From: Flagellimonas spongiicola
Lineage (GTDB): Bacteria; Bacteroidota; Bacteroidia; Flavobacteriales; Flavobacteriaceae
Assembly (NCBI RefSeq): GCF_023502425.1
Contig: NZ_JAMFMA010000001.1
Coordinates: 1 to 64,000, forward strand
Reading direction: 5' to 3'
Length of the DNA: 64,000 nucleotides
The translations under genes were made by a program, and so were the position numbers. Shown one piece after another: positions 1 through 64,000 of this stretch. The stretch's first letter is position 1, and each line of letters begins with the position of its first letter. The notes beneath the pieces are model-generated. The model ran no database searches, had not been told where the DNA came from, and worked only from the letters and a program-made list of their open reading frames with translations.

Positions 1-181
1 GGATAAACTCAATTATCGCCCATTTTAAAACAAAACGATAACATAAGTAGGAAAAATACTACTTTATGCTTACTTTCGTCACCTTTCAACCCAAATCTGT
101 TCTCCCAACCATGAGGATGTTTGATAAAATGTAATTGATACTTGCTGTGGTATTTGGTTTAAATCAATAAATCTAAATACC

Positions 182-1915
182 ATGAGTAGAAAACTACTAT
201 TACCTTTATTTGTTTGCTTTTCCTTAGGGGTTTATAGTCAATCTTGTAACTGTGATGTTACATTATCTGGCCTATCCTCTACTACATTGAATCTTGTTTG
301 GGCATCCAATATCAATTATTCCCCAGGAGATACCATATGTATTCCTGCCGGTAACTATGCCGGTATTCGATTTTATGACTTTAAAGGAACTGCGAACAAC
401 CCTGTTACTTTTAAAAATTGTGGGGGACAGGTAGTATTGAATGAAACTGCCTATTCTGCATTGGAATTTAAGAATAGTGAATATATCCATTTAACTGGAG
501 CGGGTGATTCTGGGTATAATTATGGAATTAAAATCGCAGGAACTGGCTCATGGGCTATGGGTATTGTACTGAGTGCATTAACTACAGATGTAGAAGTTGA
601 TCATATTGAGGTGGCTACAGCTGGTTTTGCTGGATTTATGGCTAAAACGGATCCAGATTGTAACAATACGGCTACGTGGCGAATCAATGGCTTTATTATG
701 AAGAATTTGAATATTCATCATAATTATATCCATGACACAGGAGGTGAGGGCATGTATATTGGGTATACTTTGGGGTATAAACTAGATAGCGGTAAAAACT
801 GTGGGGGAACCCAAGTCTATGGTCATTGGCTTGAAAATGTAGATGTACATAATAACATTGTGGAAAACACTGGTTGGGATGCTATCCAGGTTAACCTCAC
901 ACGCGAAAATGGGAAAGTAAGGGATAATTACATTTATAACTATGGCACCAAAGGTCATTGGGGGCAATCCTTCGCAATGAGTATTGGTGGTGGAACCTAT
1001 GAGATCTACAACAACTTTGTTGAGAATGGAACTTTGGAAAAGGGATGGGGTATGCAGGTTATCAATGGTGAGAGCGGAACCAAGGTTTTTAATAATGTTT
1101 TTGTAAAACCTAAAATGCACGGTATCTTTTTACATAACCGTCATGAATTTGAAGATATTAATGATGGCTATTATATAGCCAACAACACTATAATAGAACC
1201 TCAAAGAGCTGGTGTTCACTATAATACCACGGTATTGCATCCCATCAATCCATCGGATTTATATCGTAATCAAAGTGAAGTAAGCTCCTATTTTGTGAAC
1301 AATCTGGTCATAGACCCTGGATATGATTTTGAAGGAGGTAATACATGGAAACAGAATCAGGAGAGTTATTTTGATTTTAATGAACGTGATACAAGGGATA
1401 GTTTGTTGACCAATATCTATACGAATATCATGTCCCGTGACATTGATACATTAGGACTGACAAATCCGTCTATCTTGGATTTCACACCGGCAAGTAGTGG
1501 TTCTGCTTTGGTTGATGTCGGTTCAACGTTATCATCATGGGGTATCACTTTTGATATGGATACTAATTCTAGACCATCAGGAACCGGATTTGATATTGGT
1601 GCATTTGAATTTCAGTCTAGTGGAACTAGCCTAAGGGCTGCAATTCCGGAAGAGCTGGAGCTAAACAATCAAATTGTAGATGTCAGTAGAGAAACAATTT
1701 TCTATCCAAATCCTACCCGCTCTTCTTTTAGGTTGATGCATTCAAACTACGATAAAGTTCAAATTGAATTAACAGGGATGGATGGGAGAGTTATGTATAA
1801 AGGGGATTATAAAACAGGAACTTCCTTCAATGTGGAATCTTTTGCAGCTGGACTATACTTCTTGAAGTTAATAAGCTCAGAAGCAACTGAAGTGCATCGA
1901 TTGGTCATACAATAA
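182..1915 (+). CDS. Secreted right-handed beta-helix protein with type IX secretion sorting domain
   Basis: 577 residues. An N-terminal signal peptide (about residues 1-20, ending near VYSQ) is followed by a long Asn/Gly-rich region with repeated short strands, typical of a right-handed parallel beta-helix of the pectate-lyase/polymorphic outer-membrane type. Near residue 470 a DIGAFEF motif matches the choice-of-anchor Q type end of such helices. The last 75 residues (FYPNPT at about 508, then GMDGRVMY and AAGLYFLKL) form a type A C-terminal sorting domain, so the protein should be secreted by the T9SS and attached at the surface. Beta-helix proteins of this kind often bind or cleave polysaccharide, but I see no identifiable catalytic residues, so the substrate is open. 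It stands alone and converges on gltD. Confidence 0.8.
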   Translation: MSRKLLLPLFVCFSLGVYSQSCNCDVTLSGLSSTTLNLVWASNINYSPGDTICIPAGNYAGIRFYDFKGTANNPVTFKNCGGQVVLNETAYSALEFKNSEYIHLTGAGDSGYNYGIKIAGTGSWAMGIVLSALTTDVEVDHIEVATAGFAGFMAKTDPDCNNTATWRINGFIMKNLNIHHNYIHDTGGEGMYIGYTLGYKLDSGKNCGGTQVYGHWLENVDVHNNIVENTGWDAIQVNLTRENGKVRDNYIYNYGTKGHWGQSFAMSIGGGTYEIYNNFVENGTLEKGWGMQVINGESGTKVFNNVFVKPKMHGIFLHNRHEFEDINDGYYIANNTIIEPQRAGVHYNTTVLHPINPSDLYRNQSEVSSYFVNNLVIDPGYDFEGGNTWKQNQESYFDFNERDTRDSLLTNIYTNIMSRDIDTLGLTNPSILDFTPASSGSALVDVGSTLSSWGITFDMDTNSRPSGTGFDIGAFEFQSSGTSLRAAIPEELELNNQIVDVSRETIFYPNPTRSSFRLMHSNYDKVQIELTGMDGRVMYKGDYKTGTSFNVESFAAGLYFLKLISSEATEVHRLVIQ

Positions 1916-1950
1916 AAAAACTCCTGTGCTTTAATGCATCAGGAGTTTTC
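1916..1950. terminator. Bidirectional intrinsic terminator between beta-helix gene and gltD
   Basis: The arms ACTCCTG (1920-1926) and CAGGAGT (1940-1946) form a hairpin that extends inward through TGC/GCA. It is preceded by a run of A and followed by TTTT, so it can stop both convergent transcription units. Confidence 0.8.
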
Positions 1951-1974
1951 GGTTAGGTTGGTTATGGTTAGTTG

Positions 1975-3441
1975 TTATACCCTTGGAAGGTCTCCATCAC
2001 CTTTCAGGGGTAAATTTGATATACCCATCAAGTAGGTATCAACATGGTGTGCCGCTTGCCTGCCCTCAGAAATAGCCCAAACAATCAAAGATTGGCCTCG
2101 TCGCTGATCGCCAGCGACGAAAACCCCTGGGACATTGGTTTTATAATCCAAAACAGATGCTTTAACATTTGTGCGTGGATCTAATTCTAGCCCTAATTCG
2201 TCAGCAATAGTTGTTTCTGAGCCGGTAAATCCTAGTGCCAATAAGGCAAGATCGCATTCCCATTCTTTTTCAGAGCCTTCAACTTCTTTTAGTACAGGTC
2301 TTTTTTCTGGAATTTTTTCCCAAGTCACCTCGGAAGTAATCAGACTTTTCAAATTGCCTTTTTCATCTCCCACGAATTTTTTGGTAGAAATACTAAAAAC
2401 ACGATCGGCACCCTCTTTATGTGAAGTGCTGGTTCGTAATCGCATAGGCCAAAATGGCCAAGGTTGTCCTTCTGGTCTATCAGTTGTTCCTTTGGGCATT
2501 ATTTCAAAATTGATAACTGAATCTGCACCATGTCTGATTGAAGTGCCAATACAATCGGAGCCTGTATCTCCACCTCCAATAACGACTACTTTTTTATCCT
2601 TGGCTGTAAGATCTTTTCCTTCATACGGAATGCCATCCACCTTTCTATTGTTTTGAGGTAAAAAATCCATTGCTTGGACCACGCCATTTAAATCCGCACC
2701 GGGTATTGGAAGATTTCTTCTGACCGTTGCACCACCGCATAACAATAAGGCGTCGTATTCTTCCTGTAGCTCCTTGGCTGTGATATCCACTCCTACATTT
2801 ACACCAGTTTTAAAATGGATACCTTCTTTTTCCAAGATTTCAAGTCTACGGTCAATGATGTTTTTTTCCATTTTAAAATCTGGAATGCCATAACGGAGTA
2901 AGCCTCCAACTTTTTCATCGCGTTCAAACACGGTTACGGTATGCCCAGCTCTATTTAATTGCTGGGCAGCTGCTAAACCTGCCGGACCTGAACCTACAAT
3001 GGCTATGGTTTTTTCCGTACGAATTATTGGTGGTTCAGCTTGCACCCATCCTTTTTTAAATGCGGTTTCAACAATGTTTTTTTCAATATTTTCTATAGAA
3101 ACAGGGTCTTCGTTTATTCCTAAAACACATGCTTCCTCACACGGAGCTGGACATAATCTTCCAGTAAACTCCGGAAAATTATTCGTGGAATGAAGGATTT
3201 TTGCCGCTTTTTCCCATTTACCCTGATATACGGCATCATTGAAATCTGGAATCAGATTCCCAAGAGGACACCCACTGTGACAGAAGGGTATACCGCAGTC
3301 CATACAGCGTGCTCCTTGATCTTTTAACTGCTGTTCCTTAAGCGGAATAGTGAATTCCTTATAGTTCTTGATTCTTTCCTTGACAGGTGCATAACTTTCG
3401 TTAATCCTGTCAAACTCCATAAATCCAGTCGTTTTCCCCAT
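1975..3441 (-). CDS. gltD: Glutamate synthase (NADPH) small subunit
   Basis: 488 residues, full length. It carries electrons from NADPH through FAD and iron-sulfur clusters to GltB for the reductive transfer of glutamine amide to 2-oxoglutarate. Visible features are the N-terminal cysteine motif C46-x2-C49-x4-C54-x3-C58, a second cysteine group (LCPAPCEEAC) near residue 97, an FAD-binding GSGPAGLAAAQQL at about 150, an NAD(P)H-binding VIGGGDTGSDC at about 287, and the closing GVFVAGDQRRGQSLIVWAI segment. It lies 10 bp downstream of gltB on the same strand, so the two subunits are cotranscribed. Confidence 0.96.
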   Translation of the reverse strand: MGKTTGFMEFDRINESYAPVKERIKNYKEFTIPLKEQQLKDQGARCMDCGIPFCHSGCPLGNLIPDFNDAVYQGKWEKAAKILHSTNNFPEFTGRLCPAPCEEACVLGINEDPVSIENIEKNIVETAFKKGWVQAEPPIIRTEKTIAIVGSGPAGLAAAQQLNRAGHTVTVFERDEKVGGLLRYGIPDFKMEKNIIDRRLEILEKEGIHFKTGVNVGVDITAKELQEEYDALLLCGGATVRRNLPIPGADLNGVVQAMDFLPQNNRKVDGIPYEGKDLTAKDKKVVVIGGGDTGSDCIGTSIRHGADSVINFEIMPKGTTDRPEGQPWPFWPMRLRTSTSHKEGADRVFSISTKKFVGDEKGNLKSLITSEVTWEKIPEKRPVLKEVEGSEKEWECDLALLALGFTGSETTIADELGLELDPRTNVKASVLDYKTNVPGVFVAGDQRRGQSLIVWAISEGRQAAHHVDTYLMGISNLPLKGDGDLPRV

Positions 3442-3451
3442 GCTTCAACAA

Positions 3452-6400
3452 TTATAAGGTTTGTAATTTTTCTTTTTCCAATCGAATAAGTGCCTGTCTG
3501 TATTCTTCTGGGAATACTTTTATGAACTTAGGCAATTCCTCTTCCCAATTTTCCAAAAGTTCTTGTGCCAATGGACTAAGCGTAGTGTTGTAATGATTTT
3601 CAATCAATTCTTTTAACTGTTTGATATCTGAATCTTCTTCTACCGCCAAAAGGTTTAGTGTTTCACCATTGCAACGTTTTCTGAAAGTGTTTTCTTTATC
3701 GTAGACATAGGCGATGCCACCACTCATACCTGCTCCAAAGTTTCTTCCAACAGACCCTAGTATTACTGCAACTCCGCCAGTCATGTATTCACATCCATGA
3801 TCTCCAATTCCCTCAACTACAGCTTTTGCTCCTGAGTTACGCACGCAAAAACGTTCCCCTGCCTTTCCATTAATGTAGGCTTCTCCTGAGGTAGCACCAT
3901 AAAGTGTAACATTACCTGTGATTATATTTTCCTCTGGTTTTAGGGTGGAGTTGAAAGGAACTTTGATTATTAGTTTTGCCCCTGAAAGTCCTTTTCCAAG
4001 GTAATCGTTGGTGTTTCCATTAACGATCATCGTTAGACCTTTGGTTGCAAAAGCTCCAAAACTCTGACCAGCTGAACCTGTAAAATTCAATTTCAAAGTG
4101 TTCTCTGGTAGGCCATCTGCACCATAAATCTTAGAAATTTCATTGCTGATTATAGATCCAACGGCCCTGTCGGTATTGTAGATTGGGAAATCCAGTGTGG
4201 TTTTTTCCTTTCTAAATAAAGCAGGATGGGCTTGTGCTATGATATCAAACTCAATAGATTTTTCGATTCCATGAACTTGACTTTCCGTATTGTGGAATTT
4301 GGTTCCATCTGGTACATCCACTTGATACAAAATTGGCGTCAGGTCAATTCCGGCTGCCTTGTAATGCGCAATGGCTTTTTTGCGATCTAGCTTTTGAACT
4401 TGGCCTACCATTTCATTTACGGTTCTGAATCCTAGTTTGGCCATGATTTCACGCAGCTCCTGTGCTACAAAATACATGTAGTTGACCACGTGTTCGGGTT
4501 TACCTTTGAATTTTTTCCTCAATTCTGGATTTTGAGTAGCAATTCCAACAGGGCAGGTGTTCAAATGACAAACCCGCATCATAATGCATCCAGATGCTAC
4601 TAAAGGCGCAGTTGCAAAGCCAAATTCCTCTGCACCTAATAAACAAGCAATTGCAACATCCCTTCCCGTTTTTAATTGCCCATCACATTCCAAGACGATT
4701 CTATTTCTCAAATCGTTGAGTACAAGGGTTTGCTGAGCTTCAGCTATTCCCAATTCCCAAGGAAGTCCGGCATGCTTTAAAGAAGTTAGGGGAGATGCTC
4801 CTGTTCCACCATCAAATCCAGAAATAAGGATTACATCTGCCTTAGCTTTGGAAACCCCAGCAGCCACAGTTCCAACTCCCACTTCGGAGACCAATTTCAC
4901 GTTGATACGGGCATCCCTATTTGCAGATTTCAAATCGTAAATAAGTTGAGATAAATCCTCAATAGAATAGATATCGTGATGTGGTGGTGGGGAAATTAGC
5001 CCAACATAAGGCGTTGAATTCCTGGTCTTTGCAATTGCTGGATTTACCTTAGGCCCCGGTAGTTGGCCTCCCTCACCGGGTTTTGCGCCCTGAGCCATTT
5101 TAATTTGGATTTCCTGGGCATTGGTAAGATAGTTGGAGGTAACCCCAAATCTACCTGAAGCAACTTGTTTAATGGCACTGTTTTTCCAATCACCGGTTTG
5201 GTTTTTATAAAAACGTTGCGGGTCTTCACCTCCTTCACCAGAGTTACTCTTACCACCTATACGATTCATGGCTATTGCCAAGTTCTCATGAGCCTCTTTA
5301 CTAATACTGCCATAGGACATGGCCCCTGTTTTGAATCTTTTTACGATTTCAGTCCATGGTTCCACTTCTTCCAATGGTATAGGGTCGTAGTTAGAAAACT
5401 CAAACAGTCCTCTTATGGTCATTAGGTTTTTGGATTGTTTGTTTACCAAGTCTGAGTATTCCTTATAGGTAGAAGGCTCGTTATTTCTTACCGCCTTTTG
5501 AAGTTTGGCAATGCTCAATGGGTTGAACATATGTTTTTCACCATCTCTTCTCCAGCGGTATTCTCCACCAATCTCAATATCAAGATTGGCCGCTAATTCC
5601 TGGTTTTTGAATGCCTTTTTATGGCGTTTGGCAATTTCCTTTTCAATTTCATACAATCCAATCCCTTGTATACGGGTTGGTGTGTTTGGGAAGTACTTGT
5701 CAACAACCTTGGTGTTGATTCCGATACATTCGAATAACTGTGAACCACGATACGAGTTCAACGTTGAGATGCCAATTTTGTTCATCACCTTCAAAATGCC
5801 TTTACCAATAGCTTTATTGTAATTCTTAATGGCTTCATCAAAGGTGTATTCGGTGATATCGTTTTCTTCTATTTGCTCTCCAATAATTTCGTTTACCAAA
5901 TAGGGGTTAATGGCACTGGCGCCAAACCCAAACAATAAGGCAAAATGGTGCACCTCCCTTGGTTCTGCCGATTCTACGATAATGCTTAATTTGGAGCGCT
6001 TACCTAACTTGCTAAGTCCGCTGTTAACAAAAGAACATGCAAGTAAAGCTGGTATTGCCGCCATTTCGGTACTTACCATCCGGTCAGAGAGTATGATGAT
6101 ATTGGCACCTTCATCAATGGCATCAAGAGCTTGTTGTAAAATGGAATCCAATGCTTCTTCCAGACCATTATGTCCTTTGGCAATTTCATATAGCATTGAA
6201 ATCGAAACTACTTTATAATCTGGACTTGCATCATAGTTTTTAATCTTGTCCAAATCCTCTTTGGAGATTACCGGATTTTGGATTTTCAGCTTTCTGCAAT
6301 GCTGTTCATTGATATCAAACAGATTCTGGTCACTTCCCAAGGTAAGGCTGATATCAGTAATCAATTCTTCACGAATCCCGTCCAAAGGTGGGTTGGTGAC

Positions 6401-7963
6401 TTGGGCAAACAATTGTTTGAAATAGTTGTAGATTAATTGCGGGCGCTCTGAAAGTACTGCAATTGGAGTATCCGAACCCATAGATCCGATAGGTTCCTTG
6501 CCATTTTTGGCCATGGGAAGAATAATGGTATTAATATCTTCCAATGTGTACCCAAATGCTGCGCGCCTGGTTTCAATTGGAAATTCCCCATAAAATACAG
6601 GACAGTCGTTATATGGAATATCCTTAAGGTGAACTAAATTGTTGTTCAGCCACTTTTTATAAGGATATTTCTTTGCTATGGATTCCTTTATCTCTTCGTC
6701 ATTAATAATTCTTCCCTCTTCCATATTAACCAGGAACATTTTACCAGGCTCCAATCGTCCGTGTAGCTCAATATCCTCTGGTTCCAAATCAACAACACCT
6801 GTTTCGGACGACATGATAACATACCCTTGCTTTGTCACTGAATACCTAGAAGGGCGAAGACCGTTACGATCTAGAACGGCGCCAATATAATTTCCGTCGG
6901 TAAATGGAATTGATGCTGGTCCATCCCATGGCTCCATTAGGCAAGAATTGTATTCATAAAAAGCTCTTTTGGCTTCGGACATTTCTGTGTTTTTTTCCCA
7001 TGCCTCAGGAACCAACATCATCATAACTTCCGGTAACGAACGCCCAGTCATTAATAGCATTTCAACTACCATATCCATACTTGCGGAATCTGATTTACCA
7101 GGAAGTACCACAGGAAGTATATTTTTGATTTCTTCCCCAAACCATTCACTTTCCAGTAATTCTTCACGTGATCTCATTCTGGAGACGTTGCCGCGTAACG
7201 TATTAATTTCGCCATTGTGGCACATATAGCGGAACGGTTGTGCCAGGTCCCATGTTGGGAAGGTATTAGTTGAGAACCTTTGGTGCACTAATGCCAATCG
7301 TGTCACCACGCGTGGGTCCAACAAATCTTCATAATACCTACTAATGTCTTGAGGCACCAATAAACCTTTGAATATGATGATTTTAGTAGATAGGCTGGGC
7401 AGATAAAAAAACTGACTCTGCGAGAGTTTACTTTTTAAAATTGTATGCTCTGTAACCTTTCGTGCTATAAAAAGTCTAAGGTTGAACTGAAAATCATCCA
7501 GATCCTCTGTTTTGCCGATAAAGACTTGTTTTACAAAAGGTTCCGTTTCGGCAGCTATTTTCCCAGGTACCGAAGCGTTGACCGGAGCATCTCTCCACCC
7601 CAGTAACTTTAACCCCTGTTTTTCTATATTTTCTTCCAGGGTTTTAATGCAGAAATCACGTTGGTTTTCTTTTTTAGGAAGAAAGACATTACCTACCGCA
7701 TAACTGCCTGGGATTGGAATTTCAAAATTACATACCTCTGTAAAAAAATCATGTGGGATATCTATAAGTATACCCGCACCATCACCAGTTATTCCGTCCG
7801 CACTAACCGCTCCTCGATGTTCCAGTTTATCAAGAATTTCAAGTGCTTTATGTATGATATCGTTGGATTTCTTTCCTTTAAGGCTGCAAATAAAACCTGC
7901 TCCACAGTTGTCATGCTCAAATTCTGGCAGGTATAACCCTTGCTTTTTCAGTGTCCTCATCAT
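3452..7963 (-). CDS. gltB: Glutamate synthase large subunit
   Basis: 1503 residues, normal length for bacterial GltB. The N-terminal class II glutaminase domain has its catalytic cysteine at residue 20 ([10 protein letters not shown]), so a short propeptide must be removed. A central domain follows, then the FMN-binding synthase domain ([17 protein letters not shown], about residue 970), the 3Fe-4S cysteines [15 protein letters not shown] (about 1135), and the C-terminal GXGXG beta-helix rich in Gly repeats. The start is a double ATG; either would work. It is the first gene of the gltB-gltD operon for ammonia assimilation with glutamine synthetase, which is not in this window. Confidence 0.97.
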
Positions 7964-8275
7964 TACAGTATTTCCTCAAAAATATCTTTTTTGATGAAGA
8001 AACATCATGGTTTTTAATCAAATACAACTAATTCATCAACGTTTGTGTTATAACGTTAAAAATCATTCAAATTTTAAATTTAAACGCCTTGAAATTGTCA
8101 ATATCTCAATTTAGGGGTAGGTCAAGTATTTAAATTGATTGTATTGATGGGTATATGGTTGGAAAACATGTTATACACATATGGATGCCCCCTAATTTAA
8201 TAGGGGTACTCATGTAAAAAGTCAAAAAACCTATTGAAAACGGCCTGCAGAATGGGGTTGGGGAATTAATCCCTT
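7964..8275. other. Intergenic region upstream of gltB, no gene seen
   Basis: 312 bp, very A+T-rich. Besides the gltB -7 candidate it holds two copies of the palindrome AACGTT 14 bp apart (8038-8043 and 8052-8057), which could be an operator for gltBD. A short dyad CCCCTA/TAGGGG (8189-8206, loop ATTTAA) lies on the acyl-CoA dehydrogenase side but has no T-run, so I do not call it a terminator. Confidence 0.5.
7977..7984 (-). promoter_or_regulatory. Candidate -7 element for gltBD
   Basis: The minus strand reads TATTTTTG, matching the Bacteroidota TAnnTTTG consensus, 14 nt upstream of the gltB start. The leader would be very short. I do not see a convincing -33 TTTG at the usual distance. Confidence 0.4.
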
Positions 8276-9418
8276 TTAGTCTTTTAAAATACTTCTGGAA
8301 ATGACGATTTTTTGAATTTCAGACGTCCCTTCGTATATCTGTGTGATTTTGGCATCACGCATTAGACGTTCTACGTGATAGTCTTTCACAAACCCGTTAC
8401 CACCGTGGATTTGAACTGCTTCCACAGCTGTTTCCATGGCCACTTCCGAAGCATATAATTTTGCCATGGCACCGGACAAGGTGTAATCCTTGTGTTCATC
8501 TTTGTCGCAAGCGGCTTGATAAACAAGGCTTCTTGCAGCTTGGATTTTGGTATGCATGTCGGCTAACTTAAAGGCAATGGCTTGATGGTTTGCTATTTCA
8601 GTGCCAAATGCCTTACGTTCCTTTGAATACTTTTTTGCCAGTTCATAGGCGCCGGCGGCAATACCTAAAGCCTGTGCGGCTATCCCAATACGTCCACCTG
8701 CTAATGTCTTCATGGCAAATTTGAAACCAAATCCATCCTCACCAATTCGATTTTCTTTCGGAACCTTCACATCGTTAAAAATCAAAGAATGAGTGTCACT
8801 TCCTCTAATTCCTAATTTGTTTTCCTTGGGTCCAATAACAAACCCATCCATTCCTTTTTCCACAATTAACGCGTTGATGCCTCTATGACCTTTATCAACA
8901 TCAGTTTGAGCAATAACCAAAAATACTTCTGCAGAACTGCCATTGGTAATCCAGTTTTTGGTACCATTAATAATATAGTGGTCTCCTTTGTCCAGTGCGG
9001 TGGTTTTTTGGGAGGTTGCATCACTACCTGCTTCTGGCTCTGATAAGCAAAATGCACCGATTATTTCCCCAGACGCCAAACGTGTTAAATATTTTTGCTT
9101 TTGCGCTTCCGTTCCAAAAGTTTCAAGTCCCCAGCAAACCAAGGAATTATTCACGGAAACCATTACCGAAGCGGATGCATCTATCTTGGATAACTCTTCC
9201 ATTGCCAATACATAACTCAAGGTGTCCAATCCACTGCCTCCGTATTGGGTGTCTACCATCATTCCCATGAATCCCAATTCAGACATTTTGCGAACAAGTT
9301 CCCAAGGAAATTTTTGATCATCATCGCGTTCAATTACTCCTGGGAGCAATTCGTTTTGTGCGAAATCCCTAGCGGCTTGTTGAATCATTAATTGTTCTTC
9401 GGAGAGTGAAAAGTCCAT
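8276..9418 (-). CDS. Acyl-CoA dehydrogenase (short-chain/butyryl type)
   Basis: 380 residues, the standard length for soluble acyl-CoA dehydrogenases. It oxidises acyl-CoA to trans-2-enoyl-CoA with FAD and passes electrons to ETF. The signature segments AFCLSEPEAGSD (about residue 122) and RDAKITQIYEGTSEIQ near the C-terminus are present, with the expected catalytic glutamate at E363 in YEGTSE. The position of that glutamate fits the short-chain/butyryl-CoA group rather than isovaleryl-CoA dehydrogenase, but chain length cannot be fixed by eye. The gene is monocistronic, with its own TATATTTG promoter element. Confidence 0.93.
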   Translation of the reverse strand: MDFSLSEEQLMIQQAARDFAQNELLPGVIERDDDQKFPWELVRKMSELGFMGMMVDTQYGGSGLDTLSYVLAMEELSKIDASASVMVSVNNSLVCWGLETFGTEAQKQKYLTRLASGEIIGAFCLSEPEAGSDATSQKTTALDKGDHYIINGTKNWITNGSSAEVFLVIAQTDVDKGHRGINALIVEKGMDGFVIGPKENKLGIRGSDTHSLIFNDVKVPKENRIGEDGFGFKFAMKTLAGGRIGIAAQALGIAAGAYELAKKYSKERKAFGTEIANHQAIAFKLADMHTKIQAARSLVYQAACDKDEHKDYTLSGAMAKLYASEVAMETAVEAVQIHGGNGFVKDYHVERLMRDAKITQIYEGTSEIQKIVISRSILKD

Positions 9419-9447
9419 ATAATTGACAAATAGTTAAAAAAAGCATA

Positions 9448-9482
9448 CAAATATAGCTCTTCGATGGAAATTTCTCATCAAA
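9448..9482 (-). promoter_or_regulatory. Candidate promoter of the acyl-CoA dehydrogenase gene
   Basis: On the minus strand TATATTTG (9448-9455) is an exact TAnnTTTG match 30 nt before the start codon; a TTTG (9479-9482) lies 23 nt further upstream, at the long end of the accepted spacing. Confidence 0.55.
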
Positions 9483-9650
9483 GTTCCTATAAAAATGAGA
9501 ATAAGTTAATTGTATTTTTTGGTTTATACTGGTTCTATACCCATTTCGAATTTTATGAAAATAAGATTATGCAGGAAATACCATTTTGAATATCTTTAAC
9601 AGCAAGCTTCGCCATTAGGCAGATTAAGTTACACATCTAAACCAACACCT

Positions 9651-11036
9651 ATGGAAACCATCCTGATTGCTATTTTCGTCCTTGGATATCTAGCCATTAC
9701 CTTAGAACATAATCTAAAAATTGACAAGCTTATCCCAGCTTTGGCCATGATGGCCATATTATGGGCTATGATGGCTTTTGGGATTGATGGCTTTACAACT
9801 TGGTTCGATTCTGGCAAGCATGCGCTGATGGAGAATTTTGGTGCACTAGGGCATGAAGACAAAATGCACATGTTGGAAGAAACGCTGCTTCATCATTTAG
9901 GTAAAACCTCGGAGATTCTTGTATTCTTATTGGGTGCGATGACCATTGTTGAAATCATTGATTACTTTGATGGTTTTGCCACGATAAAATCCTATGTAAA
10001 AACAAGAAGTAAGCGAAAAATCCTTTGGATTTTTGCCTTCTTGGCATTTATACTTTCTGCAATTATTGATAACCTGACAGCTACAATTGTATTGGTTTCC
10101 ATCTTGCAAAAGGTAGTTAGGGACAGAGATGTCCGTATTTGGTATGCGGGTCTAATAATTATTGCGGCAAATGCAGGTGGTGCTTGGTCGCCAATTGGTG
10201 ATGTCACCACAACTATGCTTTGGATTGGAAACAAGGTGACTACGGCCAAATTGATAGGCTACTTATTGGTACCATCACTTATCTGTATGTTGGTACCAAC
10301 GTTTATTGCAAGTTTTATGGCGCCATTTAAAGGCGAAATAGACTTGGAAGAAGCCGCTCCACCTAAATCTAAATTCGGCTCCAAAATGCTTTACTTAGGA
10401 TTAGGCGCAATTGTTTTTGTTCCAATTTTTAAAACGGTAACCCATTTACCGCCTTATGTGGGAATGATGTTATCCCTTGCAGTGGTGGCTACTTTTGCGG
10501 AGATTTACAGTAATTCCAAAATAACGATTTCTTCAGTTGACCCTGAAAGTGACGCTGGTTCACATCATAGTCCAGTGCATAGTGCTTTGACCAAAATTGA
10601 ATTGCCAAGTATTCTTTTCTTCCTTGGGATTTTGATGGCTGTTGCAGCACTTGAATCTCTAGGGTTGTTGTTTAACTTTGCGGAGAATTTAAAGCAAGGT
10701 ATCGGATTGTTAGGTACTGAAATAGAAGGAACTGAAGTTTCAGATTTAGTAGTGATAATCTTGGGTATCGGTTCTGCGATTATTGATAATGTTCCATTGG
10801 TTGCAGCAAGTTTGGGAATGTTCTCTGAGCCTTTGGATAATCCGCTTTGGCACTTTATTGCCTATTCCGCGGGAACAGGTGGTAGTATGTTGATCATTGG
10901 ATCTGCAGCAGGTGTTGTGGCTATGGGGATGGAAAAAATCGATTTCTTCTGGTACTTGCGAAAAATTGCATGGCTGGCTTTCATTGGTTTCATTTCCGGT
11001 GCAATCTGTTTTATTATCATGCGATATTTCTTCTAA
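9651..11036 (+). CDS. nhaD: NhaD-type Na+/H+ antiporter
   Basis: 461 residues with about 11-12 hydrophobic segments, an inner-membrane protein of the ion transporter superfamily. The motif AANAGGAWSPIGDVTTTMLW (about residue 168) is characteristic of NhaD and related to arsenite permeases, and a second half-repeat motif (SAIIDNVPLVAASLGMF, about 378) mirrors SAIIDNLTATIVLVSIL in the first half, showing the inverted-repeat fold. Na+ export suits a marine organism. It heads a same-strand group (57 bp before exbB) that continues with TonB-system genes and folC. A near-consensus TATCTTTA lies at 9591-9598. Confidence 0.93.
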   Translation: METILIAIFVLGYLAITLEHNLKIDKLIPALAMMAILWAMMAFGIDGFTTWFDSGKHALMENFGALGHEDKMHMLEETLLHHLGKTSEILVFLLGAMTIVEIIDYFDGFATIKSYVKTRSKRKILWIFAFLAFILSAIIDNLTATIVLVSILQKVVRDRDVRIWYAGLIIIAANAGGAWSPIGDVTTTMLWIGNKVTTAKLIGYLLVPSLICMLVPTFIASFMAPFKGEIDLEEAAPPKSKFGSKMLYLGLGAIVFVPIFKTVTHLPPYVGMMLSLAVVATFAEIYSNSKITISSVDPESDAGSHHSPVHSALTKIELPSILFFLGILMAVAALESLGLLFNFAENLKQGIGLLGTEIEGTEVSDLVVIILGIGSAIIDNVPLVAASLGMFSEPLDNPLWHFIAYSAGTGGSMLIIGSAAGVVAMGMEKIDFFWYLRKIAWLAFIGFISGAICFIIMRYFF

Positions 11037-11093
11037 AAGATACTTTAGCTCAAAAATCTCCGTTATTATTGCAACTTAAATTGGGGATTTTAT

Positions 11094-11786
11094 ATGATTA
11101 CTTTTCAAGAATTGGAGGAAGGTGCCGAGGCAACTGCTGCTATTTCGGAGGAAAAAACACTTTCTGTTATTGATTTAATTGTAAATGGAGGTACCGGTAG
11201 TATCGTGATTATCATGGTGCTTTTTGTATTGTTATTTGTGGCACTCTACATTTATTTTGAACGCATTTTTGCCATTAAGGCAGCTTCAAAAATTGATAAG
11301 AACTTTATGAACCAGATTCGTGACCATGTCATGAACGGTAAATTGGAAGCCGCTAAACTCTTGTGTGCCCAAACAGATTCTCCAGTAGCTAGATTGACTG
11401 AGAAAGGGGTGTCCAGAATTGGAAAGCCTTTGGATGATATTAATACTGCCATTGAAAATGCGGGTACACTTGAAGTTTATAAACTTGAGAAAAATGTAAG
11501 TGTGTTAGCGACCGTGGCTGGAGCCGCTCCTATGATCGGTTTTTTGGGAACTGTAATAGGGATGATTTTGGCCTTTCATGAAATGGCAAGCAGCGGCGGA
11601 CAAGCGGAAATGGGGTCGTTGGCCTCAGGAATTTACACCGCTATGACTACAACAGTAGCGGGATTGGTTGTTGGTATTATCGCTTACATCGGATACAATC
11701 ATTTGGTGAACAGAACTGATAAGGTCGTCCATAAAATGGAAGCCAACGCAGTGGAGTTTTTGGATTTGTTGAATGAACCAATCTAG
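11094..11786 (+). CDS. exbB: MotA/TolQ/ExbB proton channel family protein
   Basis: 230 residues with three membrane segments (about 30-50, 135-160 and 175-200). The motif AGAAPMIGFLGTVIGMILAF followed by a segment ending in TAMTTTVAGLVVGI is the conserved ExbB/TolQ pore-lining pair. With ExbD it forms the proton-driven stator that energises TonB. It is followed after 9 bp by exbD and then a TonB-like protein. Whether it serves TonB or a Tol-Pal-like function cannot be separated by sequence alone; the TonB neighbour favours the former. Confidence 0.9.
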   Translation: MITFQELEEGAEATAAISEEKTLSVIDLIVNGGTGSIVIIMVLFVLLFVALYIYFERIFAIKAASKIDKNFMNQIRDHVMNGKLEAAKLLCAQTDSPVARLTEKGVSRIGKPLDDINTAIENAGTLEVYKLEKNVSVLATVAGAAPMIGFLGTVIGMILAFHEMASSGGQAEMGSLASGIYTAMTTTVAGLVVGIIAYIGYNHLVNRTDKVVHKMEANAVEFLDLLNEPI

Positions 11787-11795
11787 GATTCCCAA

Positions 11796-12182
11796 ATGAA
11801 ATTAAAAGGAAGAAATAAAGTAAGTCCAGAGTTCAGCATGTCGTCCATGACGGATATTGTTTTCCTGTTATTGGTGTTCTTTATGTTGACTTCCAATGCA
11901 CCCAATGCTCTGGATTTGTTATTGCCTAAGGCCAAAGGCAAATCGACCAATACACAAAATGTTTCTGTTACCATTAATAGGGATTTGGAGTATTTTGTGA
12001 ACAACGAGCAGATTAATGCAGAATACATTGAAATTGAATTAAAAAAGGCACTAGAAGGGCAGGATAAGCCTACAATCATTCTAAGGGCAGAACAGAACGT
12101 TGCCATCAAAGAAGCAGTCAACGTAATGGATATTGCCAATAGAAACAATTACAAGGTTATCTTGGCTGTGCGGCCAAAATAA
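11796..12182 (+). CDS. exbD: ExbD/TolR family biopolymer transport protein
   Basis: 128 residues: a short cytoplasmic start, one membrane helix (MTDIVFLLLVFFMLTS, about residues 15-30) carrying the conserved Asp that takes part in proton flow, and a periplasmic domain. Length and topology fit ExbD. It ends where the next gene begins (TAATG, one shared base), which points to coupled translation with the TonB-like protein. Confidence 0.92.
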   Translation: MKLKGRNKVSPEFSMSSMTDIVFLLLVFFMLTSNAPNALDLLLPKAKGKSTNTQNVSVTINRDLEYFVNNEQINAEYIEIELKKALEGQDKPTIILRAEQNVAIKEAVNVMDIANRNNYKVILAVRPK

Positions 12183-13063
12183 TGTCATTTTTAGATACGA
12201 GACACAAGAAAAAATCCTTCACGCTTACTACTTTATTGTTAAGCGCATTACTGCTATTGCTGTTTTATATAGGATTGACTTATTTAGATCCGCCCATTGA
12301 AAATGGGATTGCGGTGAATTTTGGAACCATGGATTTTGGTAGTGGTACCATCCAACCAAAAGAAAAAGTCCGTTCGGAGCCAAAGCAACAAGTCACAGAG
12401 CAAATCCCAGAACCTGTTCCGCAACAATCTGAACCTGAGCCAGTGGCACCGCCAGAGCCAGTTGAGGAAGTCGTGACCCAAGAAAGCGAAGAAACAATTC
12501 GCATAAACCAACAGAAAGAAGCAAAACGTAAAGCCGAAGAAGCTGAAAGAAAAGCTAAGGCTGAAGCGGAACGCATTGCCCGTGAAAAGCAACAAGAAGC
12601 AGAACGCAAACGCAAAGAGCAGGAAGCTAAAAAGAAAAATTTGGATGCTTTAATTGGCGGGATAGGTAAATCCGATGGCACTACAACAGGTAGTGAAGGT
12701 GATGATAACAAGCCCGGTGACAAAGGCAAACCTGATGGCGACCCGTATGCCACTAGTTATTACGGAAGTCCTGGTAGTGGCAGCGGCACTGGCGGCTACG
12801 GACTTAATGGCCGTTCTTTGGTCAATAAAGGTAAAGTACAACAGGAGTGTAATGAAGATGGGCGGGTTGTGGTCCGTATTGTGGTGGATCGGAATGGCAA
12901 GGTAATTCAAGCAACCCCCGGTGTTAAAGGTACAACCAACAATGCACCTTGTTTATTGGAACCGGCTCGTAAAACTGCTTTTATGCACCGCTGGAACCTT
13001 GATTCCAATGCGCCTTCCCAACAAATAGGATTTGTAGTGGTCAACTTCAAGTTAGGTCAATAA
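12182..13063 (+). CDS. TonB-like energy transducer
   Basis: 293 residues. One N-terminal membrane helix (about 16-33), then a Pro/Glu-rich segment (PEPVPQQSEPEPVAPPEPVE, about 80-100), a highly charged Lys/Glu/Ala/Arg helix (about 113-155), a Gly/Ser-rich linker, and a C-terminal domain with VVRIVVDRNGKV and a closing FVVVNFKLGQ strand. This is the architecture of TonB/TolA-type transducers that span the periplasm. The context exbB-exbD makes it the third component of a TonB complex, probably one of several in the genome, able to drive SusC-type transporters such as the one at 15.5 kb. Confidence 0.85.
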   Translation: MSFLDTRHKKKSFTLTTLLLSALLLLLFYIGLTYLDPPIENGIAVNFGTMDFGSGTIQPKEKVRSEPKQQVTEQIPEPVPQQSEPEPVAPPEPVEEVVTQESEETIRINQQKEAKRKAEEAERKAKAEAERIAREKQQEAERKRKEQEAKKKNLDALIGGIGKSDGTTTGSEGDDNKPGDKGKPDGDPYATSYYGSPGSGSGTGGYGLNGRSLVNKGKVQQECNEDGRVVVRIVVDRNGKVIQATPGVKGTTNNAPCLLEPARKTAFMHRWNLDSNAPSQQIGFVVVNFKLGQ

Positions 13064-13067
13064 TCAG

Positions 13068-14279
13068 ATGACATATAAGGAAACATTGACTTGGATGTTC
13101 CAACAATTGCCAATGTACCAGCAAAAGGGAACTGTGGCATTGAAGGAAAAGCTTGATAATATCATTGTGTTGACCGAAAGGTTGGGAAATCCTCATGAAA
13201 ACTTCAAAAGTATACATGTTGCAGGAACAAATGGTAAAGGTTCAAGTAGTCACATGTTGGCTTCCGTTCTGCAAGAGGCGGGATATAAAGTAGGATTGTA
13301 TACAAGTCCGCATCTCAAGGATTTCCGAGAGCGAATTCGAATAAATGGTGAAACGATCGATAAAAAGGCAGTAAAACAATTTATCGCATCCCATAAATAC
13401 TTCTTGGAACAAAACCAACTCTCTTTTTTTGAAATGACGGTGGGTATGGCCTTCGAATTTTTTGCAAAGGAAAAAGTTGACATTGCCATAATAGAAGTGG
13501 GTTTAGGAGGTAGATTGGATTCTACCAATATTATAGCACCAGAAGTTTCATTGATAACGAACATTGGATTAGATCATACTCAGATACTTGGAGATACTAT
13601 AGAAAAAATCGCTTTGGAGAAAGCTGGAATCATCAAACGAAATACTCCGGTGGTCATAAGCGAAAAACAAGCGGAAACTACTGGAATTTTCTCATTGATT
13701 GCGGCTAAAAATAAGGCGGAAATTACTTTTGCCGATGATCAAGATATTCCACATTACAAAACGGATTTGATTGGAACATACCAAATCAAGAACATAAGAG
13801 GTGTTGTTTGTACGCTTAAACAATTGAATGGTTTTGATATTAAAAACAAACATCTGAGAAATGGATTGAAGAATGTAGCGGGCAATACCGGTTTGCTAGG
13901 TCGTTGGCAAGTTTTGGGGAAGGAACCGCTGATTGTTTGTGATACAGCCCATAATCGCGAAGGTTTGCAGTTGGTTCTAAAGCAGGTGTCGGAGCAAAAG
14001 TTCAATAGGCTGCATTTGGTGCTGGGATTTGTGAATGATAAAAACTTATATACGATATTGGAACTGTTTCCATCTAATGCAAGCTATTATTTTGTGACAC
14101 CTAATATCCCTAGGGGTTTAGCTGCGGGGGAGCTCAAGAAAGTGGCGTCGAAATATGAATTGGTTGGAACAGAATACGCAACAGTATCCAAGGGTTTAGA
14201 GGCCGCACTCAAGGAAGCCCAAAAAGACGATATGGTCTATGTCGGGGGCAGTACTTTTGTAGTGGCAGAAGTAGTTTAG
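13068..14279 (+). CDS. folC: Folylpolyglutamate synthase / dihydrofolate synthase
   Basis: 403 residues. It joins glutamate to dihydropteroate and to folates in an ATP-dependent reaction. The Mur-ligase-type P-loop GTNGKGSSS (residues 53-61) and the downstream segment ending LYTSPHLKDFRERIRING are diagnostic, as are EVGLGGRLDSTN (about 142) and CDTAHNREG (about 291). It starts 4 bp after the TonB-like gene and closes the nhaD-exbBD-tonB operon. Next comes a tRNA with its own promoter. Confidence 0.95.
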   Translation: MTYKETLTWMFQQLPMYQQKGTVALKEKLDNIIVLTERLGNPHENFKSIHVAGTNGKGSSSHMLASVLQEAGYKVGLYTSPHLKDFRERIRINGETIDKKAVKQFIASHKYFLEQNQLSFFEMTVGMAFEFFAKEKVDIAIIEVGLGGRLDSTNIIAPEVSLITNIGLDHTQILGDTIEKIALEKAGIIKRNTPVVISEKQAETTGIFSLIAAKNKAEITFADDQDIPHYKTDLIGTYQIKNIRGVVCTLKQLNGFDIKNKHLRNGLKNVAGNTGLLGRWQVLGKEPLIVCDTAHNREGLQLVLKQVSEQKFNRLHLVLGFVNDKNLYTILELFPSNASYYFVTPNIPRGLAAGELKKVASKYELVGTEYATVSKGLEAALKEAQKDDMVYVGGSTFVVAEVV

Positions 14280-14298
14280 ATATTTTATCTCTTTTCTT

Positions 14299-14328
14299 TT
14301 TGGTAAATAAAAAATGGTGCTATATTTG
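14299..14328 (+). promoter_or_regulatory. Promoter of tRNA-Val(TAC)
   Basis: TTTG (14299-14302), an 18-bp spacer and TATATTTG (14321-14328) form a textbook Bacteroidota promoter, ending 24 nt before the mature tRNA. Confidence 0.8.
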
Positions 14329-14352
14329 CACTCCCATTTAGGGAAATGAATG

Positions 14353-14427
14353 GGGCTCTTAGCTCAGTTGGTTCAGAGCACCTGCCTTACAAGCAGGGGG
14401 TCACTGGTTCGAATCCAGTAGGGCCCA
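14353..14427 (+). tRNA. tRNA-Val(TAC)
   Basis: 75 nt folding into a full cloverleaf: acceptor GGGCTCT/AGGGCCC (one T-G wobble), D-arm GCTC/GAGC, anticodon arm CCTGC/GCAGG with loop CTTACAA, T-arm ACTGG/CCAGT with loop TTCGAAT. Anticodon TAC reads GUA (valine). The 3' CCA is not encoded. A terminator follows directly. Confidence 0.96.
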
Positions 14428-14428
14428 C

Positions 14429-14458
14429 AAAGGCTATCGGAAACGGTAGCCTTTTTTG
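14429..14458 (+). terminator. Terminator of tRNA-Val(TAC)
   Basis: AAAGGCTA (14429-14436) pairs with TAGCCTTT (14447-14454), extended inward by T-G and C-G, and is followed by a T-run. Confidence 0.85.
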
Positions 14459-14614
14459 CTTATATACTTCAAGAAACTGAAGAAAGAACCAACTATTCTT
14501 CAAAATCACATATTTCTTTCAGTGGTATTCCAAAAAGTAAGAACTACGGGTAATCGAAGTCTTTCTGATAAATCTACAATATTTATAGGGTTTATGGGAT
14601 AATTGTAAATTCTC

Positions 14615-14644
14615 CCGACAAAGGTTTACGTTAAACCTTATCGG
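14615..14644. promoter_or_regulatory. Long imperfect dyad upstream of the AraC-type regulator
   Basis: CCGA-CA-AAGGTTTA (14615 on) faces TAAACCTT-A-TCGG (ending 14644) around a CG centre: 12 paired bases with one small asymmetry. It lies 64 bp upstream of the regulator. There is no T-run on the plus strand, so an operator is more likely than a terminator, though a transcript hairpin is possible. Confidence 0.5.
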
Positions 14645-14707
14645 AAAAACCCAGAAACTCTTTAATTCGTGGGAAATTGAATGTAATTAAGTCGCAGATG
14701 ACTCAAT

Positions 14708-15160
14708 ATGAAGAAGTTTCTAATAGACATACTTGCATTTAGGTCTTCCAGTACAAAGGCTCAACTAGGCACCACGATAGCGGTTAAATACGTTAAATCA
14801 GGCCTGACTTTGCAGGAAGCCACGGAAATTCAACAACGAATTACCCAAGCATTTGCATATGACAAAATCTACAGGAACAATACCATCTGTCTTAATGAAC
14901 TTTCCAATTACATAGAAAGAGACCGATATAAGGTTTCACAAGTATTGAACGAATACCTTTCAAAAAATTTCTATTCACTAATCAATCAGTATCGCATTGC
15001 GGAAGCCAAAGAATTGCTTCGTAACCAACCTTATCTAAGTGTGAAAGCTGTGATGTACGAAGTTGGATTCAATAGCAAAACAAGCTTTCATAACGCGTTC
15101 AAAAAAGAAACCGGCTTAAGTCCTAATGATTATAGGGCAATGTCCTCTTTTGCTTCCTAA
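14708..15160 (+). CDS. Stand-alone AraC-type DNA-binding protein
   Basis: 150 residues. The C-terminal 100 residues are an AraC/XylS double helix-turn-helix domain: first helix pair LNELSNYIERDRYKVSQVLN (about 65-84), connecting FYSLINQYRIAEAKELL, second pair VKAVMYEVGFNSKTSFHNAF and the closing KKETGLSPNDYR. This resembles the cytoplasmic part of membrane-anchored Bacteroidota AraC regulators, but here the sensor part is absent and replaced by about 50 residues of no recognised type. It lies 380 bp upstream of susC on the same strand, so it probably controls that locus. No ribosome binding site stands out. Confidence 0.85.
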   Translation: MKKFLIDILAFRSSSTKAQLGTTIAVKYVKSGLTLQEATEIQQRITQAFAYDKIYRNNTICLNELSNYIERDRYKVSQVLNEYLSKNFYSLINQYRIAEAKELLRNQPYLSVKAVMYEVGFNSKTSFHNAFKKETGLSPNDYRAMSSFAS

Positions 15161-15350
15161 ATCATAACCATTTACTAGTAGATTCAACAACTTAATATCT
15201 TGATATTAACGCTTTTGAATATTATCTCATTCAGAAATCCGAAAAAATTCTACTGTCGCGTATAATTGTTTGTTAAATGAGGTTCGTTTCCTTGGGCGTC
15301 CCAAAATTTTAGGTGTTTCCCGTTTTAAAAGTACTCGCGGTTGATGGTAC

Positions 15351-15377
15351 TACAATTGTTTTGTTAGTGCAATTGTA
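15351..15377. repeat. Perfect inverted repeat, possible operator of the SusCD locus
   Basis: TACAATTG (15351-15358) and CAATTGTA (15370-15377) are perfect reverse complements separated by 11 bp. They lie about 50 bp before the presumed -33 region of susC, a fitting place for an activator site. Confidence 0.5.
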
Positions 15378-15380
15378 AAG

Positions 15381-15402
15381 GTAAGGCGGTGAGTGGCCTT
15401 AC
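15381..15402. repeat. Hairpin-forming inverted repeat upstream of susC
   Basis: GTAAGGC (15381-15387) pairs with GCCTTAC (15396-15402), loop of 8. It begins three bases after the preceding inverted repeat. No T-run follows. Confidence 0.45.
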
Positions 15403-15429
15403 TACCTTATTAAAAACTTTCCATTAAGT

Positions 15430-15458
15430 TTTGTTTTCGTGTTAGGGAGTATTATTTG
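15430..15458 (+). promoter_or_regulatory. Candidate susC promoter
   Basis: TTTG (15430-15433), a 17-bp spacer, then ATTATTTG (15451-15458), one mismatch from TAnnTTTG. It would give a leader of about 75 nt. Confidence 0.5.
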
Positions 15459-15540
15459 AATTAGCTATCAATACCACCTTCTCCCGCCTGCCTTTCTCAG
15501 TTGCACTGACTCATTATTTTCTAACAAAACTGCTAACTCT

Positions 15541-18500
15541 ATGAAAGTAAAAAAGCTAGTTGGGATGTTTGTGTTAATGCTCTTAGGCATAACTACCGCG
15601 AGGTCCCAAGAAAAAACAATTACAGGTACGATCATTGATCAAGCCGGAATACCGCTACCCGGTGTTAACATTTTGGTTGACGGTACCACCACAGGAACAC
15701 AATCCGATTTTGATGGGAATTACTCCATCTTGGCCAGTGTTGGCCAAACATTGGTCTATACTTATATAGGTCAAAAACCTGAACGACGACTCGTAGGTGC
15801 TGCGAACGTGATTAACCTTCAGATGGAGGAAGATGCACAAGCACTTGAAGAAGTTGTGGTAACGGCATTAGGTATTAAAAGGGAGAAACAAGCCCTTGGG
15901 TACGCCGTTGCTGAAGTAAGTTCAGAACAATTGGAGGAAAAAGCCGAAGGTGACTTGGGAAGGGTCCTTATGGGTAAGGCTTCTGGTGTGAACATTACAC
16001 AGCAAAGCGGATTATCCGGATCAGGTACCAACATTATTATACGTGGCTACAATTCCTTTAGTCAAAGTAATCAGCCGCTCTTTATTGTAGATGGTGTACC
16101 ATTTAATGGAGATACCAACGCCTCTGGTAGACAGGGTTCGAGACAAGATTTCATAAATGGGAATAATGGTTCAAGTAGATTTTTGGATTTGGACCCCAAT
16201 AGTATTGAAAGTGTAAACGTGTTAAAAGGCCTTGCCGCTTCCACCCTTTATGGTTCTTTAGGACGAAATGGTGTAATCTTGATTACAACTAAAGCAGGTG
16301 CCGGGGGTGATGGAGCCAAGAAAACAGAAATTACTGTAAACACTTCCCTGTTTTTTAATGAAATCGCTTCCACACCAGAGTACCAAAATCAATATGGTAA
16401 TGGTTTTGACCAATCATTTGGTTGGTTCTTTAGTAACTGGGGGCCAAGTTTCGATCGCGAAGGGATATCGGGTTGGGGCAATAGCTCTGCTTTTGATGCA
16501 CAAGGAACTTTGCCACACCCATATTCTATCTCTGCAGCTGGGCAACAAGCTTTTCCAGAGTTTGCCAATGCGAGATACGAATGGAGGCCGTACGATAGTT
16601 TTGGAGATTTCTTCAAAACAGGGACCGTTACCAATCTATCCGTTAATGTGAGCGGAGCTTCGGATGATGGGAAGGTGTCTTACAATGCCAACTACGGACA
16701 TCTAAAAGACTTAGGATTTACGCCAGGAAATAGTTTGAATAGAAACAATTTTGGTGTTGGGGGTCGTGCCGTGCTTAGTAACAAATTTACCGTTACTGGT
16801 GCTATGAATTTTTCACGTACTAAATTTATTTCCCCTCCTGTGGCGCTTAGTCAAGGTAATGGTGCTACAGGCTCAGGTTCTTCCGTTTTTGGGGATCTAT
16901 TCTTTACGCCAAGAAGTATTGATGTTGTTGGGCTGCCATTCCAAAGCCCTATTGACGGTAGGAGTATTTACTATAGAAATGGTAACGATATCCAGCACCC
17001 CTTGTGGACGGCAAACAACGCTGGAACCGAACAAGAAACCAATCGTGTGTTTGGTAATATGGGCTTACAATATCAAATCAATGATAATTTGAATGTAATC
17101 TATAGAGTCGGATTGGATGTGTACAGCGAGAATAATCTTAACTATCAAAACAAAGGAGGTATTAATGGTAATGTACCACAACCTCGATTGGCTAGTGGGA
17201 TCTATGAAACTTGGAACAACACCAATACAATTTGGGACCACAACTTGGCCTTGAATGGTGACTACGATATTACCGAAATGATCGGTACAACCTTCAATGT
17301 AGGTGTCAACGGTAGAAGAGAGATATTCAATCAAAGTGGTGTTGCCAGTGATGCCCAACAAGTATTTGGGGTACTTAGACACTTCAACTTTTTAAATCAG
17401 AATGAAATTCAAGGAACGTCAGAAAGAAACTTAGTTGGATTCTACGGCCAAGTAGAAATGGATTATGACAACTATGTGTATTTGACGGTTGCGGGAAGAA
17501 ATGATTGGGTCTCTAATTTGTCAACGGCAAACAGATCATTGTTTTATCCAAGTGCCAGTTTGTCTTTTGTACCTACAACTGCATTTGAAGGATTAAAAAG
17601 TGAGAATGTCCTGAACTATTTAAAAATTAGAGCAGGTTATGGTACTTCTGCTGGTTTCCCTGATGCCAATTCAGATAATTTTCCGGTGGCCAATAGGCTA
17701 AACTTGGATACACAGGATTTTCAGGGTCCAAATGGAACAAATACGGTTTCCAATACCAGTCCACTTACTTTGGGTAATCCCAATTTAAAACCTGAACGTG
17801 TTGATGAAATTGAATTGGGAATAGAATCGAGATGGTGGGATGGCCGTATTACTTTGGATGCTTCCATATACGAGCGTACCACCACAGATTTGATTGTTCA
17901 GCAACCACTGGATCCTTCATCTGGTTATTTCAGAACAAACACCAATGTTGGTGAAATCAAAGGTCAAGGTGTTGAAGTTGATTTAGGTTTGAACTTCTTT
18001 AGAAGTCAAGAACCGGGTGGATTCAATTGGAGTACGAACATCAATTTTACAGCCAATGAATCGGAAGTAACAGATTTAGGTCAAGAAACGGATTTAATCG
18101 TTTATTCCGGTTTTGGAAACTTGGGTAATGCAGCGATTGAGGGTGAGCCTTTGGGTATTATCTATGGTAGTAGGATTCTTAGGGATGATGCTGGCAACTT
18201 TGTAGTTAATGCAATCGGGGATTATGTTCAGGATTCCCAGGATGGAGTCATTGGTGACCCCAACCCTGATTTTGTGGCCAACATCAATAACACTTTTTCA
18301 TATAAGAACTTCAGCTTGGGCTTTCAGTTCAACTGGACACAAGGCGGAGACATATGGTCCAGTACTATTTCCACCCTGCTGGGTAGAGGGTTGATCGTTG
18401 AGACGATTGATCGTGAGAACACTTTTGTTCTACCAGGTGTACAGCAAAGTGATGGACGCGTCAATGACGTTCAGATCAATAACTCAGATTATTATTTCAA

Positions 18501-18795
18501 CAACATTTTGGGGAATATATCCGAGCTGCAAATTTTCGATGCAACCGTGCTGCGATTGCAAGAAGTTACACTGGGTTATTCGCTTCCCAAGAAATTCTTG
18601 GAGGATACGCCATTTGGTGCACTATCATTTACCCTTTCCGGTTTCAATCTTTGGTACGATGCGATCAATACGCCTGACGGTGCCAACTTTGACCCGAATA
18701 CATCGGGGACTGGAGTAGGTAATGGATTTGGATTCGATTTCCTAAATGGGCCAAGTTCAAGACGATATGGATTCAGTGTAAAAGCAACCTTCTAA
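15541..18795 (+). CDS. SusC/RagA-type TonB-dependent outer-membrane transporter
   Basis: 1084 residues. Signal peptide (about 1-22, ending ARSQ), an N-terminal carboxypeptidase-D-like domain (KTITGTIIDQAGIPLPGVNI, about 24-100), the SusC signature around LEEVVVTALGIKREKQALGY, the plug domain (GRVLMGKASGVNITQQSG; IIIRGYNSF; PLFIVDGVPF) and a long C-terminal beta-barrel ending in aromatic FSVKATF. With SusD it imports an oligomer too large for porins. No glycoside hydrolase or sulfatase lies nearby, so the substrate may be peptide or another organic polymer rather than a defined glycan. First gene of susC-susD-lipoprotein. Confidence 0.95.
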   Translation: MKVKKLVGMFVLMLLGITTARSQEKTITGTIIDQAGIPLPGVNILVDGTTTGTQSDFDGNYSILASVGQTLVYTYIGQKPERRLVGAANVINLQMEEDAQALEEVVVTALGIKREKQALGYAVAEVSSEQLEEKAEGDLGRVLMGKASGVNITQQSGLSGSGTNIIIRGYNSFSQSNQPLFIVDGVPFNGDTNASGRQGSRQDFINGNNGSSRFLDLDPNSIESVNVLKGLAASTLYGSLGRNGVILITTKAGAGGDGAKKTEITVNTSLFFNEIASTPEYQNQYGNGFDQSFGWFFSNWGPSFDREGISGWGNSSAFDAQGTLPHPYSISAAGQQAFPEFANARYEWRPYDSFGDFFKTGTVTNLSVNVSGASDDGKVSYNANYGHLKDLGFTPGNSLNRNNFGVGGRAVLSNKFTVTGAMNFSRTKFISPPVALSQGNGATGSGSSVFGDLFFTPRSIDVVGLPFQSPIDGRSIYYRNGNDIQHPLWTANNAGTEQETNRVFGNMGLQYQINDNLNVIYRVGLDVYSENNLNYQNKGGINGNVPQPRLASGIYETWNNTNTIWDHNLALNGDYDITEMIGTTFNVGVNGRREIFNQSGVASDAQQVFGVLRHFNFLNQNEIQGTSERNLVGFYGQVEMDYDNYVYLTVAGRNDWVSNLSTANRSLFYPSASLSFVPTTAFEGLKSENVLNYLKIRAGYGTSAGFPDANSDNFPVANRLNLDTQDFQGPNGTNTVSNTSPLTLGNPNLKPERVDEIELGIESRWWDGRITLDASIYERTTTDLIVQQPLDPSSGYFRTNTNVGEIKGQGVEVDLGLNFFRSQEPGGFNWSTNINFTANESEVTDLGQETDLIVYSGFGNLGNAAIEGEPLGIIYGSRILRDDAGNFVVNAIGDYVQDSQDGVIGDPNPDFVANINNTFSYKNFSLGFQFNWTQGGDIWSSTISTLLGRGLIVETIDRENTFVLPGVQQSDGRVNDVQINNSDYYFNNILGNISELQIFDATVLRLQEVTLGYSLPKKFLEDTPFGALSFTLSGFNLWYDAINTPDGANFDPNTSGTGVGNGFGFDFLNGPSSRRYGFSVKATF

Positions 18796-18805
18796 AAAAA
18801 ATAAC

Positions 18806-20542
18806 ATGAAAATAAGAAGCAAACATATTATTCGAGGTCTTTTTGCAGGAGTTCTGATCCTAATGACCTCATGTGAAGTTACAGAGTTGGATTTAACAAA
18901 CGACCCTAACTTTTTAACTCCAGAGCAGGCCTCTCCGGATTTCTTTATTAGCTCTATCCAAGAGGACTTTGCAAGACACTTGGATGGGGATGTCGCAGGT
19001 GATCCCAATGATAATTTTGTCACCGGTGGATTTCAGTTTGGTGATGGATTGTCGCCTTTGGGTATGGAACTTACGCGGGTAATGCAAATGAGTAGTAGGG
19101 ATTATGAAAGTACATACCAAGATTCGGATGTGGATGATGAGTGGGACAATGCTTATCGGGGAGTTCTTTTTGATATAAGACTAATGACGCCCTTGGCCGA
19201 AGAAGCAGGTTTGACCCGTCATTTGGGGATTGCACAGTTTATTGAAGCCTATATCATTTCGTCTTTGGTGGATTTCTTTGGGGACATTCCCTATACCGAA
19301 GCCGTACAAGCACCTGAAATTGTTAATCCGATTTTAGATAGTGGGCAATCCGTGTATCAGGCGGCGCAAACCTTATTGGATCAGGCAATTGTCAATTTTA
19401 CCAATACGGCCTCGGCTACGCCAGCGGTAGAATTTTTCTATAACAATGATTATTCAAAGTGGGTTAAGGCGGCCAATACGTTAAAAATGAAACTGTATCT
19501 GCAAACGCGTTTGGTAGACCCAGGTGCTGTAGTGGCTTTTAATGCTATTGTGAATTCCGGAGACTTTATCTCGGATTCTGCCGATGACTTTGATTTTCAA
19601 TGGCCTGGCACGAGTGCTGCACAACCAGATAATAGGCACCCCCGTTATGGGCTTAACTATGTGTCCAATGGACCTGGGGATTACGCCTCCAATTGGTTGA
19701 TGAATCAAATGATGGTGAACAATGACCCTAGGATGCGTTATTATTTCTACCGCCAAACCAATGCAGTTCCCGGGGTAGAAATAGATCCAGATGAACAGAC
19801 CTTACGTTGTTCATTGCAGACACCTCCAGCACATTATACGAATGGTGGATTTACCTTTTGTAACCTTCCTAACGGATATTGGGGTAGGGACCATGGTGAT
19901 GACGAAGGTACGCCTCCTGACGGGCCGGTTCGAACGACTTGGGGAGTGTATCCTGCAGGTGGTCGTTTTGATGATGATAGTTTCAGTCCTGTGGCCCAAC
20001 CTACGGACCCATTATCCAATGGCGGTGGTGGATTGGGAATTACACCGATCTTGGATGCATTTATGGTAGATTTCTGGAGGGCGGAAATGGCCTTAGTAGA
20101 AGGGAATACGGCGGTAGCCCAAGGATTCCTAGAAGCTGGTATGACCAAGCAAATTGCAAAGGTGACTGCTGCTTCTGCTGTAGATCCAAATGCGGATCTG
20201 TCTTTTGAACCTTCTGCTACGGATGTGACTGATTTTATCAATACCGTGGTTGCGGATTTTGCTGCTGCTACAGGTGATGACCAATGGAACATATTGGCTG
20301 AAAACTATTTTGTTTCCCATTATGGAAATGGAATAGAAACGTACAATTTTTATCGGAGAACAGGATTTCCAAACAGTTTACAGCCCAATAGGGAACCTGA
20401 TCCAGGAAGTTTTCCGAGGTCAATGTTCTATCCAAATCAGGCGGTCACCTCCAACTCCAACATTACACAGAAAGCCAATCTTGCGGTTCAAGTGTTTTGG
20501 GATAACAATCCAGCTGGACCAACATTTCCGGCATCAAACTAA
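18806..20542 (+). CDS. SusD/RagB-type surface lipoprotein
   Basis: 578 residues. A lipoprotein signal peptide (LILMTSCEVTELD, lipidated Cys about 23) leads into a SusD fold with helical TPR-like repeats; LTPEQASPDFF and the segment AQFIEAYIISSLVDFFGDIP (about 144-163) are typical of the SusD/RagB-like family that acts as a lid on SusC. It lies 10 bp after susC and 8 bp before the third lipoprotein. It belongs to the divergent SusD-like group common in marine Flavobacteriaceae; ligand unknown. Confidence 0.93.
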   Translation: MKIRSKHIIRGLFAGVLILMTSCEVTELDLTNDPNFLTPEQASPDFFISSIQEDFARHLDGDVAGDPNDNFVTGGFQFGDGLSPLGMELTRVMQMSSRDYESTYQDSDVDDEWDNAYRGVLFDIRLMTPLAEEAGLTRHLGIAQFIEAYIISSLVDFFGDIPYTEAVQAPEIVNPILDSGQSVYQAAQTLLDQAIVNFTNTASATPAVEFFYNNDYSKWVKAANTLKMKLYLQTRLVDPGAVVAFNAIVNSGDFISDSADDFDFQWPGTSAAQPDNRHPRYGLNYVSNGPGDYASNWLMNQMMVNNDPRMRYYFYRQTNAVPGVEIDPDEQTLRCSLQTPPAHYTNGGFTFCNLPNGYWGRDHGDDEGTPPDGPVRTTWGVYPAGGRFDDDSFSPVAQPTDPLSNGGGGLGITPILDAFMVDFWRAEMALVEGNTAVAQGFLEAGMTKQIAKVTAASAVDPNADLSFEPSATDVTDFINTVVADFAAATGDDQWNILAENYFVSHYGNGIETYNFYRRTGFPNSLQPNREPDPGSFPRSMFYPNQAVTSNSNITQKANLAVQVFWDNNPAGPTFPASN

Positions 20543-20550
20543 TCATAACA

Positions 20551-21432
20551 ATGAAAGTTAAAAAACGTATTATGAGAAAAATAAGCACATATATAATGCT
20601 CGTTGTAGGGTTGGTTACGGCTTTATCCTGTACCGAGGAGAAAATTGTCGATGATGTTCAAGCTACGGTAGGGCGCGGTTTGGTTTTAAGAACTGTGGCT
20701 AATCTAAGTACAACATACAACTTACTTGATCCTTCGTCCACTTTTGGAGTTACTTTGGAGGCTCAAGATGAGGAAAATGGAGGACTGTTGTCAGAGGTGC
20801 GGGTATTTGCACAATTCGTGGACAATACGATCGAAAATGACAATAACGAATCATCTGCAGAGACATTGGTGGTCACATTGCCAACTTCTGCCTTTAGTAC
20901 AGGGCCTTTTGGATTTCCAAGAGCTGATTTGGTAGTTACCTTGAATGAGGCACTAACAAGCACTGGTACGGATTTTTCAACCGTAGATGGTGGGGATGCT
21001 ATTAGTTTTCGTCTAGAAGCCTTGTTGACCGATGGTAGGGTGTTTACGAACAATGCAGCTGGAACTGTGGCTAATGGTTCGTTCTTTTCATCACCGTTCG
21101 CCTATTCGGCAGGAATTAACTGTATTCCAGTAACCCCTGTTACCGGGGATTATCAGTTGGATATGACAGATACTTTCGGTGACGGATGGGATGGTGCCTT
21201 TATAACTGTGAATATAGATGGTACGACCACGGATTACACCATTGCAGCTGGAGGTGCGGCATCGTTTACCATTTCCGTTCCGGCAGGAACCACAGAACTT
21301 GTATTTACGTATACACCCGGTAATTTTGAAGCCGAGCATCTATTTGTTTTACTGGCGCCGTCAGGCGAAGTGGCGGCAGCCGGAGGACCTGGCCCTACAC
21401 CAGGTGAAATTGTATTGAATATTTGTTCCTAA
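20551..21432 (+). CDS. Third lipoprotein of the SusCD locus, unknown function
   Basis: 293 residues. The lipobox LVTALSCTEE (Cys about 26 from the first ATG; a second ATG at 20572 would shorten the signal peptide) indicates an outer-membrane lipoprotein. Two beta-rich halves can be seen: residues about 40-190 of no recognised type, and about 195-290 beginning with DTFGDGWDGAFITVNIDG, a motif seen in small beta-sandwich modules of secreted Bacteroidota proteins. Position after susD, like SusE/SusF in other loci, suggests a surface-exposed accessory binding protein that helps select the substrate. I do not recognise a closer family. Confidence 0.8.
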   Translation: MKVKKRIMRKISTYIMLVVGLVTALSCTEEKIVDDVQATVGRGLVLRTVANLSTTYNLLDPSSTFGVTLEAQDEENGGLLSEVRVFAQFVDNTIENDNNESSAETLVVTLPTSAFSTGPFGFPRADLVVTLNEALTSTGTDFSTVDGGDAISFRLEALLTDGRVFTNNAAGTVANGSFFSSPFAYSAGINCIPVTPVTGDYQLDMTDTFGDGWDGAFITVNIDGTTTDYTIAAGGAASFTISVPAGTTELVFTYTPGNFEAEHLFVLLAPSGEVAAAGGPGPTPGEIVLNICS

Positions 21433-21455
21433 TAGTAGTAAATTAATCTTTGGAG

Positions 21456-21482
21456 GAGCCACCTTTAGGTGGCTCTTTTTTT
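21456..21482 (+). terminator. Terminator of the SusCD operon
   Basis: GAGCCACC (21456-21463), loop TTTA, GGTGGCTC (21468-21475), then a T-run. Confidence 0.92.
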
Positions 21483-21526
21483 GCATAAAACTGGGTCTTG
21501 TCACATCTTTTTATTTGCTTTGCAAA

Positions 21527-21937
21527 ATGATTGCCACAATTTGCAGAAAAGCACATTTTAATGCCGCTCATAGGTTGCATAACCCGAATTGGAGTGATGC
21601 GAAGAACAAGGAGGTTTTTGGAAAATGCAATAGCCCAAGTTTTCACGGTCATAATTTTGATTTGGAGGTAAGAGTTCGGGGTGAAGTAGATCCAGATACA
21701 GGATTTGTTATGGATTTGGCAGTTTTAGGCGGGCTGATCCACGATGAAATTGAGGAACGTTTTGATCATAAAAACCTGAATGAGGATTGCCCGGAGTTTA
21801 GTCACGGATTGCCTACAACCGAATATTTTGTGAAAGTCATTTATGATATCTTGAAACCTAAACTCACAACCGGACAGTTATTGCATATTACATTGCATGA
21901 GACACAAAAGAATTCGGCAGAGTATGGTGATTGGTAA
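21527..21937 (+). CDS. queD: 6-carboxy-5,6,7,8-tetrahydropterin synthase / 6-pyruvoyl-tetrahydropterin synthase family
   Basis: 136 residues from the ATG at 21527 (an upstream in-frame TTG is less likely). Zinc-binding histidines H15, H40 and H42 (the last two in SFHGHNF) and the catalytic cysteine C34 (FGKCNSPS) are present, as is the later LPTTEYFVKVIYDIL and the closing HETQKNSAEY glutamate region. QueD makes 6-carboxytetrahydropterin for queuosine synthesis; a tetrahydrobiopterin-type PTPS is the alternative, and the two cannot be separated with confidence here. It stands between the SusCD terminator and tRNA-Val(GAC). Confidence 0.88.
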   Translation: MIATICRKAHFNAAHRLHNPNWSDAKNKEVFGKCNSPSFHGHNFDLEVRVRGEVDPDTGFVMDLAVLGGLIHDEIEERFDHKNLNEDCPEFSHGLPTTEYFVKVIYDILKPKLTTGQLLHITLHETQKNSAEYGDW

Positions 21938-21965
21938 CATTTTTACGATATTGCACCGCTTTTAA

Positions 21966-22040
21966 GGGATATTAGCTCAGTTGGTTTAGAGCGCTGCCTT
22001 GACAGGGCAGAGGTCACTGGTTCGAATCCAGTATATCCCA
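21966..22040 (+). tRNA. tRNA-Val(GAC)
   Basis: 75-nt cloverleaf: acceptor GGGATAT/ATATCCC, D-arm GCTC/GAGC, anticodon arm CTGCC/GGCAG with loop TTGACAG, T-arm ACTGG/CCAGT. Anticodon GAC reads GUC/GUU (valine). CCA is not encoded. It shares 22 identical bases of its 3' half with the tRNA-Val at 14.35 kb. Confidence 0.96.
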
Positions 22041-22043
22041 CTT

Positions 22044-22415
22044 TTAAATGCTTATTGCGCAGGTTTGGGATTTGCCAAACCATCTCACTCTATTTTTTGC
22101 CGCTAGTTTATAGATGTTATCCCGAATAACTTTTGGGACTAGCGCAAGTGCACTCCCAATTATTGCCCACTGCGGAATTTTGGAAAGGATACGTAAAAAT
22201 CCATCGGAAAGGGTGTGTTCGCCATGCTCGTCAAAAAGAATTACAGTTTCTAGGGTGTTGGTGGCATAGCCATTTTGTTGCAACAATTGCTTTCCCATTG
22301 GAGACTGAAACGGAATCATCTGAAATTGACCATTTGGGGCATATGCCAAAAGCCAACCAACAACTCCATTGCATAAATTACATTCTCCGTCAAAAACAAT
22401 AACATTTCTTTCCAT
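22044..22415 (-). CDS. DCC-family thiol-disulfide oxidoreductase-like protein (DUF393)
   Basis: 123 residues from the ATG at 22415; an ATG 45 bp upstream would add residues that do not look conserved. The N-terminus VIVFDGECNLCN holds the family's DxxCxxC motif (D9, C12, C15), followed by WLLAYAPNGQFQMIPFQSP. DCC proteins are thioredoxin-like small proteins of unknown physiological substrate. It ends 3 bp from tRNA-Val(GAC), on the opposite strand. Confidence 0.88.
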   Translation of the reverse strand: MERNVIVFDGECNLCNGVVGWLLAYAPNGQFQMIPFQSPMGKQLLQQNGYATNTLETVILFDEHGEHTLSDGFLRILSKIPQWAIIGSALALVPKVIRDNIYKLAAKNRVRWFGKSQTCAISI

Positions 22416-22486
22416 GGCATATTGGTTTTGGAGTATTGGTCGGACCAAATCCAATGCCATTCCAAGTTTATGTTTTATTTAAGATT

Positions 22487-23761
22487 TTAAAATAAATCCA
22501 AGGTTCGTTCCAAAGCCATTCCTCTGGAACCTTTGATCAAGACCGTTCCTTTTCGAGGGACATTGCCTTTCAGGTAGGATTCAAAACTGTCATAGGAGTC
22601 AAATTGATGGAAGTCAGTTTGCGTTCTGGAAAAATTTTCCCCAACCAAAAATACATTGGAAAAACCAAGGGATGTTGCTAGATCCACAATACCTTGATGT
22701 TCCTTTTTTGCGTCTTCACCCAATTCGAACATGTCGCCAAGTATCAATGTTTTGAAATCAGATTGCATGCCTTTTAAGTTTTCAATAGCGACCTTCATGC
22801 TAGACGGATTCGCGTTGTACGCATCCAGTATGATTTCCAAGCCATTTTTTTCTATGATCTGCGAACGATTGTTTTTTGGCTGGTAAGATTCTAAAGCAGC
22901 TTTAATTTTAGCAGTAGGCACGTTGAAATATTTGCCGATAACTACGGCAGCACAACAATTGGTGAAATTATACCTCCCGATCAATTGTGTTTTTACTTTT
23001 AATCCTTCAAAAGTGAATTGAACAAAGGGGTCAGCATCTACATAATTTATATTGAAGTATTGTGGATTTTCAGTGCTGTAACCAATTTTCTTCACATAAG
23101 ACCCCAGTTTTTCAAGTTGGATGGGATCATCTGCATTCATGAAAATGTGCTTATTGTTTTCAATGAGGTGATCGTATAATTCGCTTTTACCTTTAATTAC
23201 ACCTTCAATTCCACCAAAACCTTCTAAATGTGCTTTTCCAAAATTGGTAATGTAACCATAGTCGGGTTGGGCTATACCACATAAAAAGTCAATTTCTTTT
23301 TGATGGTTGGCTCCCATCTCAACAATAGCTATTTCAGTTTCATTTGTTATGGATAATAGGGTTAGGGGAACACCAATGTGATTGTTTAAATTTCCTAGGG
23401 TTGCTATGGTATTATAGGATTGCGATAGTACCGAATGAATTAATTCTTTAGATGTGGTTTTTCCGTTACTTCCAGTTAAGGAAACAACTTTAGCCTTAGA
23501 TTGCTTTCTATGGTAGGTGGATAGTTTTTGCAAGGTGGTCAAAACATCTTCCACAAGTATATGCTTTTCAGAAGTGTTGAATTTTTCCTCGTCCACTAGG
23601 GCATAGGCAGCACCGTTTTCAAGGGCTCTATCCGCAAATTCATTTCCATTGAAATTGGGTCCTTTTAATGCGAAGAAAAGGCAATCTTTAGAAATTTTCC
23701 GGGTATCTGTGCAAATGGTAGGATGCGCTAAGAAAAGCTGGTGCAATTGTTCCAAATTCAT
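22487..23761 (-). CDS. murF: UDP-N-acetylmuramoyl-tripeptide--D-alanyl-D-alanine ligase
   Basis: 424 residues from the ATG at 23761 (MNLEQLHQLF); a longer reading would begin inside gldJ. MurF adds D-Ala-D-Ala to the UDP-MurNAc-tripeptide in peptidoglycan synthesis. The N-terminal domain has TDTRKISKDCLFFALKG, the ATP P-loop is LTGSNGKTTSKE (K101), and GNLNNHIGVPLTLL, EMGANHQKEI and DAYNANPSSMK are further Mur-ligase motifs. It lies directly behind gldJ, as in other Flavobacteriia, and just 12 bp beyond the end of the gldJ terminator T-run. Confidence 0.95.
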   Translation of the reverse strand: MNLEQLHQLFLAHPTICTDTRKISKDCLFFALKGPNFNGNEFADRALENGAAYALVDEEKFNTSEKHILVEDVLTTLQKLSTYHRKQSKAKVVSLTGSNGKTTSKELIHSVLSQSYNTIATLGNLNNHIGVPLTLLSITNETEIAIVEMGANHQKEIDFLCGIAQPDYGYITNFGKAHLEGFGGIEGVIKGKSELYDHLIENNKHIFMNADDPIQLEKLGSYVKKIGYSTENPQYFNINYVDADPFVQFTFEGLKVKTQLIGRYNFTNCCAAVVIGKYFNVPTAKIKAALESYQPKNNRSQIIEKNGLEIILDAYNANPSSMKVAIENLKGMQSDFKTLILGDMFELGEDAKKEHQGIVDLATSLGFSNVFLVGENFSRTQTDFHQFDSYDSFESYLKGNVPRKGTVLIKGSRGMALERTLDLF

Positions 23762-23772
23762 GGGTCGAAGAT

Positions 23773-23803
23773 AAAAAAAAAGCCCCGATTTAATCGGGGC
23801 TTT
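23773..23803 (-). terminator. gldJ terminator abutting murF
   Basis: On the minus strand AAAGCCCCGATT pairs with AATCGGGGCTTT (12-bp arms, 23779-23803, one-base loop on paper, about four in practice) and is followed by nine T. The T-run ends 11 bp before the murF ATG. Confidence 0.9.
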
Positions 23804-23819
23804 AGATGCTTTCAAGTTC

Positions 23820-25481
23820 TTATTTGGAGGCCTTTTTATGACGGACTGTTTTGTTTTTAGATTTGGATTTTGAACCAACTCTTGACATGGCGCATCTAAA
23901 TCCAATATCATCCGTAGCCATATATTGTGGCATATATCTTCTTTGCGCTGGATCTAACCAGAATGCTCTATCTCTCCATGAACCTCCCTTGTATACACGA
24001 ACTTCGTCGTTAATAAGTGATGTTCTGTAGTTTGATGTATCGTACTGGCGAATCAAATTACCAGTGGAATCACGTTCTACTTTGTGCTTAGGCGAATCAT
24101 ACATCATCCTGTTATTGGATTCATCACTGAATCTCTCAAAGAATCTTGAAGAACCAGCATCGCCATCTCTGTACCCTCTGTTGTCACTGGAGTCGAAATT
24201 GGTTCTTAAATAGGTCTCTTCTTCAGTAACCGGAACCATTTCAATTTCACCTGGTAAGTTCATCGCAACGATTTTACCGTTAGGAAGTGTATCATACTTG
24301 ATTTCGTCCTTAAGTACTTTAACTTTTCCGTCTTCACCAATAGCTTTTTTCAAGAATATGTTACCACGATAGTAGTTGAAATCACTAATCTCGTCATCTA
24401 CAATTGGACGATAAACATCAGCTACCCATTCGGAAACATTTCCAGCCATATCGTAAAGACCAAAATCATTGGGTTTGTATGATTTTACTTCTGCAGTAAT
24501 ATCCGCACCGTCGTCAGACCAACCTGCTATTCCGCCGTAATCACCTTTGGCTTGTTTGAAGTTTGCCAATTGATCACCACGACCAACACGTTGTCCGTTT
24601 CTGGTGTAATCACCTTCCCATGGGTATTTCTTTCTACCACGGTAATTGTTGTACTCTCTTGACCCTATAAGTGCTTGGGCGGCATATTCCCATTCAGTCT
24701 CGGTTGGGAGTCTGTATTCTGGCATGATCACACCGCTGCTTCTTTTAGCATAAACATTGATGGAATCACGTTTTTGTTTTCCTTGAAGGGAATCTATCTG
24801 ACCGCCGTATACACTTTGGGGATTGTTCAAATACGCTTCGGTACTGAAGGTTTCACTGATTTCACCGTTTAACACCTTGTACTTGGCATCCTGGGCCAAA
24901 TAGCCTTCTCTTTCCAACATAGCCTCATTTACCCTATCGGTTCGCCACTCGGCATATTGGGATGCCTGAACCCAGTTAACACCAACTACAGGATATTCAG
25001 CATATGCTGGATGTCTTAAGTAGTTGTTGGTCATGGTCTCATTAAAACCTAAACGGTTTCTCCATACCAATGTATCCGGAAGTGCACCGTGGTAAATATT
25101 TCTATAATTTGGGTTTTCAGGAGGATAAACCGCTTTCAAGTAATCCAAGTACTCCAAATACATAACATTGGTAACCTCGGTTTCATCCATATAAAAAGAC
25201 TGTACGTGCTGCTGGGTTGGAGTATTGTTCCAATCATGCATGATATCATCCTGAACTTTACCCTTGGTAAATGTTCCGCCCTCAATAAAGACAGTACCAG
25301 GAGGTGTCTCCTGCTCTTTGAAATCTGAATTGAATTGGAACCCACCCTCCTTGGCGTTGATTTTCCATCCAGTTGCTCTAGAGACATTTTTGGATGAGGA
25401 AGATCCGGAGTTTTTACAACTGGTAAAACTTCCTACTATGACAGCACTAGAAAGTACAACTTTGATAAAGTGTTTTTTCAT
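23820..25481 (-). CDS. gldJ: Gliding motility lipoprotein GldJ
   Basis: 553 residues. Lipoprotein signal peptide with Cys22 (SFTSCKNSG), then a formylglycine-generating-enzyme/sulfatase-modifying-factor-like fold: FIEGGTFTKG, MDETEVTNVMYLEYL, YPVVGVNWVQASQYAEWR, RLPTETEWEYAAQAL, YDMAGNVSEWVADVY and KGGSWRDRAFWLDPAQRR in order. GldJ is an essential part of the flavobacterial gliding and type IX secretion machine and is needed to stabilise GldK and partners. Divergent from porV. Confidence 0.95.
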   Translation of the reverse strand: MKKHFIKVVLSSAVIVGSFTSCKNSGSSSSKNVSRATGWKINAKEGGFQFNSDFKEQETPPGTVFIEGGTFTKGKVQDDIMHDWNNTPTQQHVQSFYMDETEVTNVMYLEYLDYLKAVYPPENPNYRNIYHGALPDTLVWRNRLGFNETMTNNYLRHPAYAEYPVVGVNWVQASQYAEWRTDRVNEAMLEREGYLAQDAKYKVLNGEISETFSTEAYLNNPQSVYGGQIDSLQGKQKRDSINVYAKRSSGVIMPEYRLPTETEWEYAAQALIGSREYNNYRGRKKYPWEGDYTRNGQRVGRGDQLANFKQAKGDYGGIAGWSDDGADITAEVKSYKPNDFGLYDMAGNVSEWVADVYRPIVDDEISDFNYYRGNIFLKKAIGEDGKVKVLKDEIKYDTLPNGKIVAMNLPGEIEMVPVTEEETYLRTNFDSSDNRGYRDGDAGSSRFFERFSDESNNRMMYDSPKHKVERDSTGNLIRQYDTSNYRTSLINDEVRVYKGGSWRDRAFWLDPAQRRYMPQYMATDDIGFRCAMSRVGSKSKSKNKTVRHKKASK

Positions 25482-25872
25482 AATTTGGGCTTGAGTACTT
25501 TAAAATAAGGGCTTTGACCCCCTTAGCTACTTTAACTTGATTTTGATTTTAAATCCTTCAATGGCTTTAAAACGATGTTTTGACCATTATATTTTATCCC
25601 CGAAAAATAATTCTCAAGATCATTTGACGGATCACGGCTAATACTTAAACGCACTTACCCTTGGATTAGTATGGAATCCATCGGTTTTAACGCATTCTTG
25701 GATTCGTTTTTTCATGTGGGCGTAAATTTACCTTGGATGTAGCCAATTATTTATCAAAAAATAGTGCAGTTGGTACAAGAATTTTGGCAATTGGTCGTTA
25801 AGTTGTAATATGTCCATTAGATTTTTTAAATCTTTGTGGGCCTTAATGTTCACTAAACGCTAAAAACAAAAA
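25482..25872. other. Divergent gldJ/porV intergenic region, no gene seen
   Basis: 391 bp. No ORF and no trace of porU, the peptidase gene usually found here. A dyad TAAGGG/CCCTTA (25506-25525) sits in the gldJ leader. AATCTTTG (25829-25836, one mismatch from TAnnTTTG) is a candidate porV -7 element about 36 bp before its start. Confidence 0.6.
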
Positions 25873-27018
25873 ATGAAAAAGTTACTATTATTGGTAGTGT
25901 TGCTTTGTCTTTCAGTAAGATTGAGTGCACAACAAGAAAGAGTAATTACAACAGCTGTCCCTTTCTTAACCATTGCTTCTGATGCTCGCGCATCTGGTAT
26001 GGGTGACATGGGTGTTGCGACATCCTTTGACGCCTTCTCCCAACAATGGAATCCAGCAAAATTTGCATTTGCTACACAAAAATCAGGATTCGGTGCGAGT
26101 TACACCCCTTATTTGGAAAGTATCGTTAATGATGTTTCCCTGCTCAACGCTAGTTTTTACAACAAATTGAATGATAGAAGTGCATTCGCATTCAGTGTGC
26201 GCTATTTTGGGTTGGGTGAAATAGAACTTAGACAAACCATTGATGAGGATGCCACTTTGGTAAAGCCTAATGAATTTGCTATTGACGGTTCTTACTCACT
26301 TAAGTTGAGCCAGACCTTTTCCATGGCAGTTGCTGGTAGGTTTATAAGTTCAAATTTGAGGTTTCAGGATGGAGCGCAAGATTCGCAAGCTGCCAATTCT
26401 TTCGCTGTAGATGTTGCTGGTTTTTATCGTTCTAGGGAAATAGCATATAATAGTTTTGACGGACGTTGGAGAGCCGGATTCAATATCTCCAATCTTGGAG
26501 GGAAAATCCAGTATGACGAAGGCGGACAACAAAACTTTTTGCCAACAAACTTGAAGTTTGGAGGTGGTTTTGATTTCATATTTGATCAAGATAATATCCT
26601 TGCACTGCAAACCGAATTCAATAAATTATTGGTTCCAACCCCTCGAGACTTTACGGGTGATGGTTTGATTACTGCTGAGGATAACAACGAATACCAACAA
26701 ATTAGTTTCTTGAGTGGCGTGTTCGAGTCTTTTGGAGATGCACCTGACGGCTTTAGTGAAGAGTTGAAAGAGATAACTTGGGCATTAGGAGCCGAGTATA
26801 GATATATGGAAGCTTTTATGTTGAGAGCTGGATATTTTAATGAAAGTGAGGTTAAAGGAGCACGACAGTTCTTCACACTTGGAGCAGGATTCAAATTCAA
26901 ATCAGCTCAAATCGATCTATCGTATTTATTCTCTACTGCACAAGTAAGAAATCCATTGGAAAACACATTGCGTTTTTCGCTTACCTTCAATTTTGGAGAA
27001 GAGTTCCTAAACGATTAA
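25873..27018 (+). CDS. porV: Type IX secretion system outer-membrane protein PorV
   Basis: 381 residues. Signal peptide (1-20, VRLSAQ), then a FadL-type beta-barrel: VPFLTIASDARASGMGDMGV at the start of the mature protein is the PorV/PorQ family hallmark, followed by SFDAFSQQWNPAKFAFA, repeated strand/loop pairs and the end LRFSLTFNFGEEF. PorV shuttles T9SS cargo from the SprA channel to the sortase PorU. Divergent from gldJ and followed by a terminator, then cdd. Confidence 0.92.
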   Translation: MKKLLLLVVLLCLSVRLSAQQERVITTAVPFLTIASDARASGMGDMGVATSFDAFSQQWNPAKFAFATQKSGFGASYTPYLESIVNDVSLLNASFYNKLNDRSAFAFSVRYFGLGEIELRQTIDEDATLVKPNEFAIDGSYSLKLSQTFSMAVAGRFISSNLRFQDGAQDSQAANSFAVDVAGFYRSREIAYNSFDGRWRAGFNISNLGGKIQYDEGGQQNFLPTNLKFGGGFDFIFDQDNILALQTEFNKLLVPTPRDFTGDGLITAEDNNEYQQISFLSGVFESFGDAPDGFSEELKEITWALGAEYRYMEAFMLRAGYFNESEVKGARQFFTLGAGFKFKSAQIDLSYLFSTAQVRNPLENTLRFSLTFNFGEEFLND

Positions 27019-27038
27019 GAATTGTTAATGAATATATT

Positions 27039-27070
27039 GAAAACCTGTCCTTGGACAGGTTTTCTTATTT
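27039..27070 (+). terminator. porV terminator
   Basis: GAAAACCTGTCC (27039-27050) pairs with GGACAGGTTTTC (27053-27064), followed by a T-rich stretch. Confidence 0.88.
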
Positions 27071-27073
27071 TTG
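27066..27073 (+). promoter_or_regulatory. Candidate -7 element of cdd
   Basis: TATTTTTG matches TAnnTTTG and sits 16 nt before the cdd ATG, directly after the porV hairpin; the terminator T-run and the promoter overlap. Confidence 0.5.
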
Positions 27074-27089
27074 GGTATTACTTCCAAGT

Positions 27090-27581
27090 ATGAAGAAACA
27101 GCAAATTGGCTTTGAGCTTTTCATATATGAAACTATCGAAGAGCTTTCACAAAACGAGCAAAAATTGTTAGTCGAGGCTGAGCGGGCACGTGAAAATGCT
27201 TATGCGCCGTATTCGAGTTTTAAAGTTGGCGCAGCTGTACTTTTAGACAATGGCGAAATTGTTATTGGTAACAATCAGGAAAATGCCTCCTATCCTTCAG
27301 GTCTATGTGCGGAACGAGTAGCTGTCTTTCAAGCCGGCGCCAAATATCCCGGAGTGCCTATAAATACAATTGTGATCACTGCTACATCCAAGGACTATGT
27401 GGTAGACAATCCAGCGGCTCCATGTGGCAATTGTAGGCAATCCATCATTGAGTATGAACAACGCCAAAAAAAGCCCATTGCTATTCTCTTAAGAGGTGAA
27501 ACCGGACCTATCTACAAATGCAGTTCTATGGCAGATATTTTGCCCCTAGCATTTAGTAGTTCATTTTTGTCCGATTCTTAA
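27090..27581 (+). CDS. cdd: Cytidine deaminase
   Basis: 163 residues from the ATG at 27090; a longer frame starting with TTG at 27051 would begin within the porV terminator. Hydrolytic deamination of cytidine/deoxycytidine to uridine forms. Zinc ligands and catalytic glutamate: C73-A-E75 (SGLCAERVAVF) and PCGNC (C112, C115), the three-cysteine pattern of small homotetrameric CDAs. YAPYSSFKVGAAVL is the family N-terminal signature. Confidence 0.95.
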   Translation: MKKQQIGFELFIYETIEELSQNEQKLLVEAERARENAYAPYSSFKVGAAVLLDNGEIVIGNNQENASYPSGLCAERVAVFQAGAKYPGVPINTIVITATSKDYVVDNPAAPCGNCRQSIIEYEQRQKKPIAILLRGETGPIYKCSSMADILPLAFSSSFLSDS

Positions 27582-27590
27582 TCCATTTCT

Positions 27591-27621
27591 TTTCCCAAAA
27601 AGAGATATATATGTATTTTTG
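27591..27621 (+). promoter_or_regulatory. Candidate pdhA promoter
   Basis: TTTC (27591-27594), a 19-bp spacer and TATTTTTG (27614-27621). It predicts a leader of about 37 nt before the ATG at 27664. Confidence 0.55.
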
Positions 27622-27663
27622 CTTTTCTTCCGTAACGGGGGTTTTCAATTAATACAACCATTG

Positions 27664-28662
27664 ATGAAAAAGATTACCAAAGAAGTTTACCTTAAGTGGT
27701 ATGAAGACATGTTGTTCTGGAGAAAATTCGAGGACAAATTGGCTGCTGTTTACATCCAACAGAAAGTAAGAGGATTTTTGCATTTGTACAACGGTCAAGA
27801 AGCTGTTTTAGCAGGTGCATTACATGCCATGGATTTGACAAAGGATCGCATGATCACAGCATATAGAAACCATGTGCAACCTATAGGTATGGGTGTGGAT
27901 CCACGAAGAGTAATGGCAGAGCTATTTGGAAAAGTTACGGGAACTTCCAAAGGAATGGGAGGGTCAATGCATATATTCTCCAAAGAGCACCGCTTTTATG
28001 GTGGACACGGAATCGTAGGTGGACAAATTCCATTAGGTGCTGGATTGGCCTTTGCAGATAAGTATTTCAAACGCGACGCCGTAACTTTATGTTATATGGG
28101 TGACGGCGCTGTTAGACAAGGGTCGTTGCATGAAGCTTTCAACTTGGCTATGCTTTGGCAACTGCCAGTGGTATTCATTTGTGAAAACAATGGTTATGCA
28201 ATGGGTACTTCAGTGGCCCGTACGGCTTATACCACGGATATCTGGAAATTGGGATTGGGTTATGAAATGCCTTGCGGCCCCGTAGATGGTATGGACCCTG
28301 CAATTGTTGCAAAGGAAATGGATAAGGCAATTGAGCGCGCAAGAACAGGTGGAGGTCCAACTTTCTTGGAAATGAAAACATACCGTTATAGAGGTCACTC
28401 CATGTCCGATGCACAGCATTATAGAACAAAAGAAGAAGTAGAGGAGTACAAGAAAATTGATCCTATAACCCAAGTGAAGGATGTGATTCTTGAAAAAGGA
28501 TATGCAACCGAAGAGGAAATCAAAGTGATGGACAAACGGGTGAAGGATTTAGTTGCAGAATGCGAAAAATTCGCTGAGGAATCTGATTTTCCGCCAATTC
28601 AGCAATTATACGATACAGTTTACGAACAAGAGGATTATCCATTTTTACAACATAAACTTTAG
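27664..28662 (+). CDS. pdhA: Pyruvate dehydrogenase E1 component, alpha subunit
   Basis: 332 residues from the ATG at 27664 (MKKITKEVYLKWYEDML). The thiamine-diphosphate motif GDGAVRQGSLHEAFNLAMLW followed by CENNGYAMGTS (about 143-180) and the phosphorylation-loop-like YRGHSMSDAQHYRTKEE (about 240) are typical of E1 alpha. It decarboxylates pyruvate together with E1 beta, which is not in this window. The E2 gene starts 4 bp downstream. Confidence 0.95.
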   Translation: MKKITKEVYLKWYEDMLFWRKFEDKLAAVYIQQKVRGFLHLYNGQEAVLAGALHAMDLTKDRMITAYRNHVQPIGMGVDPRRVMAELFGKVTGTSKGMGGSMHIFSKEHRFYGGHGIVGGQIPLGAGLAFADKYFKRDAVTLCYMGDGAVRQGSLHEAFNLAMLWQLPVVFICENNGYAMGTSVARTAYTTDIWKLGLGYEMPCGPVDGMDPAIVAKEMDKAIERARTGGGPTFLEMKTYRYRGHSMSDAQHYRTKEEVEEYKKIDPITQVKDVILEKGYATEEEIKVMDKRVKDLVAECEKFAEESDFPPIQQLYDTVYEQEDYPFLQHKL

Positions 28663-28666
28663 TTAG

Positions 28667-30280
28667 ATGGCAGAAGTGATCAACATGCCTCGCTTGAGCG
28701 ATACCATGGAAGAAGGTACCGTGGCAAAATGGCTTAAGCAAGTAGGGGATAAAGTAGAGGAAGGAGATATATTGGCCGAGATAGAAACGGACAAGGCTAC
28801 CATGGAATTTGAATCTTTTCATGAAGGTACACTTTTGCATATCGGTATTGCTGAAGGTGATGGTGCTCCGGTAGATTCACTATTGGCCATTATAGGTGAA
28901 GAGGGTGAAGATATTTCGGCACTATTAGCTGGAGGGAATGCACCTGCAGCTGAAGCAACACCAGTTGTTGAAAATGCTCCGGTTGAAGCAGCACCTGCTA
29001 CAAGTCCAGTTGCTGTTCCAGAAGGTGTAGAAGTAATAAAAATGCCACGTCTTAGCGATACCATGGAAGAAGGAACTGTTGCTTCTTGGTTGAAAAAAGT
29101 TGGCGATGAAGTTGAGGAAGGTGATATCCTTGCGGAAATAGAGACAGATAAGGCCACCATGGAATTTGAATCATTTTATTCCGGAACCCTATTACACATA
29201 GGAATACAAGAAGGTGAATCTGCTCCGGTAGATGAGGTTTTGGCAGTAATTGGTCCTGCAGGGACTGATGTAAGTGCTGTATTAGCTGCACCTGCAACCG
29301 AAGCTGTTACAGAAAGTGGACCTAAAGCTGAAGCCGTTGCAGCATCAGCGTCTGCGGAGGTTGCTGTACAAGCCACTCCTTCACAAAATGGAAGAATCCT
29401 TGCTTCGCCATTGGCCAAGAAAATCGCCAGTGATAAAGGAATCAACCTTGCAGATGTCACTGGATCAGGAGACCATGGTAGGATTGTGAAAAGGGATGTG
29501 GAGAACTTCCAGCCTAGTGCTGTTCCAGCGGCGCCAACTGCAGAAAAAGCCGAAATAGCTCCAACCCCAGCCGCTCCAATGAACTTGCCAGTGGGTGAAG
29601 AAAGCATGGAAGAAGTGAAAAACTCTACCATGAGAAAAGTAATTGCCAAGCGTTTAGGAGAGTCTAAGTTTTCAGCGCCACACTATTATCTTACAATTGA
29701 GGTGGACATGGACAATGCGAAAGCGTCCAGAGCGCAAATCAACAGTTTGCCAGATACCAAAGTTTCCTTTAACGATATGGTGTTGAAAGCTTGCGCCATG
29801 GCATTGAAAAAGCATCCACAAGTGAACACCACTTGGAATGGAGACTCAACCATTTACAAACACCACGTACACATGGGTGTTGCGGTAGCGGTAGATGAAG
29901 GACTTGTGGTACCGGTAGTCAAATTTGCTGATCAACTTAGTCTTACTCAATTGGGTGCTTCGGTAAAGGATTTAGCAGGGCGTGCTAGATCTAAAAAGAT
30001 CAAACCTGACGAAATGGAAGGAAGTACCTTTACAGTTTCCAATTTAGGGATGTTCGGTATTTTGGAATTTACCTCCATAATCAACCAACCCAACTCTGCT
30101 ATTTTATCAGTTGGGGCTATCGTGGACAAGCCCGTTGTAAAGAATGGTGAAATTGTTCCTGGAAGCACTATGAAGGTAACTTTGGCGTGTGATCATAGAA
30201 CGGTTGATGGTGCAACTGGAGCGCAATTCCTACAAACTTTGAGAGCTTATTTGGAAAACCCAGTAACAATGCTTGCATAG
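28667..30280 (+). CDS. pdhC: Pyruvate dehydrogenase E2 (dihydrolipoyllysine acetyltransferase)
   Basis: 537 residues. Two lipoyl domains in tandem with lipoylated lysines K43 and K162 (each in ETDKATMEFES), Ala/Pro-rich linkers, a peripheral subunit-binding domain (ILASPLAKKIASDKGINLAD, about 244-280), and the catalytic domain ending with CDHRTVDGATGAQFL (about 506), whose HRTVDG is the acetyltransferase active site. It transfers acetyl to CoA in the pyruvate dehydrogenase complex. Cotranscribed with pdhA; a terminator follows. Confidence 0.96.
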   Translation: MAEVINMPRLSDTMEEGTVAKWLKQVGDKVEEGDILAEIETDKATMEFESFHEGTLLHIGIAEGDGAPVDSLLAIIGEEGEDISALLAGGNAPAAEATPVVENAPVEAAPATSPVAVPEGVEVIKMPRLSDTMEEGTVASWLKKVGDEVEEGDILAEIETDKATMEFESFYSGTLLHIGIQEGESAPVDEVLAVIGPAGTDVSAVLAAPATEAVTESGPKAEAVAASASAEVAVQATPSQNGRILASPLAKKIASDKGINLADVTGSGDHGRIVKRDVENFQPSAVPAAPTAEKAEIAPTPAAPMNLPVGEESMEEVKNSTMRKVIAKRLGESKFSAPHYYLTIEVDMDNAKASRAQINSLPDTKVSFNDMVLKACAMALKKHPQVNTTWNGDSTIYKHHVHMGVAVAVDEGLVVPVVKFADQLSLTQLGASVKDLAGRARSKKIKPDEMEGSTFTVSNLGMFGILEFTSIINQPNSAILSVGAIVDKPVVKNGEIVPGSTMKVTLACDHRTVDGATGAQFLQTLRAYLENPVTMLA

Positions 30281-30312
30281 TAAAGCTGAGAAATATCCAA
30301 CTAAATGATACT

Positions 30313-30338
30313 AAGCATCCTTTTAGGATGCTTTTTTT
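30313..30338 (+). terminator. Terminator of pdhA-pdhC
   Basis: AAGCATCC (30313-30320), short T/A loop, GGATGCTT (30326-30333), then T-run. Confidence 0.88.
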
Positions 30339-30362
30339 ATCTTTAAATTCAAATTCATCACT

Positions 30363-31388
30363 ATGAAAAATATCTTAACTGTAGCAAGTGTATTGTTAGT
30401 TGTAAGCTGCGGAACTACTCAAAAACTTGATACGTATTCCAACAATGACCAGCCAAATGGCCCAGATGGACTAAAGGCTAAAACTACACAGGAGATTAAT
30501 TCAAAAACGATTAATACAAATACATTTTCAAAAGCGGATCGTGTGGGGGAAATCATGACTTATTTGGCTTCTGATGACTTAAAAGGTCGTGATTCTGGAA
30601 GTGATGGAATTGACATGGCGGCCACTTATATTGAAAACTATTTGACTTCCTATCAGGTTAAACCATACTTTGAATCTTTTCGGGATACGCTTTCCAATTT
30701 TGAAAAAACGGCATATAACGTGGTTGGAATTGTAGAAGGCAATGATCCTAAGCTCAAAAATGAATACATCATTATTGGTGCACATTACGATCATATCGGC
30801 CTAATTGAACCAGAAAATGGAGATATTATAGCCAATGGGGCCAATGACAACGCTTCAGGTACCACAACTGTAATGGAGCTGGCACGTTATTTTGGCACGA
30901 CCAAATCCAACAAGAGAAGTCTGATTTTTGCGCTTTTCAGTGCTGAGGAAAAGGGTTTGTTGGGATCTAAACACTTAGCAAAAAAATTAAAAGAAGAAGG
31001 GTTTAATCTTTATACTATGTTGAACTTTGAAATGACCGGAGTACCGTTAAAGGATAAGGATTATACGGTTTACATCACTGGCTTTGAAAAATCAAATTTG
31101 GCGGAAATCAGCAACAAATATGCAAAAGAAAAGCTTGTAGGGTTTCTTCCTACTGCTAAGGAATTTAATTTATTCCAGCGCTCGGATAACTATCCGTTTT
31201 ATACAGAATTTGGTGTTCCATCCCATACCTTTTGCACCTTTGATTTTACCAACTTCATTTTTTACCATAAAGTCGGCGACGAAATAAAGTTGATGGATTT
31301 TGAGCATATGGCAAGCCTAATCAATAAAATGCTGCCTGTAGTGGAAAACATTACCAATGCTGAAAAACAGGAAGTACAAGGAATTTAA
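30363..31388 (+). CDS. M28-family zinc peptidase lipoprotein
   Basis: 341 residues. Lipobox VVSCGTT with Cys16. Metal and catalytic motifs appear in M28 order: GAHYDHIG (about 138), GANDNASGT (about 158), SAEEKGLLGS (about 197), LNFEMTG (about 221) and FYHKVGDE near 300. The fourth ligand position, usually Asp, is Glu in LNFEMTG; I believe this occurs in other Bacteroidota members, so the enzyme is probably active. An aminopeptidase acting in the periplasm or at the outer membrane is likely; the substrate is unknown. Near-consensus TATCTTTA lies at 30338-30345. SDR gene follows after 35 bp. Confidence 0.88.
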   Translation: MKNILTVASVLLVVSCGTTQKLDTYSNNDQPNGPDGLKAKTTQEINSKTINTNTFSKADRVGEIMTYLASDDLKGRDSGSDGIDMAATYIENYLTSYQVKPYFESFRDTLSNFEKTAYNVVGIVEGNDPKLKNEYIIIGAHYDHIGLIEPENGDIIANGANDNASGTTTVMELARYFGTTKSNKRSLIFALFSAEEKGLLGSKHLAKKLKEEGFNLYTMLNFEMTGVPLKDKDYTVYITGFEKSNLAEISNKYAKEKLVGFLPTAKEFNLFQRSDNYPFYTEFGVPSHTFCTFDFTNFIFYHKVGDEIKLMDFEHMASLINKMLPVVENITNAEKQEVQGI

Positions 31389-31423
31389 CCGAGAAAAGGA
31401 AAGATAAAATACTAAGATCAACA

Positions 31424-32101
31424 ATGGCAAACATCATCGTTACTGGTACCAGCAGGGGAATAGGGTTTGAACTGGTAAAACTATTGGCTTCGGACAAGCA
31501 CAATATTCTTGCCTTATCTCGTAATGACCAGCCATGCGCTAATCTTGGATTAAAGAACGTCCATAGCCTTAGCTGTGATCTTGCAAAAACTGCTGATTAT
31601 GCAAAAATTGATTCGTTTATTGTACAGTGGGATCAGGTGGACGTATTGATAAACAATGCCGGGAGTTTGCTCAATAAACCATTCTTGGAGATATCCCCAG
31701 AAGAATTTGAGGCGGTTTATAAAGTAAATGTGTTTGGTGTGGCAGAACTTACACGCATGGTTTTGCCTAAAATGCGTAAAGATGGTCATGTTGTAACCAT
31801 AAGCTCAATGGGCGGTGTTCAGGGAAGTATGAAATTTCCTGGCTTGTCGGCTTACAGTTCAAGCAAAGGAGCAGTGATAACGTTAACAGAGCTATGGGCT
31901 GAGGAGTTTAAGGAAACAGGCCCCAGTTTTAATGTGCTGGCCTTGGGTGCCGTACAGACAGAAATGTTGGAAGAGGCCTTTCCTGGGTACATGGCACCTG
32001 TTACGGCTTTAGAGATGGCTATTTACATCAAGGATTTTGCCCTCAGTGGTCAAAAAATGTATAACGGGAAACTTTTGCAAGTAAGTAATAGTACCCCTTG
32101 A
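31424..32101 (+). CDS. Short-chain dehydrogenase/reductase
   Basis: 225 residues. Classical SDR layout: VTGTSRGIGFELVKLL (TGxxxGxG, cofactor binding, about 5-20), VDVLINNAGSLL (NNAG), ISSMGG serine region, and SAYSSSKGAVITL with the catalytic Tyr-x3-Lys. NAD(P)-dependent oxidoreductase with unknown substrate. It converges on the DoxX gene with a single base between the stop codons. Confidence 0.92.
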   Translation: MANIIVTGTSRGIGFELVKLLASDKHNILALSRNDQPCANLGLKNVHSLSCDLAKTADYAKIDSFIVQWDQVDVLINNAGSLLNKPFLEISPEEFEAVYKVNVFGVAELTRMVLPKMRKDGHVVTISSMGGVQGSMKFPGLSAYSSSKGAVITLTELWAEEFKETGPSFNVLALGAVQTEMLEEAFPGYMAPVTALEMAIYIKDFALSGQKMYNGKLLQVSNSTP

Positions 32102-32102
32102 T

Positions 32103-32564
32103 CTAGGACTCCAAGTTTTTGATAGCTGAAAGATGGACCCATACAATAAAAACCAATTGTAACGGAATACGAAACCATAGATAATTAACTCCTGGTCCAT
32201 CCGAATTCCCTGATTGATAATTAACATTCAACATTGCTGAACGGATATTCAAAGGTAAAAGCAGTACGAAGAATAGGATAAGTATGATTCCTATTGTTTT
32301 GTGATACTCAGGGAGTAAGAGTCCAATCGCTAGCATCAATTCAAATAGTCCTGAAAGTTTGACTAGGGCTAGTTTGTTCGGCACTATTTCTGGAAACATG
32401 GTAGACATACCTTCGGCGTAAATAAAATGACCTACCGCTGTGAATGATAACATTATTGCCATTGCCAACCGTCCCGCATACTGAAAGTCAATTGTACGAT
32501 ATACTAACTGTTGGATGATGCAGACAACTGCAAAGGAACTTAACAAAACGATCAATGGTTTCAT
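32103..32564 (-). CDS. DoxX-like membrane protein
   Basis: 153 residues from the ATG at 32564 (MKPLIVLLSS); an ATG 39 bp upstream would add a polar head unlike the family. Four membrane helices; the segment with FTAVGHFIYAEGMSTMFP, then KLSGLFELMLAIGLLLP, is typical of DoxX/YphA-like proteins of unknown function, often linked to redox or solvent stress. It is downstream of, and co-oriented with, the Crp-like regulator gene. Confidence 0.82.
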   Translation of the reverse strand: MKPLIVLLSSFAVVCIIQQLVYRTIDFQYAGRLAMAIMLSFTAVGHFIYAEGMSTMFPEIVPNKLALVKLSGLFELMLAIGLLLPEYHKTIGIILILFFVLLLPLNIRSAMLNVNYQSGNSDGPGVNYLWFRIPLQLVFIVWVHLSAIKNLES

Positions 32565-32617
32565 TGTTTTTTTTGACAAAGATCTAGTGATCCGGCTGTT
32601 CAAACAATGAACCTAGG

Positions 32618-33184
32618 TTAAGAAATACGCTTTCGGATGCGACTTAGGGCCTGTGGCGTTATTCCAATATAGGAGGCTATATATTTTAAAGGTATTTTTT
32701 GGATCAATTCCGGGCGTTCAGTAAATAGCTTGAGGTAGCGTTGCTCGGCGGTATCATTCAGAAGGGCGATTTCCCGTTGCGATTTTTTCAGAAATTGTTC
32801 TTCGGCTGCCTTACGACCTATAAAATTCCCAATTTCTGTGGACTTGTATACAGCTTCCAAATCTTGATAGGAAATACGCCAAAGTTTGGTTTCTGTAATT
32901 GCTTCCATACTATAAATGCAAGGAGCTTGGGTTAAGAAGGAGTCGTAGGCACTTACAAAGTTTCCTTTAAAGGCGAAGCCAAACGTAAGATCATTGTCTG
33001 GATTTGGAATGTATAGGCGTATTATCCCTTCGGAAATAAATGAAAGATGGTTTTCCACCTTGCCTTTAACGAGCAAATGTGTCTTTTTAGGAAATTCCCG
33101 ATAAATCAACTTTGAAGAGAAAGCGGCCCAGTCTGATTCGGAGATACCGAAGGTATTTTTGAAATAGAGTTTTAATTGGTCCAT
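32618..33184 (-). CDS. Crp/Fnr-family transcriptional regulator
   Basis: 188 residues. N-terminal cyclic-nucleotide-binding-like beta-roll (residues about 25-115: FPKKTHLLVKGKVENHLSFI, FAFKGNFVSAYDSF) and a C-terminal helix-turn-helix (IPLKYIASYIGITPQALSRI, about 165-184). It lacks a cysteine cluster for an Fe-S centre, so a cNMP-type or ligand-free Bacteroidota Crp is likelier than Fnr. The next gene downstream on the strand (DoxX) is its most likely target. Confidence 0.9.
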   Translation of the reverse strand: MDQLKLYFKNTFGISESDWAAFSSKLIYREFPKKTHLLVKGKVENHLSFISEGIIRLYIPNPDNDLTFGFAFKGNFVSAYDSFLTQAPCIYSMEAITETKLWRISYQDLEAVYKSTEIGNFIGRKAAEEQFLKKSQREIALLNDTAEQRYLKLFTERPELIQKIPLKYIASYIGITPQALSRIRKRIS

Positions 33185-33203
33185 TGGAAAATCTAGGCTG
33201 TCA

Positions 33204-33211
33204 CAAAGTTA
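33204..33211 (-). promoter_or_regulatory. Candidate -7 element of the Crp-like gene
   Basis: Minus strand TAACTTTG, exact TAnnTTTG, 20 nt before the start codon. Confidence 0.45.
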
Positions 33212-33240
33212 ATCATTGTAGACCCATGGAATCTTAAACG

Positions 33241-33268
33241 AATCAAGCGGCCTTACCGCCGCTTGATT
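33241..33268. terminator. Strong hairpin between SRPBCC lipoprotein and Crp-like genes
   Basis: AATCAAGCGGC (33241-33251) and GCCGCTTGATT (33258-33268) form a perfect 11-bp stem with a 6-base loop. It lies downstream of the SRPBCC gene and upstream of the Crp-like gene on the minus strand. The following bases (CGTTTAAG) are only weakly T-rich, so termination efficiency is uncertain. Confidence 0.6.
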
Positions 33269-33293
33269 TAGTATGTCCTTAAATAGGGGGCAT

Positions 33294-33917
33294 TTATTTA
33301 CCATAAACAAAATTCTCCAAGATTTTACCATCAAACAACTGGATAAGATTATTGGCGATATCATCCAAAGCCATGGCATAGGAGTCAATATTTAAATGTA
33401 AAGTGGGTTCATCTCCAGCATTATAATGTATGTCCCAGGTGAAAATGGTACTATCCTCTGTTACCGAAACAGACACTAAGGCAAGGCTATCTGTGTAACC
33501 AAAATTGTTAGGTTCTTGAGATTGGGAAATGTAGCCGATATTTTCTTCATACCAGATTACCTGCTCTTTATGTTCCAAACCAATGTTTTGTCCTTCCATG
33601 GGATGGAAATAACACGTGAAACCTGTGCATTTTTGTTCGGAATAATCAGCTTCTACCTTGTTAAGGCCCATGCTGTATTCTGGCATGCGTTCCGGTCTTC
33701 CAACTACATTCCAGACTTCGGAAACAGGGGCTTTTAGATTTAATTTAATTCGATTTCGTAAAGGACTATCAACAAAATTTTGTGCCTTGGGCATTTCGGG
33801 TATTACGTTCATAACAAGTTTACTTTCTTCGCTTTGTGTTTCATTTTTTGGTTTACAGTTGACGGAGATCAGGACAAAAAAAAGCAGTCCCAATCTTCCA
33901 AAACGGGTTGTTTTCAT
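33294..33917 (-). CDS. SRPBCC-domain lipoprotein
   Basis: 207 residues from the ATG at 33917. Signal peptide with a lipobox-like ISVNCKP (Cys about 21). The mature part shows the START/polyketide cyclase-like pattern: KLNLKAPVSEVWNVVGRPER followed by beta strands and a C-terminal helix (MALDDIANNLIQLFDG). Such folds bind small hydrophobic ligands. Function unknown. It lies 64 bp after a WYL-domain regulator on the same strand. Confidence 0.78.
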   Translation of the reverse strand: MKTTRFGRLGLLFFVLISVNCKPKNETQSEESKLVMNVIPEMPKAQNFVDSPLRNRIKLNLKAPVSEVWNVVGRPERMPEYSMGLNKVEADYSEQKCTGFTCYFHPMEGQNIGLEHKEQVIWYEENIGYISQSQEPNNFGYTDSLALVSVSVTEDSTIFTWDIHYNAGDEPTLHLNIDSYAMALDDIANNLIQLFDGKILENFVYGK

Positions 33918-33938
33918 ATCAATAGTATTAAGATGAAA

Positions 33939-33946
33939 CAAATGTA
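33939..33946 (-). promoter_or_regulatory. Candidate -7 element of the SRPBCC gene
   Basis: Minus strand TACATTTG (TAnnTTTG), 21 nt before the start. Just upstream, TGACA and TGTCA (33957-33972) form a short dyad that could bind the adjacent WYL regulator. Confidence 0.45.
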
Positions 33947-33980
33947 AATCTGGGATATGACAGCCCTATGTCAACTAGGG

Positions 33981-34661
33981 TCAGGAAATTTGGGAATGAT
34001 AGTCCTGAAGGTTAAAATCATCAGTGAATTGTGGTTTTTCCAGAAGGGTTTTATACTGCAATATGCGATCTAAACGAAATTCTCTAAACCCTTTTCTTAG
34101 TTGACAATAGGCAATTACTACCCAGGCTTTTGAGGTGTAATACAGTGCCAATGGTTCTATTTTACGTTGCGTGATGTTGTTTGTTTGGATTGCGCGGTAC
34201 CTTATTTCCATTACCTGGTTTTTTGCAATGGATTTTTGGATATGGGTCAACGAATCACTTGGTACTGAATTGACCAAAAAGGATGAGCTTACTCTTTTGT
34301 CCAGTAAACTCAAGTCCTCTTTTTGCGAACTTCTTAAAATGGATTTTATCTTAAGCAATAATGAGTTGAACTCTTGCTGTAAGGAGGTGTCACCTTGATT
34401 TAAAACTACCTTTTCGGCAACAATTAAGGCATTGGCTTCTTCTTCTGTAAAACTAACAGGGGGTAATGTATATCCATCCACAATGAAGTAACCAACACCA
34501 TTTTCCGAACCGATGGGAACGCCAGCGTCTTGTAGTGTTTTTATATCTCTGTAAATTGTGCGTAGACTTACTTCAAAACGATTGGCAATTTCCTGTGCAG
34601 TTATCACTTTTTTGGATTGCAGTTGAATTAATATCGCGGTGATTCTTGTGAGTCGATTCAT
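33981..34661 (-). CDS. YafY-type regulator (HTH_11 plus WYL domain)
   Basis: 226 residues. N-terminal winged helix: KKVITAQEIANRFEVSLRTI (about 17-36) followed by YRDIKTLQDAGVPIGSENG, then a linker and a WYL domain (about 140-215: MEIRYRAIQ, IEPLALYYTSKAWVVIAYCQ, FREFRLDRI). WYL regulators respond to nucleic-acid-like or small ligands through this domain. Divergent from the SprT-like gene and upstream of the SRPBCC gene. Confidence 0.92.
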   Translation of the reverse strand: MNRLTRITAILIQLQSKKVITAQEIANRFEVSLRTIYRDIKTLQDAGVPIGSENGVGYFIVDGYTLPPVSFTEEEANALIVAEKVVLNQGDTSLQQEFNSLLLKIKSILRSSQKEDLSLLDKRVSSSFLVNSVPSDSLTHIQKSIAKNQVMEIRYRAIQTNNITQRKIEPLALYYTSKAWVVIAYCQLRKGFREFRLDRILQYKTLLEKPQFTDDFNLQDYHSQIS

Positions 34662-34762
34662 GAAGAAAGAGGATTTAGGCCAATTTCAATATAAAAATAG
34701 TAGTAAGATAGGTTAGAATTCAAGACCTGGATTTAATTTCATCCGTAGACGAGCTAAACTCG

Positions 34763-34770
34763 TAACTTTG
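34763..34770 (+). promoter_or_regulatory. -7 element of sprT-like gene, implies leaderless mRNA
   Basis: TAACTTTG matches TAnnTTTG exactly; a weak TTTC lies 22 bp upstream (34737-34740). The GTG start codon at 34773 is only 2 bp further, so transcription would begin on or inside the first codons. Confidence 0.55.
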
Positions 34771-34772
34771 TT

Positions 34773-35402
34773 GTGGTGATTGAAATTTTAAAAAAATACC
34801 TTCCAGAACGCGCTGTATCGCCTTGCTTTGATTTAATCAAAGAACATCAAGTACATCTAAAAATCGTTGGGCACAGGCACACACGGCATGGTGATTATAG
34901 AAGAATGCCTGATGGATCACATAAAATCACCGTCAACGCCTCTTTGAACAAATATCGATTCTTGATTACCCTGATTCATGAAATAGCCCATCTGGTGGCC
35001 ATTCAAGAATATGGGAGAGAAATAAAACCACACGGCAAGGAATGGAAACGTACGTTTCAACATTTGATGATTCCTTATATTAGACCGGAAATTTTTCCTT
35101 CACAGCTATTGCCAGTAATTGCCAACCATTTTAAAAATCCAAAGGCCAGCAGTAGTTCAGATGCACGTTTGTCCATTGCATTGAAATCCTTTGACCCCGA
35201 AGAACGCAAAGAAAGTTATGTGTATGAAATACCTTACAATGCAATTTTTCGTTTACATAATGGAAAACTATATAAAAAAGGCAATAAAAGGGTGAAGCGT
35301 TATGAGTGTATTGAGTTGGCCACAGGAAGATTATATTTGTTCCAACCCAATGCGGAAGTAGAACTAGTGCAGATGGCTTCCGACGTTGAGCCGCCATTTT
35401 GA
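34773..35402 (+). CDS. SprT-like zinc metalloprotein
   Basis: 209 residues from tandem GTG codons at 34773/34776; no ATG occurs before the conserved region. LIHEIAHLVAIQEYG carries the zinc motif HEIAH (H69, E70, H73), and the sequence before it (SHKITVNASLNKYRFLITL) matches the SprT domain start. The C-terminal half (YEIPYNAIFRLHNGKLYKKG then RYECIELATGRLYLF) looks like a small beta domain and has no zinc-ribbon cysteines, unlike many SprT proteins. The eukaryotic relative Spartan degrades DNA-protein crosslinks; the bacterial role is unknown. manC follows after 20 bp. Confidence 0.85.
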   Translation: MVIEILKKYLPERAVSPCFDLIKEHQVHLKIVGHRHTRHGDYRRMPDGSHKITVNASLNKYRFLITLIHEIAHLVAIQEYGREIKPHGKEWKRTFQHLMIPYIRPEIFPSQLLPVIANHFKNPKASSSSDARLSIALKSFDPEERKESYVYEIPYNAIFRLHNGKLYKKGNKRVKRYECIELATGRLYLFQPNAEVELVQMASDVEPPF

Positions 35403-35422
35403 AATATAAACAACAACTTGAA

Positions 35423-36502
35423 ATGAATAAAAACTACTACGCCGTATTAATGGCTGGGGGTGTGGGATCACGTTTTTGGCCTGTAAGTACTTCGGCCAAC
35501 CCCAAACAGTTCCATGATATGTTGGGTGCAGGCAAAACCTTGATTCAAAAAACATTTGATCGGCTCAATAAGTTTATTCCAACGGAGAACATTCTGATTC
35601 TGACGAATGAGCGATACAATGACTTGGTATTGGAACAATTGCCAATGGTAACGCAAGAACAAGTGGTCTTGGAACCTGCAATGCGAAATACGGCTCCTTG
35701 TATTCTGTATGCGGCATTGAAAATCCAAAAAATGAACCCAAATGGAGTTATGATCGTTGCCCCAAGTGATCATTGGATTGAGGATGAACAAGCCTTTGAA
35801 GATAACGTGAAGGCGTGCTTTGATAAATGTGAAAAGGAAGAGGTATTATGTACTTTGGGCATTCAACCTACCTATCCAAACACCGGATTTGGTTATATTG
35901 AATTTGAGAAAGGAACTGACGTAAACCTGAAAAAAGTGTCTCAATTCAGGGAGAAACCCGATTATGAAACAGCCAAGGAATTTTTAGCGCAGGGTAATTT
36001 TTTGTGGAATGCAGGAATTTTTATGTGGAGTGTTGATACTATTGTAAACGCTTTTAAGACATTCCAGCCCGAACAATTCAACCTGTTTGAGCAAGGAATA
36101 GCCTGCTATAATACAAGTGAAGAACATGATTTTATTACTGAAAACTATCCAAAAGCGGAAAACATATCCATAGATTATGCTATCTTGGAGAATTCCCAAG
36201 CTATTTTTACTTTACCTGCTACTTTTGATTGGAACGACTTAGGTACTTGGGGAGCTTTGTATGAAAAGCTCGGCAAGGACAAGGAAGCTAATGCGGTTGT
36301 AAATAGTAATACGCTGTTACAAGATGCAAAAGGGAACATGATTCGTTCTGATAAAGGAAAGATTGTGGTCGTGGATGGTTTGGAGGATTACATCATCGTT
36401 GATAAAGAGGATGTATTGTTGATCTTCCCAAAATCCAAACAGCAGGATATTAAATCGGTATTAAACCAAGTGAAGGAAAAATTTGGTGACGAGTACGCAT
36501 AA
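35423..36502 (+). CDS. manC: Mannose-1-phosphate guanylyltransferase
   Basis: 359 residues from the ATG at 35423. It forms GDP-mannose from GTP and mannose-1-phosphate for polysaccharide and fucose precursors. The nucleotidyl-transferase motif AVLMAGGVGSRFWPVSTSAN (residues 7-26), VAPSDHWI, GFGYIEF, FREKPD and NAGIFMW follow in family order. The length shows a single-function enzyme without the C-terminal phosphomannose isomerase domain of long ManC/AlgA proteins. It overlaps no neighbour; DUF389 starts 2 bp downstream. Confidence 0.93.
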   Translation: MNKNYYAVLMAGGVGSRFWPVSTSANPKQFHDMLGAGKTLIQKTFDRLNKFIPTENILILTNERYNDLVLEQLPMVTQEQVVLEPAMRNTAPCILYAALKIQKMNPNGVMIVAPSDHWIEDEQAFEDNVKACFDKCEKEEVLCTLGIQPTYPNTGFGYIEFEKGTDVNLKKVSQFREKPDYETAKEFLAQGNFLWNAGIFMWSVDTIVNAFKTFQPEQFNLFEQGIACYNTSEEHDFITENYPKAENISIDYAILENSQAIFTLPATFDWNDLGTWGALYEKLGKDKEANAVVNSNTLLQDAKGNMIRSDKGKIVVVDGLEDYIIVDKEDVLLIFPKSKQQDIKSVLNQVKEKFGDEYA

Positions 36503-36504
36503 AA

Positions 36505-37962
36505 ATGAGTGAACACTTATTCGCAGAAGGGAATCCTCAACCACCAGACAGTGGTGATGAGGTAAAAAAAGGTTTTATGGGGCTGGTTGGCAGTGTCCGG
36601 AAGTTTCTATTGGAGCTTTTGGAAATACGTTCCAATACGGACGCCGCAGCAACCAAAGAATCCATAATTGCTGATATTCCATTTAAAGGACATACCTCAT
36701 GGATTTTGGTGTGCTCCATTTTCATTGCATCTGTTGGACTTAATGCAAATTCTACCGCGGTTGTAATCGGTGCCATGTTAATTTCACCATTGATGGGTCC
36801 AATTTTAGGCATGGGCTTATCACTGGCCATAAATGATATCGATACCTTGAGGCGATCGTTCAAAAACTTCACCGTGATGGTGGTGCTGAGTGTTATTACA
36901 GCGTTTCTGTTTTTCTATTTATTCCCCCTTCGTGATGAATCTTCTGAATTATTGGCACGTACCAAACCGGATATTCGGGATGTTTTGATAGCCTTTTTTG
37001 GGGGATTGGCTTTGGTTATTGCTAGAGCAAAAAAAGGAACAATTGCAAGTGTGATTTTTGGTGTAGCCATTGCTACTGCTCTTATGCCACCACTTTGTAC
37101 GGTGGGCTTTGGGTTGGCCATTGGTAAACCTTGGTATGCTGCAGGGGCCATGTATCTTTTCATAATTAATACCATTTTTATTGGATTGGCTACGTTTTTG
37201 GTCATAAAATATTTGCGCTTTCCTATGGTGCGTTACGCCAATTCTCAGCGTAGGCGTATGATTGCCCGGGCTGCATCAATTACTGGGATTGCGGTAATGA
37301 TTCCAGCTGGATTTACCTTTTATCAAGTATTCCAAGAGTCACTTTTTAAGAAACAGGCCAATCAATTTCTTAAGGAAACCATAGAGGTTTATCAATTTAA
37401 TTCTGCGGGACGCTATGTGGATAATCTCACAAAATTGGAGTATCAAGAAGGTGATGAACCCTCATTGATTGAATTGGTATGTATGGGAGACGAATTGATT
37501 CCCGAAAATGTGATCAATACTTGGCGGGTACAAAAAAATGATTATTCACGCCTAAAGGATGCAGAATTTAGAATTTTACAAGGGGGCAAGGACGATTCCG
37601 AAGAAAAATTCAACTACGTAAGTGAATTGTATGAGAAAAACAAGGCGGAATTGTTGAACAAGGATGAGCAAATCCGATTGTTGGAGGAAGAAGTTGCAAC
37701 CTTGACCAAAAATGCAGGAAAACAGATTCCTTTTGAAAGTATAAGTGCCGAGGCAAAGGCAAACTATTCCAATATTCAAAAGGTAGGTTTTTCATACCAA
37801 CTGCAAACAGATTTTAAAAAATTGGATACGATTCCTGTCTTTGAAGTCCAATGGAAGTCAGACGCCAATGCCAATCAAATTCAATCAGATAGTAGAAAGT
37901 TGGAAAATTGGTTGAAGTTGCGCATTCAGGATTCCACGCTGGTGGTTAAGGAAGTGAACTAG
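36505..37962 (+). CDS. DUF389-domain membrane protein
   Basis: 485 residues. A central block of about six membrane helices (residues about 65-275) with VIGAMLISPLMGPILGMG and GVAIATALMPPLCTVGFGLA, both hallmarks of the DUF389 family; then a soluble C-terminal region (about 290-485) with a charged coiled-coil-like stretch at 365-405. Function unknown. Likely cotranscribed with manC. The stop codon overlaps that of the convergent mlaF-like gene by 4 bp (CTAG). Confidence 0.88.
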   Translation: MSEHLFAEGNPQPPDSGDEVKKGFMGLVGSVRKFLLELLEIRSNTDAAATKESIIADIPFKGHTSWILVCSIFIASVGLNANSTAVVIGAMLISPLMGPILGMGLSLAINDIDTLRRSFKNFTVMVVLSVITAFLFFYLFPLRDESSELLARTKPDIRDVLIAFFGGLALVIARAKKGTIASVIFGVAIATALMPPLCTVGFGLAIGKPWYAAGAMYLFIINTIFIGLATFLVIKYLRFPMVRYANSQRRRMIARAASITGIAVMIPAGFTFYQVFQESLFKKQANQFLKETIEVYQFNSAGRYVDNLTKLEYQEGDEPSLIELVCMGDELIPENVINTWRVQKNDYSRLKDAEFRILQGGKDDSEEKFNYVSELYEKNKAELLNKDEQIRLLEEEVATLTKNAGKQIPFESISAEAKANYSNIQKVGFSYQLQTDFKKLDTIPVFEVQWKSDANANQIQSDSRKLENWLKLRIQDSTLVVKEVN

Positions 37963-38726
37963 TTTCGCTCCTCAATATACATCTGCCGTACTTTTTTAAA
38001 CAACTCGGAAGAATAAACAAAGTTTGTCACCGCCTCATTATCTGTCTTAAAGATCTCCTTGTTTGTGCCTTCCCATTCTTTAAAACCATCCTTTAGAAAT
38101 AGGATTTTTTCTCCAATTTCCATAACCGAATTCATGTCATGCGTATTTATTACCGTGGTAATGTTGTATTCTTTGGTAATCTCCTGAATCAAGTTGTCAA
38201 TTAATATGGCAGTCTTTGGGTCCAAACCGGAATTAGGTTCGTCGCAGAACAAGTATTTTGGATTCATTACGATCGCACGTGCAATGGCCACACGCTTTTT
38301 CATCCCGCCGGATATTTCTGATGGAAACTTTTTATGGGCATCAATAAGGTTCACTCTTTCCAAGACAAAATCGACCCGATCTTGCATTTCCGCCTTGGTT
38401 TGTCTCGTGAACATGTCCAGTGGGAACATAACATTTCCTTCCACTGTCATAGAATCGAACAATGCACTTCCTTGAAATACCATGCCCATTTCCTGTCGCA
38501 AGTCACGGCGTTGATCTGTGCTAAGGTCTGCATAGTATTTTCCGTTGTAACAGATGTTGCCTTGCTCTGGTTCAAATAACCCCAATAGACACTTCAAGAA
38601 AACTGTTTTGCCCGAGCCACTTTGTCCTATAACCAAATTTGTTTTCCCTTGTTCAAAAGTGGTACTGATACCTTTGAGTACATGGGTGTCACCGAATGAT
38701 TTATGTATGTTTTCAACTTCAATCAT
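37959..38726 (-). CDS. MlaF-type ABC transporter ATP-binding protein
   Basis: 255 residues from the ATG at 38726; a longer frame reaching 38993 runs antisense-like through the permease gene and is not real. Walker A GQSGSGKT (34-41), Q-loop MGMVFQGSALFD, signature EISGGMKKRVAIARAI, Walker B YLFCDEPNSGLD and the H-loop NTHDMNS match the MlaF/MKL family that energises phospholipid transport between membranes. It overlaps the permease stop by one base (TAATG). Confidence 0.93.
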   Translation of the reverse strand: MIEVENIHKSFGDTHVLKGISTTFEQGKTNLVIGQSGSGKTVFLKCLLGLFEPEQGNICYNGKYYADLSTDQRRDLRQEMGMVFQGSALFDSMTVEGNVMFPLDMFTRQTKAEMQDRVDFVLERVNLIDAHKKFPSEISGGMKKRVAIARAIVMNPKYLFCDEPNSGLDPKTAILIDNLIQEITKEYNITTVINTHDMNSVMEIGEKILFLKDGFKEWEGTNKEIFKTDNEAVTNFVYSSELFKKVRQMYIEERN

Positions 38727-39463
38727 TAGCCTAATAACAATTGGGTTAGGATATAATTCGATATAATGATTACCACACTGGTCCACACAAATGCAGTGGT
38801 ACTGGCTTTGCCTACTTCCAATGCCCCGCCTTTCATATACAAACCATGAAAAGAGGGTATAGTGGCTATTATAAAGGCAAAAACCACGGTTTTGATAAAG
38901 GAATAGGTAATATGAAAGGGAATAAAGTCCAACTGCAGTCCTTTTACAAATTCTCCGCTTGGTGCATAACCACCAAAGGTCCCTGCGACCCATCCACCTA
39001 GAATACCCACATACATGGCGATTGCAACGGCAAAGGGGTAGGCCAACATGGCTATGATTTTAGGAAAAACCAAGTAATTCACTGAATTGATACCCATCAC
39101 TTCAAGCGCATCAATTTGTTCCGTAACCTTCATGGTTCCAATACTTGACGTGATATAAGAACCAACCTTTCCTGCCATGATTATAGAAGTGAAGGTAGGA
39201 GCAAACTCCAGGATTACGGATTGACGCGTGGCAAAACCAATCAAACTTTTAGGAATCAAAGGGCTGTTGAGATTTAAGGCGGTTTGTATGGTAACAACAC
39301 CGCCAATAAAAAACGAAATGAATATAATGATACCCAAGGAACCAAATATCAGTTCATCGATTTCCTTTAAAATAAGGGATCTCATGATTGGCCACTTGGT
39401 AGGTTTTTTAAATACTTCATACACCATGATGAAGTACTTTCCAATCGCTTCAAGGTATTTCAT
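38726..39463 (-). CDS. MlaE-type ABC transporter permease
   Basis: 245 residues, about five to six membrane segments. GGVVTIQTALNLNSPLIP, VILEFAPTFTSIIMAGKVGS and GTMKVTEQIDALEVMGINSV are the conserved MlaE signature. It pairs with the ATP-binding protein just downstream. No MCE-domain MlaD follows within this window. Confidence 0.93.
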   Translation of the reverse strand: MKYLEAIGKYFIMVYEVFKKPTKWPIMRSLILKEIDELIFGSLGIIIFISFFIGGVVTIQTALNLNSPLIPKSLIGFATRQSVILEFAPTFTSIIMAGKVGSYITSSIGTMKVTEQIDALEVMGINSVNYLVFPKIIAMLAYPFAVAIAMYVGILGGWVAGTFGGYAPSGEFVKGLQLDFIPFHITYSFIKTVVFAFIIATIPSFHGLYMKGGALEVGKASTTAFVWTSVVIIISNYILTQLLLG

Positions 39464-39551
39464 GTAGCAAAAAATAGACTTGCAGGCATAAAAATAAGAA
39501 TATTGAAATGCAATTAACCTTCATTTGAATTTTAATACGGGAATTATTGAA

Positions 39552-39559
39552 TAGTTTTG
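39552..39559 (+). promoter_or_regulatory. Candidate -7 element of the PafA-like gene
   Basis: TAGTTTTG (TAnnTTTG), 24 nt before the ATG at 39584; TTTG at 39524-39527 gives a 24-bp spacer, slightly long. Confidence 0.45.
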
Positions 39560-39583
39560 CGCACATACCAAATATTCGTACTG

Positions 39584-41254
39584 ATGAGACTAACAAGGTC
39601 ATTATCCCTATTACTGATTCTTTTTGCGGTATCCTTAACGATCGCACAACGTAAAAAAAAGAGTGTTCCGCAGCCTGAACCTATTGAAATTGCCAAATCG
39701 CCCAAGTTGGTTGTTGGACTTGTAGTAGATCAGATGCGCTATGATTACCTCACCCGATTTTGGGATCATTATGGAGAAGGTGGATTTAAACGGATGGTAC
39801 GTGAGGGTTTTAATTGTAAGAACCATCATTTTAACTATGCCCCTACAAGTACAGGTCCAGGCCATGCTTCGGTGTATACGGGAACAACTCCGGCAACCCA
39901 TGGCATAATAGGGAACAATTGGTATGATAAGGAATTGGATGAGGAAGTATACTGCGCATCCGATGTTAATTATAATACCATAGGTTCAATGTCGGATGCA
40001 GGGAAGATGTCTCCACATCGTATGATGACTACAACTATTACAGATCAACTGCGATTGCATACCCAGAAAAGGGGAAAGGTGATTGCGGTGGCATTAAAAG
40101 ATAGGGGAGCAGTACTACCTGGTGGACATATGGCCAATGCTGCGTACTGGTTTGAAGGTGGAGAAAGTGGAAACTGGATTTCAAGTTCTTATTATATGGA
40201 TGAGCTTCCTGAGTGGGTCAATGATTTCAATGAATCTGATGCGGTTGAAAACTATAAAAAGCCTTGGACCACATTAAAACCGATAGACACTTATTTGGAA
40301 AGTGGTCCTGATGCCAATACCTATGAAGGGAAGCACAAAGGGGAAGTCACAAATACCTTTCCTCATGATTTGCCTGCAATTTGGGACTTTAACAGACAAT
40401 TTGACTTGTTGAGAAGTACCGCCTATGGAAATAGTATTACCACAGATTTTGCTTTGGCTGCTTTAAAAGGTGAAGGATTAGGAACTGATACTATAACCGA
40501 TTTCTTTGCTGTTAGCTATTCCAGTACGGACTACGTTGGCCATTTCTATGGCGTCAACTCAAAGGAAATCCAAGATACGTATCTAAGGTTGGACCTGGAA
40601 TTGACTAAACTTTTCAATGCCTTGGATCAACAAGTAGGAGCAGGTCAGTACACGGTGTTTTTAACCGCCGACCATGGAGCTATTGATGTGCCTGCCTATT
40701 TAAAGGATGAAAAAGTTCCTGCCGGTTATATTGATATCTTGGAAATGCGTTTGAAATTCGTTGAGTTCATGAAATACAAATACGGAACCACCGATGTGTT
40801 GAAGAATATTTCCAATTACCAGGTTTTCCTTGATCATAAAGTGATCAATAACTTGGACATTGACCTGCAAGATGCCCAGGAGGAAATTGCTGCCGAGTTT
40901 ATGAAATATGGTTCCATTAACCAGGTCTATACGGCCTACCAGATGTGGCAAAATGAGTATACGGAAGGCATTCCCTATATCTTACAAAATGGATACAACC
41001 AAAAACGTTCTGGCGATGTGTTGTTCGTACCAAAACCAGGTTTTATTTCGTATAAAAATACGGGCTCTACGCATGGTTCACCTATGATTTATGACACCCA
41101 TGTACCCTTATTGTTGTTTGGTAAAGGTATCCAACATGGAAGTACGGCAAACCGTACTGAAATCCCTGATATTGCACCTACCATAGCTACTTTATTGGGG
41201 ATTTCATTTCCAAATGGGACTACGGGCAAGCCTATTGTGGAGGTGTTGGAATAG
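39584..41254 (+). CDS. PafA-like alkaline phosphatase/phosphodiesterase superfamily protein
   Basis: 556 residues from the ATG at 39584 (an upstream TTG overlaps the promoter). Signal peptide (about 1-21, LTIAQ). LVVGLVVDQMRYDYLTRFWD (metal Asp about 49), NYAPTSTGPGHASVYTGT with the Thr nucleophile near residue 88, VSYSSTDYVGHFYG, LTADHGA and GSTHGSPMIYDTHVPL supply the metal-binding Asp/His set. The motif order is that of the flavobacterial PafA alkaline phosphatase with Thr nucleophile. A periplasmic role in phosphate acquisition is likely. Confidence 0.88.
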   Translation: MRLTRSLSLLLILFAVSLTIAQRKKKSVPQPEPIEIAKSPKLVVGLVVDQMRYDYLTRFWDHYGEGGFKRMVREGFNCKNHHFNYAPTSTGPGHASVYTGTTPATHGIIGNNWYDKELDEEVYCASDVNYNTIGSMSDAGKMSPHRMMTTTITDQLRLHTQKRGKVIAVALKDRGAVLPGGHMANAAYWFEGGESGNWISSSYYMDELPEWVNDFNESDAVENYKKPWTTLKPIDTYLESGPDANTYEGKHKGEVTNTFPHDLPAIWDFNRQFDLLRSTAYGNSITTDFALAALKGEGLGTDTITDFFAVSYSSTDYVGHFYGVNSKEIQDTYLRLDLELTKLFNALDQQVGAGQYTVFLTADHGAIDVPAYLKDEKVPAGYIDILEMRLKFVEFMKYKYGTTDVLKNISNYQVFLDHKVINNLDIDLQDAQEEIAAEFMKYGSINQVYTAYQMWQNEYTEGIPYILQNGYNQKRSGDVLFVPKPGFISYKNTGSTHGSPMIYDTHVPLLLFGKGIQHGSTANRTEIPDIAPTIATLLGISFPNGTTGKPIVEVLE

Positions 41255-41343
41255 TTGACTTTATTTGTTGTTCAAAATTGTTAAAGCTATAATGGTTAAA
41301 GTAACGTGTCTTTTTTTCTAGATTATATGTTGTTGGCGAACCG

Positions 41344-41940
41344 TTAATTTTTAAACTTAAAGTCCATACCGAACAGAAAATAACCTAAAGTGAAATAATT
41401 GTTACCAACCATTCCGTTGATAGGTCTTATTTCATAAGCTATTTTCCTCTTAGGGAAATCTATTCGAAGCCCAATTGATACATTCCCGCCAAAATAGAAT
41501 GAATTGAAAAAAATGGAATGGCTATTTCTAACATCGCCATCTCCACCTGTTCCCAAAAGGCCTCTTGAGTAACTTGCAAATGGTCCAATTGAAGTTACAA
41601 AGGATACTGCTTTGTATTTCATAATGTCATAGTGTAGGTTGTATCCCAAGGTAGTAATACGATAAAATTGATTTGGAGTATCAGTAATTCCAAAAGGAAC
41701 GAATCCGCCTATCATCAGATTCGGATTTAATCTGAGTTTTTGTTTTTTTCCAAAGCTTTTTTGTAGCCCAATAGAGTAGATGATTCCTAGACCTCTTTCG
41801 GTCTCTCCTTCATTAAACCCAAAAGCAATACCTGTTTTTAAGGAATTTCTCTTGAATTCAATATTTTGGCCATAAACAAAGCTAGCGCACGAAGTAAGTA
41901 GGACTGTTAAATATAATGTTATGTTCTTTAGTTGCATCAC
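41344..41940 (-). CDS. Small outer-membrane beta-barrel protein, unknown function
   Basis: 198 residues. Signal peptide of about 25 residues ending SFVYGQ (a Cys at 18 could alternatively mark a lipoprotein). The rest alternates hydrophobic and polar residues with Gly/Tyr/Phe-rich turns and ends MDFKFKN, as in 8-stranded outer-membrane barrels. I do not recognise a family. It is the last gene of a three-gene group behind the metalloprotease lipoprotein, 36 bp after the small lipoprotein. Confidence 0.65.
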   Translation of the reverse strand: MMQLKNITLYLTVLLTSCASFVYGQNIEFKRNSLKTGIAFGFNEGETERGLGIIYSIGLQKSFGKKQKLRLNPNLMIGGFVPFGITDTPNQFYRITTLGYNLHYDIMKYKAVSFVTSIGPFASYSRGLLGTGGDGDVRNSHSIFFNSFYFGGNVSIGLRIDFPKRKIAYEIRPINGMVGNNYFTLGYFLFGMDFKFKN

Positions 41941-41976
41941 AATATAGACTAATTGAGCTTGCCGGTGTTTTATAGG

Positions 41977-42414
41977 TTAGTCTGGTAATTCAAAAGCTCC
42001 CTCCAATAGTTCTGGAGTCAAAACATACTCATAAACCCGGGTGTCGATTTCTGTGAATATAGTGCCCTCCAATCTCGTAAAAACTCTTTCGTCGTCTATA
42101 AAACATAAATTCTCAAAATCTGAGATGGCTCTATGACATCGAAAGCCCATATTGGTATTTGAAATTCTAATTTCAACAAAATTTCCACATAAACCGCCAA
42201 CAAAGCTTTCAGGTATTGTATATGAACATTCATATGAAAAGTTGTTTAAAATTGTTTGCGTTGATGAATCCGTATCATTTGTGATTTGTACATCTTGACC
42301 AGTCTCATTTTTTAATACATATACGTATTTGAATTTTTCCTCTTCAGTATCTTCAATGATGCCACAAGAAGTGCACAAAAGTATTATGGATAAAAGTGAT
42401 AATAGTTTTTTCAT
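41977..42414 (-). CDS. Small lipoprotein, unknown function
   Basis: 145 residues. Lipobox LLCTSCGII (Cys17). The mature part has a charged start (EDTEEEKF) and beta-like segments; four cysteines (YECSY, GLCGN, FRCHR, NLCFI) could form two disulfides. No family recognised. It begins 9 bp after the metalloprotease stop codon, so the two are translated from one message and may act together. Confidence 0.7.
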   Translation of the reverse strand: MKKLLSLLSIILLCTSCGIIEDTEEEKFKYVYVLKNETGQDVQITNDTDSSTQTILNNFSYECSYTIPESFVGGLCGNFVEIRISNTNMGFRCHRAISDFENLCFIDDERVFTRLEGTIFTEIDTRVYEYVLTPELLEGAFELPD

Positions 42415-42423
42415 TATTATTAA

Positions 42424-44334
42424 TTAATTGCAATTGTCGTACATATAGACTCCAAATAGCTCATCAACAAAAGCTTCGGTTGGGTTAACGTGTTGATTTT
42501 TTAATCGTTCTTTCCATGTATGTGGACCTCTAGAGCGAAATAATGAAGTTTGAATTTGCCTTAAGGAATAATCACGAACACGGTCAATCGGCAATGTTTC
42601 ACGTATTTCTTCTTGTTGATTATAGTTGTCAGTTAAATCAATAACAATTGGAGTATATTGATTCTTGCTATGATGTCTAACTATTTGATCTTGCCTCCAT
42701 GAATTAAATAACCGCCTATCGTCTGTTGCTCTCGCGTTCAAAGCATTAGACCCTGAATAATTTAGATTAAGTTCTAAATATCTATCATTAGTAACAACGG
42801 TTTCCACGCCTGCTGCCCAACTTTCTGCCATGGTCTGTAGGGTACAGCCCATACTGCGTAAATTGGTGAAAAATGCTCGGTCCAAACGGTAATGACTGGC
42901 ATGCGTCATTTCATGGGTAACCAGACCGTAGATTTCATCACTTGCCATGGGTCTTCGGCCGTCTAGCCTACCCACCCTAATTTCGCATTTTGGGATTAGA
43001 CTGTATCTTCCCAAAGGATTTAAATCCAGATGGAACCCAGCGTCTTTGTTATATAATGCATTGATTCGTATCCAACTCCAATTGGGGTGTTTTAACCCAA
43101 ATTGCCCAACGGCTCTTTCGTAGAAATCATGGGAGGCATTATGAACCAAGGCATAAAATTGGCTTCTACCCCATGTAAAATTTTGGTTCCAACTACGCCT
43201 TCTATAGGTGCGTGTACCTCTATGTTTAGCTGCAATATAGGCGTTGCCGGCCATTACTTTGAATTTTCTGCGGGTATTGTTAAAGTAAACCGCATATTTC
43301 ACCCGTTGTGTGCGGGTGCTACTTGTTCTAAAATTCCCGTTTGCGTTTGTCCGTGCTCTTTTAATTACAAGATAACCCCATTTGCGCACCTTAACCTCTG
43401 CACCAACAACACCTACATTTCGTCCCAAGACATCCTCGCGCACCGTTATTCGCCCAGAGGGACTCCATCTGCGTCTTCTGGCTGTGGTGCCTTGTTCGGC
43501 TGCTATCATGGCTTCCACAGAAGCAAGGTCTATGATCAAGTCTTTTTGCTGATAACCCTTGGCCACCGCCTTAGCATAGCTGTAAAGTGTACCCGAGGTG
43601 TCGTTGGGAAGATAGAACTTTAGGGCTGCCAATTCTTCTTCATCCAGGTTATTGGTCAGTTTTAGGGCCTCCAGCTCCAAATATTCAAAGACTTCACCAC
43701 TATTGTCCACAGTTAAAATGTCTTTGGTGGTTTGGTTACGGGGCTGTTTTACCATGATTTCCCCTTCAGCCAAGCTTTCCTTGTCATCCATTTCCGGAGC
43801 AAAATAAAGGTCATTTAATCGTTCATTGTGTATGTTTTCTGGTATAGGGTAATCAAAGGGTACTACAGCATAGAGGTAGGAAAAGGAATCTGGGTTTTCA
43901 TCACCCTCCAATTCAGGGTCATCGTAAAAATCGCCTTGTTCCTCAATTTGGTAATGTAAAGGAATATTGGAAGCTTGAAGTATCGTATCTCTACTGATCA
44001 GATCATGTTCCAAACTATCTTTGGGTAAAAACCGATAGTAATAATGCGAAGGAAGAATTTCGATGCTTTGACCATTTTTAAAGGTTTTGGCAAGTTTGCT
44101 GTCTTTAGAACGGTGTTTGAGATTTACCAAAAGATTTTCAAATGCCGTATTCATATTTACCACGGTGTAGGGCATGTTGAGCTCTTCTCCTAAGATTACT
44201 GGTTTACTATCCAGTTGTTCTTTTTTGAGAATTTCATTCTGATTGGTTTCTAGATTCGACTCTTGTTGGCATGAAGTGACCAATAAAAGTAGGAGTGAAG
44301 TTGTAATAAGTGGAAAGTTAGCATGGTTTTTCAT
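42424..44334 (-). CDS. Putative HExxH metalloprotease lipoprotein
   Basis: 636 residues from the ATG at 44334; a start 63 bp upstream adds a polar head before the signal peptide. Lipobox LLVTSCQQE (Cys22). Order: a variable acidic region (about 30-270), an Arg-rich stretch (ARRRRWSPSGR, about 285) leading into a carboxypeptidase-regulatory-like beta domain (VVGAEVKVRKWGYLVIKRA then ANGNFRT), then a catalytic-looking part with LVTHEMTHASHY (HEMTH at about 474-478) and AESWAAGVETV (about 505), whose Glu could be the third zinc ligand of a gluzincin. The overall family is unknown to me. First gene of a three-gene group. Confidence 0.75.
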   Translation of the reverse strand: MKNHANFPLITTSLLLLLVTSCQQESNLETNQNEILKKEQLDSKPVILGEELNMPYTVVNMNTAFENLLVNLKHRSKDSKLAKTFKNGQSIEILPSHYYYRFLPKDSLEHDLISRDTILQASNIPLHYQIEEQGDFYDDPELEGDENPDSFSYLYAVVPFDYPIPENIHNERLNDLYFAPEMDDKESLAEGEIMVKQPRNQTTKDILTVDNSGEVFEYLELEALKLTNNLDEEELAALKFYLPNDTSGTLYSYAKAVAKGYQQKDLIIDLASVEAMIAAEQGTTARRRRWSPSGRITVREDVLGRNVGVVGAEVKVRKWGYLVIKRARTNANGNFRTSSTRTQRVKYAVYFNNTRRKFKVMAGNAYIAAKHRGTRTYRRRSWNQNFTWGRSQFYALVHNASHDFYERAVGQFGLKHPNWSWIRINALYNKDAGFHLDLNPLGRYSLIPKCEIRVGRLDGRRPMASDEIYGLVTHEMTHASHYRLDRAFFTNLRSMGCTLQTMAESWAAGVETVVTNDRYLELNLNYSGSNALNARATDDRRLFNSWRQDQIVRHHSKNQYTPIVIDLTDNYNQQEEIRETLPIDRVRDYSLRQIQTSLFRSRGPHTWKERLKNQHVNPTEAFVDELFGVYMYDNCN

Positions 44335-44473
44335 AAAGGATTGATTTGGGTTTAAATAACTAGACCTGTTTGTCAACTCAAAAAGACTGAAAATCAAAGT
44401 ATTCCAAAATGCATCTTAGATTTTGGAAGCTTTTTCTTTCAAGATATGCGCTCAATAATTGAAAACACGTACG

Positions 44474-44533
44474 AATTGACGTACTCACGTTTTTAATTGA
44501 CGGATACACTAATTGAGTTGACGGATGCCATAT
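44474..44533. repeat. Three direct repeats with exact 21-bp period
   Basis: AATTGACG at 44474 and 44495 and AGTTGACG at 44516, each followed by T/G-A-C/T and, in the first two, CAC. The phase of two helical turns is typical of sites for LytTR-domain proteins. They lie 140-190 bp upstream of the metalloprotease gene, within the 230-bp gap before the DUF418 gene. Confidence 0.65.
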
Positions 44534-44564
44534 TGAAACCCAAATGTTTCAAGGTTTTGCTCTT

Positions 44565-45761
44565 CTATTTTTTTCGAAACACCTCAATTTTACCCCTGCT
44601 TAAACTGCGCCAAAGCCATTCAAATGGACCGTAGTGGAAATGGGACAACCAATATTTGCTATAGCTTAATTGCGCTGCCCAAATGAAAGCCACCATGATG
44701 AGTTGTTGCGATCGTTCCACTTTACCAAAATACCCTAATCCGTAGAAAAACAAAGCCATTGTGAGGGATTGAACTAAATAATTGCTTAAGGCCATTCTGC
44801 CAATTGCTGCAATTCGAGATAAGAGTCCTTTGGCACATTGTTTTTGGATGACCAGGATCATAATACCAACATAGCCTATGGCCATTCCAAGACTGCCCCA
44901 ATAATTGAACTGGCTACCCAAAAACATGGAGTATTGTAGTTTCCAATCGTGATGAAAATTAAAAATTACACCGAATGCTACAATTATTAGTGAAGGAAAC
45001 CCAACGAACAAAACGGATTTTATATAAACGCTTTTGCTACTTTTTCCTGTCAAAAATCCAGATTTGAACAATGCCATACCTAGTAACATCAAACCAAAAA
45101 CACGCCAGAAGATGTGTCCGAAAAAATAGGTGGTTTGCAACATTTGGGCGGTATGGTAACGTTGTGCCATTTGATTGGAGATACTTCCTTGATAGGCAGC
45201 TACCTCTCGCTGAATCAAATCGACATTAGGTGCCCAGCCGCCGGATATGCTTTGAATTACTTCTTTTGGGGCATTTAGCATTTGGAATCCTGTATAAAAA
45301 TCTAGTAGACTGCTAACTGAAAAAACAACAAGTCCTAGCGCTATCAAACCTTTTATGGATTGCTTTCGAAATGGATAGACTAAAAATGCGCAAAATGCGT
45401 ATGGCGCCAATATATCACCATACCAGACGAGGTAGGCATGCACTAATCCAATAATCAACAACCAAAAATTTCTTTTGTAATGGATCTTGAAGGACGACCT
45501 CCCCTTTTGTTCATATTTGGAAGTTATCAATAGCACGGAAGCACCAAACAGCAGTGAAAACAATGTCATGAATTTTTGGTCGGCCAGAATATGACTGGAA
45601 ACCCAAGTGATAAGATTCAATCCCTTTAAATCTTCAAACGCATTTGGGTTTAGATAAGCTTGTCCCACCATGGAAAAGCTTTGTACATTCATCAAGGGAA
45701 TACCAAGAATGGCAAATCCTCTTAATACATCTAGGGCGATAATTCTCGTTTTGTCCTGCAT
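44565..45761 (-). CDS. DUF418-domain membrane protein (YeiB-like)
   Basis: 398 residues, about nine to ten membrane helices. The N-terminus RIIALDVLRGFAILGIPLMN and the middle LFSLLFGASVLL plus YLVWYGDILAPYAFCAFLVY are characteristic; the DUF418 domain at the C-terminus has GRMALSNYLVQSLTMALFFY and ends near FEWLWRSL. Function unknown, possibly transport. It lies 108 bp downstream of the LytTR regulator on the same strand. Confidence 0.9.
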   Translation of the reverse strand: MQDKTRIIALDVLRGFAILGIPLMNVQSFSMVGQAYLNPNAFEDLKGLNLITWVSSHILADQKFMTLFSLLFGASVLLITSKYEQKGRSSFKIHYKRNFWLLIIGLVHAYLVWYGDILAPYAFCAFLVYPFRKQSIKGLIALGLVVFSVSSLLDFYTGFQMLNAPKEVIQSISGGWAPNVDLIQREVAAYQGSISNQMAQRYHTAQMLQTTYFFGHIFWRVFGLMLLGMALFKSGFLTGKSSKSVYIKSVLFVGFPSLIIVAFGVIFNFHHDWKLQYSMFLGSQFNYWGSLGMAIGYVGIMILVIQKQCAKGLLSRIAAIGRMALSNYLVQSLTMALFFYGLGYFGKVERSQQLIMVAFIWAAQLSYSKYWLSHFHYGPFEWLWRSLSRGKIEVFRKK

Positions 45762-45869
45762 GACTTTGATTTTAGCTCATGCAAGAAGTCTAATTTTCTT
45801 CAGAATCGACCAAAATCCAAGGGCTTAGGTATGATTGGGCAGGTGGGTGTTATGAATGGGAAAGTGTGC

Positions 45870-46715
45870 CTAAGCGTTCAGCTGTTGCAATAAGGTTTTG
45901 GATTTTGCTCTAGATACTGGAACGGCCATGCCGTTGGTCAGAATAAGCTTAAGGTCTCGTGCGTTACCATCGGCACGGGTGACATGCTTTAAATTCACTA
46001 TAAAACTCTTGTGGCATTGTATAAAATCCTTTGAAGGAATTTGTTCCAACAAGACTTTCAAACGATTCCGAATGAGGTGTTTTTTGGTTTGGTCATGGAC
46101 TGAATAATACAATTCTGCATAATTGCCATCGGAACCTAAGGCAATAATATCCTTGGGGTTTAATTTGATTTCAAAATTGCCTGTTTCAGAATGTAGTGCA
46201 AATTCATTTTCCTCATGTGTTGCATTCAATTTGGATTGCAGTTCTTCTGTTATTCTTTCGGAAAGTAACAATTGCCTATGCATTGCACGTTGATGTTTAT
46301 ATGCTATCAAGGCAATTAATGGTATCAACCCAACCAAAAAAGTATGCCATTCAATACGAATTAGCAAGGGTAGAAATGGCTCTTCTGTTCTAAATGTGAA
46401 TTTTAGAAAAAGCGTGTTCCAAAACCCAATTAATGCAAAATCGTAGATATTGTATATAAATTCATGGCCCAATGTCCATTTTTCTTCGTCAATGTATCTT
46501 GGAGTAATCAGTTTGGCTAAGAAAAGATTTAAAGGCGCCGCCAAGGCAGTTATCAGGGTAAATGGAAATGCCAAGACAATCCGATCTATCCAATTCAATT
46601 CATCAAATCCATATGGCGCGAGAAAAACGAGTATAAAAAAGACTACCGAGGCAGGAATTAGGACATAAGCCCAGCCAAATCCTACAGGATGGGGTGTTTT
46701 TAAGAGTTTCATCAT
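45870..46715 (-). CDS. Membrane-anchored LytTR-domain transcriptional regulator
   Basis: 281 residues. Four membrane helices (about 12-32, 42-62, 88-106, 120-140), a short coiled segment, then a C-terminal LytTR DNA-binding domain (about 180-281: DIIALGSDGNYAELYYSV, FIQCHKSFIVNLKHV, NGMAVPVSRAKSKTLL). There is no receiver domain, so it probably senses a signal directly through its membrane part. Its start overlaps the glycosyltransferase stop by 4 bp (ATGA). The phased repeats at 44.5 kb are candidate binding sites. Confidence 0.9.
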   Translation of the reverse strand: MMKLLKTPHPVGFGWAYVLIPASVVFFILVFLAPYGFDELNWIDRIVLAFPFTLITALAAPLNLFLAKLITPRYIDEEKWTLGHEFIYNIYDFALIGFWNTLFLKFTFRTEEPFLPLLIRIEWHTFLVGLIPLIALIAYKHQRAMHRQLLLSERITEELQSKLNATHEENEFALHSETGNFEIKLNPKDIIALGSDGNYAELYYSVHDQTKKHLIRNRLKVLLEQIPSKDFIQCHKSFIVNLKHVTRADGNARDLKLILTNGMAVPVSRAKSKTLLQQLNA

Positions 46716-47554
46716 AATTTAGACTGAATGCCTTTCCACCGTAACTTACGTATAAACCTGCCTTCCTTTGGTGTCACAAATCGTTGGGGTCTTCTTACAA
46801 CAGCATTGATATAGCCCAATATAGTTTGTATATAGAGTAATGGGCTTTTGGCGTGCCATGCCATTTTTAGAGCGGCTAATTTGGCAAGTACAATCCCGTA
46901 TCGCATTTTATACAGGGCTTCGCCTTTGCTTTGCCACTTCTTTAGCGTATACCCGTGTCCGGTTGATCTTAGGTGTTTTACCTTCAAACCGGGTACGGTG
47001 CGTATGGTAAATCCATGGAACTGCGCCAATAATACATCAACAGTATCCCAGCCTACACCAGGTCTTAGTCCGCCAATTTTATCAAAACACGCCTTGTGAT
47101 ATAGTTTTATCGGCCCCCGAATGTGGTTTTTATTGGCAATATTTTCATACACCCACTTACCGTTTACTTCAATATGTAGCAAACCGGAACACATACCTAG
47201 TTTCCAATCACTTTGGAATTGGTTTACTATTAATTCAAAATAGTTGGAAGGTAATATGATATCCGCGTCGAACTTTCCAATCAATTGATACTCCCCTACC
47301 TGTTGAAGTCCAAAATTGAAGGTGTCAATAACCTTTTTACCTGGATGATGTTCATCTGAAGAAATGCGTTTGATCACGCTAATCCAATCATGAATCGCTG
47401 CGAATTTGGATGCTGTTTCGTGAGTGCTGTCGGTTGAATTATCGTCAACGATAATCAGATCATTAGGTTGAAGGGTTTGCGCCACAAAGGAATTGAGGCA
47501 TTTTTCCAAATAATGGGCCTCATTATGTGCTGGAATTATCACACTTATCTTCAC
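46712..47554 (-). CDS. Glycosyltransferase family 2
   Basis: 280 residues. GT-A fold: ISVIIPAHNEAHYLEKCLNS (residues 2-21), IVDDNSTDST, and the metal-binding FDADIILP (about 94), with KFKAR-like basic C-terminus. It transfers a sugar from a nucleotide donor to an unknown acceptor, probably a cell-surface glycan or lipid. No membrane helix is evident. It overlaps the LytTR gene by 4 bp. Confidence 0.9.
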   Translation of the reverse strand: MKISVIIPAHNEAHYLEKCLNSFVAQTLQPNDLIIVDDNSTDSTHETASKFAAIHDWISVIKRISSDEHHPGKKVIDTFNFGLQQVGEYQLIGKFDADIILPSNYFELIVNQFQSDWKLGMCSGLLHIEVNGKWVYENIANKNHIRGPIKLYHKACFDKIGGLRPGVGWDTVDVLLAQFHGFTIRTVPGLKVKHLRSTGHGYTLKKWQSKGEALYKMRYGIVLAKLAALKMAWHAKSPLLYIQTILGYINAVVRRPQRFVTPKEGRFIRKLRWKGIQSKL

Positions 47555-47643
47555 CCGTGCAAATTACCACTATTACCTCATGATTCTAAAAAAGAGAATT
47601 CTTTTTTGCGTAAAGAACGATTGATCCGAAGCAGTTTTATAGA

Positions 47644-48702
47644 TCAAATACGGTATACAATAGCATTAATATTCATACCCGCACCTACACTGGCAAAAAT
47701 AACCACATCGCCTTTGTTGATTTCATGTTCTGCCAGTTCTCCTTTTTTTACCAAATCGAACAAGGTAGGTACAGTTGCTACGGAGCTATTGCCCAATTTA
47801 TGGATACTCATGGGCATAATCCCCTCAGGTGCTTGTTTACCATACCGTCTGTAAAACCTTTTTATGATGGCTTCATCCATCTTTTCATTCGCCTGATGAA
47901 TAAAGATTTTCTTGACTTCGTCAATAGCGACACCGCTCGCATCCATGCAGGCTTGCATAGCTTCCGGGACATGAGTACAAGCAAATTCGTAGATTTTCCT
48001 CCCGTGCATTTTGATGTAACGCGTATCCGGACAGCCTTCTTCTTTGTAGGTTTTGTCAAAAAAGAGGTAATAGGCCTCTCCATTGGCATAAGTTTCAGAG
48101 GCATGACTTAAGATTTCACCAGATGAAGCGTCAGCTTCTAAGATAACTGCGCCAGCGCCATCAGAATAAATCATACTGTCACGATCATGCTCATCTATTA
48201 CGCGTGAGAGTGTTTCGCCACCAATAATCAGACATTTTTTTGCCAATCCACTACGAATAAAAGCAGAAGCTTGAATCACTCCTTCTACCCAACCCGGACA
48301 GCCAAATAACATATCATACGCTACACATTTTGGGTTTTTGATTTGGAGTAGATGCTTAACCCTCGTCGCTAAACTTGGCAAGGTATCCCCTTGGATTTTA
48401 CCCGGAGTCATGTCACCAAAATTATGAGCAAATATGATGTAATCCAGTTCTTCCTTATTGATACCCGCATCTGCAATAGCTTTCTCAGCGGCCAAATAGC
48501 CCAAATCCGAGGTTTTAAGTTCTGGTGGGGCATATCTACGTTCTGAAATTCCCGTTATGGCCTGGAATTTTTCAATGATTACTTGGTTTTCATGCTCAAA
48601 GTGAGATCCATTGGTATCCAAAAAATGATGTTGTAGAAAATCTTCATTTTTTGTGATAACGGGTGGAATATAACTCCCTGTTCCGGTGATGCCAATGTTC
48701 AT
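47644..48702 (-). CDS. 3-oxoacyl-ACP synthase III-like protein
   Basis: 352 residues. The ketosynthase III triad is complete: Cys135 (MLFGCPGWVE), His in FIHQANEKM (about 280) and Asn in KLGNSSVATVPT (about 308). It is longer than housekeeping FabH and carries an insertion (YLFFDKTYKEEGCPD, about 205-220), so it more likely belongs to the FabH-like enzymes of secondary or lipid pathways than to the primary initiator. No acyl carrier protein gene is nearby. Stand-alone on the minus strand. Confidence 0.87.
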   Translation of the reverse strand: MNIGITGTGSYIPPVITKNEDFLQHHFLDTNGSHFEHENQVIIEKFQAITGISERRYAPPELKTSDLGYLAAEKAIADAGINKEELDYIIFAHNFGDMTPGKIQGDTLPSLATRVKHLLQIKNPKCVAYDMLFGCPGWVEGVIQASAFIRSGLAKKCLIIGGETLSRVIDEHDRDSMIYSDGAGAVILEADASSGEILSHASETYANGEAYYLFFDKTYKEEGCPDTRYIKMHGRKIYEFACTHVPEAMQACMDASGVAIDEVKKIFIHQANEKMDEAIIKRFYRRYGKQAPEGIMPMSIHKLGNSSVATVPTLFDLVKKGELAEHEINKGDVVIFASVGAGMNINAIVYRI

Positions 48703-48805
48703 ATAGAGGTTTTGATAACAAGATAAGGGTCTAAAGCGAATTCAAACTGCTAATTGCGGTTTTCGTACGATGTCCAAAGGGCGTTGTTATAAACGAATAC
48801 ATGCT

Positions 48806-48840
48806 AAAACGCCATGGAACTCGTAAGAATCCATGGCGTT
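48806..48840 (-). terminator. gcvP terminator
   Basis: AACGCCATGGA (48808-48818) and TCCATGGCGTT (48830-48840) form a perfect 11-bp stem; on the minus strand TTTT follows. Confidence 0.85.
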
Positions 48841-48865
48841 AAAACTAGTTTGTACCCTTTAAAAC

Positions 48866-51697
48866 CTAGGCTTCAGCATAGGCTTCAATAGGAGCGCAAG
48901 TACATATAAGATTACGATCGCCAAAGGCCTCGTCAGTTCTTCGTATACTAGGCCAAAACTTGTTTTCCGAGACATATGCTAAAGGAAATGCGGCTTTTTG
49001 GCGACTATATGGAAAATCCCAGTCGTCGTTGGTTACCATGGCTAAAGTATGAGGTGCATTTTTCAGCACATTGTTAGGCTCATTTTGATGCGCCTCGTCT
49101 ATTTCCTCCCTAATGGATATCATTGCTTCGCAAAACCTATCCAACTCGGCCAGACTTTCACTTTCCGTTGGTTCTATCATTATGGTACCTGCTACTGGGA
49201 ATGATACTGTTGGGGCGTGAAACCCATAGTCCATAAGTCGTTTGGCGATATCCGTAACCTCAATCCCATGGGCCTTAAAGGGTCTGCAATCGATTATCAT
49301 TTCATGTGCTGCACGACCTCTTTCCCCTGTATAAAGTACATCGAATTTCCCTTTAAGTCTATCCTTGATATAGTTGGCGTTCAAAATGGCAATTTTGGTG
49401 GCATCGGTCAAACCTTCTGCACCAAGCATTTTTATGTAACCATAAGAAATCAAGCATGCAAGGGCGCTGCCCCAAGGAGCCGCGGAAATCGCGGTGATTG
49501 CTTGTGAACCTCCAGTGGAAACTACAGGATTTCCAGGTAAGAAAGGTTTTAATTGCTCCGCTACGCAGATGGGTCCTACACCAGGTCCACCACCTCCATG
49601 CGGGATTGCAAAGGTCTTATGTAAATTCAAGTGGCAAACATCCGCTCCTATTGTTGCCGGATTGGTGAGACCTACTTGTGCGTTCATATTGGCACCGTCC
49701 ATATACACTTGTCCCCCATGGTCATGTATAACCTTGGTGATATGTTTTATGGAGGACTCAAAAACTCCATGTGTAGAAGGATAAGTGACCATCAATGCTG
49801 CTAGATTTTCAGAATGAAGCGCCGCTTTTTCTTCCAAATCGGAGACGTCAATATTACCATGTTCATCGGTTTTTGTTACCACGACCTTCATGCCTGCCAT
49901 AACAGCAGACGCAGGGTTGGTTCCGTGGGCCGATGCTGGGATAAGACAGATGTTTCGATGCCCTTCATTTCTGGATTCATGATAGGCTTTTATCGTCATT
50001 AATCCCGCGTATTCCCCTTGTGCTCCAGAATTGGGTTGCAACGATGTTGCTGCAAAGCCGGTAATCACATTTAACTGGGATTCCAATTCATTCAACACCT
50101 CTTGGTATCCTTGTGCTTGATCTAGTGGCACAAACGGATGAATATTTCCCCAATTGGCCCAGCTCAAAGGGAGCATTTCACTAGCGGCATTTAACTTCAT
50201 CGTACAACTTCCTAAAGAAATCATGGAATGATTTAACGCCAAATCCTTTCGTTCCAACTTTTTGATGTAGCGCATCAATTCAGTTTCCGAATGGTATGAA
50301 TTGAAAACTTCATGTTCCAAAAATGGCGAAGTTCTTTTCAAAGATTCAGGAATCACCTCGCTATGATCTTGTGTAAGTGTAGCCTCCGTGAAACAGGATA
50401 CAAGCGTCTTGATATCTTCGGTTGAGACTGCTTCATTCAATGAAATCGAAACCGTGTCCTCATCTACATAATTGATGTTGATTTGATGGCGTTCTGTGGT
50501 TTCCTTCAATTTTACAGCATCCTTGACCCTTACCTGAATGGTATCAAAATAGGTGCTATTGATTTGTTCAAAACCATTAGCAGCAAGTGTATTCGCTAAA
50601 AGCTTGGTATGGTTGTGAACTTTGTTGGCAATATATTTCAGACCTTCAGGTCCGTGATACACGGCATACATTCCCGCCATAACAGCCAATAAAACTTGAG
50701 CCGTGCATATATTTGAGGTTGCTTTATCCCTTTTTATGTGCTGCTCCCTGGTTTGTAATGCCATTCGCAGTGCTGGGTTGCCATCAGTATCCTTGGTAAT
50801 TCCAATTATTCTGCCAGGGATACTTCTTTTATACGCTTCTTTGGTGGCAAAATATCCGGCATGCGGGCCTCCGTAACCTAGTGGAATTCCAAATCTCTGG
50901 GTAGTACCAACAACAACATCCACTCCCCACTCCCCAGGAGCTTTTAACTTCACAAGACTTAAAATGTCCGCTGCTACCGCTACTTTGATTTCATTTGCTT
51001 TGGCGTGCTGCACAAATTCCGCATAATCGTGTACTTGACCATGTTTCCCTGGGTATTGTAAGAGAGCACCATAAAACTCTGAAGTGAATTCAAAAGTCTC
51101 ATGATTGCCAATTACCAATTCAATGCCTAATGGCGTGGAACGGGTTTTCAACAAACTAAGTGTTTGCGGCAGAATTTCTTCAGACACGAAGAATTTTAAA
51201 GCACCATCCTTTTTTTGTTGTCTTGATCTCAAGTCGAGCATCATGGTCATAGCCTCAGCTGCAGCCGTACTTTCGTCCAATAGGGACGCATTTGCCAATT
51301 CCATGCCTGTAAGGTCACTTACCATGGTCTGGAAATTCAACAAGGCTTCCAAACGACCTTGGGCAATTTCAGCTTGATACGGGGTATATGCTGTATACCA
51401 ACCCGGATTTTCCAAAATATTCCTTTTAATGACAGAAGGAAGCAAACTCTCATGATAGCCTAAACCAATATAGGTTTTGAACACCTTGTTTTTATCCGCC
51501 AATTCCTGAATGTGTGTCAAGAAATCGTTTTCACTGACACCAGCTGGAAGGTTTAGCCGTTGTTTTAATTTTATATCGTTGGGAATTGTTTCATGAATCA
51601 ATTGGTCCATGCTTTCAACTCCAACGATTTCGAACATAGTCCGTAAATCTTTTTCTGTAATCCCAATGTGCCGGGAGGCAAACACATCTGTATTCAT
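48866..51697 (-). CDS. gcvP: Glycine dehydrogenase (aminomethyl-transferring), P protein
   Basis: 943 residues from the ATG at 51697 (MNTDVFASRHIGITEKDL), the usual beginning; an earlier start would add 34 unrelated residues. Single-chain P protein of the glycine cleavage system: it decarboxylates glycine with PLP and passes aminomethyl to lipoyl-GcvH. The N-terminal half includes TAYTPYQAEIAQGRLEALLN; the PLP lysine lies in NLHKTFAIPHGGGGPGVG (about residue 694). Other gcv genes are not in the window. Confidence 0.97.
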   Translation of the reverse strand: MNTDVFASRHIGITEKDLRTMFEIVGVESMDQLIHETIPNDIKLKQRLNLPAGVSENDFLTHIQELADKNKVFKTYIGLGYHESLLPSVIKRNILENPGWYTAYTPYQAEIAQGRLEALLNFQTMVSDLTGMELANASLLDESTAAAEAMTMMLDLRSRQQKKDGALKFFVSEEILPQTLSLLKTRSTPLGIELVIGNHETFEFTSEFYGALLQYPGKHGQVHDYAEFVQHAKANEIKVAVAADILSLVKLKAPGEWGVDVVVGTTQRFGIPLGYGGPHAGYFATKEAYKRSIPGRIIGITKDTDGNPALRMALQTREQHIKRDKATSNICTAQVLLAVMAGMYAVYHGPEGLKYIANKVHNHTKLLANTLAANGFEQINSTYFDTIQVRVKDAVKLKETTERHQININYVDEDTVSISLNEAVSTEDIKTLVSCFTEATLTQDHSEVIPESLKRTSPFLEHEVFNSYHSETELMRYIKKLERKDLALNHSMISLGSCTMKLNAASEMLPLSWANWGNIHPFVPLDQAQGYQEVLNELESQLNVITGFAATSLQPNSGAQGEYAGLMTIKAYHESRNEGHRNICLIPASAHGTNPASAVMAGMKVVVTKTDEHGNIDVSDLEEKAALHSENLAALMVTYPSTHGVFESSIKHITKVIHDHGGQVYMDGANMNAQVGLTNPATIGADVCHLNLHKTFAIPHGGGGPGVGPICVAEQLKPFLPGNPVVSTGGSQAITAISAAPWGSALACLISYGYIKMLGAEGLTDATKIAILNANYIKDRLKGKFDVLYTGERGRAAHEMIIDCRPFKAHGIEVTDIAKRLMDYGFHAPTVSFPVAGTIMIEPTESESLAELDRFCEAMISIREEIDEAHQNEPNNVLKNAPHTLAMVTNDDWDFPYSRQKAAFPLAYVSENKFWPSIRRTDEAFGDRNLICTCAPIEAYAEA

Positions 51698-51717
51698 ATT
51701 CCAAATTGTAAAGTGCA

Positions 51718-51725
51718 CAAAATTA
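51718..51725 (-). promoter_or_regulatory. Candidate -7 element of gcvP
   Basis: Minus strand TAATTTTG (TAnnTTTG), 21 nt before the ATG. No glycine riboswitch-like structure is visible between them. Confidence 0.45.
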
Positions 51726-51822
51726 GTTATAAATTCATTCAAATTGATCAATTTTATAGGGGTCGAATTCAAAGTTGTTAACCACAGATTAAACAGCAAT
51801 CAATTCGAATGTAATTTGTTTA

Positions 51823-52647
51823 ATGCACTATTTTAAAATTCTTTTTGATTTTTATTTGAACGCCAGTGTTCACGTGGCTTTGTCCGTATTGGCCCTTACT
51901 GGTGGCACACAGCATTTGTTGAACATAACAACAACTATCGATTTACTTGCTTTTGTTTTTTTTGGTACAATTGTTTGCTACAATTTCATCAAGTATGGTG
52001 TTGAGGCCGAAAAATATTTGATTGTATCAAATAGCTATCATAAATACATCCAGATTTTCAGTTTCATCTGTTTTGGGTTGGCATTGTATTTCTTTTTCCG
52101 ATTAGAATCCAATATGTGGTGGGCTATTTTGATTTTGGGTGTCATCTCCACCATTTATGCAATCCCATTATTACCGAGCTCAGGGAACCTTAGAAGTCTT
52201 GGAGGGATGAAAATATTTGTTGTTGCTTTGGTTTGGGCAGGGATTACAGTGGTACTTCCCGTGTTGGAGGTAGGAATCCAGTTTAACTGGGACATCTGGG
52301 TTATGATCATTCAGCGATTCCTATTGGTTTTAATCTTGATTTTGCCTTTTGAGATACGCGATTTGAAATGGGATGCTAAAGACCTTCGTACTTTGCCTCA
52401 GGTTTTGGGTGTAGCACGGACAAAACAATTGGGAATAGCTTTAACCACAGTGTTTATGGCATTAGTTTTTTTTAAGGATACAATTCCTATTTGGCAATTA
52501 ACCGGATATGGAATGCTCAGTATAACATTCCTATTGATTTTTTTGCTGAAAAAAGATATGGGTAAGAACTATTTCGCCTCTTTTTGGGTTGAGGGCATTC
52601 CAGTTTTTTGGTTTGGTTTATTGCTGATGTTGGAAAGATGGATTTAA
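51823..52647 (+). CDS. UbiA-like membrane protein with degenerate first Asp motif
   Basis: 274 residues, about eight to nine membrane helices spaced as in the UbiA prenyltransferase superfamily. The second Asp-rich motif is kept (EIRDLKWDAKDLRTLPQVLG, about 180-199), but the first, normally NDxxDxxxD, reads CYNFIKYGVE (about 55-64) and has lost its aspartates. Loss of half the magnesium-diphosphate site makes an ordinary prenyl transfer doubtful; the protein may have another activity or bind a lipid without catalysis. It ends in a 4-bp overlap with the anti-sigma candidate on the other strand. Confidence 0.75.
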   Translation: MHYFKILFDFYLNASVHVALSVLALTGGTQHLLNITTTIDLLAFVFFGTIVCYNFIKYGVEAEKYLIVSNSYHKYIQIFSFICFGLALYFFFRLESNMWWAILILGVISTIYAIPLLPSSGNLRSLGGMKIFVVALVWAGITVVLPVLEVGIQFNWDIWVMIIQRFLLVLILILPFEIRDLKWDAKDLRTLPQVLGVARTKQLGIALTTVFMALVFFKDTIPIWQLTGYGMLSITFLLIFLLKKDMGKNYFASFWVEGIPVFWFGLLLMLERWI

Positions 52648-52874
52648 AGATGCTTCTCTAAATCTTTTTTCATGTTCTCTTTTTCGCTTTCTGATAAAAC
52701 ATTCAGATTAGCTTTGTCACAAAGCGAGGAGAGCATCTGGTTTTGCTTGGTGAACTTTGCACACGTCTTGCATGTGAATAGATGGAAGCGTAGTTTAAGT
52801 ACTTGCCAAAAACCTGCTTCTTTGTATTGCGATTTGTTACATATGGTTGCTGCTTCCTCGCATGAAATCTTCAT
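52644..52874 (-). CDS. Small zinc-type anti-sigma factor candidate
   Basis: 76 residues from the ATG at 52874 (an in-frame ATG at 52886 overlaps the sigma gene and is possible). No membrane helix. It has C5, C12, H31-x3-C35-x2-C38 and C52; the HxxxCxxC block is the ZAS (zinc-binding anti-sigma) motif, and the spacing C5/H31/C35/C38 resembles that recalled for the redox-sensing anti-sigma RsrA. It directly follows the ECF sigma gene (2 bp), the usual arrangement for a cognate pair. The identification rests on motif and position only. Confidence 0.7.
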   Translation of the reverse strand: MKISCEEAATICNKSQYKEAGFWQVLKLRFHLFTCKTCAKFTKQNQMLSSLCDKANLNVLSESEKENMKKDLEKHL

Positions 52875-52876
52875 AA

Positions 52877-53431
52877 CTAATACCATTTTTCATTTATGCA
52901 ACCCATTAAGGCAGTTCTTGCCCTATGGATCATCACCCAGAGGTTGGACGGATTAATTCCTAATTCATTACAAATATCTTCCGTACTCATTCCTTGGATC
53001 GTTTTCATACTAAAAACCAAGGATTGTTTTTTTGGTAACTTGGAAATACACTCTTGGATTGCCATTCCCAATTCCTCGTTTTCAATTGTACTAGCGCCAT
53101 CTTTACTAAATGGGTCGGCAACTTGTTCTTCCAACCAATCCCCTTCAGAATCAGATGCGGAATTGTAATTGATGCGTACTTCGGCTTTTCCTTTTTTGGA
53201 GTTAATTTTTCGATAGTGATCGATAACTTTACGCTTTAAGATGGCAATCAACCATGTGCGTTCAGCAGCATCGCCTTTGTAATTCTTAGCGGAATTCAGT
53301 CCAGCATAGAAGGTTTCCTGTACTAAGTCCTTGGCAATTTCCGCGTCACTAACACGAGCTACAGCGTAGTTAAAAAGGTAATCGGCATATTGGTCAACCC
53401 AAGTTTCCGGATGAAGTTTGTGCGCTACCAT
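52877..53431 (-). CDS. ECF-type RNA polymerase sigma factor
   Basis: 184 residues. Region 2: ARVSDAEIAKDLVQETFYAG and RTWLIAILKRKVIDHYRKI (about 23-76); a variable acidic linker (SDSEGDWLEEQVADPFS); region 4: CISKLPKKQSLVFSMKTIQG and DICNELGINPSNLWVMIHRA (about 128-171). Group IV sigma factors direct RNA polymerase to a stress or envelope regulon. Likely controlled by the small protein encoded immediately downstream. Confidence 0.93.
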   Translation of the reverse strand: MVAHKLHPETWVDQYADYLFNYAVARVSDAEIAKDLVQETFYAGLNSAKNYKGDAAERTWLIAILKRKVIDHYRKINSKKGKAEVRINYNSASDSEGDWLEEQVADPFSKDGASTIENEELGMAIQECISKLPKKQSLVFSMKTIQGMSTEDICNELGINPSNLWVMIHRARTALMGCINEKWY

Positions 53432-53447
53432 AGTTTTAATGAAGTAC

Positions 53448-53455
53448 CAAAAATA
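53448..53455 (-). promoter_or_regulatory. Candidate -7 element of the sigma factor gene
   Basis: Minus strand TATTTTTG (TAnnTTTG), 17 nt before the start codon. Confidence 0.45.
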
Positions 53456-53578
53456 ATGGTTTTAGTTAATGATTTCATGCATTTTTCAACACAAACCACT
53501 TTAAAAACTATCACAAAATGTTCATGGACTTCCACATTACCATAAGTTTAACAATGAGAGGGATGTTTAGATTCAGCC

Positions 53579-55609
53579 CTACCCCGCTCGCTTGATTAAT
53601 CCAGCACGCTCCAATAAAGGTTCAATTTTAGGTGCTGCCCCTCTAAACCTTTTATACAAAATCATTGGATTTTCCGTACCTCCTTTAGACAACACATGGT
53701 TTTTGAATTTATCTGCGATTTCCTGGTTGAAAATGCCATTTTCCTTAAAATATGCAAAAGCATCAGCGTCCAATACTTCTGCCCATTTGTAACTGTAGTA
53801 TCCAGATGAATATCCTCCTTGGAAGATGTGCGAAAAGGCTGTACTCATGCAAGTTTCGCTTGTTTCAGGAAAAAGGCTTGTGTCTTTGAAAGCATCGGAT
53901 TCATAACTTTTCACATTGGAAATACTCACAGGATCTTGACCGTGCCAGGCCATATCCAAAAACCCAAAACTCAATTGGCGTAAGGTAGCCATGCCCTCTT
54001 GAAACGTGGCAGATTCTTTTATTTTTTCTACCAATTCCATTGGTATCAATTCGCCTGTTTCATAATGGTGGGCAAACAATTCCAAGGCTTCTTTCTCGTA
54101 ACACCAGTTTTCCATCACCTGACTCGGTAATTCCACGAAATCCCAATACACTGATGTTCCTGAAAGGCTGGGGTAGGTTGTGTTTGCCAACATCCCATGT
54201 AGTCCGTGGCCAAATTCATGAAATAAGGTGGTGACTTCATTAAAAGTAAGCAGCGAAGGTTTGGTGTCTGTAGGTTTGGTGAAATTACAGACATTGGAGA
54301 TATGAGGTCTACTATTTATTCCTGATGCTGTGGATTGGGATTTGTACGAAGTCATCCAAGCGCCACCTCTTTTACCTGGTCTCGGATGGAAATCAGCATA
54401 AAAAAGAGCAACAAATTGATTTTCGGAATCGTATACTTCATAAGTTTTGACCTCTTCATGGTATTTTTCAATATTGAAGACCTCATTAAATTGCAATCCA
54501 AAAAGCTTTTCTGCCACTTTAAAAACCCCGTCTATTACATTTTCTAATTTAAAGTAGGGTTTCAGTTTTTCATCATCCAAATTGAAGAGCTGCTGCTTGA
54601 GTTTTTCAGAATAATAGGCACTATCCCATTTTTCCAATTGTTCAATCCCATCTAATTCCTTAGCAAAATCGGTTAGCTGCTTGAATTCCCGTTCTGCAGC
54701 AGGTTTGGCCTTCTCCAATAATTCGTTTAAGAAATCAAGTACGTTATGGGGTGTTTCAGCCATTCGTTCTTCCAAAACAAAATGCGCATGGGTCTCATAG
54801 CCTAATAATTGAGCACGTTCGTGACGCAATCGGACAATTTGAAGCACATTTTCCTGATTGTCCAATTCATCGCCGTGGAAACCTTTACTGCCAAAGGCCA
54901 TGGCCAATTTTTTTCGTAGCTCCCTGTTTTCCGCGTATTTCATGAAAGGGATGTAGCTGGGATAATCCAAGGTGATGAGCCATCCTTCCTTATTCTTTGA
55001 TTTTGCCAATTGCACCGCGGCTTCCTTCGCACCATCCGGTAATCCCGCAACTTCGGATGCTGAGGTAAGCAACATTTCGAATTTATTGGTCTCTGCCAAT
55101 ACATTTTCACCAAATGTGAGTTTGAGTTTGGACAACAAAGCATCTATTTCCCGTAATCTTGATTTATCCGAATCATTTAGATTGGCTCCATTACGGCTAA
55201 AACTTTTATAGCGTTTGTCCAGTAAGGTTTGCTGTTCAGGATTAAGTCCAAACGTCGCTTTTTGCCCGTAAATGCTTTTAATGCGATGGAACAATTTTTC
55301 GTTGAGGGTAATGTCATTGCTAAACTCTGAAAGCAATGGTGAGACTTCTTGAGCGATTTTTTGAATTTCCTCGTTGGTTTCAGCGGAATTTAAATTGAAA
55401 AAAATACTGGATATACGATCTAATTGTTTTCCAGAATAGTCCAAAGCTTCTAGGGTGTTTTCAAAAGTAGGAACCTCTGGATTATCCGCAATTTGGTCTA
55501 TTTCATTCCTTGCGGACGCTATGGACTGCAAAAAAGCAGGTTTAAAATGTTCGTTTTTTATTTGTTCAAAAGGGGCTTTGTCAAATGGAGTAAGTAGGGG
55601 ATTGCTCAT
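53579..55609 (-). CDS. M3-family zinc oligopeptidase (Dcp/oligopeptidase A type)
   Basis: 676 residues. TLFHEFGHGLHGML (about 460-473) is the HExxH zinc site, with the third ligand in SVYWDFVELPSQVMENW about 27 residues later. The N-terminus NPLLTPFDKAPFEQIKNEHF is typical of M3A peptidyl-dipeptidases. No signal peptide is seen, so it probably recycles peptides in the cytoplasm. Both Dcp and oligopeptidase A activities are possible. Confidence 0.94.
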   Translation of the reverse strand: MSNPLLTPFDKAPFEQIKNEHFKPAFLQSIASARNEIDQIADNPEVPTFENTLEALDYSGKQLDRISSIFFNLNSAETNEEIQKIAQEVSPLLSEFSNDITLNEKLFHRIKSIYGQKATFGLNPEQQTLLDKRYKSFSRNGANLNDSDKSRLREIDALLSKLKLTFGENVLAETNKFEMLLTSASEVAGLPDGAKEAAVQLAKSKNKEGWLITLDYPSYIPFMKYAENRELRKKLAMAFGSKGFHGDELDNQENVLQIVRLRHERAQLLGYETHAHFVLEERMAETPHNVLDFLNELLEKAKPAAEREFKQLTDFAKELDGIEQLEKWDSAYYSEKLKQQLFNLDDEKLKPYFKLENVIDGVFKVAEKLFGLQFNEVFNIEKYHEEVKTYEVYDSENQFVALFYADFHPRPGKRGGAWMTSYKSQSTASGINSRPHISNVCNFTKPTDTKPSLLTFNEVTTLFHEFGHGLHGMLANTTYPSLSGTSVYWDFVELPSQVMENWCYEKEALELFAHHYETGELIPMELVEKIKESATFQEGMATLRQLSFGFLDMAWHGQDPVSISNVKSYESDAFKDTSLFPETSETCMSTAFSHIFQGGYSSGYYSYKWAEVLDADAFAYFKENGIFNQEIADKFKNHVLSKGGTENPMILYKRFRGAAPKIEPLLERAGLIKRAG

Positions 55610-55646
55610 GTTCTATTACGGTATATGATGTTTGAGTTCAGGGTTC

Positions 55647-55688
55647 AGATATCGGTTGTCAGGTATCAGTTGTAAGATATCAGATGAC
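55647..55688. repeat. Three tandem 14-bp imperfect repeats
   Basis: AGATATCGGTTGTC (55647-55660), AGGTATCAGTTGTA (55661-55674) and AGATATCAGATGAC (55675-55688) follow without gaps, each containing a TATC core. They lie in the 128-bp gap between purE and the M3 peptidase gene. Confidence 0.6.
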
Positions 55689-55737
55689 GGAGGTGAGATT
55701 TAAATAGTCTGGAATTCTTTGTTCCTATTTGTGGTGC

Positions 55738-56229
55738 TTACTTTTTATTCCTTACCTCTTCGGCACCTTTAATCACTTTTTCTTTTAAGCCTTGCTTATA
55801 AACCTCAATTTTATCCAACATACATTGGTCTGCACTACCCAGAATCTGCGCGGCTAAAATTCCTGCGTTTTTAGCCCCGTTCAAGGCAACTGTGGCTACT
55901 GGTACCCCACCTGGCATTTGTAAAATAGACAGCACGGAATCCCAACCATCTATGGAGTTACTACTTTTTACGGGCACTCCGATAACAGGCAGCGGTGAAA
56001 GGGATGCAACCATTCCTGGCAGATGTGCGGCTCCGCCTGCTCCAGCAATAATTACTGCGTACCCATTTTTATGTGCGTTTTTACTGAAATCAAATAATTT
56101 TTCAGGTGTGCGATGGGCAGAAACAATATCTACGTCAACTTCCACATCAAAACCTTTTAAAACGTCAACGGCATCTTGCATAACGGGGAGGTCGCTTGTA
56201 CTTCCCATAATTACGGCTACTTTTTTCAT
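55738..56229 (-). CDS. purE: N5-carboxyaminoimidazole ribonucleotide mutase
   Basis: 163 residues. It converts N5-CAIR to CAIR in purine synthesis. VAVIMGSTSDLPVMQDAVDV at the N-terminus, VDIVSAHRTPEKLFDF with the active-site histidine, IIAGAGGAAHLPGMVASLS and VPVKS give an unambiguous PurE class I. It follows purK after 53 bp on the same strand, matching the substrate flow. Confidence 0.97.
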   Translation of the reverse strand: MKKVAVIMGSTSDLPVMQDAVDVLKGFDVEVDVDIVSAHRTPEKLFDFSKNAHKNGYAVIIAGAGGAAHLPGMVASLSPLPVIGVPVKSSNSIDGWDSVLSILQMPGGVPVATVALNGAKNAGILAAQILGSADQCMLDKIEVYKQGLKEKVIKGAEEVRNKK

Positions 56230-56282
56230 TTAAATATTGAGTATTAATCCAAATGCGACCCAAAAATGGGTCAAATGGAATT

Positions 56283-57440
56283 CTATTTTTTACTTTTTAC
56301 CTGTATAGTCTCTTTTACATGCTGAGCCACCTTTCTAGCTCTGGACATGTCCTCGTCAACAATGGTTACATGTCCCATTTTCCGGAATGGCCTGGTTTGT
56401 TTTTTTCCATAGATATGGGGGGTAACCCCGTCCATTTCCAATATGTCCTCCATATTTTCATACACAACGTTTCCCGTATGTCCTTCGGCGCCAACCAAAT
56501 TTACCATGATTCCGGCGACCTTGCTATCTGTTTTGCCCAATGGTAAGCCCAAAATTGCTCTAATATGTTGCTCAAATTGATTGGTGTAGCTTGCCTCGAT
56601 GCTGTAATGCCCACTGTTATGAGGTCTTGGCGCAACTTCATTCACTAGAATTTCATCATCTTGTGTTTGAAATAACTCCACCGCCAATAGGCCAACATGT
56701 TGCATGTGTTCGGACACTTTTAGGGCCACCTCCGTTGCCTTTCTAGCCACGTTGTCATCGATTCGCGCAGGACATATAACATATTCCACTTGATTGGCTT
56801 CCGGGTGAAATTCCATTTCCACTACAGGATAGGTCGTTATGTTGCCTGAGGCGCTTCGTGCAACAATTACCGCAAGTTCATTTTTAAAATTCACCATTTC
56901 CTCTGCAATGCACTCCACATTGGGTAGATCCTTTAAGTCCTCCATAGTACGTACCACTTTTACACCTTGCCCATCATAACCAAATTGTGCGCTCTTCCAT
57001 ACAAATGGTAGATTTAATCCGCCATTAGCTATACTGTCTTCAATTTCCGATGTATAAGCAAATCGGCTAAAGGGAGAAGTTGGTACGTCATTATCTGTAT
57101 AAAATAGCTTTTGGGTTGCTTTATTCTGAATGGTACGCAATGCTTTGGTGGGTGGGTAGACCGTAATGCCCTCTTGCTCCAACTTTTCAAGTGCATCCAC
57201 ATTTACATTCTCGATTTCAATGGTCAGCACATCCACATCCTTTCCAAAGGAATATACTGTGTCAAAATCCAGCAAACTGCCCAGCACGAATTCGTCACAA
57301 GCAATACGACAAGGAGCTTCGGGTGAGGCATCCATAACTTTGGTCTGAATGTCCCATTTACGGGTTTCATAAAGCATCATCTTGCCTAGTTGTCCGCCGC
57401 CTAAAATGCCCAATTTGAAGTCAGAAGAGAAGAAATTCAT
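56283..57440 (-). CDS. purK: N5-carboxyaminoimidazole ribonucleotide synthase
   Basis: 385 residues. ATP-grasp enzyme that carboxylates AIR with bicarbonate. LGILGGGQLGKMMLYETRKW near the start, FVWKSAQFGYDGQGVKVV (about 148), VNEVAPRPHNSGHYSIEA (about 265) and the C-terminal RPFRKMGHVTIV are PurK motifs. First gene of purK-purE and divergent from the hpt-adk fusion. Confidence 0.96.
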   Translation of the reverse strand: MNFFSSDFKLGILGGGQLGKMMLYETRKWDIQTKVMDASPEAPCRIACDEFVLGSLLDFDTVYSFGKDVDVLTIEIENVNVDALEKLEQEGITVYPPTKALRTIQNKATQKLFYTDNDVPTSPFSRFAYTSEIEDSIANGGLNLPFVWKSAQFGYDGQGVKVVRTMEDLKDLPNVECIAEEMVNFKNELAVIVARSASGNITTYPVVEMEFHPEANQVEYVICPARIDDNVARKATEVALKVSEHMQHVGLLAVELFQTQDDEILVNEVAPRPHNSGHYSIEASYTNQFEQHIRAILGLPLGKTDSKVAGIMVNLVGAEGHTGNVVYENMEDILEMDGVTPHIYGKKQTRPFRKMGHVTIVDEDMSRARKVAQHVKETIQVKSKK

Positions 57441-57463
57441 GAATTGAATTATTGGAATGTCAG

Positions 57464-57471
57464 CAAAAATA
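57464..57471 (-). promoter_or_regulatory. Candidate -7 element of purK
   Basis: Minus strand TATTTTTG (TAnnTTTG), 23 nt before the purK ATG. Confidence 0.45.
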
Positions 57472-57503
57472 CGGGAATTCCTTGAAGCTATAAAGGTTGA
57501 GCC

Positions 57504-57533
57504 TTCGAAGAGGGCTTAAAAATGTTATCTTTG
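57504..57533 (+). promoter_or_regulatory. Candidate promoter of the hpt-adk gene
   Basis: TTCG (57504-57507), 18-bp spacer, TATCTTTG (57526-57533, exact TAnnTTTG). It ends 25 nt before the TTG start codon. Confidence 0.6.
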
Positions 57534-57558
57534 CCAACCTGATTAATTTGATGACCAA

Positions 57559-58665
57559 TTGATTAAGCTTCACGATAAAGTCTTTAAGCCATTCTTGACC
57601 GAAGAGCAGATTTTGGAAGCCATTGAAAAAATGGCGCTGGAAATTGCCAAGGACTATCAGGATACCGTTCCGATTTTTATAGGCGTGCTTAATGGTGCGT
57701 TTATGTTTGTTTCGGATTTTCTGAAGGCTTATCCCCATCCTTGCGAGGTATCCTTTGTTCGATTAAGTTCTTATCAAGGGCTTACATCCACTGGGATAGT
57801 GGAGACATTATTGGATGTGCCGGAAAATGTAGAAGGAAGGGATGTGATTATTCTGGAGGATGTAATAGACACGGGACGAACGCTGAAACAATTGGTGCAT
57901 CTGTTCTCAGGAACCAATGTTAGGCAATTTAAAATCGCTTCCTTGTTTTATAAATCTGAAATCTACAATGGCGAATATTCCATTGATTATGTTGGATTGG
58001 AGATACCAGATAGTTTTATCGTTGGATACGGACTGGATTACAAGGAATTAGGAAGAAATTTAAGACAAGTATATCAACTAAATCAAGATAATATGATCAA
58101 CCTAGTGCTTTTTGGTAAGCCTGGTGCAGGAAAAGGTACCCAAGCGGGATTGTTGAAGGAGAAATACAATTTGAAGCACATTTCCACTGGGGATGTTTTC
58201 CGCTATAACATGAAAAATGATACCGAATTGGGCAAGTTGGCCAAATCATACATTGATCGTGGTGACTTGGTACCAGATGAAGTTACTATCAATATGTTGA
58301 AAGCCGAAGTGGAAAAGAATCCGGAGGCTGCAGGGTTTATTTTCGATGGTTTTCCTAGAACCGAAGCACAAGCAGAGGCATTGGATAATTTCCTTGAGTC
58401 AAAAGGAATGCAAGTAGATGCTACCATAGCTTTGGAAGCGGAAGATGATATACTGATTGCCAGATTGTTGGAAAGAGGGAAGGAAAGTGGTAGAAGTGAT
58501 GATCAGGACGAAAGTAAAATCAGAAATCGTTTTGATGAATACAATGAAAAAACTGCACCTCTGAAAGCGTATTACCAAAAACAAGGCAAGTTCCATTCTG
58601 TAAATGGAATAGGCGAAATAATTGAAATTACAGAGCGATTGAACGCCGTAATTGAGCAGTTATAA
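57559..58665 (+). CDS. Fused hypoxanthine phosphoribosyltransferase / adenylate kinase
   Basis: 368 residues. Residues 1-178 are a phosphoribosyltransferase with the PRPP loop VIILEDVIDTGRTLKQL (about 96-112) and LNGAFMFVSDF; residues 179-368 are adenylate kinase (GKPGAGKGTQ P-loop, STGDVFRYNM, FDGFPRTEAQAEAL). The only usable start is TTG at 57559: the in-frame stop lies 15 bp upstream and the nearby ATG at 57551 is out of frame. M179 (ATG at 58093) could start a free adenylate kinase. Both activities act on purine nucleotides (salvage to IMP/GMP and AMP to ADP), so the fusion is metabolically sensible. I recall such fusions in other Flavobacteriaceae but cannot verify it here. Confidence 0.92.
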   Translation: MIKLHDKVFKPFLTEEQILEAIEKMALEIAKDYQDTVPIFIGVLNGAFMFVSDFLKAYPHPCEVSFVRLSSYQGLTSTGIVETLLDVPENVEGRDVIILEDVIDTGRTLKQLVHLFSGTNVRQFKIASLFYKSEIYNGEYSIDYVGLEIPDSFIVGYGLDYKELGRNLRQVYQLNQDNMINLVLFGKPGAGKGTQAGLLKEKYNLKHISTGDVFRYNMKNDTELGKLAKSYIDRGDLVPDEVTINMLKAEVEKNPEAAGFIFDGFPRTEAQAEALDNFLESKGMQVDATIALEAEDDILIARLLERGKESGRSDDQDESKIRNRFDEYNEKTAPLKAYYQKQGKFHSVNGIGEIIEITERLNAVIEQL

Positions 58666-58771
58666 TTATCATTTTATTGACTTGATTGTCAATGGTAATT
58701 TACTATTGTTTTTCTTGTGGGAGTAATTAATTAGTGCATCCTACAAATAATAATCTCCTTGAAACCTTAAT

Positions 58772-59773
58772 ATGACCGAAGGAAACTTTGTTGATTATGT
58801 AAAAGTGCATTTGGCTTCTGGAAATGGAGGTAAAGGATCTGTGCATTTACATCGAGAAAAATACATCACCAAAGGTGGTCCTGATGGTGGTGATGGGGGT
58901 AGAGGTGGCCATGTTATCGTTCGCGGCAATAAAAACCTATGGACTTTAATCAATTTTAAGTTCAAGAAGCATTTTAAAGCAGGCCATGGAGAGCATGGGA
59001 GCAAAAATAGGAGTACCGGTGCTGATGGTGCCGATGTGTATATGGATGTGCCCTTGGGAACAGTTGTACGCGATACGGAAACCAATGAGGTGATTTTTGA
59101 AATTACTGCGGATAAGGAAGAAAAAATAATTCTTGAAGGCGGTAAAGGAGGTCGTGGCAACTGGCATTTTAAAAGCCCTACAAATCAGACTCCGAGATAT
59201 GCACAACCTGGTATTCCAGGCCAAGAGACGCAAGTTACTTTGGAACTTAAGGTTCTGGCAGATGTTGGACTAGTGGGATTTCCAAATGCAGGGAAATCCA
59301 CATTACTTTCTGTAATGACATCTGCAAAACCGAAAATTGCGGACTATGAGTTTACAACCTTGAAACCTAATCTTGGCATTGTAAAATACCGCGATTTTAG
59401 GAGCTTTGTGATGGCAGATATCCCGGGTATTATCGAGGGCGCCGCAGAAGGAAAAGGATTGGGCCATTACTTCTTGCGTCATATTGAGCGGAATGCCACA
59501 TTGTTGTTTTTAATTCCTGCCGATAGCAATGATATTTCCAAGGAATATGAAATTTTGCTCGATGAGCTTCGTAGGTATAATCCCGAACTTTTAGACAAGG
59601 AACGTCTGGTCGCAATTTCGAAGAGTGATATGCTTGACGAAGAGTTGATGACCGAAATGAAAGCGGAGTTGGACAATGATCTAAAAGGAACTTCCTATCT
59701 CTTCATCTCTTCCGTGGCTCAGCAAGGTATCCAAGAGCTTAAGGATAGACTTTGGACGTTGTTGAACGAATAA
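58772..59773 (+). CDS. obgE: GTPase Obg/CgtA
   Basis: 333 residues. The Gly-rich Obg fold ([20 protein letters not shown] and [19 protein letters not shown]) precedes the G domain ([11 protein letters not shown] about 168, [33 protein letters not shown]). Ribosome-associated GTPase involved in 50S assembly and stress response. No long C-terminal extension is present. Confidence 0.97.
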
Positions 59774-59806
59774 TACTTCCTTAGGTCTTTTTGAAATTAA
59801 ATATTG

Positions 59807-59822
59807 ATTACCTTTAAAGGTA
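59807..59822. promoter_or_regulatory. 16-bp perfect palindrome upstream of the DUF4136 lipoprotein
   Basis: TTACCTTTAAAGGTAA reads the same on both strands. It overlaps a promoter-like TACCTTTA (59808-59815) and ends 11 bp before the ATG at 59834, so a protein bound there would block transcription or the message could fold over the start. Confidence 0.5.
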
Positions 59823-59833
59823 ACCCCTTAGCT

Positions 59834-60352
59834 ATGAAAGACCTTGGTTTTCTTATCCTTTTAATGCTTTTGGTTTCCTGTGGCGGTGTCAAAGTCAATT
59901 ACGATTACGATAAATCCACTGATTTTTCCAATTACACCAGTTACAACTACTTTTCAGACATGAATTCGGGCTTGAGTCAACTTGACGAAAAACGTCTATT
60001 ACGTGTTCTGGATTCAACATTGCAGTCTAAAGGGTTCCTATTAACAGAAGAGCCTGATTTTTATATCAATATCATTAGCTCTGAGTACAGGAATGCTCCA
60101 AATAATTCGGTAGGCGTCGGAATTGGCGGTACCGGAAGAAATGTAGGCGGCGGTGTTTCCGTTGGTCTTCCTCTTGGTAACACAGGAATCCAAAGAAGAA
60201 TTCAATTTGACTTTGTGGATGCCCAAAAGGATGCACTGTTTTGGCAAGCTTCAACAGAAAGTGGATATCGGGAAAATGCATCTCCAAGCGTACGAGAAGA
60301 TCGTATAAGAGCTTTGGTGCATAAGGTATTCGATAAATTCCCGCCACAGTAG
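59834..60352 (+). CDS. DUF4136-domain lipoprotein
   Basis: 172 residues from the ATG at 59834. Lipobox LLMLLVSCGGV (Cys16). The mature part starts VNYDYDKSTDFSNYTSYNYF, a DUF4136 signature, contains the Gly-rich VGVGIGGTGRNVGGGVSVG, and ends with DRIRALVHKVFDKFPP. Envelope lipoprotein of unknown function. A longer frame from TTG at 59804 would place residues before the signal peptide. Confidence 0.88.
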   Translation: MKDLGFLILLMLLVSCGGVKVNYDYDKSTDFSNYTSYNYFSDMNSGLSQLDEKRLLRVLDSTLQSKGFLLTEEPDFYINIISSEYRNAPNNSVGVGIGGTGRNVGGGVSVGLPLGNTGIQRRIQFDFVDAQKDALFWQASTESGYRENASPSVREDRIRALVHKVFDKFPPQ

Positions 60353-60487
60353 ATTGGACTCCTTTTTTTAGGAGTTAAACTCTAATTTTTCTCAAATTTT
60401 GATCATCAATTTGTAACAAATGTCCTGAGGCACAGTCCTATTAGGATACTAGTACAATTTCCACGAACACTATAAACCAAAAAAAGT

Positions 60488-62512
60488 ATGAAAACTACAT
60501 TCAATTTTAGGGCCGTATATGTAACGGGCCTAGCATTATTATCTGGCTTGGTTTCACTCGCCCAGGATAAACCTGGAAATCCTGAACTGGCAAGCTCAGA
60601 TGAAGAATTGTTGTCATTAGCAGCCTTGGACCAAGGAGATTATCGTTATACGGTCGAAGATTATTTTGCCAACCCGAAGGCATTTACCTTTCGATTCTCG
60701 CCAGATGGGAAATACCTCTCTTACCGGGAAAGTGATGAGAACGGAAAACAACACATCTATGTTAAAAACCTAGCTTCTGGCGAAACTAAAAGAGCTATAG
60801 AGGAAAAAGAAGAATTGGTAAGGACTTATGGATGGCTGAACAATTCCCGATTGTATTTTGCAATGGATCAAGGCGGGGATGAAAACTATCATATTTATGC
60901 AGTTGATTTAGACGGAAGCAATCTTAAGGATTTAACACCTTTTGACGGTGTAAGAGCACAGTTCAATGATTTGCTGCGAGAAGATAAGGAGCACATCATT
61001 GTTACAATGAACAAAAACAATCCTCAGGTTTTTGAGCCATATTTGGTAAACCTCAATACTGGGGAAAGTGAACAGCTTTATACCAATGAGGATTTGAACA
61101 ATCCAATCCTTGGATACAATTTTGATAGAAAAGGAAAATTGAAATCATTCGCACGTATTAGAGATGGTGTGGAGCAGGATGTGTATTATGAAGATGGGAA
61201 TGGAGGATATAAAATTCTAAAAAGCTTAAACTGGAAAGATAATTTCAATATCATCGCTTTTAACTACGCCACAGCTAATCCAGACGATGCGTATGTATTA
61301 TCCAATTTGGAAAGTGATAAAACCGAGATTTTGCTGTACGATTTAAAGCAAGACAAAACATTGGAAAAAGTCTTTGCCAATGACCAGTATGATGTGCAGT
61401 CCATGGGTCTTTCCAGAACTAGAAATTATGAAATCGACTATTTCTCCTATGAAGGGGAAAAAGGAATCGTTGTACCAATTAGCGAGCCGCATAAGAAGCT
61501 GGCCGCCAAAATGAAAACGGATTTACCGGATAAGCAATACCGTGTATTGGACGCTACAGAAGACGAGAATATTTATATGGTCTATGTGGATAGTGATCGA
61601 TTGTATGGTGTGTATTATTCCTACAATGTCGCTAAGGATGAATTGCAGGAACTGTACAATACAATGCCTCAGTTACGAGAAGAGGATATGTCCGAAATGC
61701 GACCTATTACCTTCACAAGCCGAGATGGCGTTACCATTCACGGTTATATTACCTTGCCAAAAGCAGCGCTTGCAGGTGAAAAGGTCCCAGTTATCGTAAA
61801 TCCACACGGTGGACCTCAAGGTATCCGGGATTCTTGGGGATTCAACCCAGAAGCACAATTGTTTGCAAGTAGAGGCTATGCCACTTTGCAAGTTAATTTT
61901 AGAATTTCAGGAGGTTATGGTAGAGCATTTCTAGAGTCAGGCTTCAAGCAAATCGGAAGAAAGGCAATGGACGATGTTGAAGATGGTTTACAATATGTTG
62001 TAGACCAAGGATGGGTAGATGGATCTAAAGCTGCAATTTATGGAGGTAGTCACGGTGGGTATGCCGTATTGAGGGGATTGACAAAAACCCCTGATCTTTA
62101 CGCCTGTGGAGTGGATTATGTTGGCGTTTCCAACCTCTTCACGTTTATGAAGACCATTCCACCTTATTGGAAACCCTACTTGAAAATCATTAAAGAAATT
62201 TGGTATGATGAGGATGTTGCAGAAGAAAAAGCCATAATGGAAGAAGTTTCACCAGTATATCAAATGGATAAAATCAATAAACCCTTGTTTGTTGTGCAAG
62301 GCGCAAACGACCCACGCGTCAATATTGATGAGTCAGATCAAATTGTAAGCGGGTTACGCGAAAAAGGATATGATGTTCCTTACATGGTAAAGTATGATGA
62401 AGGTCACGGATTTGGAAAGGAAGAAAATCGGTTAGAGCTTTATAAAGCTATGATGGGCTTCTATTCCAAGCACTTAGGGAAACAAGATATAGCGGTGCCA
62501 TTAAAGGATTGA
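60488..62512 (+). CDS. Prolyl-oligopeptidase-family (S9) serine peptidase
   Basis: 674 residues. Signal peptide (about 1-26, GLVSLAQ). An N-terminal beta-propeller (about 50-400; repeated blades such as SPDGKYLSYRE and YHIYAVDLDGSNLKDL) caps a C-terminal alpha/beta-hydrolase with VNPHGGPQGIRDSWGF, the nucleophile Ser near 521 in YGGSHGGYAVL, Asp near 607 in QGANDPRVN and His near 639 in DEGHGFG. A secreted or periplasmic dipeptidyl/oligopeptidase is likely. Confidence 0.94.
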   Translation: MKTTFNFRAVYVTGLALLSGLVSLAQDKPGNPELASSDEELLSLAALDQGDYRYTVEDYFANPKAFTFRFSPDGKYLSYRESDENGKQHIYVKNLASGETKRAIEEKEELVRTYGWLNNSRLYFAMDQGGDENYHIYAVDLDGSNLKDLTPFDGVRAQFNDLLREDKEHIIVTMNKNNPQVFEPYLVNLNTGESEQLYTNEDLNNPILGYNFDRKGKLKSFARIRDGVEQDVYYEDGNGGYKILKSLNWKDNFNIIAFNYATANPDDAYVLSNLESDKTEILLYDLKQDKTLEKVFANDQYDVQSMGLSRTRNYEIDYFSYEGEKGIVVPISEPHKKLAAKMKTDLPDKQYRVLDATEDENIYMVYVDSDRLYGVYYSYNVAKDELQELYNTMPQLREEDMSEMRPITFTSRDGVTIHGYITLPKAALAGEKVPVIVNPHGGPQGIRDSWGFNPEAQLFASRGYATLQVNFRISGGYGRAFLESGFKQIGRKAMDDVEDGLQYVVDQGWVDGSKAAIYGGSHGGYAVLRGLTKTPDLYACGVDYVGVSNLFTFMKTIPPYWKPYLKIIKEIWYDEDVAEEKAIMEEVSPVYQMDKINKPLFVVQGANDPRVNIDESDQIVSGLREKGYDVPYMVKYDEGHGFGKEENRLELYKAMMGFYSKHLGKQDIAVPLKD

Positions 62513-62531
62513 TGTCAATGGTATTTCCATG

Positions 62532-62560
62532 AAAAGGAGCCTTTTAGGCTCCTTTTTTTA
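62532..62560 (+). terminator. Terminator of the S9 peptidase gene
   Basis: AAAAGGAGCCT and AGGCTCCTTTT arms with a TT loop, followed by a T-run. Confidence 0.9.
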
Positions 62561-62639
62561 TTTCTGGGATCAACTTACCGTTTAAGGTTTGAAAATTACC
62601 ACTGGTCATATTTCACTTCTAAATGGGTCTATGCCCTTG

Positions 62640-62647
62640 TACATTTG
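62640..62647 (+). promoter_or_regulatory. Candidate -7 element before the small membrane protein genes
   Basis: TACATTTG (TAnnTTTG), 26 nt before a 17-codon ORF and 96 nt before the 72-residue protein. Confidence 0.5.
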
Positions 62648-62673
62648 ACTTATCAAAACTTAAAACAGCAATT

Positions 62674-62727
62674 ATGATCACTCTAGCAAAATTAATTCTG
62701 ACTGTTCTTTTGGACGTTTTGATTTGA
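62674..62727 (+). CDS. Possible 17-residue hydrophobic peptide
   Basis: ATG to TGA, 17 codons: mostly Leu/Ile/Val with one Lys and one Asp (begins MITLAKLILTV, ends LLDVLI). It lies between a promoter element and the next gene, ending 16 bp before its start. It could be a small membrane peptide or leader, or chance; nothing beyond position and composition supports it. Confidence 0.3.
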   Translation: MITLAKLILTVLLDVLI

Positions 62728-62743
62728 TTCAAACCTTAATCCC

Positions 62744-62962
62744 ATGAAAATGAAAAAATTAAGCAATACACAAAAATTGATTTTTGTTTTAGGCGTTGTT
62801 GGAACTATTGTAGGTCTTGTTGGAAAGTTCAACAACTGGGATCACGGCGATTACTTTCCAATTTTCTATGCCGGAATGTCGTTTATGTGGATCGCATTCT
62901 TAAAACCTGAAACTAAATGCTGCAATTTATTTAAACGAAGAACAAGTCGTTCCAGTATTTAA
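62744..62962 (+). CDS. Small membrane protein, unknown function
   Basis: 72 residues. Two hydrophobic segments (about 11-27 LIFVLGVVGTIVGLVGK and 38-52 FPIFYAGMSFMWIAF) separated by NNWDHGDY, and a basic Cys-containing tail (KCCNLFKRRTS). No family recognised. A second ATG two codons on is an equally good start. It precedes a histidine kinase on the same strand by 40 bp, but the kinase appears to have its own promoter. Confidence 0.65.
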   Translation: MKMKKLSNTQKLIFVLGVVGTIVGLVGKFNNWDHGDYFPIFYAGMSFMWIAFLKPETKCCNLFKRRTSRSSI

Positions 62963-62977
62963 TGTAGGCTAATGACC

Positions 62978-62985
62978 TATATTTG
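62978..62985 (+). promoter_or_regulatory. Candidate -7 element of the histidine kinase gene
   Basis: TATATTTG (TAnnTTTG), 17 nt before the ATG at 63003; a TTTA 16 bp upstream is a weak -33. Confidence 0.5.
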
Positions 62986-63002
62986 AAATAAGCATTTTTA
63001 GA

Positions 63003-64000
63003 ATGGAATTGACGGATCGCAAAAGAAACCAGTTTTTTTGGCTCCTACAGTTTTTAGGCTGGGGATTTATAAATATGTTGTCCGTTTTTGTCTTGAAAAA
63101 GATAAGCATTGAGCTCGTTGTATATTCCATTATCACCGGGATGTTCATCGGTATCTTTTCAACGACTTTATTGCGCTTGATTCTTAAAAGACACGTTAAA
63201 TTCGAAGATTTTTCCGTAAAGGATTTTCTAGTGATTCTTTGTGTATACCTTGGAGGCGCTGCACTATTTGGTTTTTTGAATTTTGGATTTGGATATGCCT
63301 ATGTGAAATTGGGACCAGAGCTTACTGAAGGTGAAATTCAACTATTCAATACCTATGATAGCGTTTGGATTCAGGTAGTGAATGCATTATTCATCATAGG
63401 TGCATGGATCGTGACTTATTTGGTGATAAAACTCCTGCTGAAACTAAACAAGGACAGAATTGAACGTCTCGAATTAAGCACACATCTAAAACAAGCACAA
63501 CTTAATACACTAAAAGGGCAGATTAACCCGCATTTTATGTTCAACAGTCTCAACAATATTAGAGGTCTGATGTTGGAGGATGTAGATAAATCCCGGGAAA
63601 TGCTAACCAAGTTATCAGAAATTCTACGCTACTCCTTAACCAAAAACAATAGCAATTCAATTGCTGTTGAAGAAGAATTGGAGGTAGTTGATAATTATAT
63701 CGATTTATCCAAAATACAATTTGAGGAGCGGTTAGAGTTCAAAAAAGACATAGCCCCTGAGACACTCCAACTTGAAATCCCACCAATGATTATTCAATTG
63801 TTGGTTGAGAATGCCGTAAAACACGGTATTTCCAATTTAAAACGAGGGGGCATAATTGAATTGACCATTAAACAGGAAAAAGGACTCCTGGTCATAGAAG
63901 TAAGAAATACAGGAAAGCTTCAAATTGGAAAAAACAGCACTCAATTAGGATTGAAGAACATTAAGCAAAGACTCAAGATTCTATATGCAGATAAAGCTTC
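63003..64000 (+). CDS. LytS-type sensor histidine kinase (cut by window end)
   Basis: About 332 residues are present and the frame is open at the window edge. Four membrane helices (about 10-32, 38-60, 76-98, 118-140), then the His_kinase domain with KGQINPHFMFNSLNNI (phospho-accepting His177) and the ATPase N-box LVENAVKHGI (about 262); the last visible part is GLKNIKQRL. It belongs to the 5/6TM-free, 4-helix LytS/YehU group whose partner is normally a LytTR response regulator encoded just downstream, here outside the window. Confidence 0.92.
   Translation, partial: MELTDRKRNQFFWLLQFLGWGFINMLSVFVLKKISIELVVYSIITGMFIGIFSTTLLRLILKRHVKFEDFSVKDFLVILCVYLGGAALFGFLNFGFGYAYVKLGPELTEGEIQLFNTYDSVWIQVVNALFIIGAWIVTYLVIKLLLKLNKDRIERLELSTHLKQAQLNTLKGQINPHFMFNSLNNIRGLMLEDVDKSREMLTKLSEILRYSLTKNNSNSIAVEEELEVVDNYIDLSKIQFEERLEFKKDIAPETLQLEIPPMIIQLLVENAVKHGISNLKRGGIIELTIKQEKGLLVIEVRNTGKLQIGKNSTQLGLKNIKQRLKILYADKA

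Follow-up and report, generated by a model that had tools for sequence, protein, structure and literature searches.

The window, a 64,000-nucleotide stretch of the Flagellimonas spongiicola genome, contains a cassette of genes for exported proteins on its minus strand. The first gene (42424-44334) encodes a 636-residue lipoprotein or secreted metalloprotease-like protein with an HEMTH motif, which matched no Pfam or NCBIfam family. It is followed by a gene for a small lipoprotein of 145 residues (41977-42414), also found in orthologous cassettes, and by a third co-directional gene for an exported protein of 198 residues (41344-41940), a position at which one relative (L289) likewise has an exported protein gene. 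Upstream of the cassette, on the same strand, lie genes for a DUF418 membrane protein (44565-45761) and a membrane LytTR protein (45870-46715). Between the DUF418 gene and the metalloprotease-like gene, the sequence A[AG]TTGACG occurs on the plus strand at 44474, 44495 and 44516, with start-to-start distances of exactly 21 and 21 bp, so that the three phased repeats described in the initial annotation are present as reported. The further matches that it had noticed after each core are also real: on the minus strand, which carries the controlled gene, the unit extends to fit GGCATYCRTCAATTSAAA, and conservation covers about 18 of the 21 bp rather than 9. The promoter-distal unit, GGCATCCGTCAACTCAAT (44512-44529, minus strand), is the best match to the half-site consensus, with 2 mismatches to GGCATYCRTCAATTSAAA; the second, TGTATCCGTCAATTAAAA (44491-44508, minus), lies 21 bp from it, and the promoter-proximal unit, TGAGTACGTCAATTCGTA (44470-44487, minus), a further 21 bp on, is the weakest. 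Alignment with 97 other sites places a putative -7-like promoter element, TATCTTG, at 44440-44446 on the minus strand, 1 bp closer to the repeats than the phase common to those sites.

Chance can be ruled out as the origin of the repeats by controls with shuffled sequence and reversed patterns. Two matches to the phased-pair pattern occur in the window, and none arose in 100 dinucleotide-preserving shuffles. With a matrix built from the 97 sites, which were drawn from the F. spongiicola genome and three others, the two pairs in the window scored 39.8 and 29.0, and scores across 600 kb of reversed sequence stayed below 4 throughout. Genome-wide, the exact pair RTTGACG-N14-RTTGACG was found at the array and at two other loci (reversed control, 0), and a looser search for the core revealed conservation between the cores as well. 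A 27-bp pattern, TCAATTSAAANNNGGCATNCRTCAATT, allowing up to 3 mismatches, occurs at 30 sites in the 3.71-Mb genome; the reversed pattern occurs at none.

These sites share a consistent arrangement relative to genes. Nearly all are oriented toward a gene whose start lies 60-150 bp downstream, and the median distance from motif to ATG is 93 bp in this genome and 108 bp in three others, about 90-110 bp overall. The genes behind the sites mostly encode lipoproteins or other exported proteins (odds ratio of about 8). In a rule-based count for this genome, 12 of 29 downstream genes encoded lipoproteins, compared with 5 of 62 other genes at the same loci (p = 3e-4), and the corresponding figures for the three other genomes were 19 of 38 and 6 of 57 (p = 3e-5). 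In two genomes, the motif also stands before a gene for a DUF805-like small membrane protein (C7:480474, L090; and C13:162553 in genome G203, L202).

The motif is present in all 60 genomes of the genus that we sampled, with 834 sites in total, a median of 11 per genome, a range of 1-46 and a control count of 0. Across 148 other genera of the family, each represented by one genome, the same search gave 22 scattered three-mismatch matches against 2 for the control, and several of these are look-alikes of a single recurrent sequence; outside the genus, the paired unit is nearly absent from these genomes. Many copies per genome, some of them in tandem, would also be a property of a dispersed repetitive or mobile element with no operator function. 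However, conservation is limited to the unit of about 18 bp and the -7-like element and does not extend into the flanks, the orientation and the distance to the start codon are fixed, the targets are biased toward one class, and the repeats are kept at orthologous promoters, all of which makes such an element a scarcely credible source of the sites. Judged from sequence, the 21-bp-phased repeats in the window are instead a predicted operator array, one copy of a genus-wide switch sequence, and the operator is part of a putative regulon of genes for lipoproteins and other exported proteins that is found throughout the genus.

Alignment of the 97 sites gives a more detailed view of the promoter. 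The conserved unit is GGGCATYCRTCAATTSAAA, again about 18 of 21 bp. The search pattern fixed many of the columns, and part of the information content inside the motif is therefore a product of selection; neither the flanking CATYC columns before the pattern nor the -7 element after it was constrained in this way. An A-N-T-T-T element lies at +56 to +60 from the start of the motif (A 68%, T 65%, T 94%, T 87%). The flavobacterial -7 consensus is TAnnTTTG (PMC9723704), and the promoters resemble Bacteroidetes sigma-A promoters in having a TA-n-TTT-like element at a fixed phase downstream of the repeats (PMC9723704). They differ in that the last bases of the box are only weakly conserved and that nothing is conserved at the expected position of the -33 element, which would be expected where an activator takes over its role. 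The features expected of an activator-dependent promoter, namely an operator at constant phase to a core element, a single orientation and a common class of targets, are all present here. Given the uniform orientation, the ATG distance, the -7 phase and the bias toward exported proteins, we infer that the sites are activator-dependent promoter modules, which probably act by activation. In the mechanism that we propose, the three tandem half-sites, two helical turns apart, would form an operator just upstream of the cassette promoter; an activator would occupy two or three neighboring half-sites along the same face of the helix and, once bound, would touch RNA polymerase at a promoter with a -7-like element and without a conserved -33 element.

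Regulation of the secreted protease cassette by the repeats, as the initial annotation had suggested, gains support from its orthologues. Five orthologous cassettes were found in other species named as Flagellimonas or Allomuricauda/Muricauda, with 56-65% identity (one of them, at L208 in genome G178, with 57%), and in all five the repeats lie upstream, at 100-176 bp from the start codon. The F. olearia cassette is at another locus and still has three repeat units. There (L288, 4986-9960), it lies downstream of an infB-like translation-factor gene and includes an additional protease-like gene, which is shorter, together with several genes for small lipoproteins; this arrangement suggests local duplication.

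The other part of that proposal was a local circuit: the product of the membrane LytTR gene at 45870-46715 would bind the repeats, with the cassette under its control. The gene does lie 1.3 kb from the repeats, on the same strand, and the 21-bp period fits the spacing rule for LytTR sites (PMC4847170, PMC6193735). Nonetheless, this protein has no orthologue in the 59 congeneric genomes (best match, 30% identity), all of which carry the motif, and about 30 motif sites lie elsewhere in the same genome. In four syntenic relatives, the repeats and the protease gene come immediately after a glycosyltransferase gene, and both the LytTR gene and the DUF418 gene are missing from this place. The adjacent LytTR gene and the operator therefore do not co-occur across relatives, and we reject the protein as the regulator; a local circuit of this kind is very improbable. 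The simplest reading of the synteny is that the LytTR and DUF418 genes were inserted upstream of a promoter module that already existed, separating it from the glycosyltransferase gene, with repeated loss of both genes in the relatives being less parsimonious. The adjacent LytTR gene is then probably a late arrival, unrelated to the switch sequence, and we judge it to be a bystander. As a regulatory interpretation, the proposal holds for the DNA but names the wrong partner, and gene adjacency would be misleading here, since the nearest plausible regulator appears to be an insertion.

Another LytTR protein could still recognize the sites, either the LytTR response regulator at C6:1163478-1164227 or one of the eight core LytTR regulators common to genomes G000, G182 and G196. 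Published LytTR sites are direct repeats of 9-11 bp with spacers of 11-13 bp (PMC4847170), and the sites described here are similar to those of Bacteroides membrane-LytTR proteins and YpdB in their 21-22-bp period and GG[CT]ATTCA-like half-site (PMC6193735, PMC4847170). More specifically, the half-site GG[CT]AT[TC]C[AG] resembles both the TCCGG[TC]ATTCA of Bacteroides membrane-LytTR operons (PMC6193735) and the YpdB site GGCATTTCAT (PMC4847170), and the distance of 34 bp to the -7 box is that found in the Bacteroides operons (PMC6193735, Table 3). In addition, a two-component locus encoding a 7TM histidine kinase and the LytTR response regulator has two or three copies of the motif in many genomes. 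Conversely, although the period of 21 fits a LytTR-type operator, conservation here spans the whole 21-bp unit, about 18 bp of it compared with 9-11 bp (PMC4847170), and LytTR genes are not consistently associated with the motif, the neighboring one being itself not conserved. The motif does not stand immediately before the start of any LytTR gene, whether among the 29 in this genome or the 25 in G182 and G196. The response regulator has one copy 475 bp upstream, ahead of an RNA element. It is missing from G182, with 34 sites, and from G196, with 10, and genomes with few sites keep it with a LytTR domain that is nearly unchanged. We favored this response regulator (L063) at first for its three nearby motif copies; both its absence from G182 and the unchanged DNA-binding domain in the low-site genomes weakened the case. 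Taken together, we regard recognition by another LytTR protein as possible but rather unlikely. In F. spongiicola, the response-regulator gene (L094:5476-6228) has three motif copies within 3 kb and no adjoining 7TM-DISM histidine kinase gene, whereas the kinase is intact beside it in several congeners.

Ahead of the response-regulator operon, a motif copy is followed by a noncoding element that is conserved in 27 genomes. In F. spongiicola, this element lies on the minus strand at C6:1164497-1164628 (L094:6498-6629), and it has an invariant GTATGGGGTTATGCTG core; orthologous loci are among L100-L126, L214 and L311-L326. Its four-helix structure shows compensatory changes at 14 of 24 pairs; 96.5% of cells are paired, and no shuffle out of 500 did as well. 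No Rfam family matched the element above threshold, a second copy was absent from 59 other sources and there was no viral match; weak, sub-threshold matches to DUF805b RNA were found near the response-regulator locus. In many genomes, its 3' end is a stem followed by T-rich sequence, and the element may therefore act as a small RNA or an attenuator.

The width of the repeat unit directs attention to the AraC/XylS family. Like sites of this type, those described here are promoter-proximal direct repeats of wide half-sites (12-17 bp) with a period of about 21 bp. The Bacteroides HTCS regulators, which have AraC-type domains, have been assigned direct repeats of 16 + 5 bp and of 12 + 9 bp, giving a 21-bp period (PMC3878776), and these repeats fit the width and period of our sites better than published LytTR sites do. 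The resemblance extends to XylS at Pm, which also recognizes two direct repeats of wide half-sites (15 bp) at the promoter (PMC5481539), and to the HTCS regulons as a group, with direct repeats of 12-16-bp half-sites at a period of about 21 bp at the promoter (PMC3878776). The sequence is different, however, and the targets of this operator are surface lipoproteins and exported proteins dispersed over the genome rather than one catabolic locus.

Several AraC genes themselves have the motif in their promoters. Three families of short AraC proteins carry it before their own start codon. Family 1, with hydrophobic N-terminal stretches and an HTH_18 domain, is present in 30 of the 60 genomes, and a motif pair precedes the gene in 25 of these 30 carriers with up to 5 mismatches and in 29 of the 30 by matrix score. 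The motif is within about 120 bp of the start codon, with one of the 25 cases 306 bp from an uncertain start. Some family 2 proteins are short and others have a longer N-terminal fusion, and their genes have the motif in eight genomes; those of family 3, of 149 residues, have it in two. The long AraC paralogues that we checked have no motif. Carriers of family 1 have more sites than other genomes (median, 16 vs 9; p = 0.002, not corrected for relatedness). Counting against an AraC regulator, low-site genomes retain the family-1 recognition helices, and none of the three families was found in G203, which has 26 sites, or in certain other genomes. Family 1 was rejected as the sole regulator since the gene is absent from half of the motif-bearing genomes, G203 among them, and the AraC genes may belong to the regulon as targets without encoding its regulator. 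In F. spongiicola, a short AraC protein whose own promoter carries the motif is encoded at C6:272597-273319 (L074), next to a SusC-like gene; its N-terminal half is hydrophobic, membrane-like and divergent, and its recognition helices are invariant.

We favor an AraC-type regulator on the basis of the unit width, the Bacteroides AraC/HTCS precedent and the motif-bearing promoters of short AraC genes, and consider the chances that the regulator belongs to the AraC/XylS type to be about even. The short membrane AraC proteins with the operator in their own promoters are the nearest candidates. The explanation that best accounts for the data as a whole, to which we assign a probability of about 0.75, is a genus-wide operator and regulon that would act by activation through a regulator other than the adjacent LytTR protein, with the AraC/XylS type favored. 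A more specific model, which we put forward tentatively and at slightly less than even odds, is a genus-specific envelope regulon in which a probably membrane-anchored AraC-type activator would bind 21-bp-phased arrays of half-sites, with surface lipoproteins, proteases, several AraC genes and the structured RNA ahead of the histidine kinase/LytTR response-regulator operon as its targets.

In summary, a search for the repeat at its 21-bp period in this genome and its relatives, the check that the initial annotation had proposed, has turned isolated repeats into a defined regulon with a computable operator. A direct-repeat activator operator is of a known kind, and the regulon appears to be undescribed in the papers searched; we found no description of the operator in open-access papers, with most subscription journals outside that coverage, and searching the literature by exact sequence returned only unrelated papers, mostly on rRNA primers. 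Few activators and operators are known in this family. The operator predicts which surface lipoproteins and proteases would be activated together in a Flagellimonas/Allomuricauda cell, and the regulon offers a direct route both to naming the regulator and to probing the roles of the co-expressed surface proteins.
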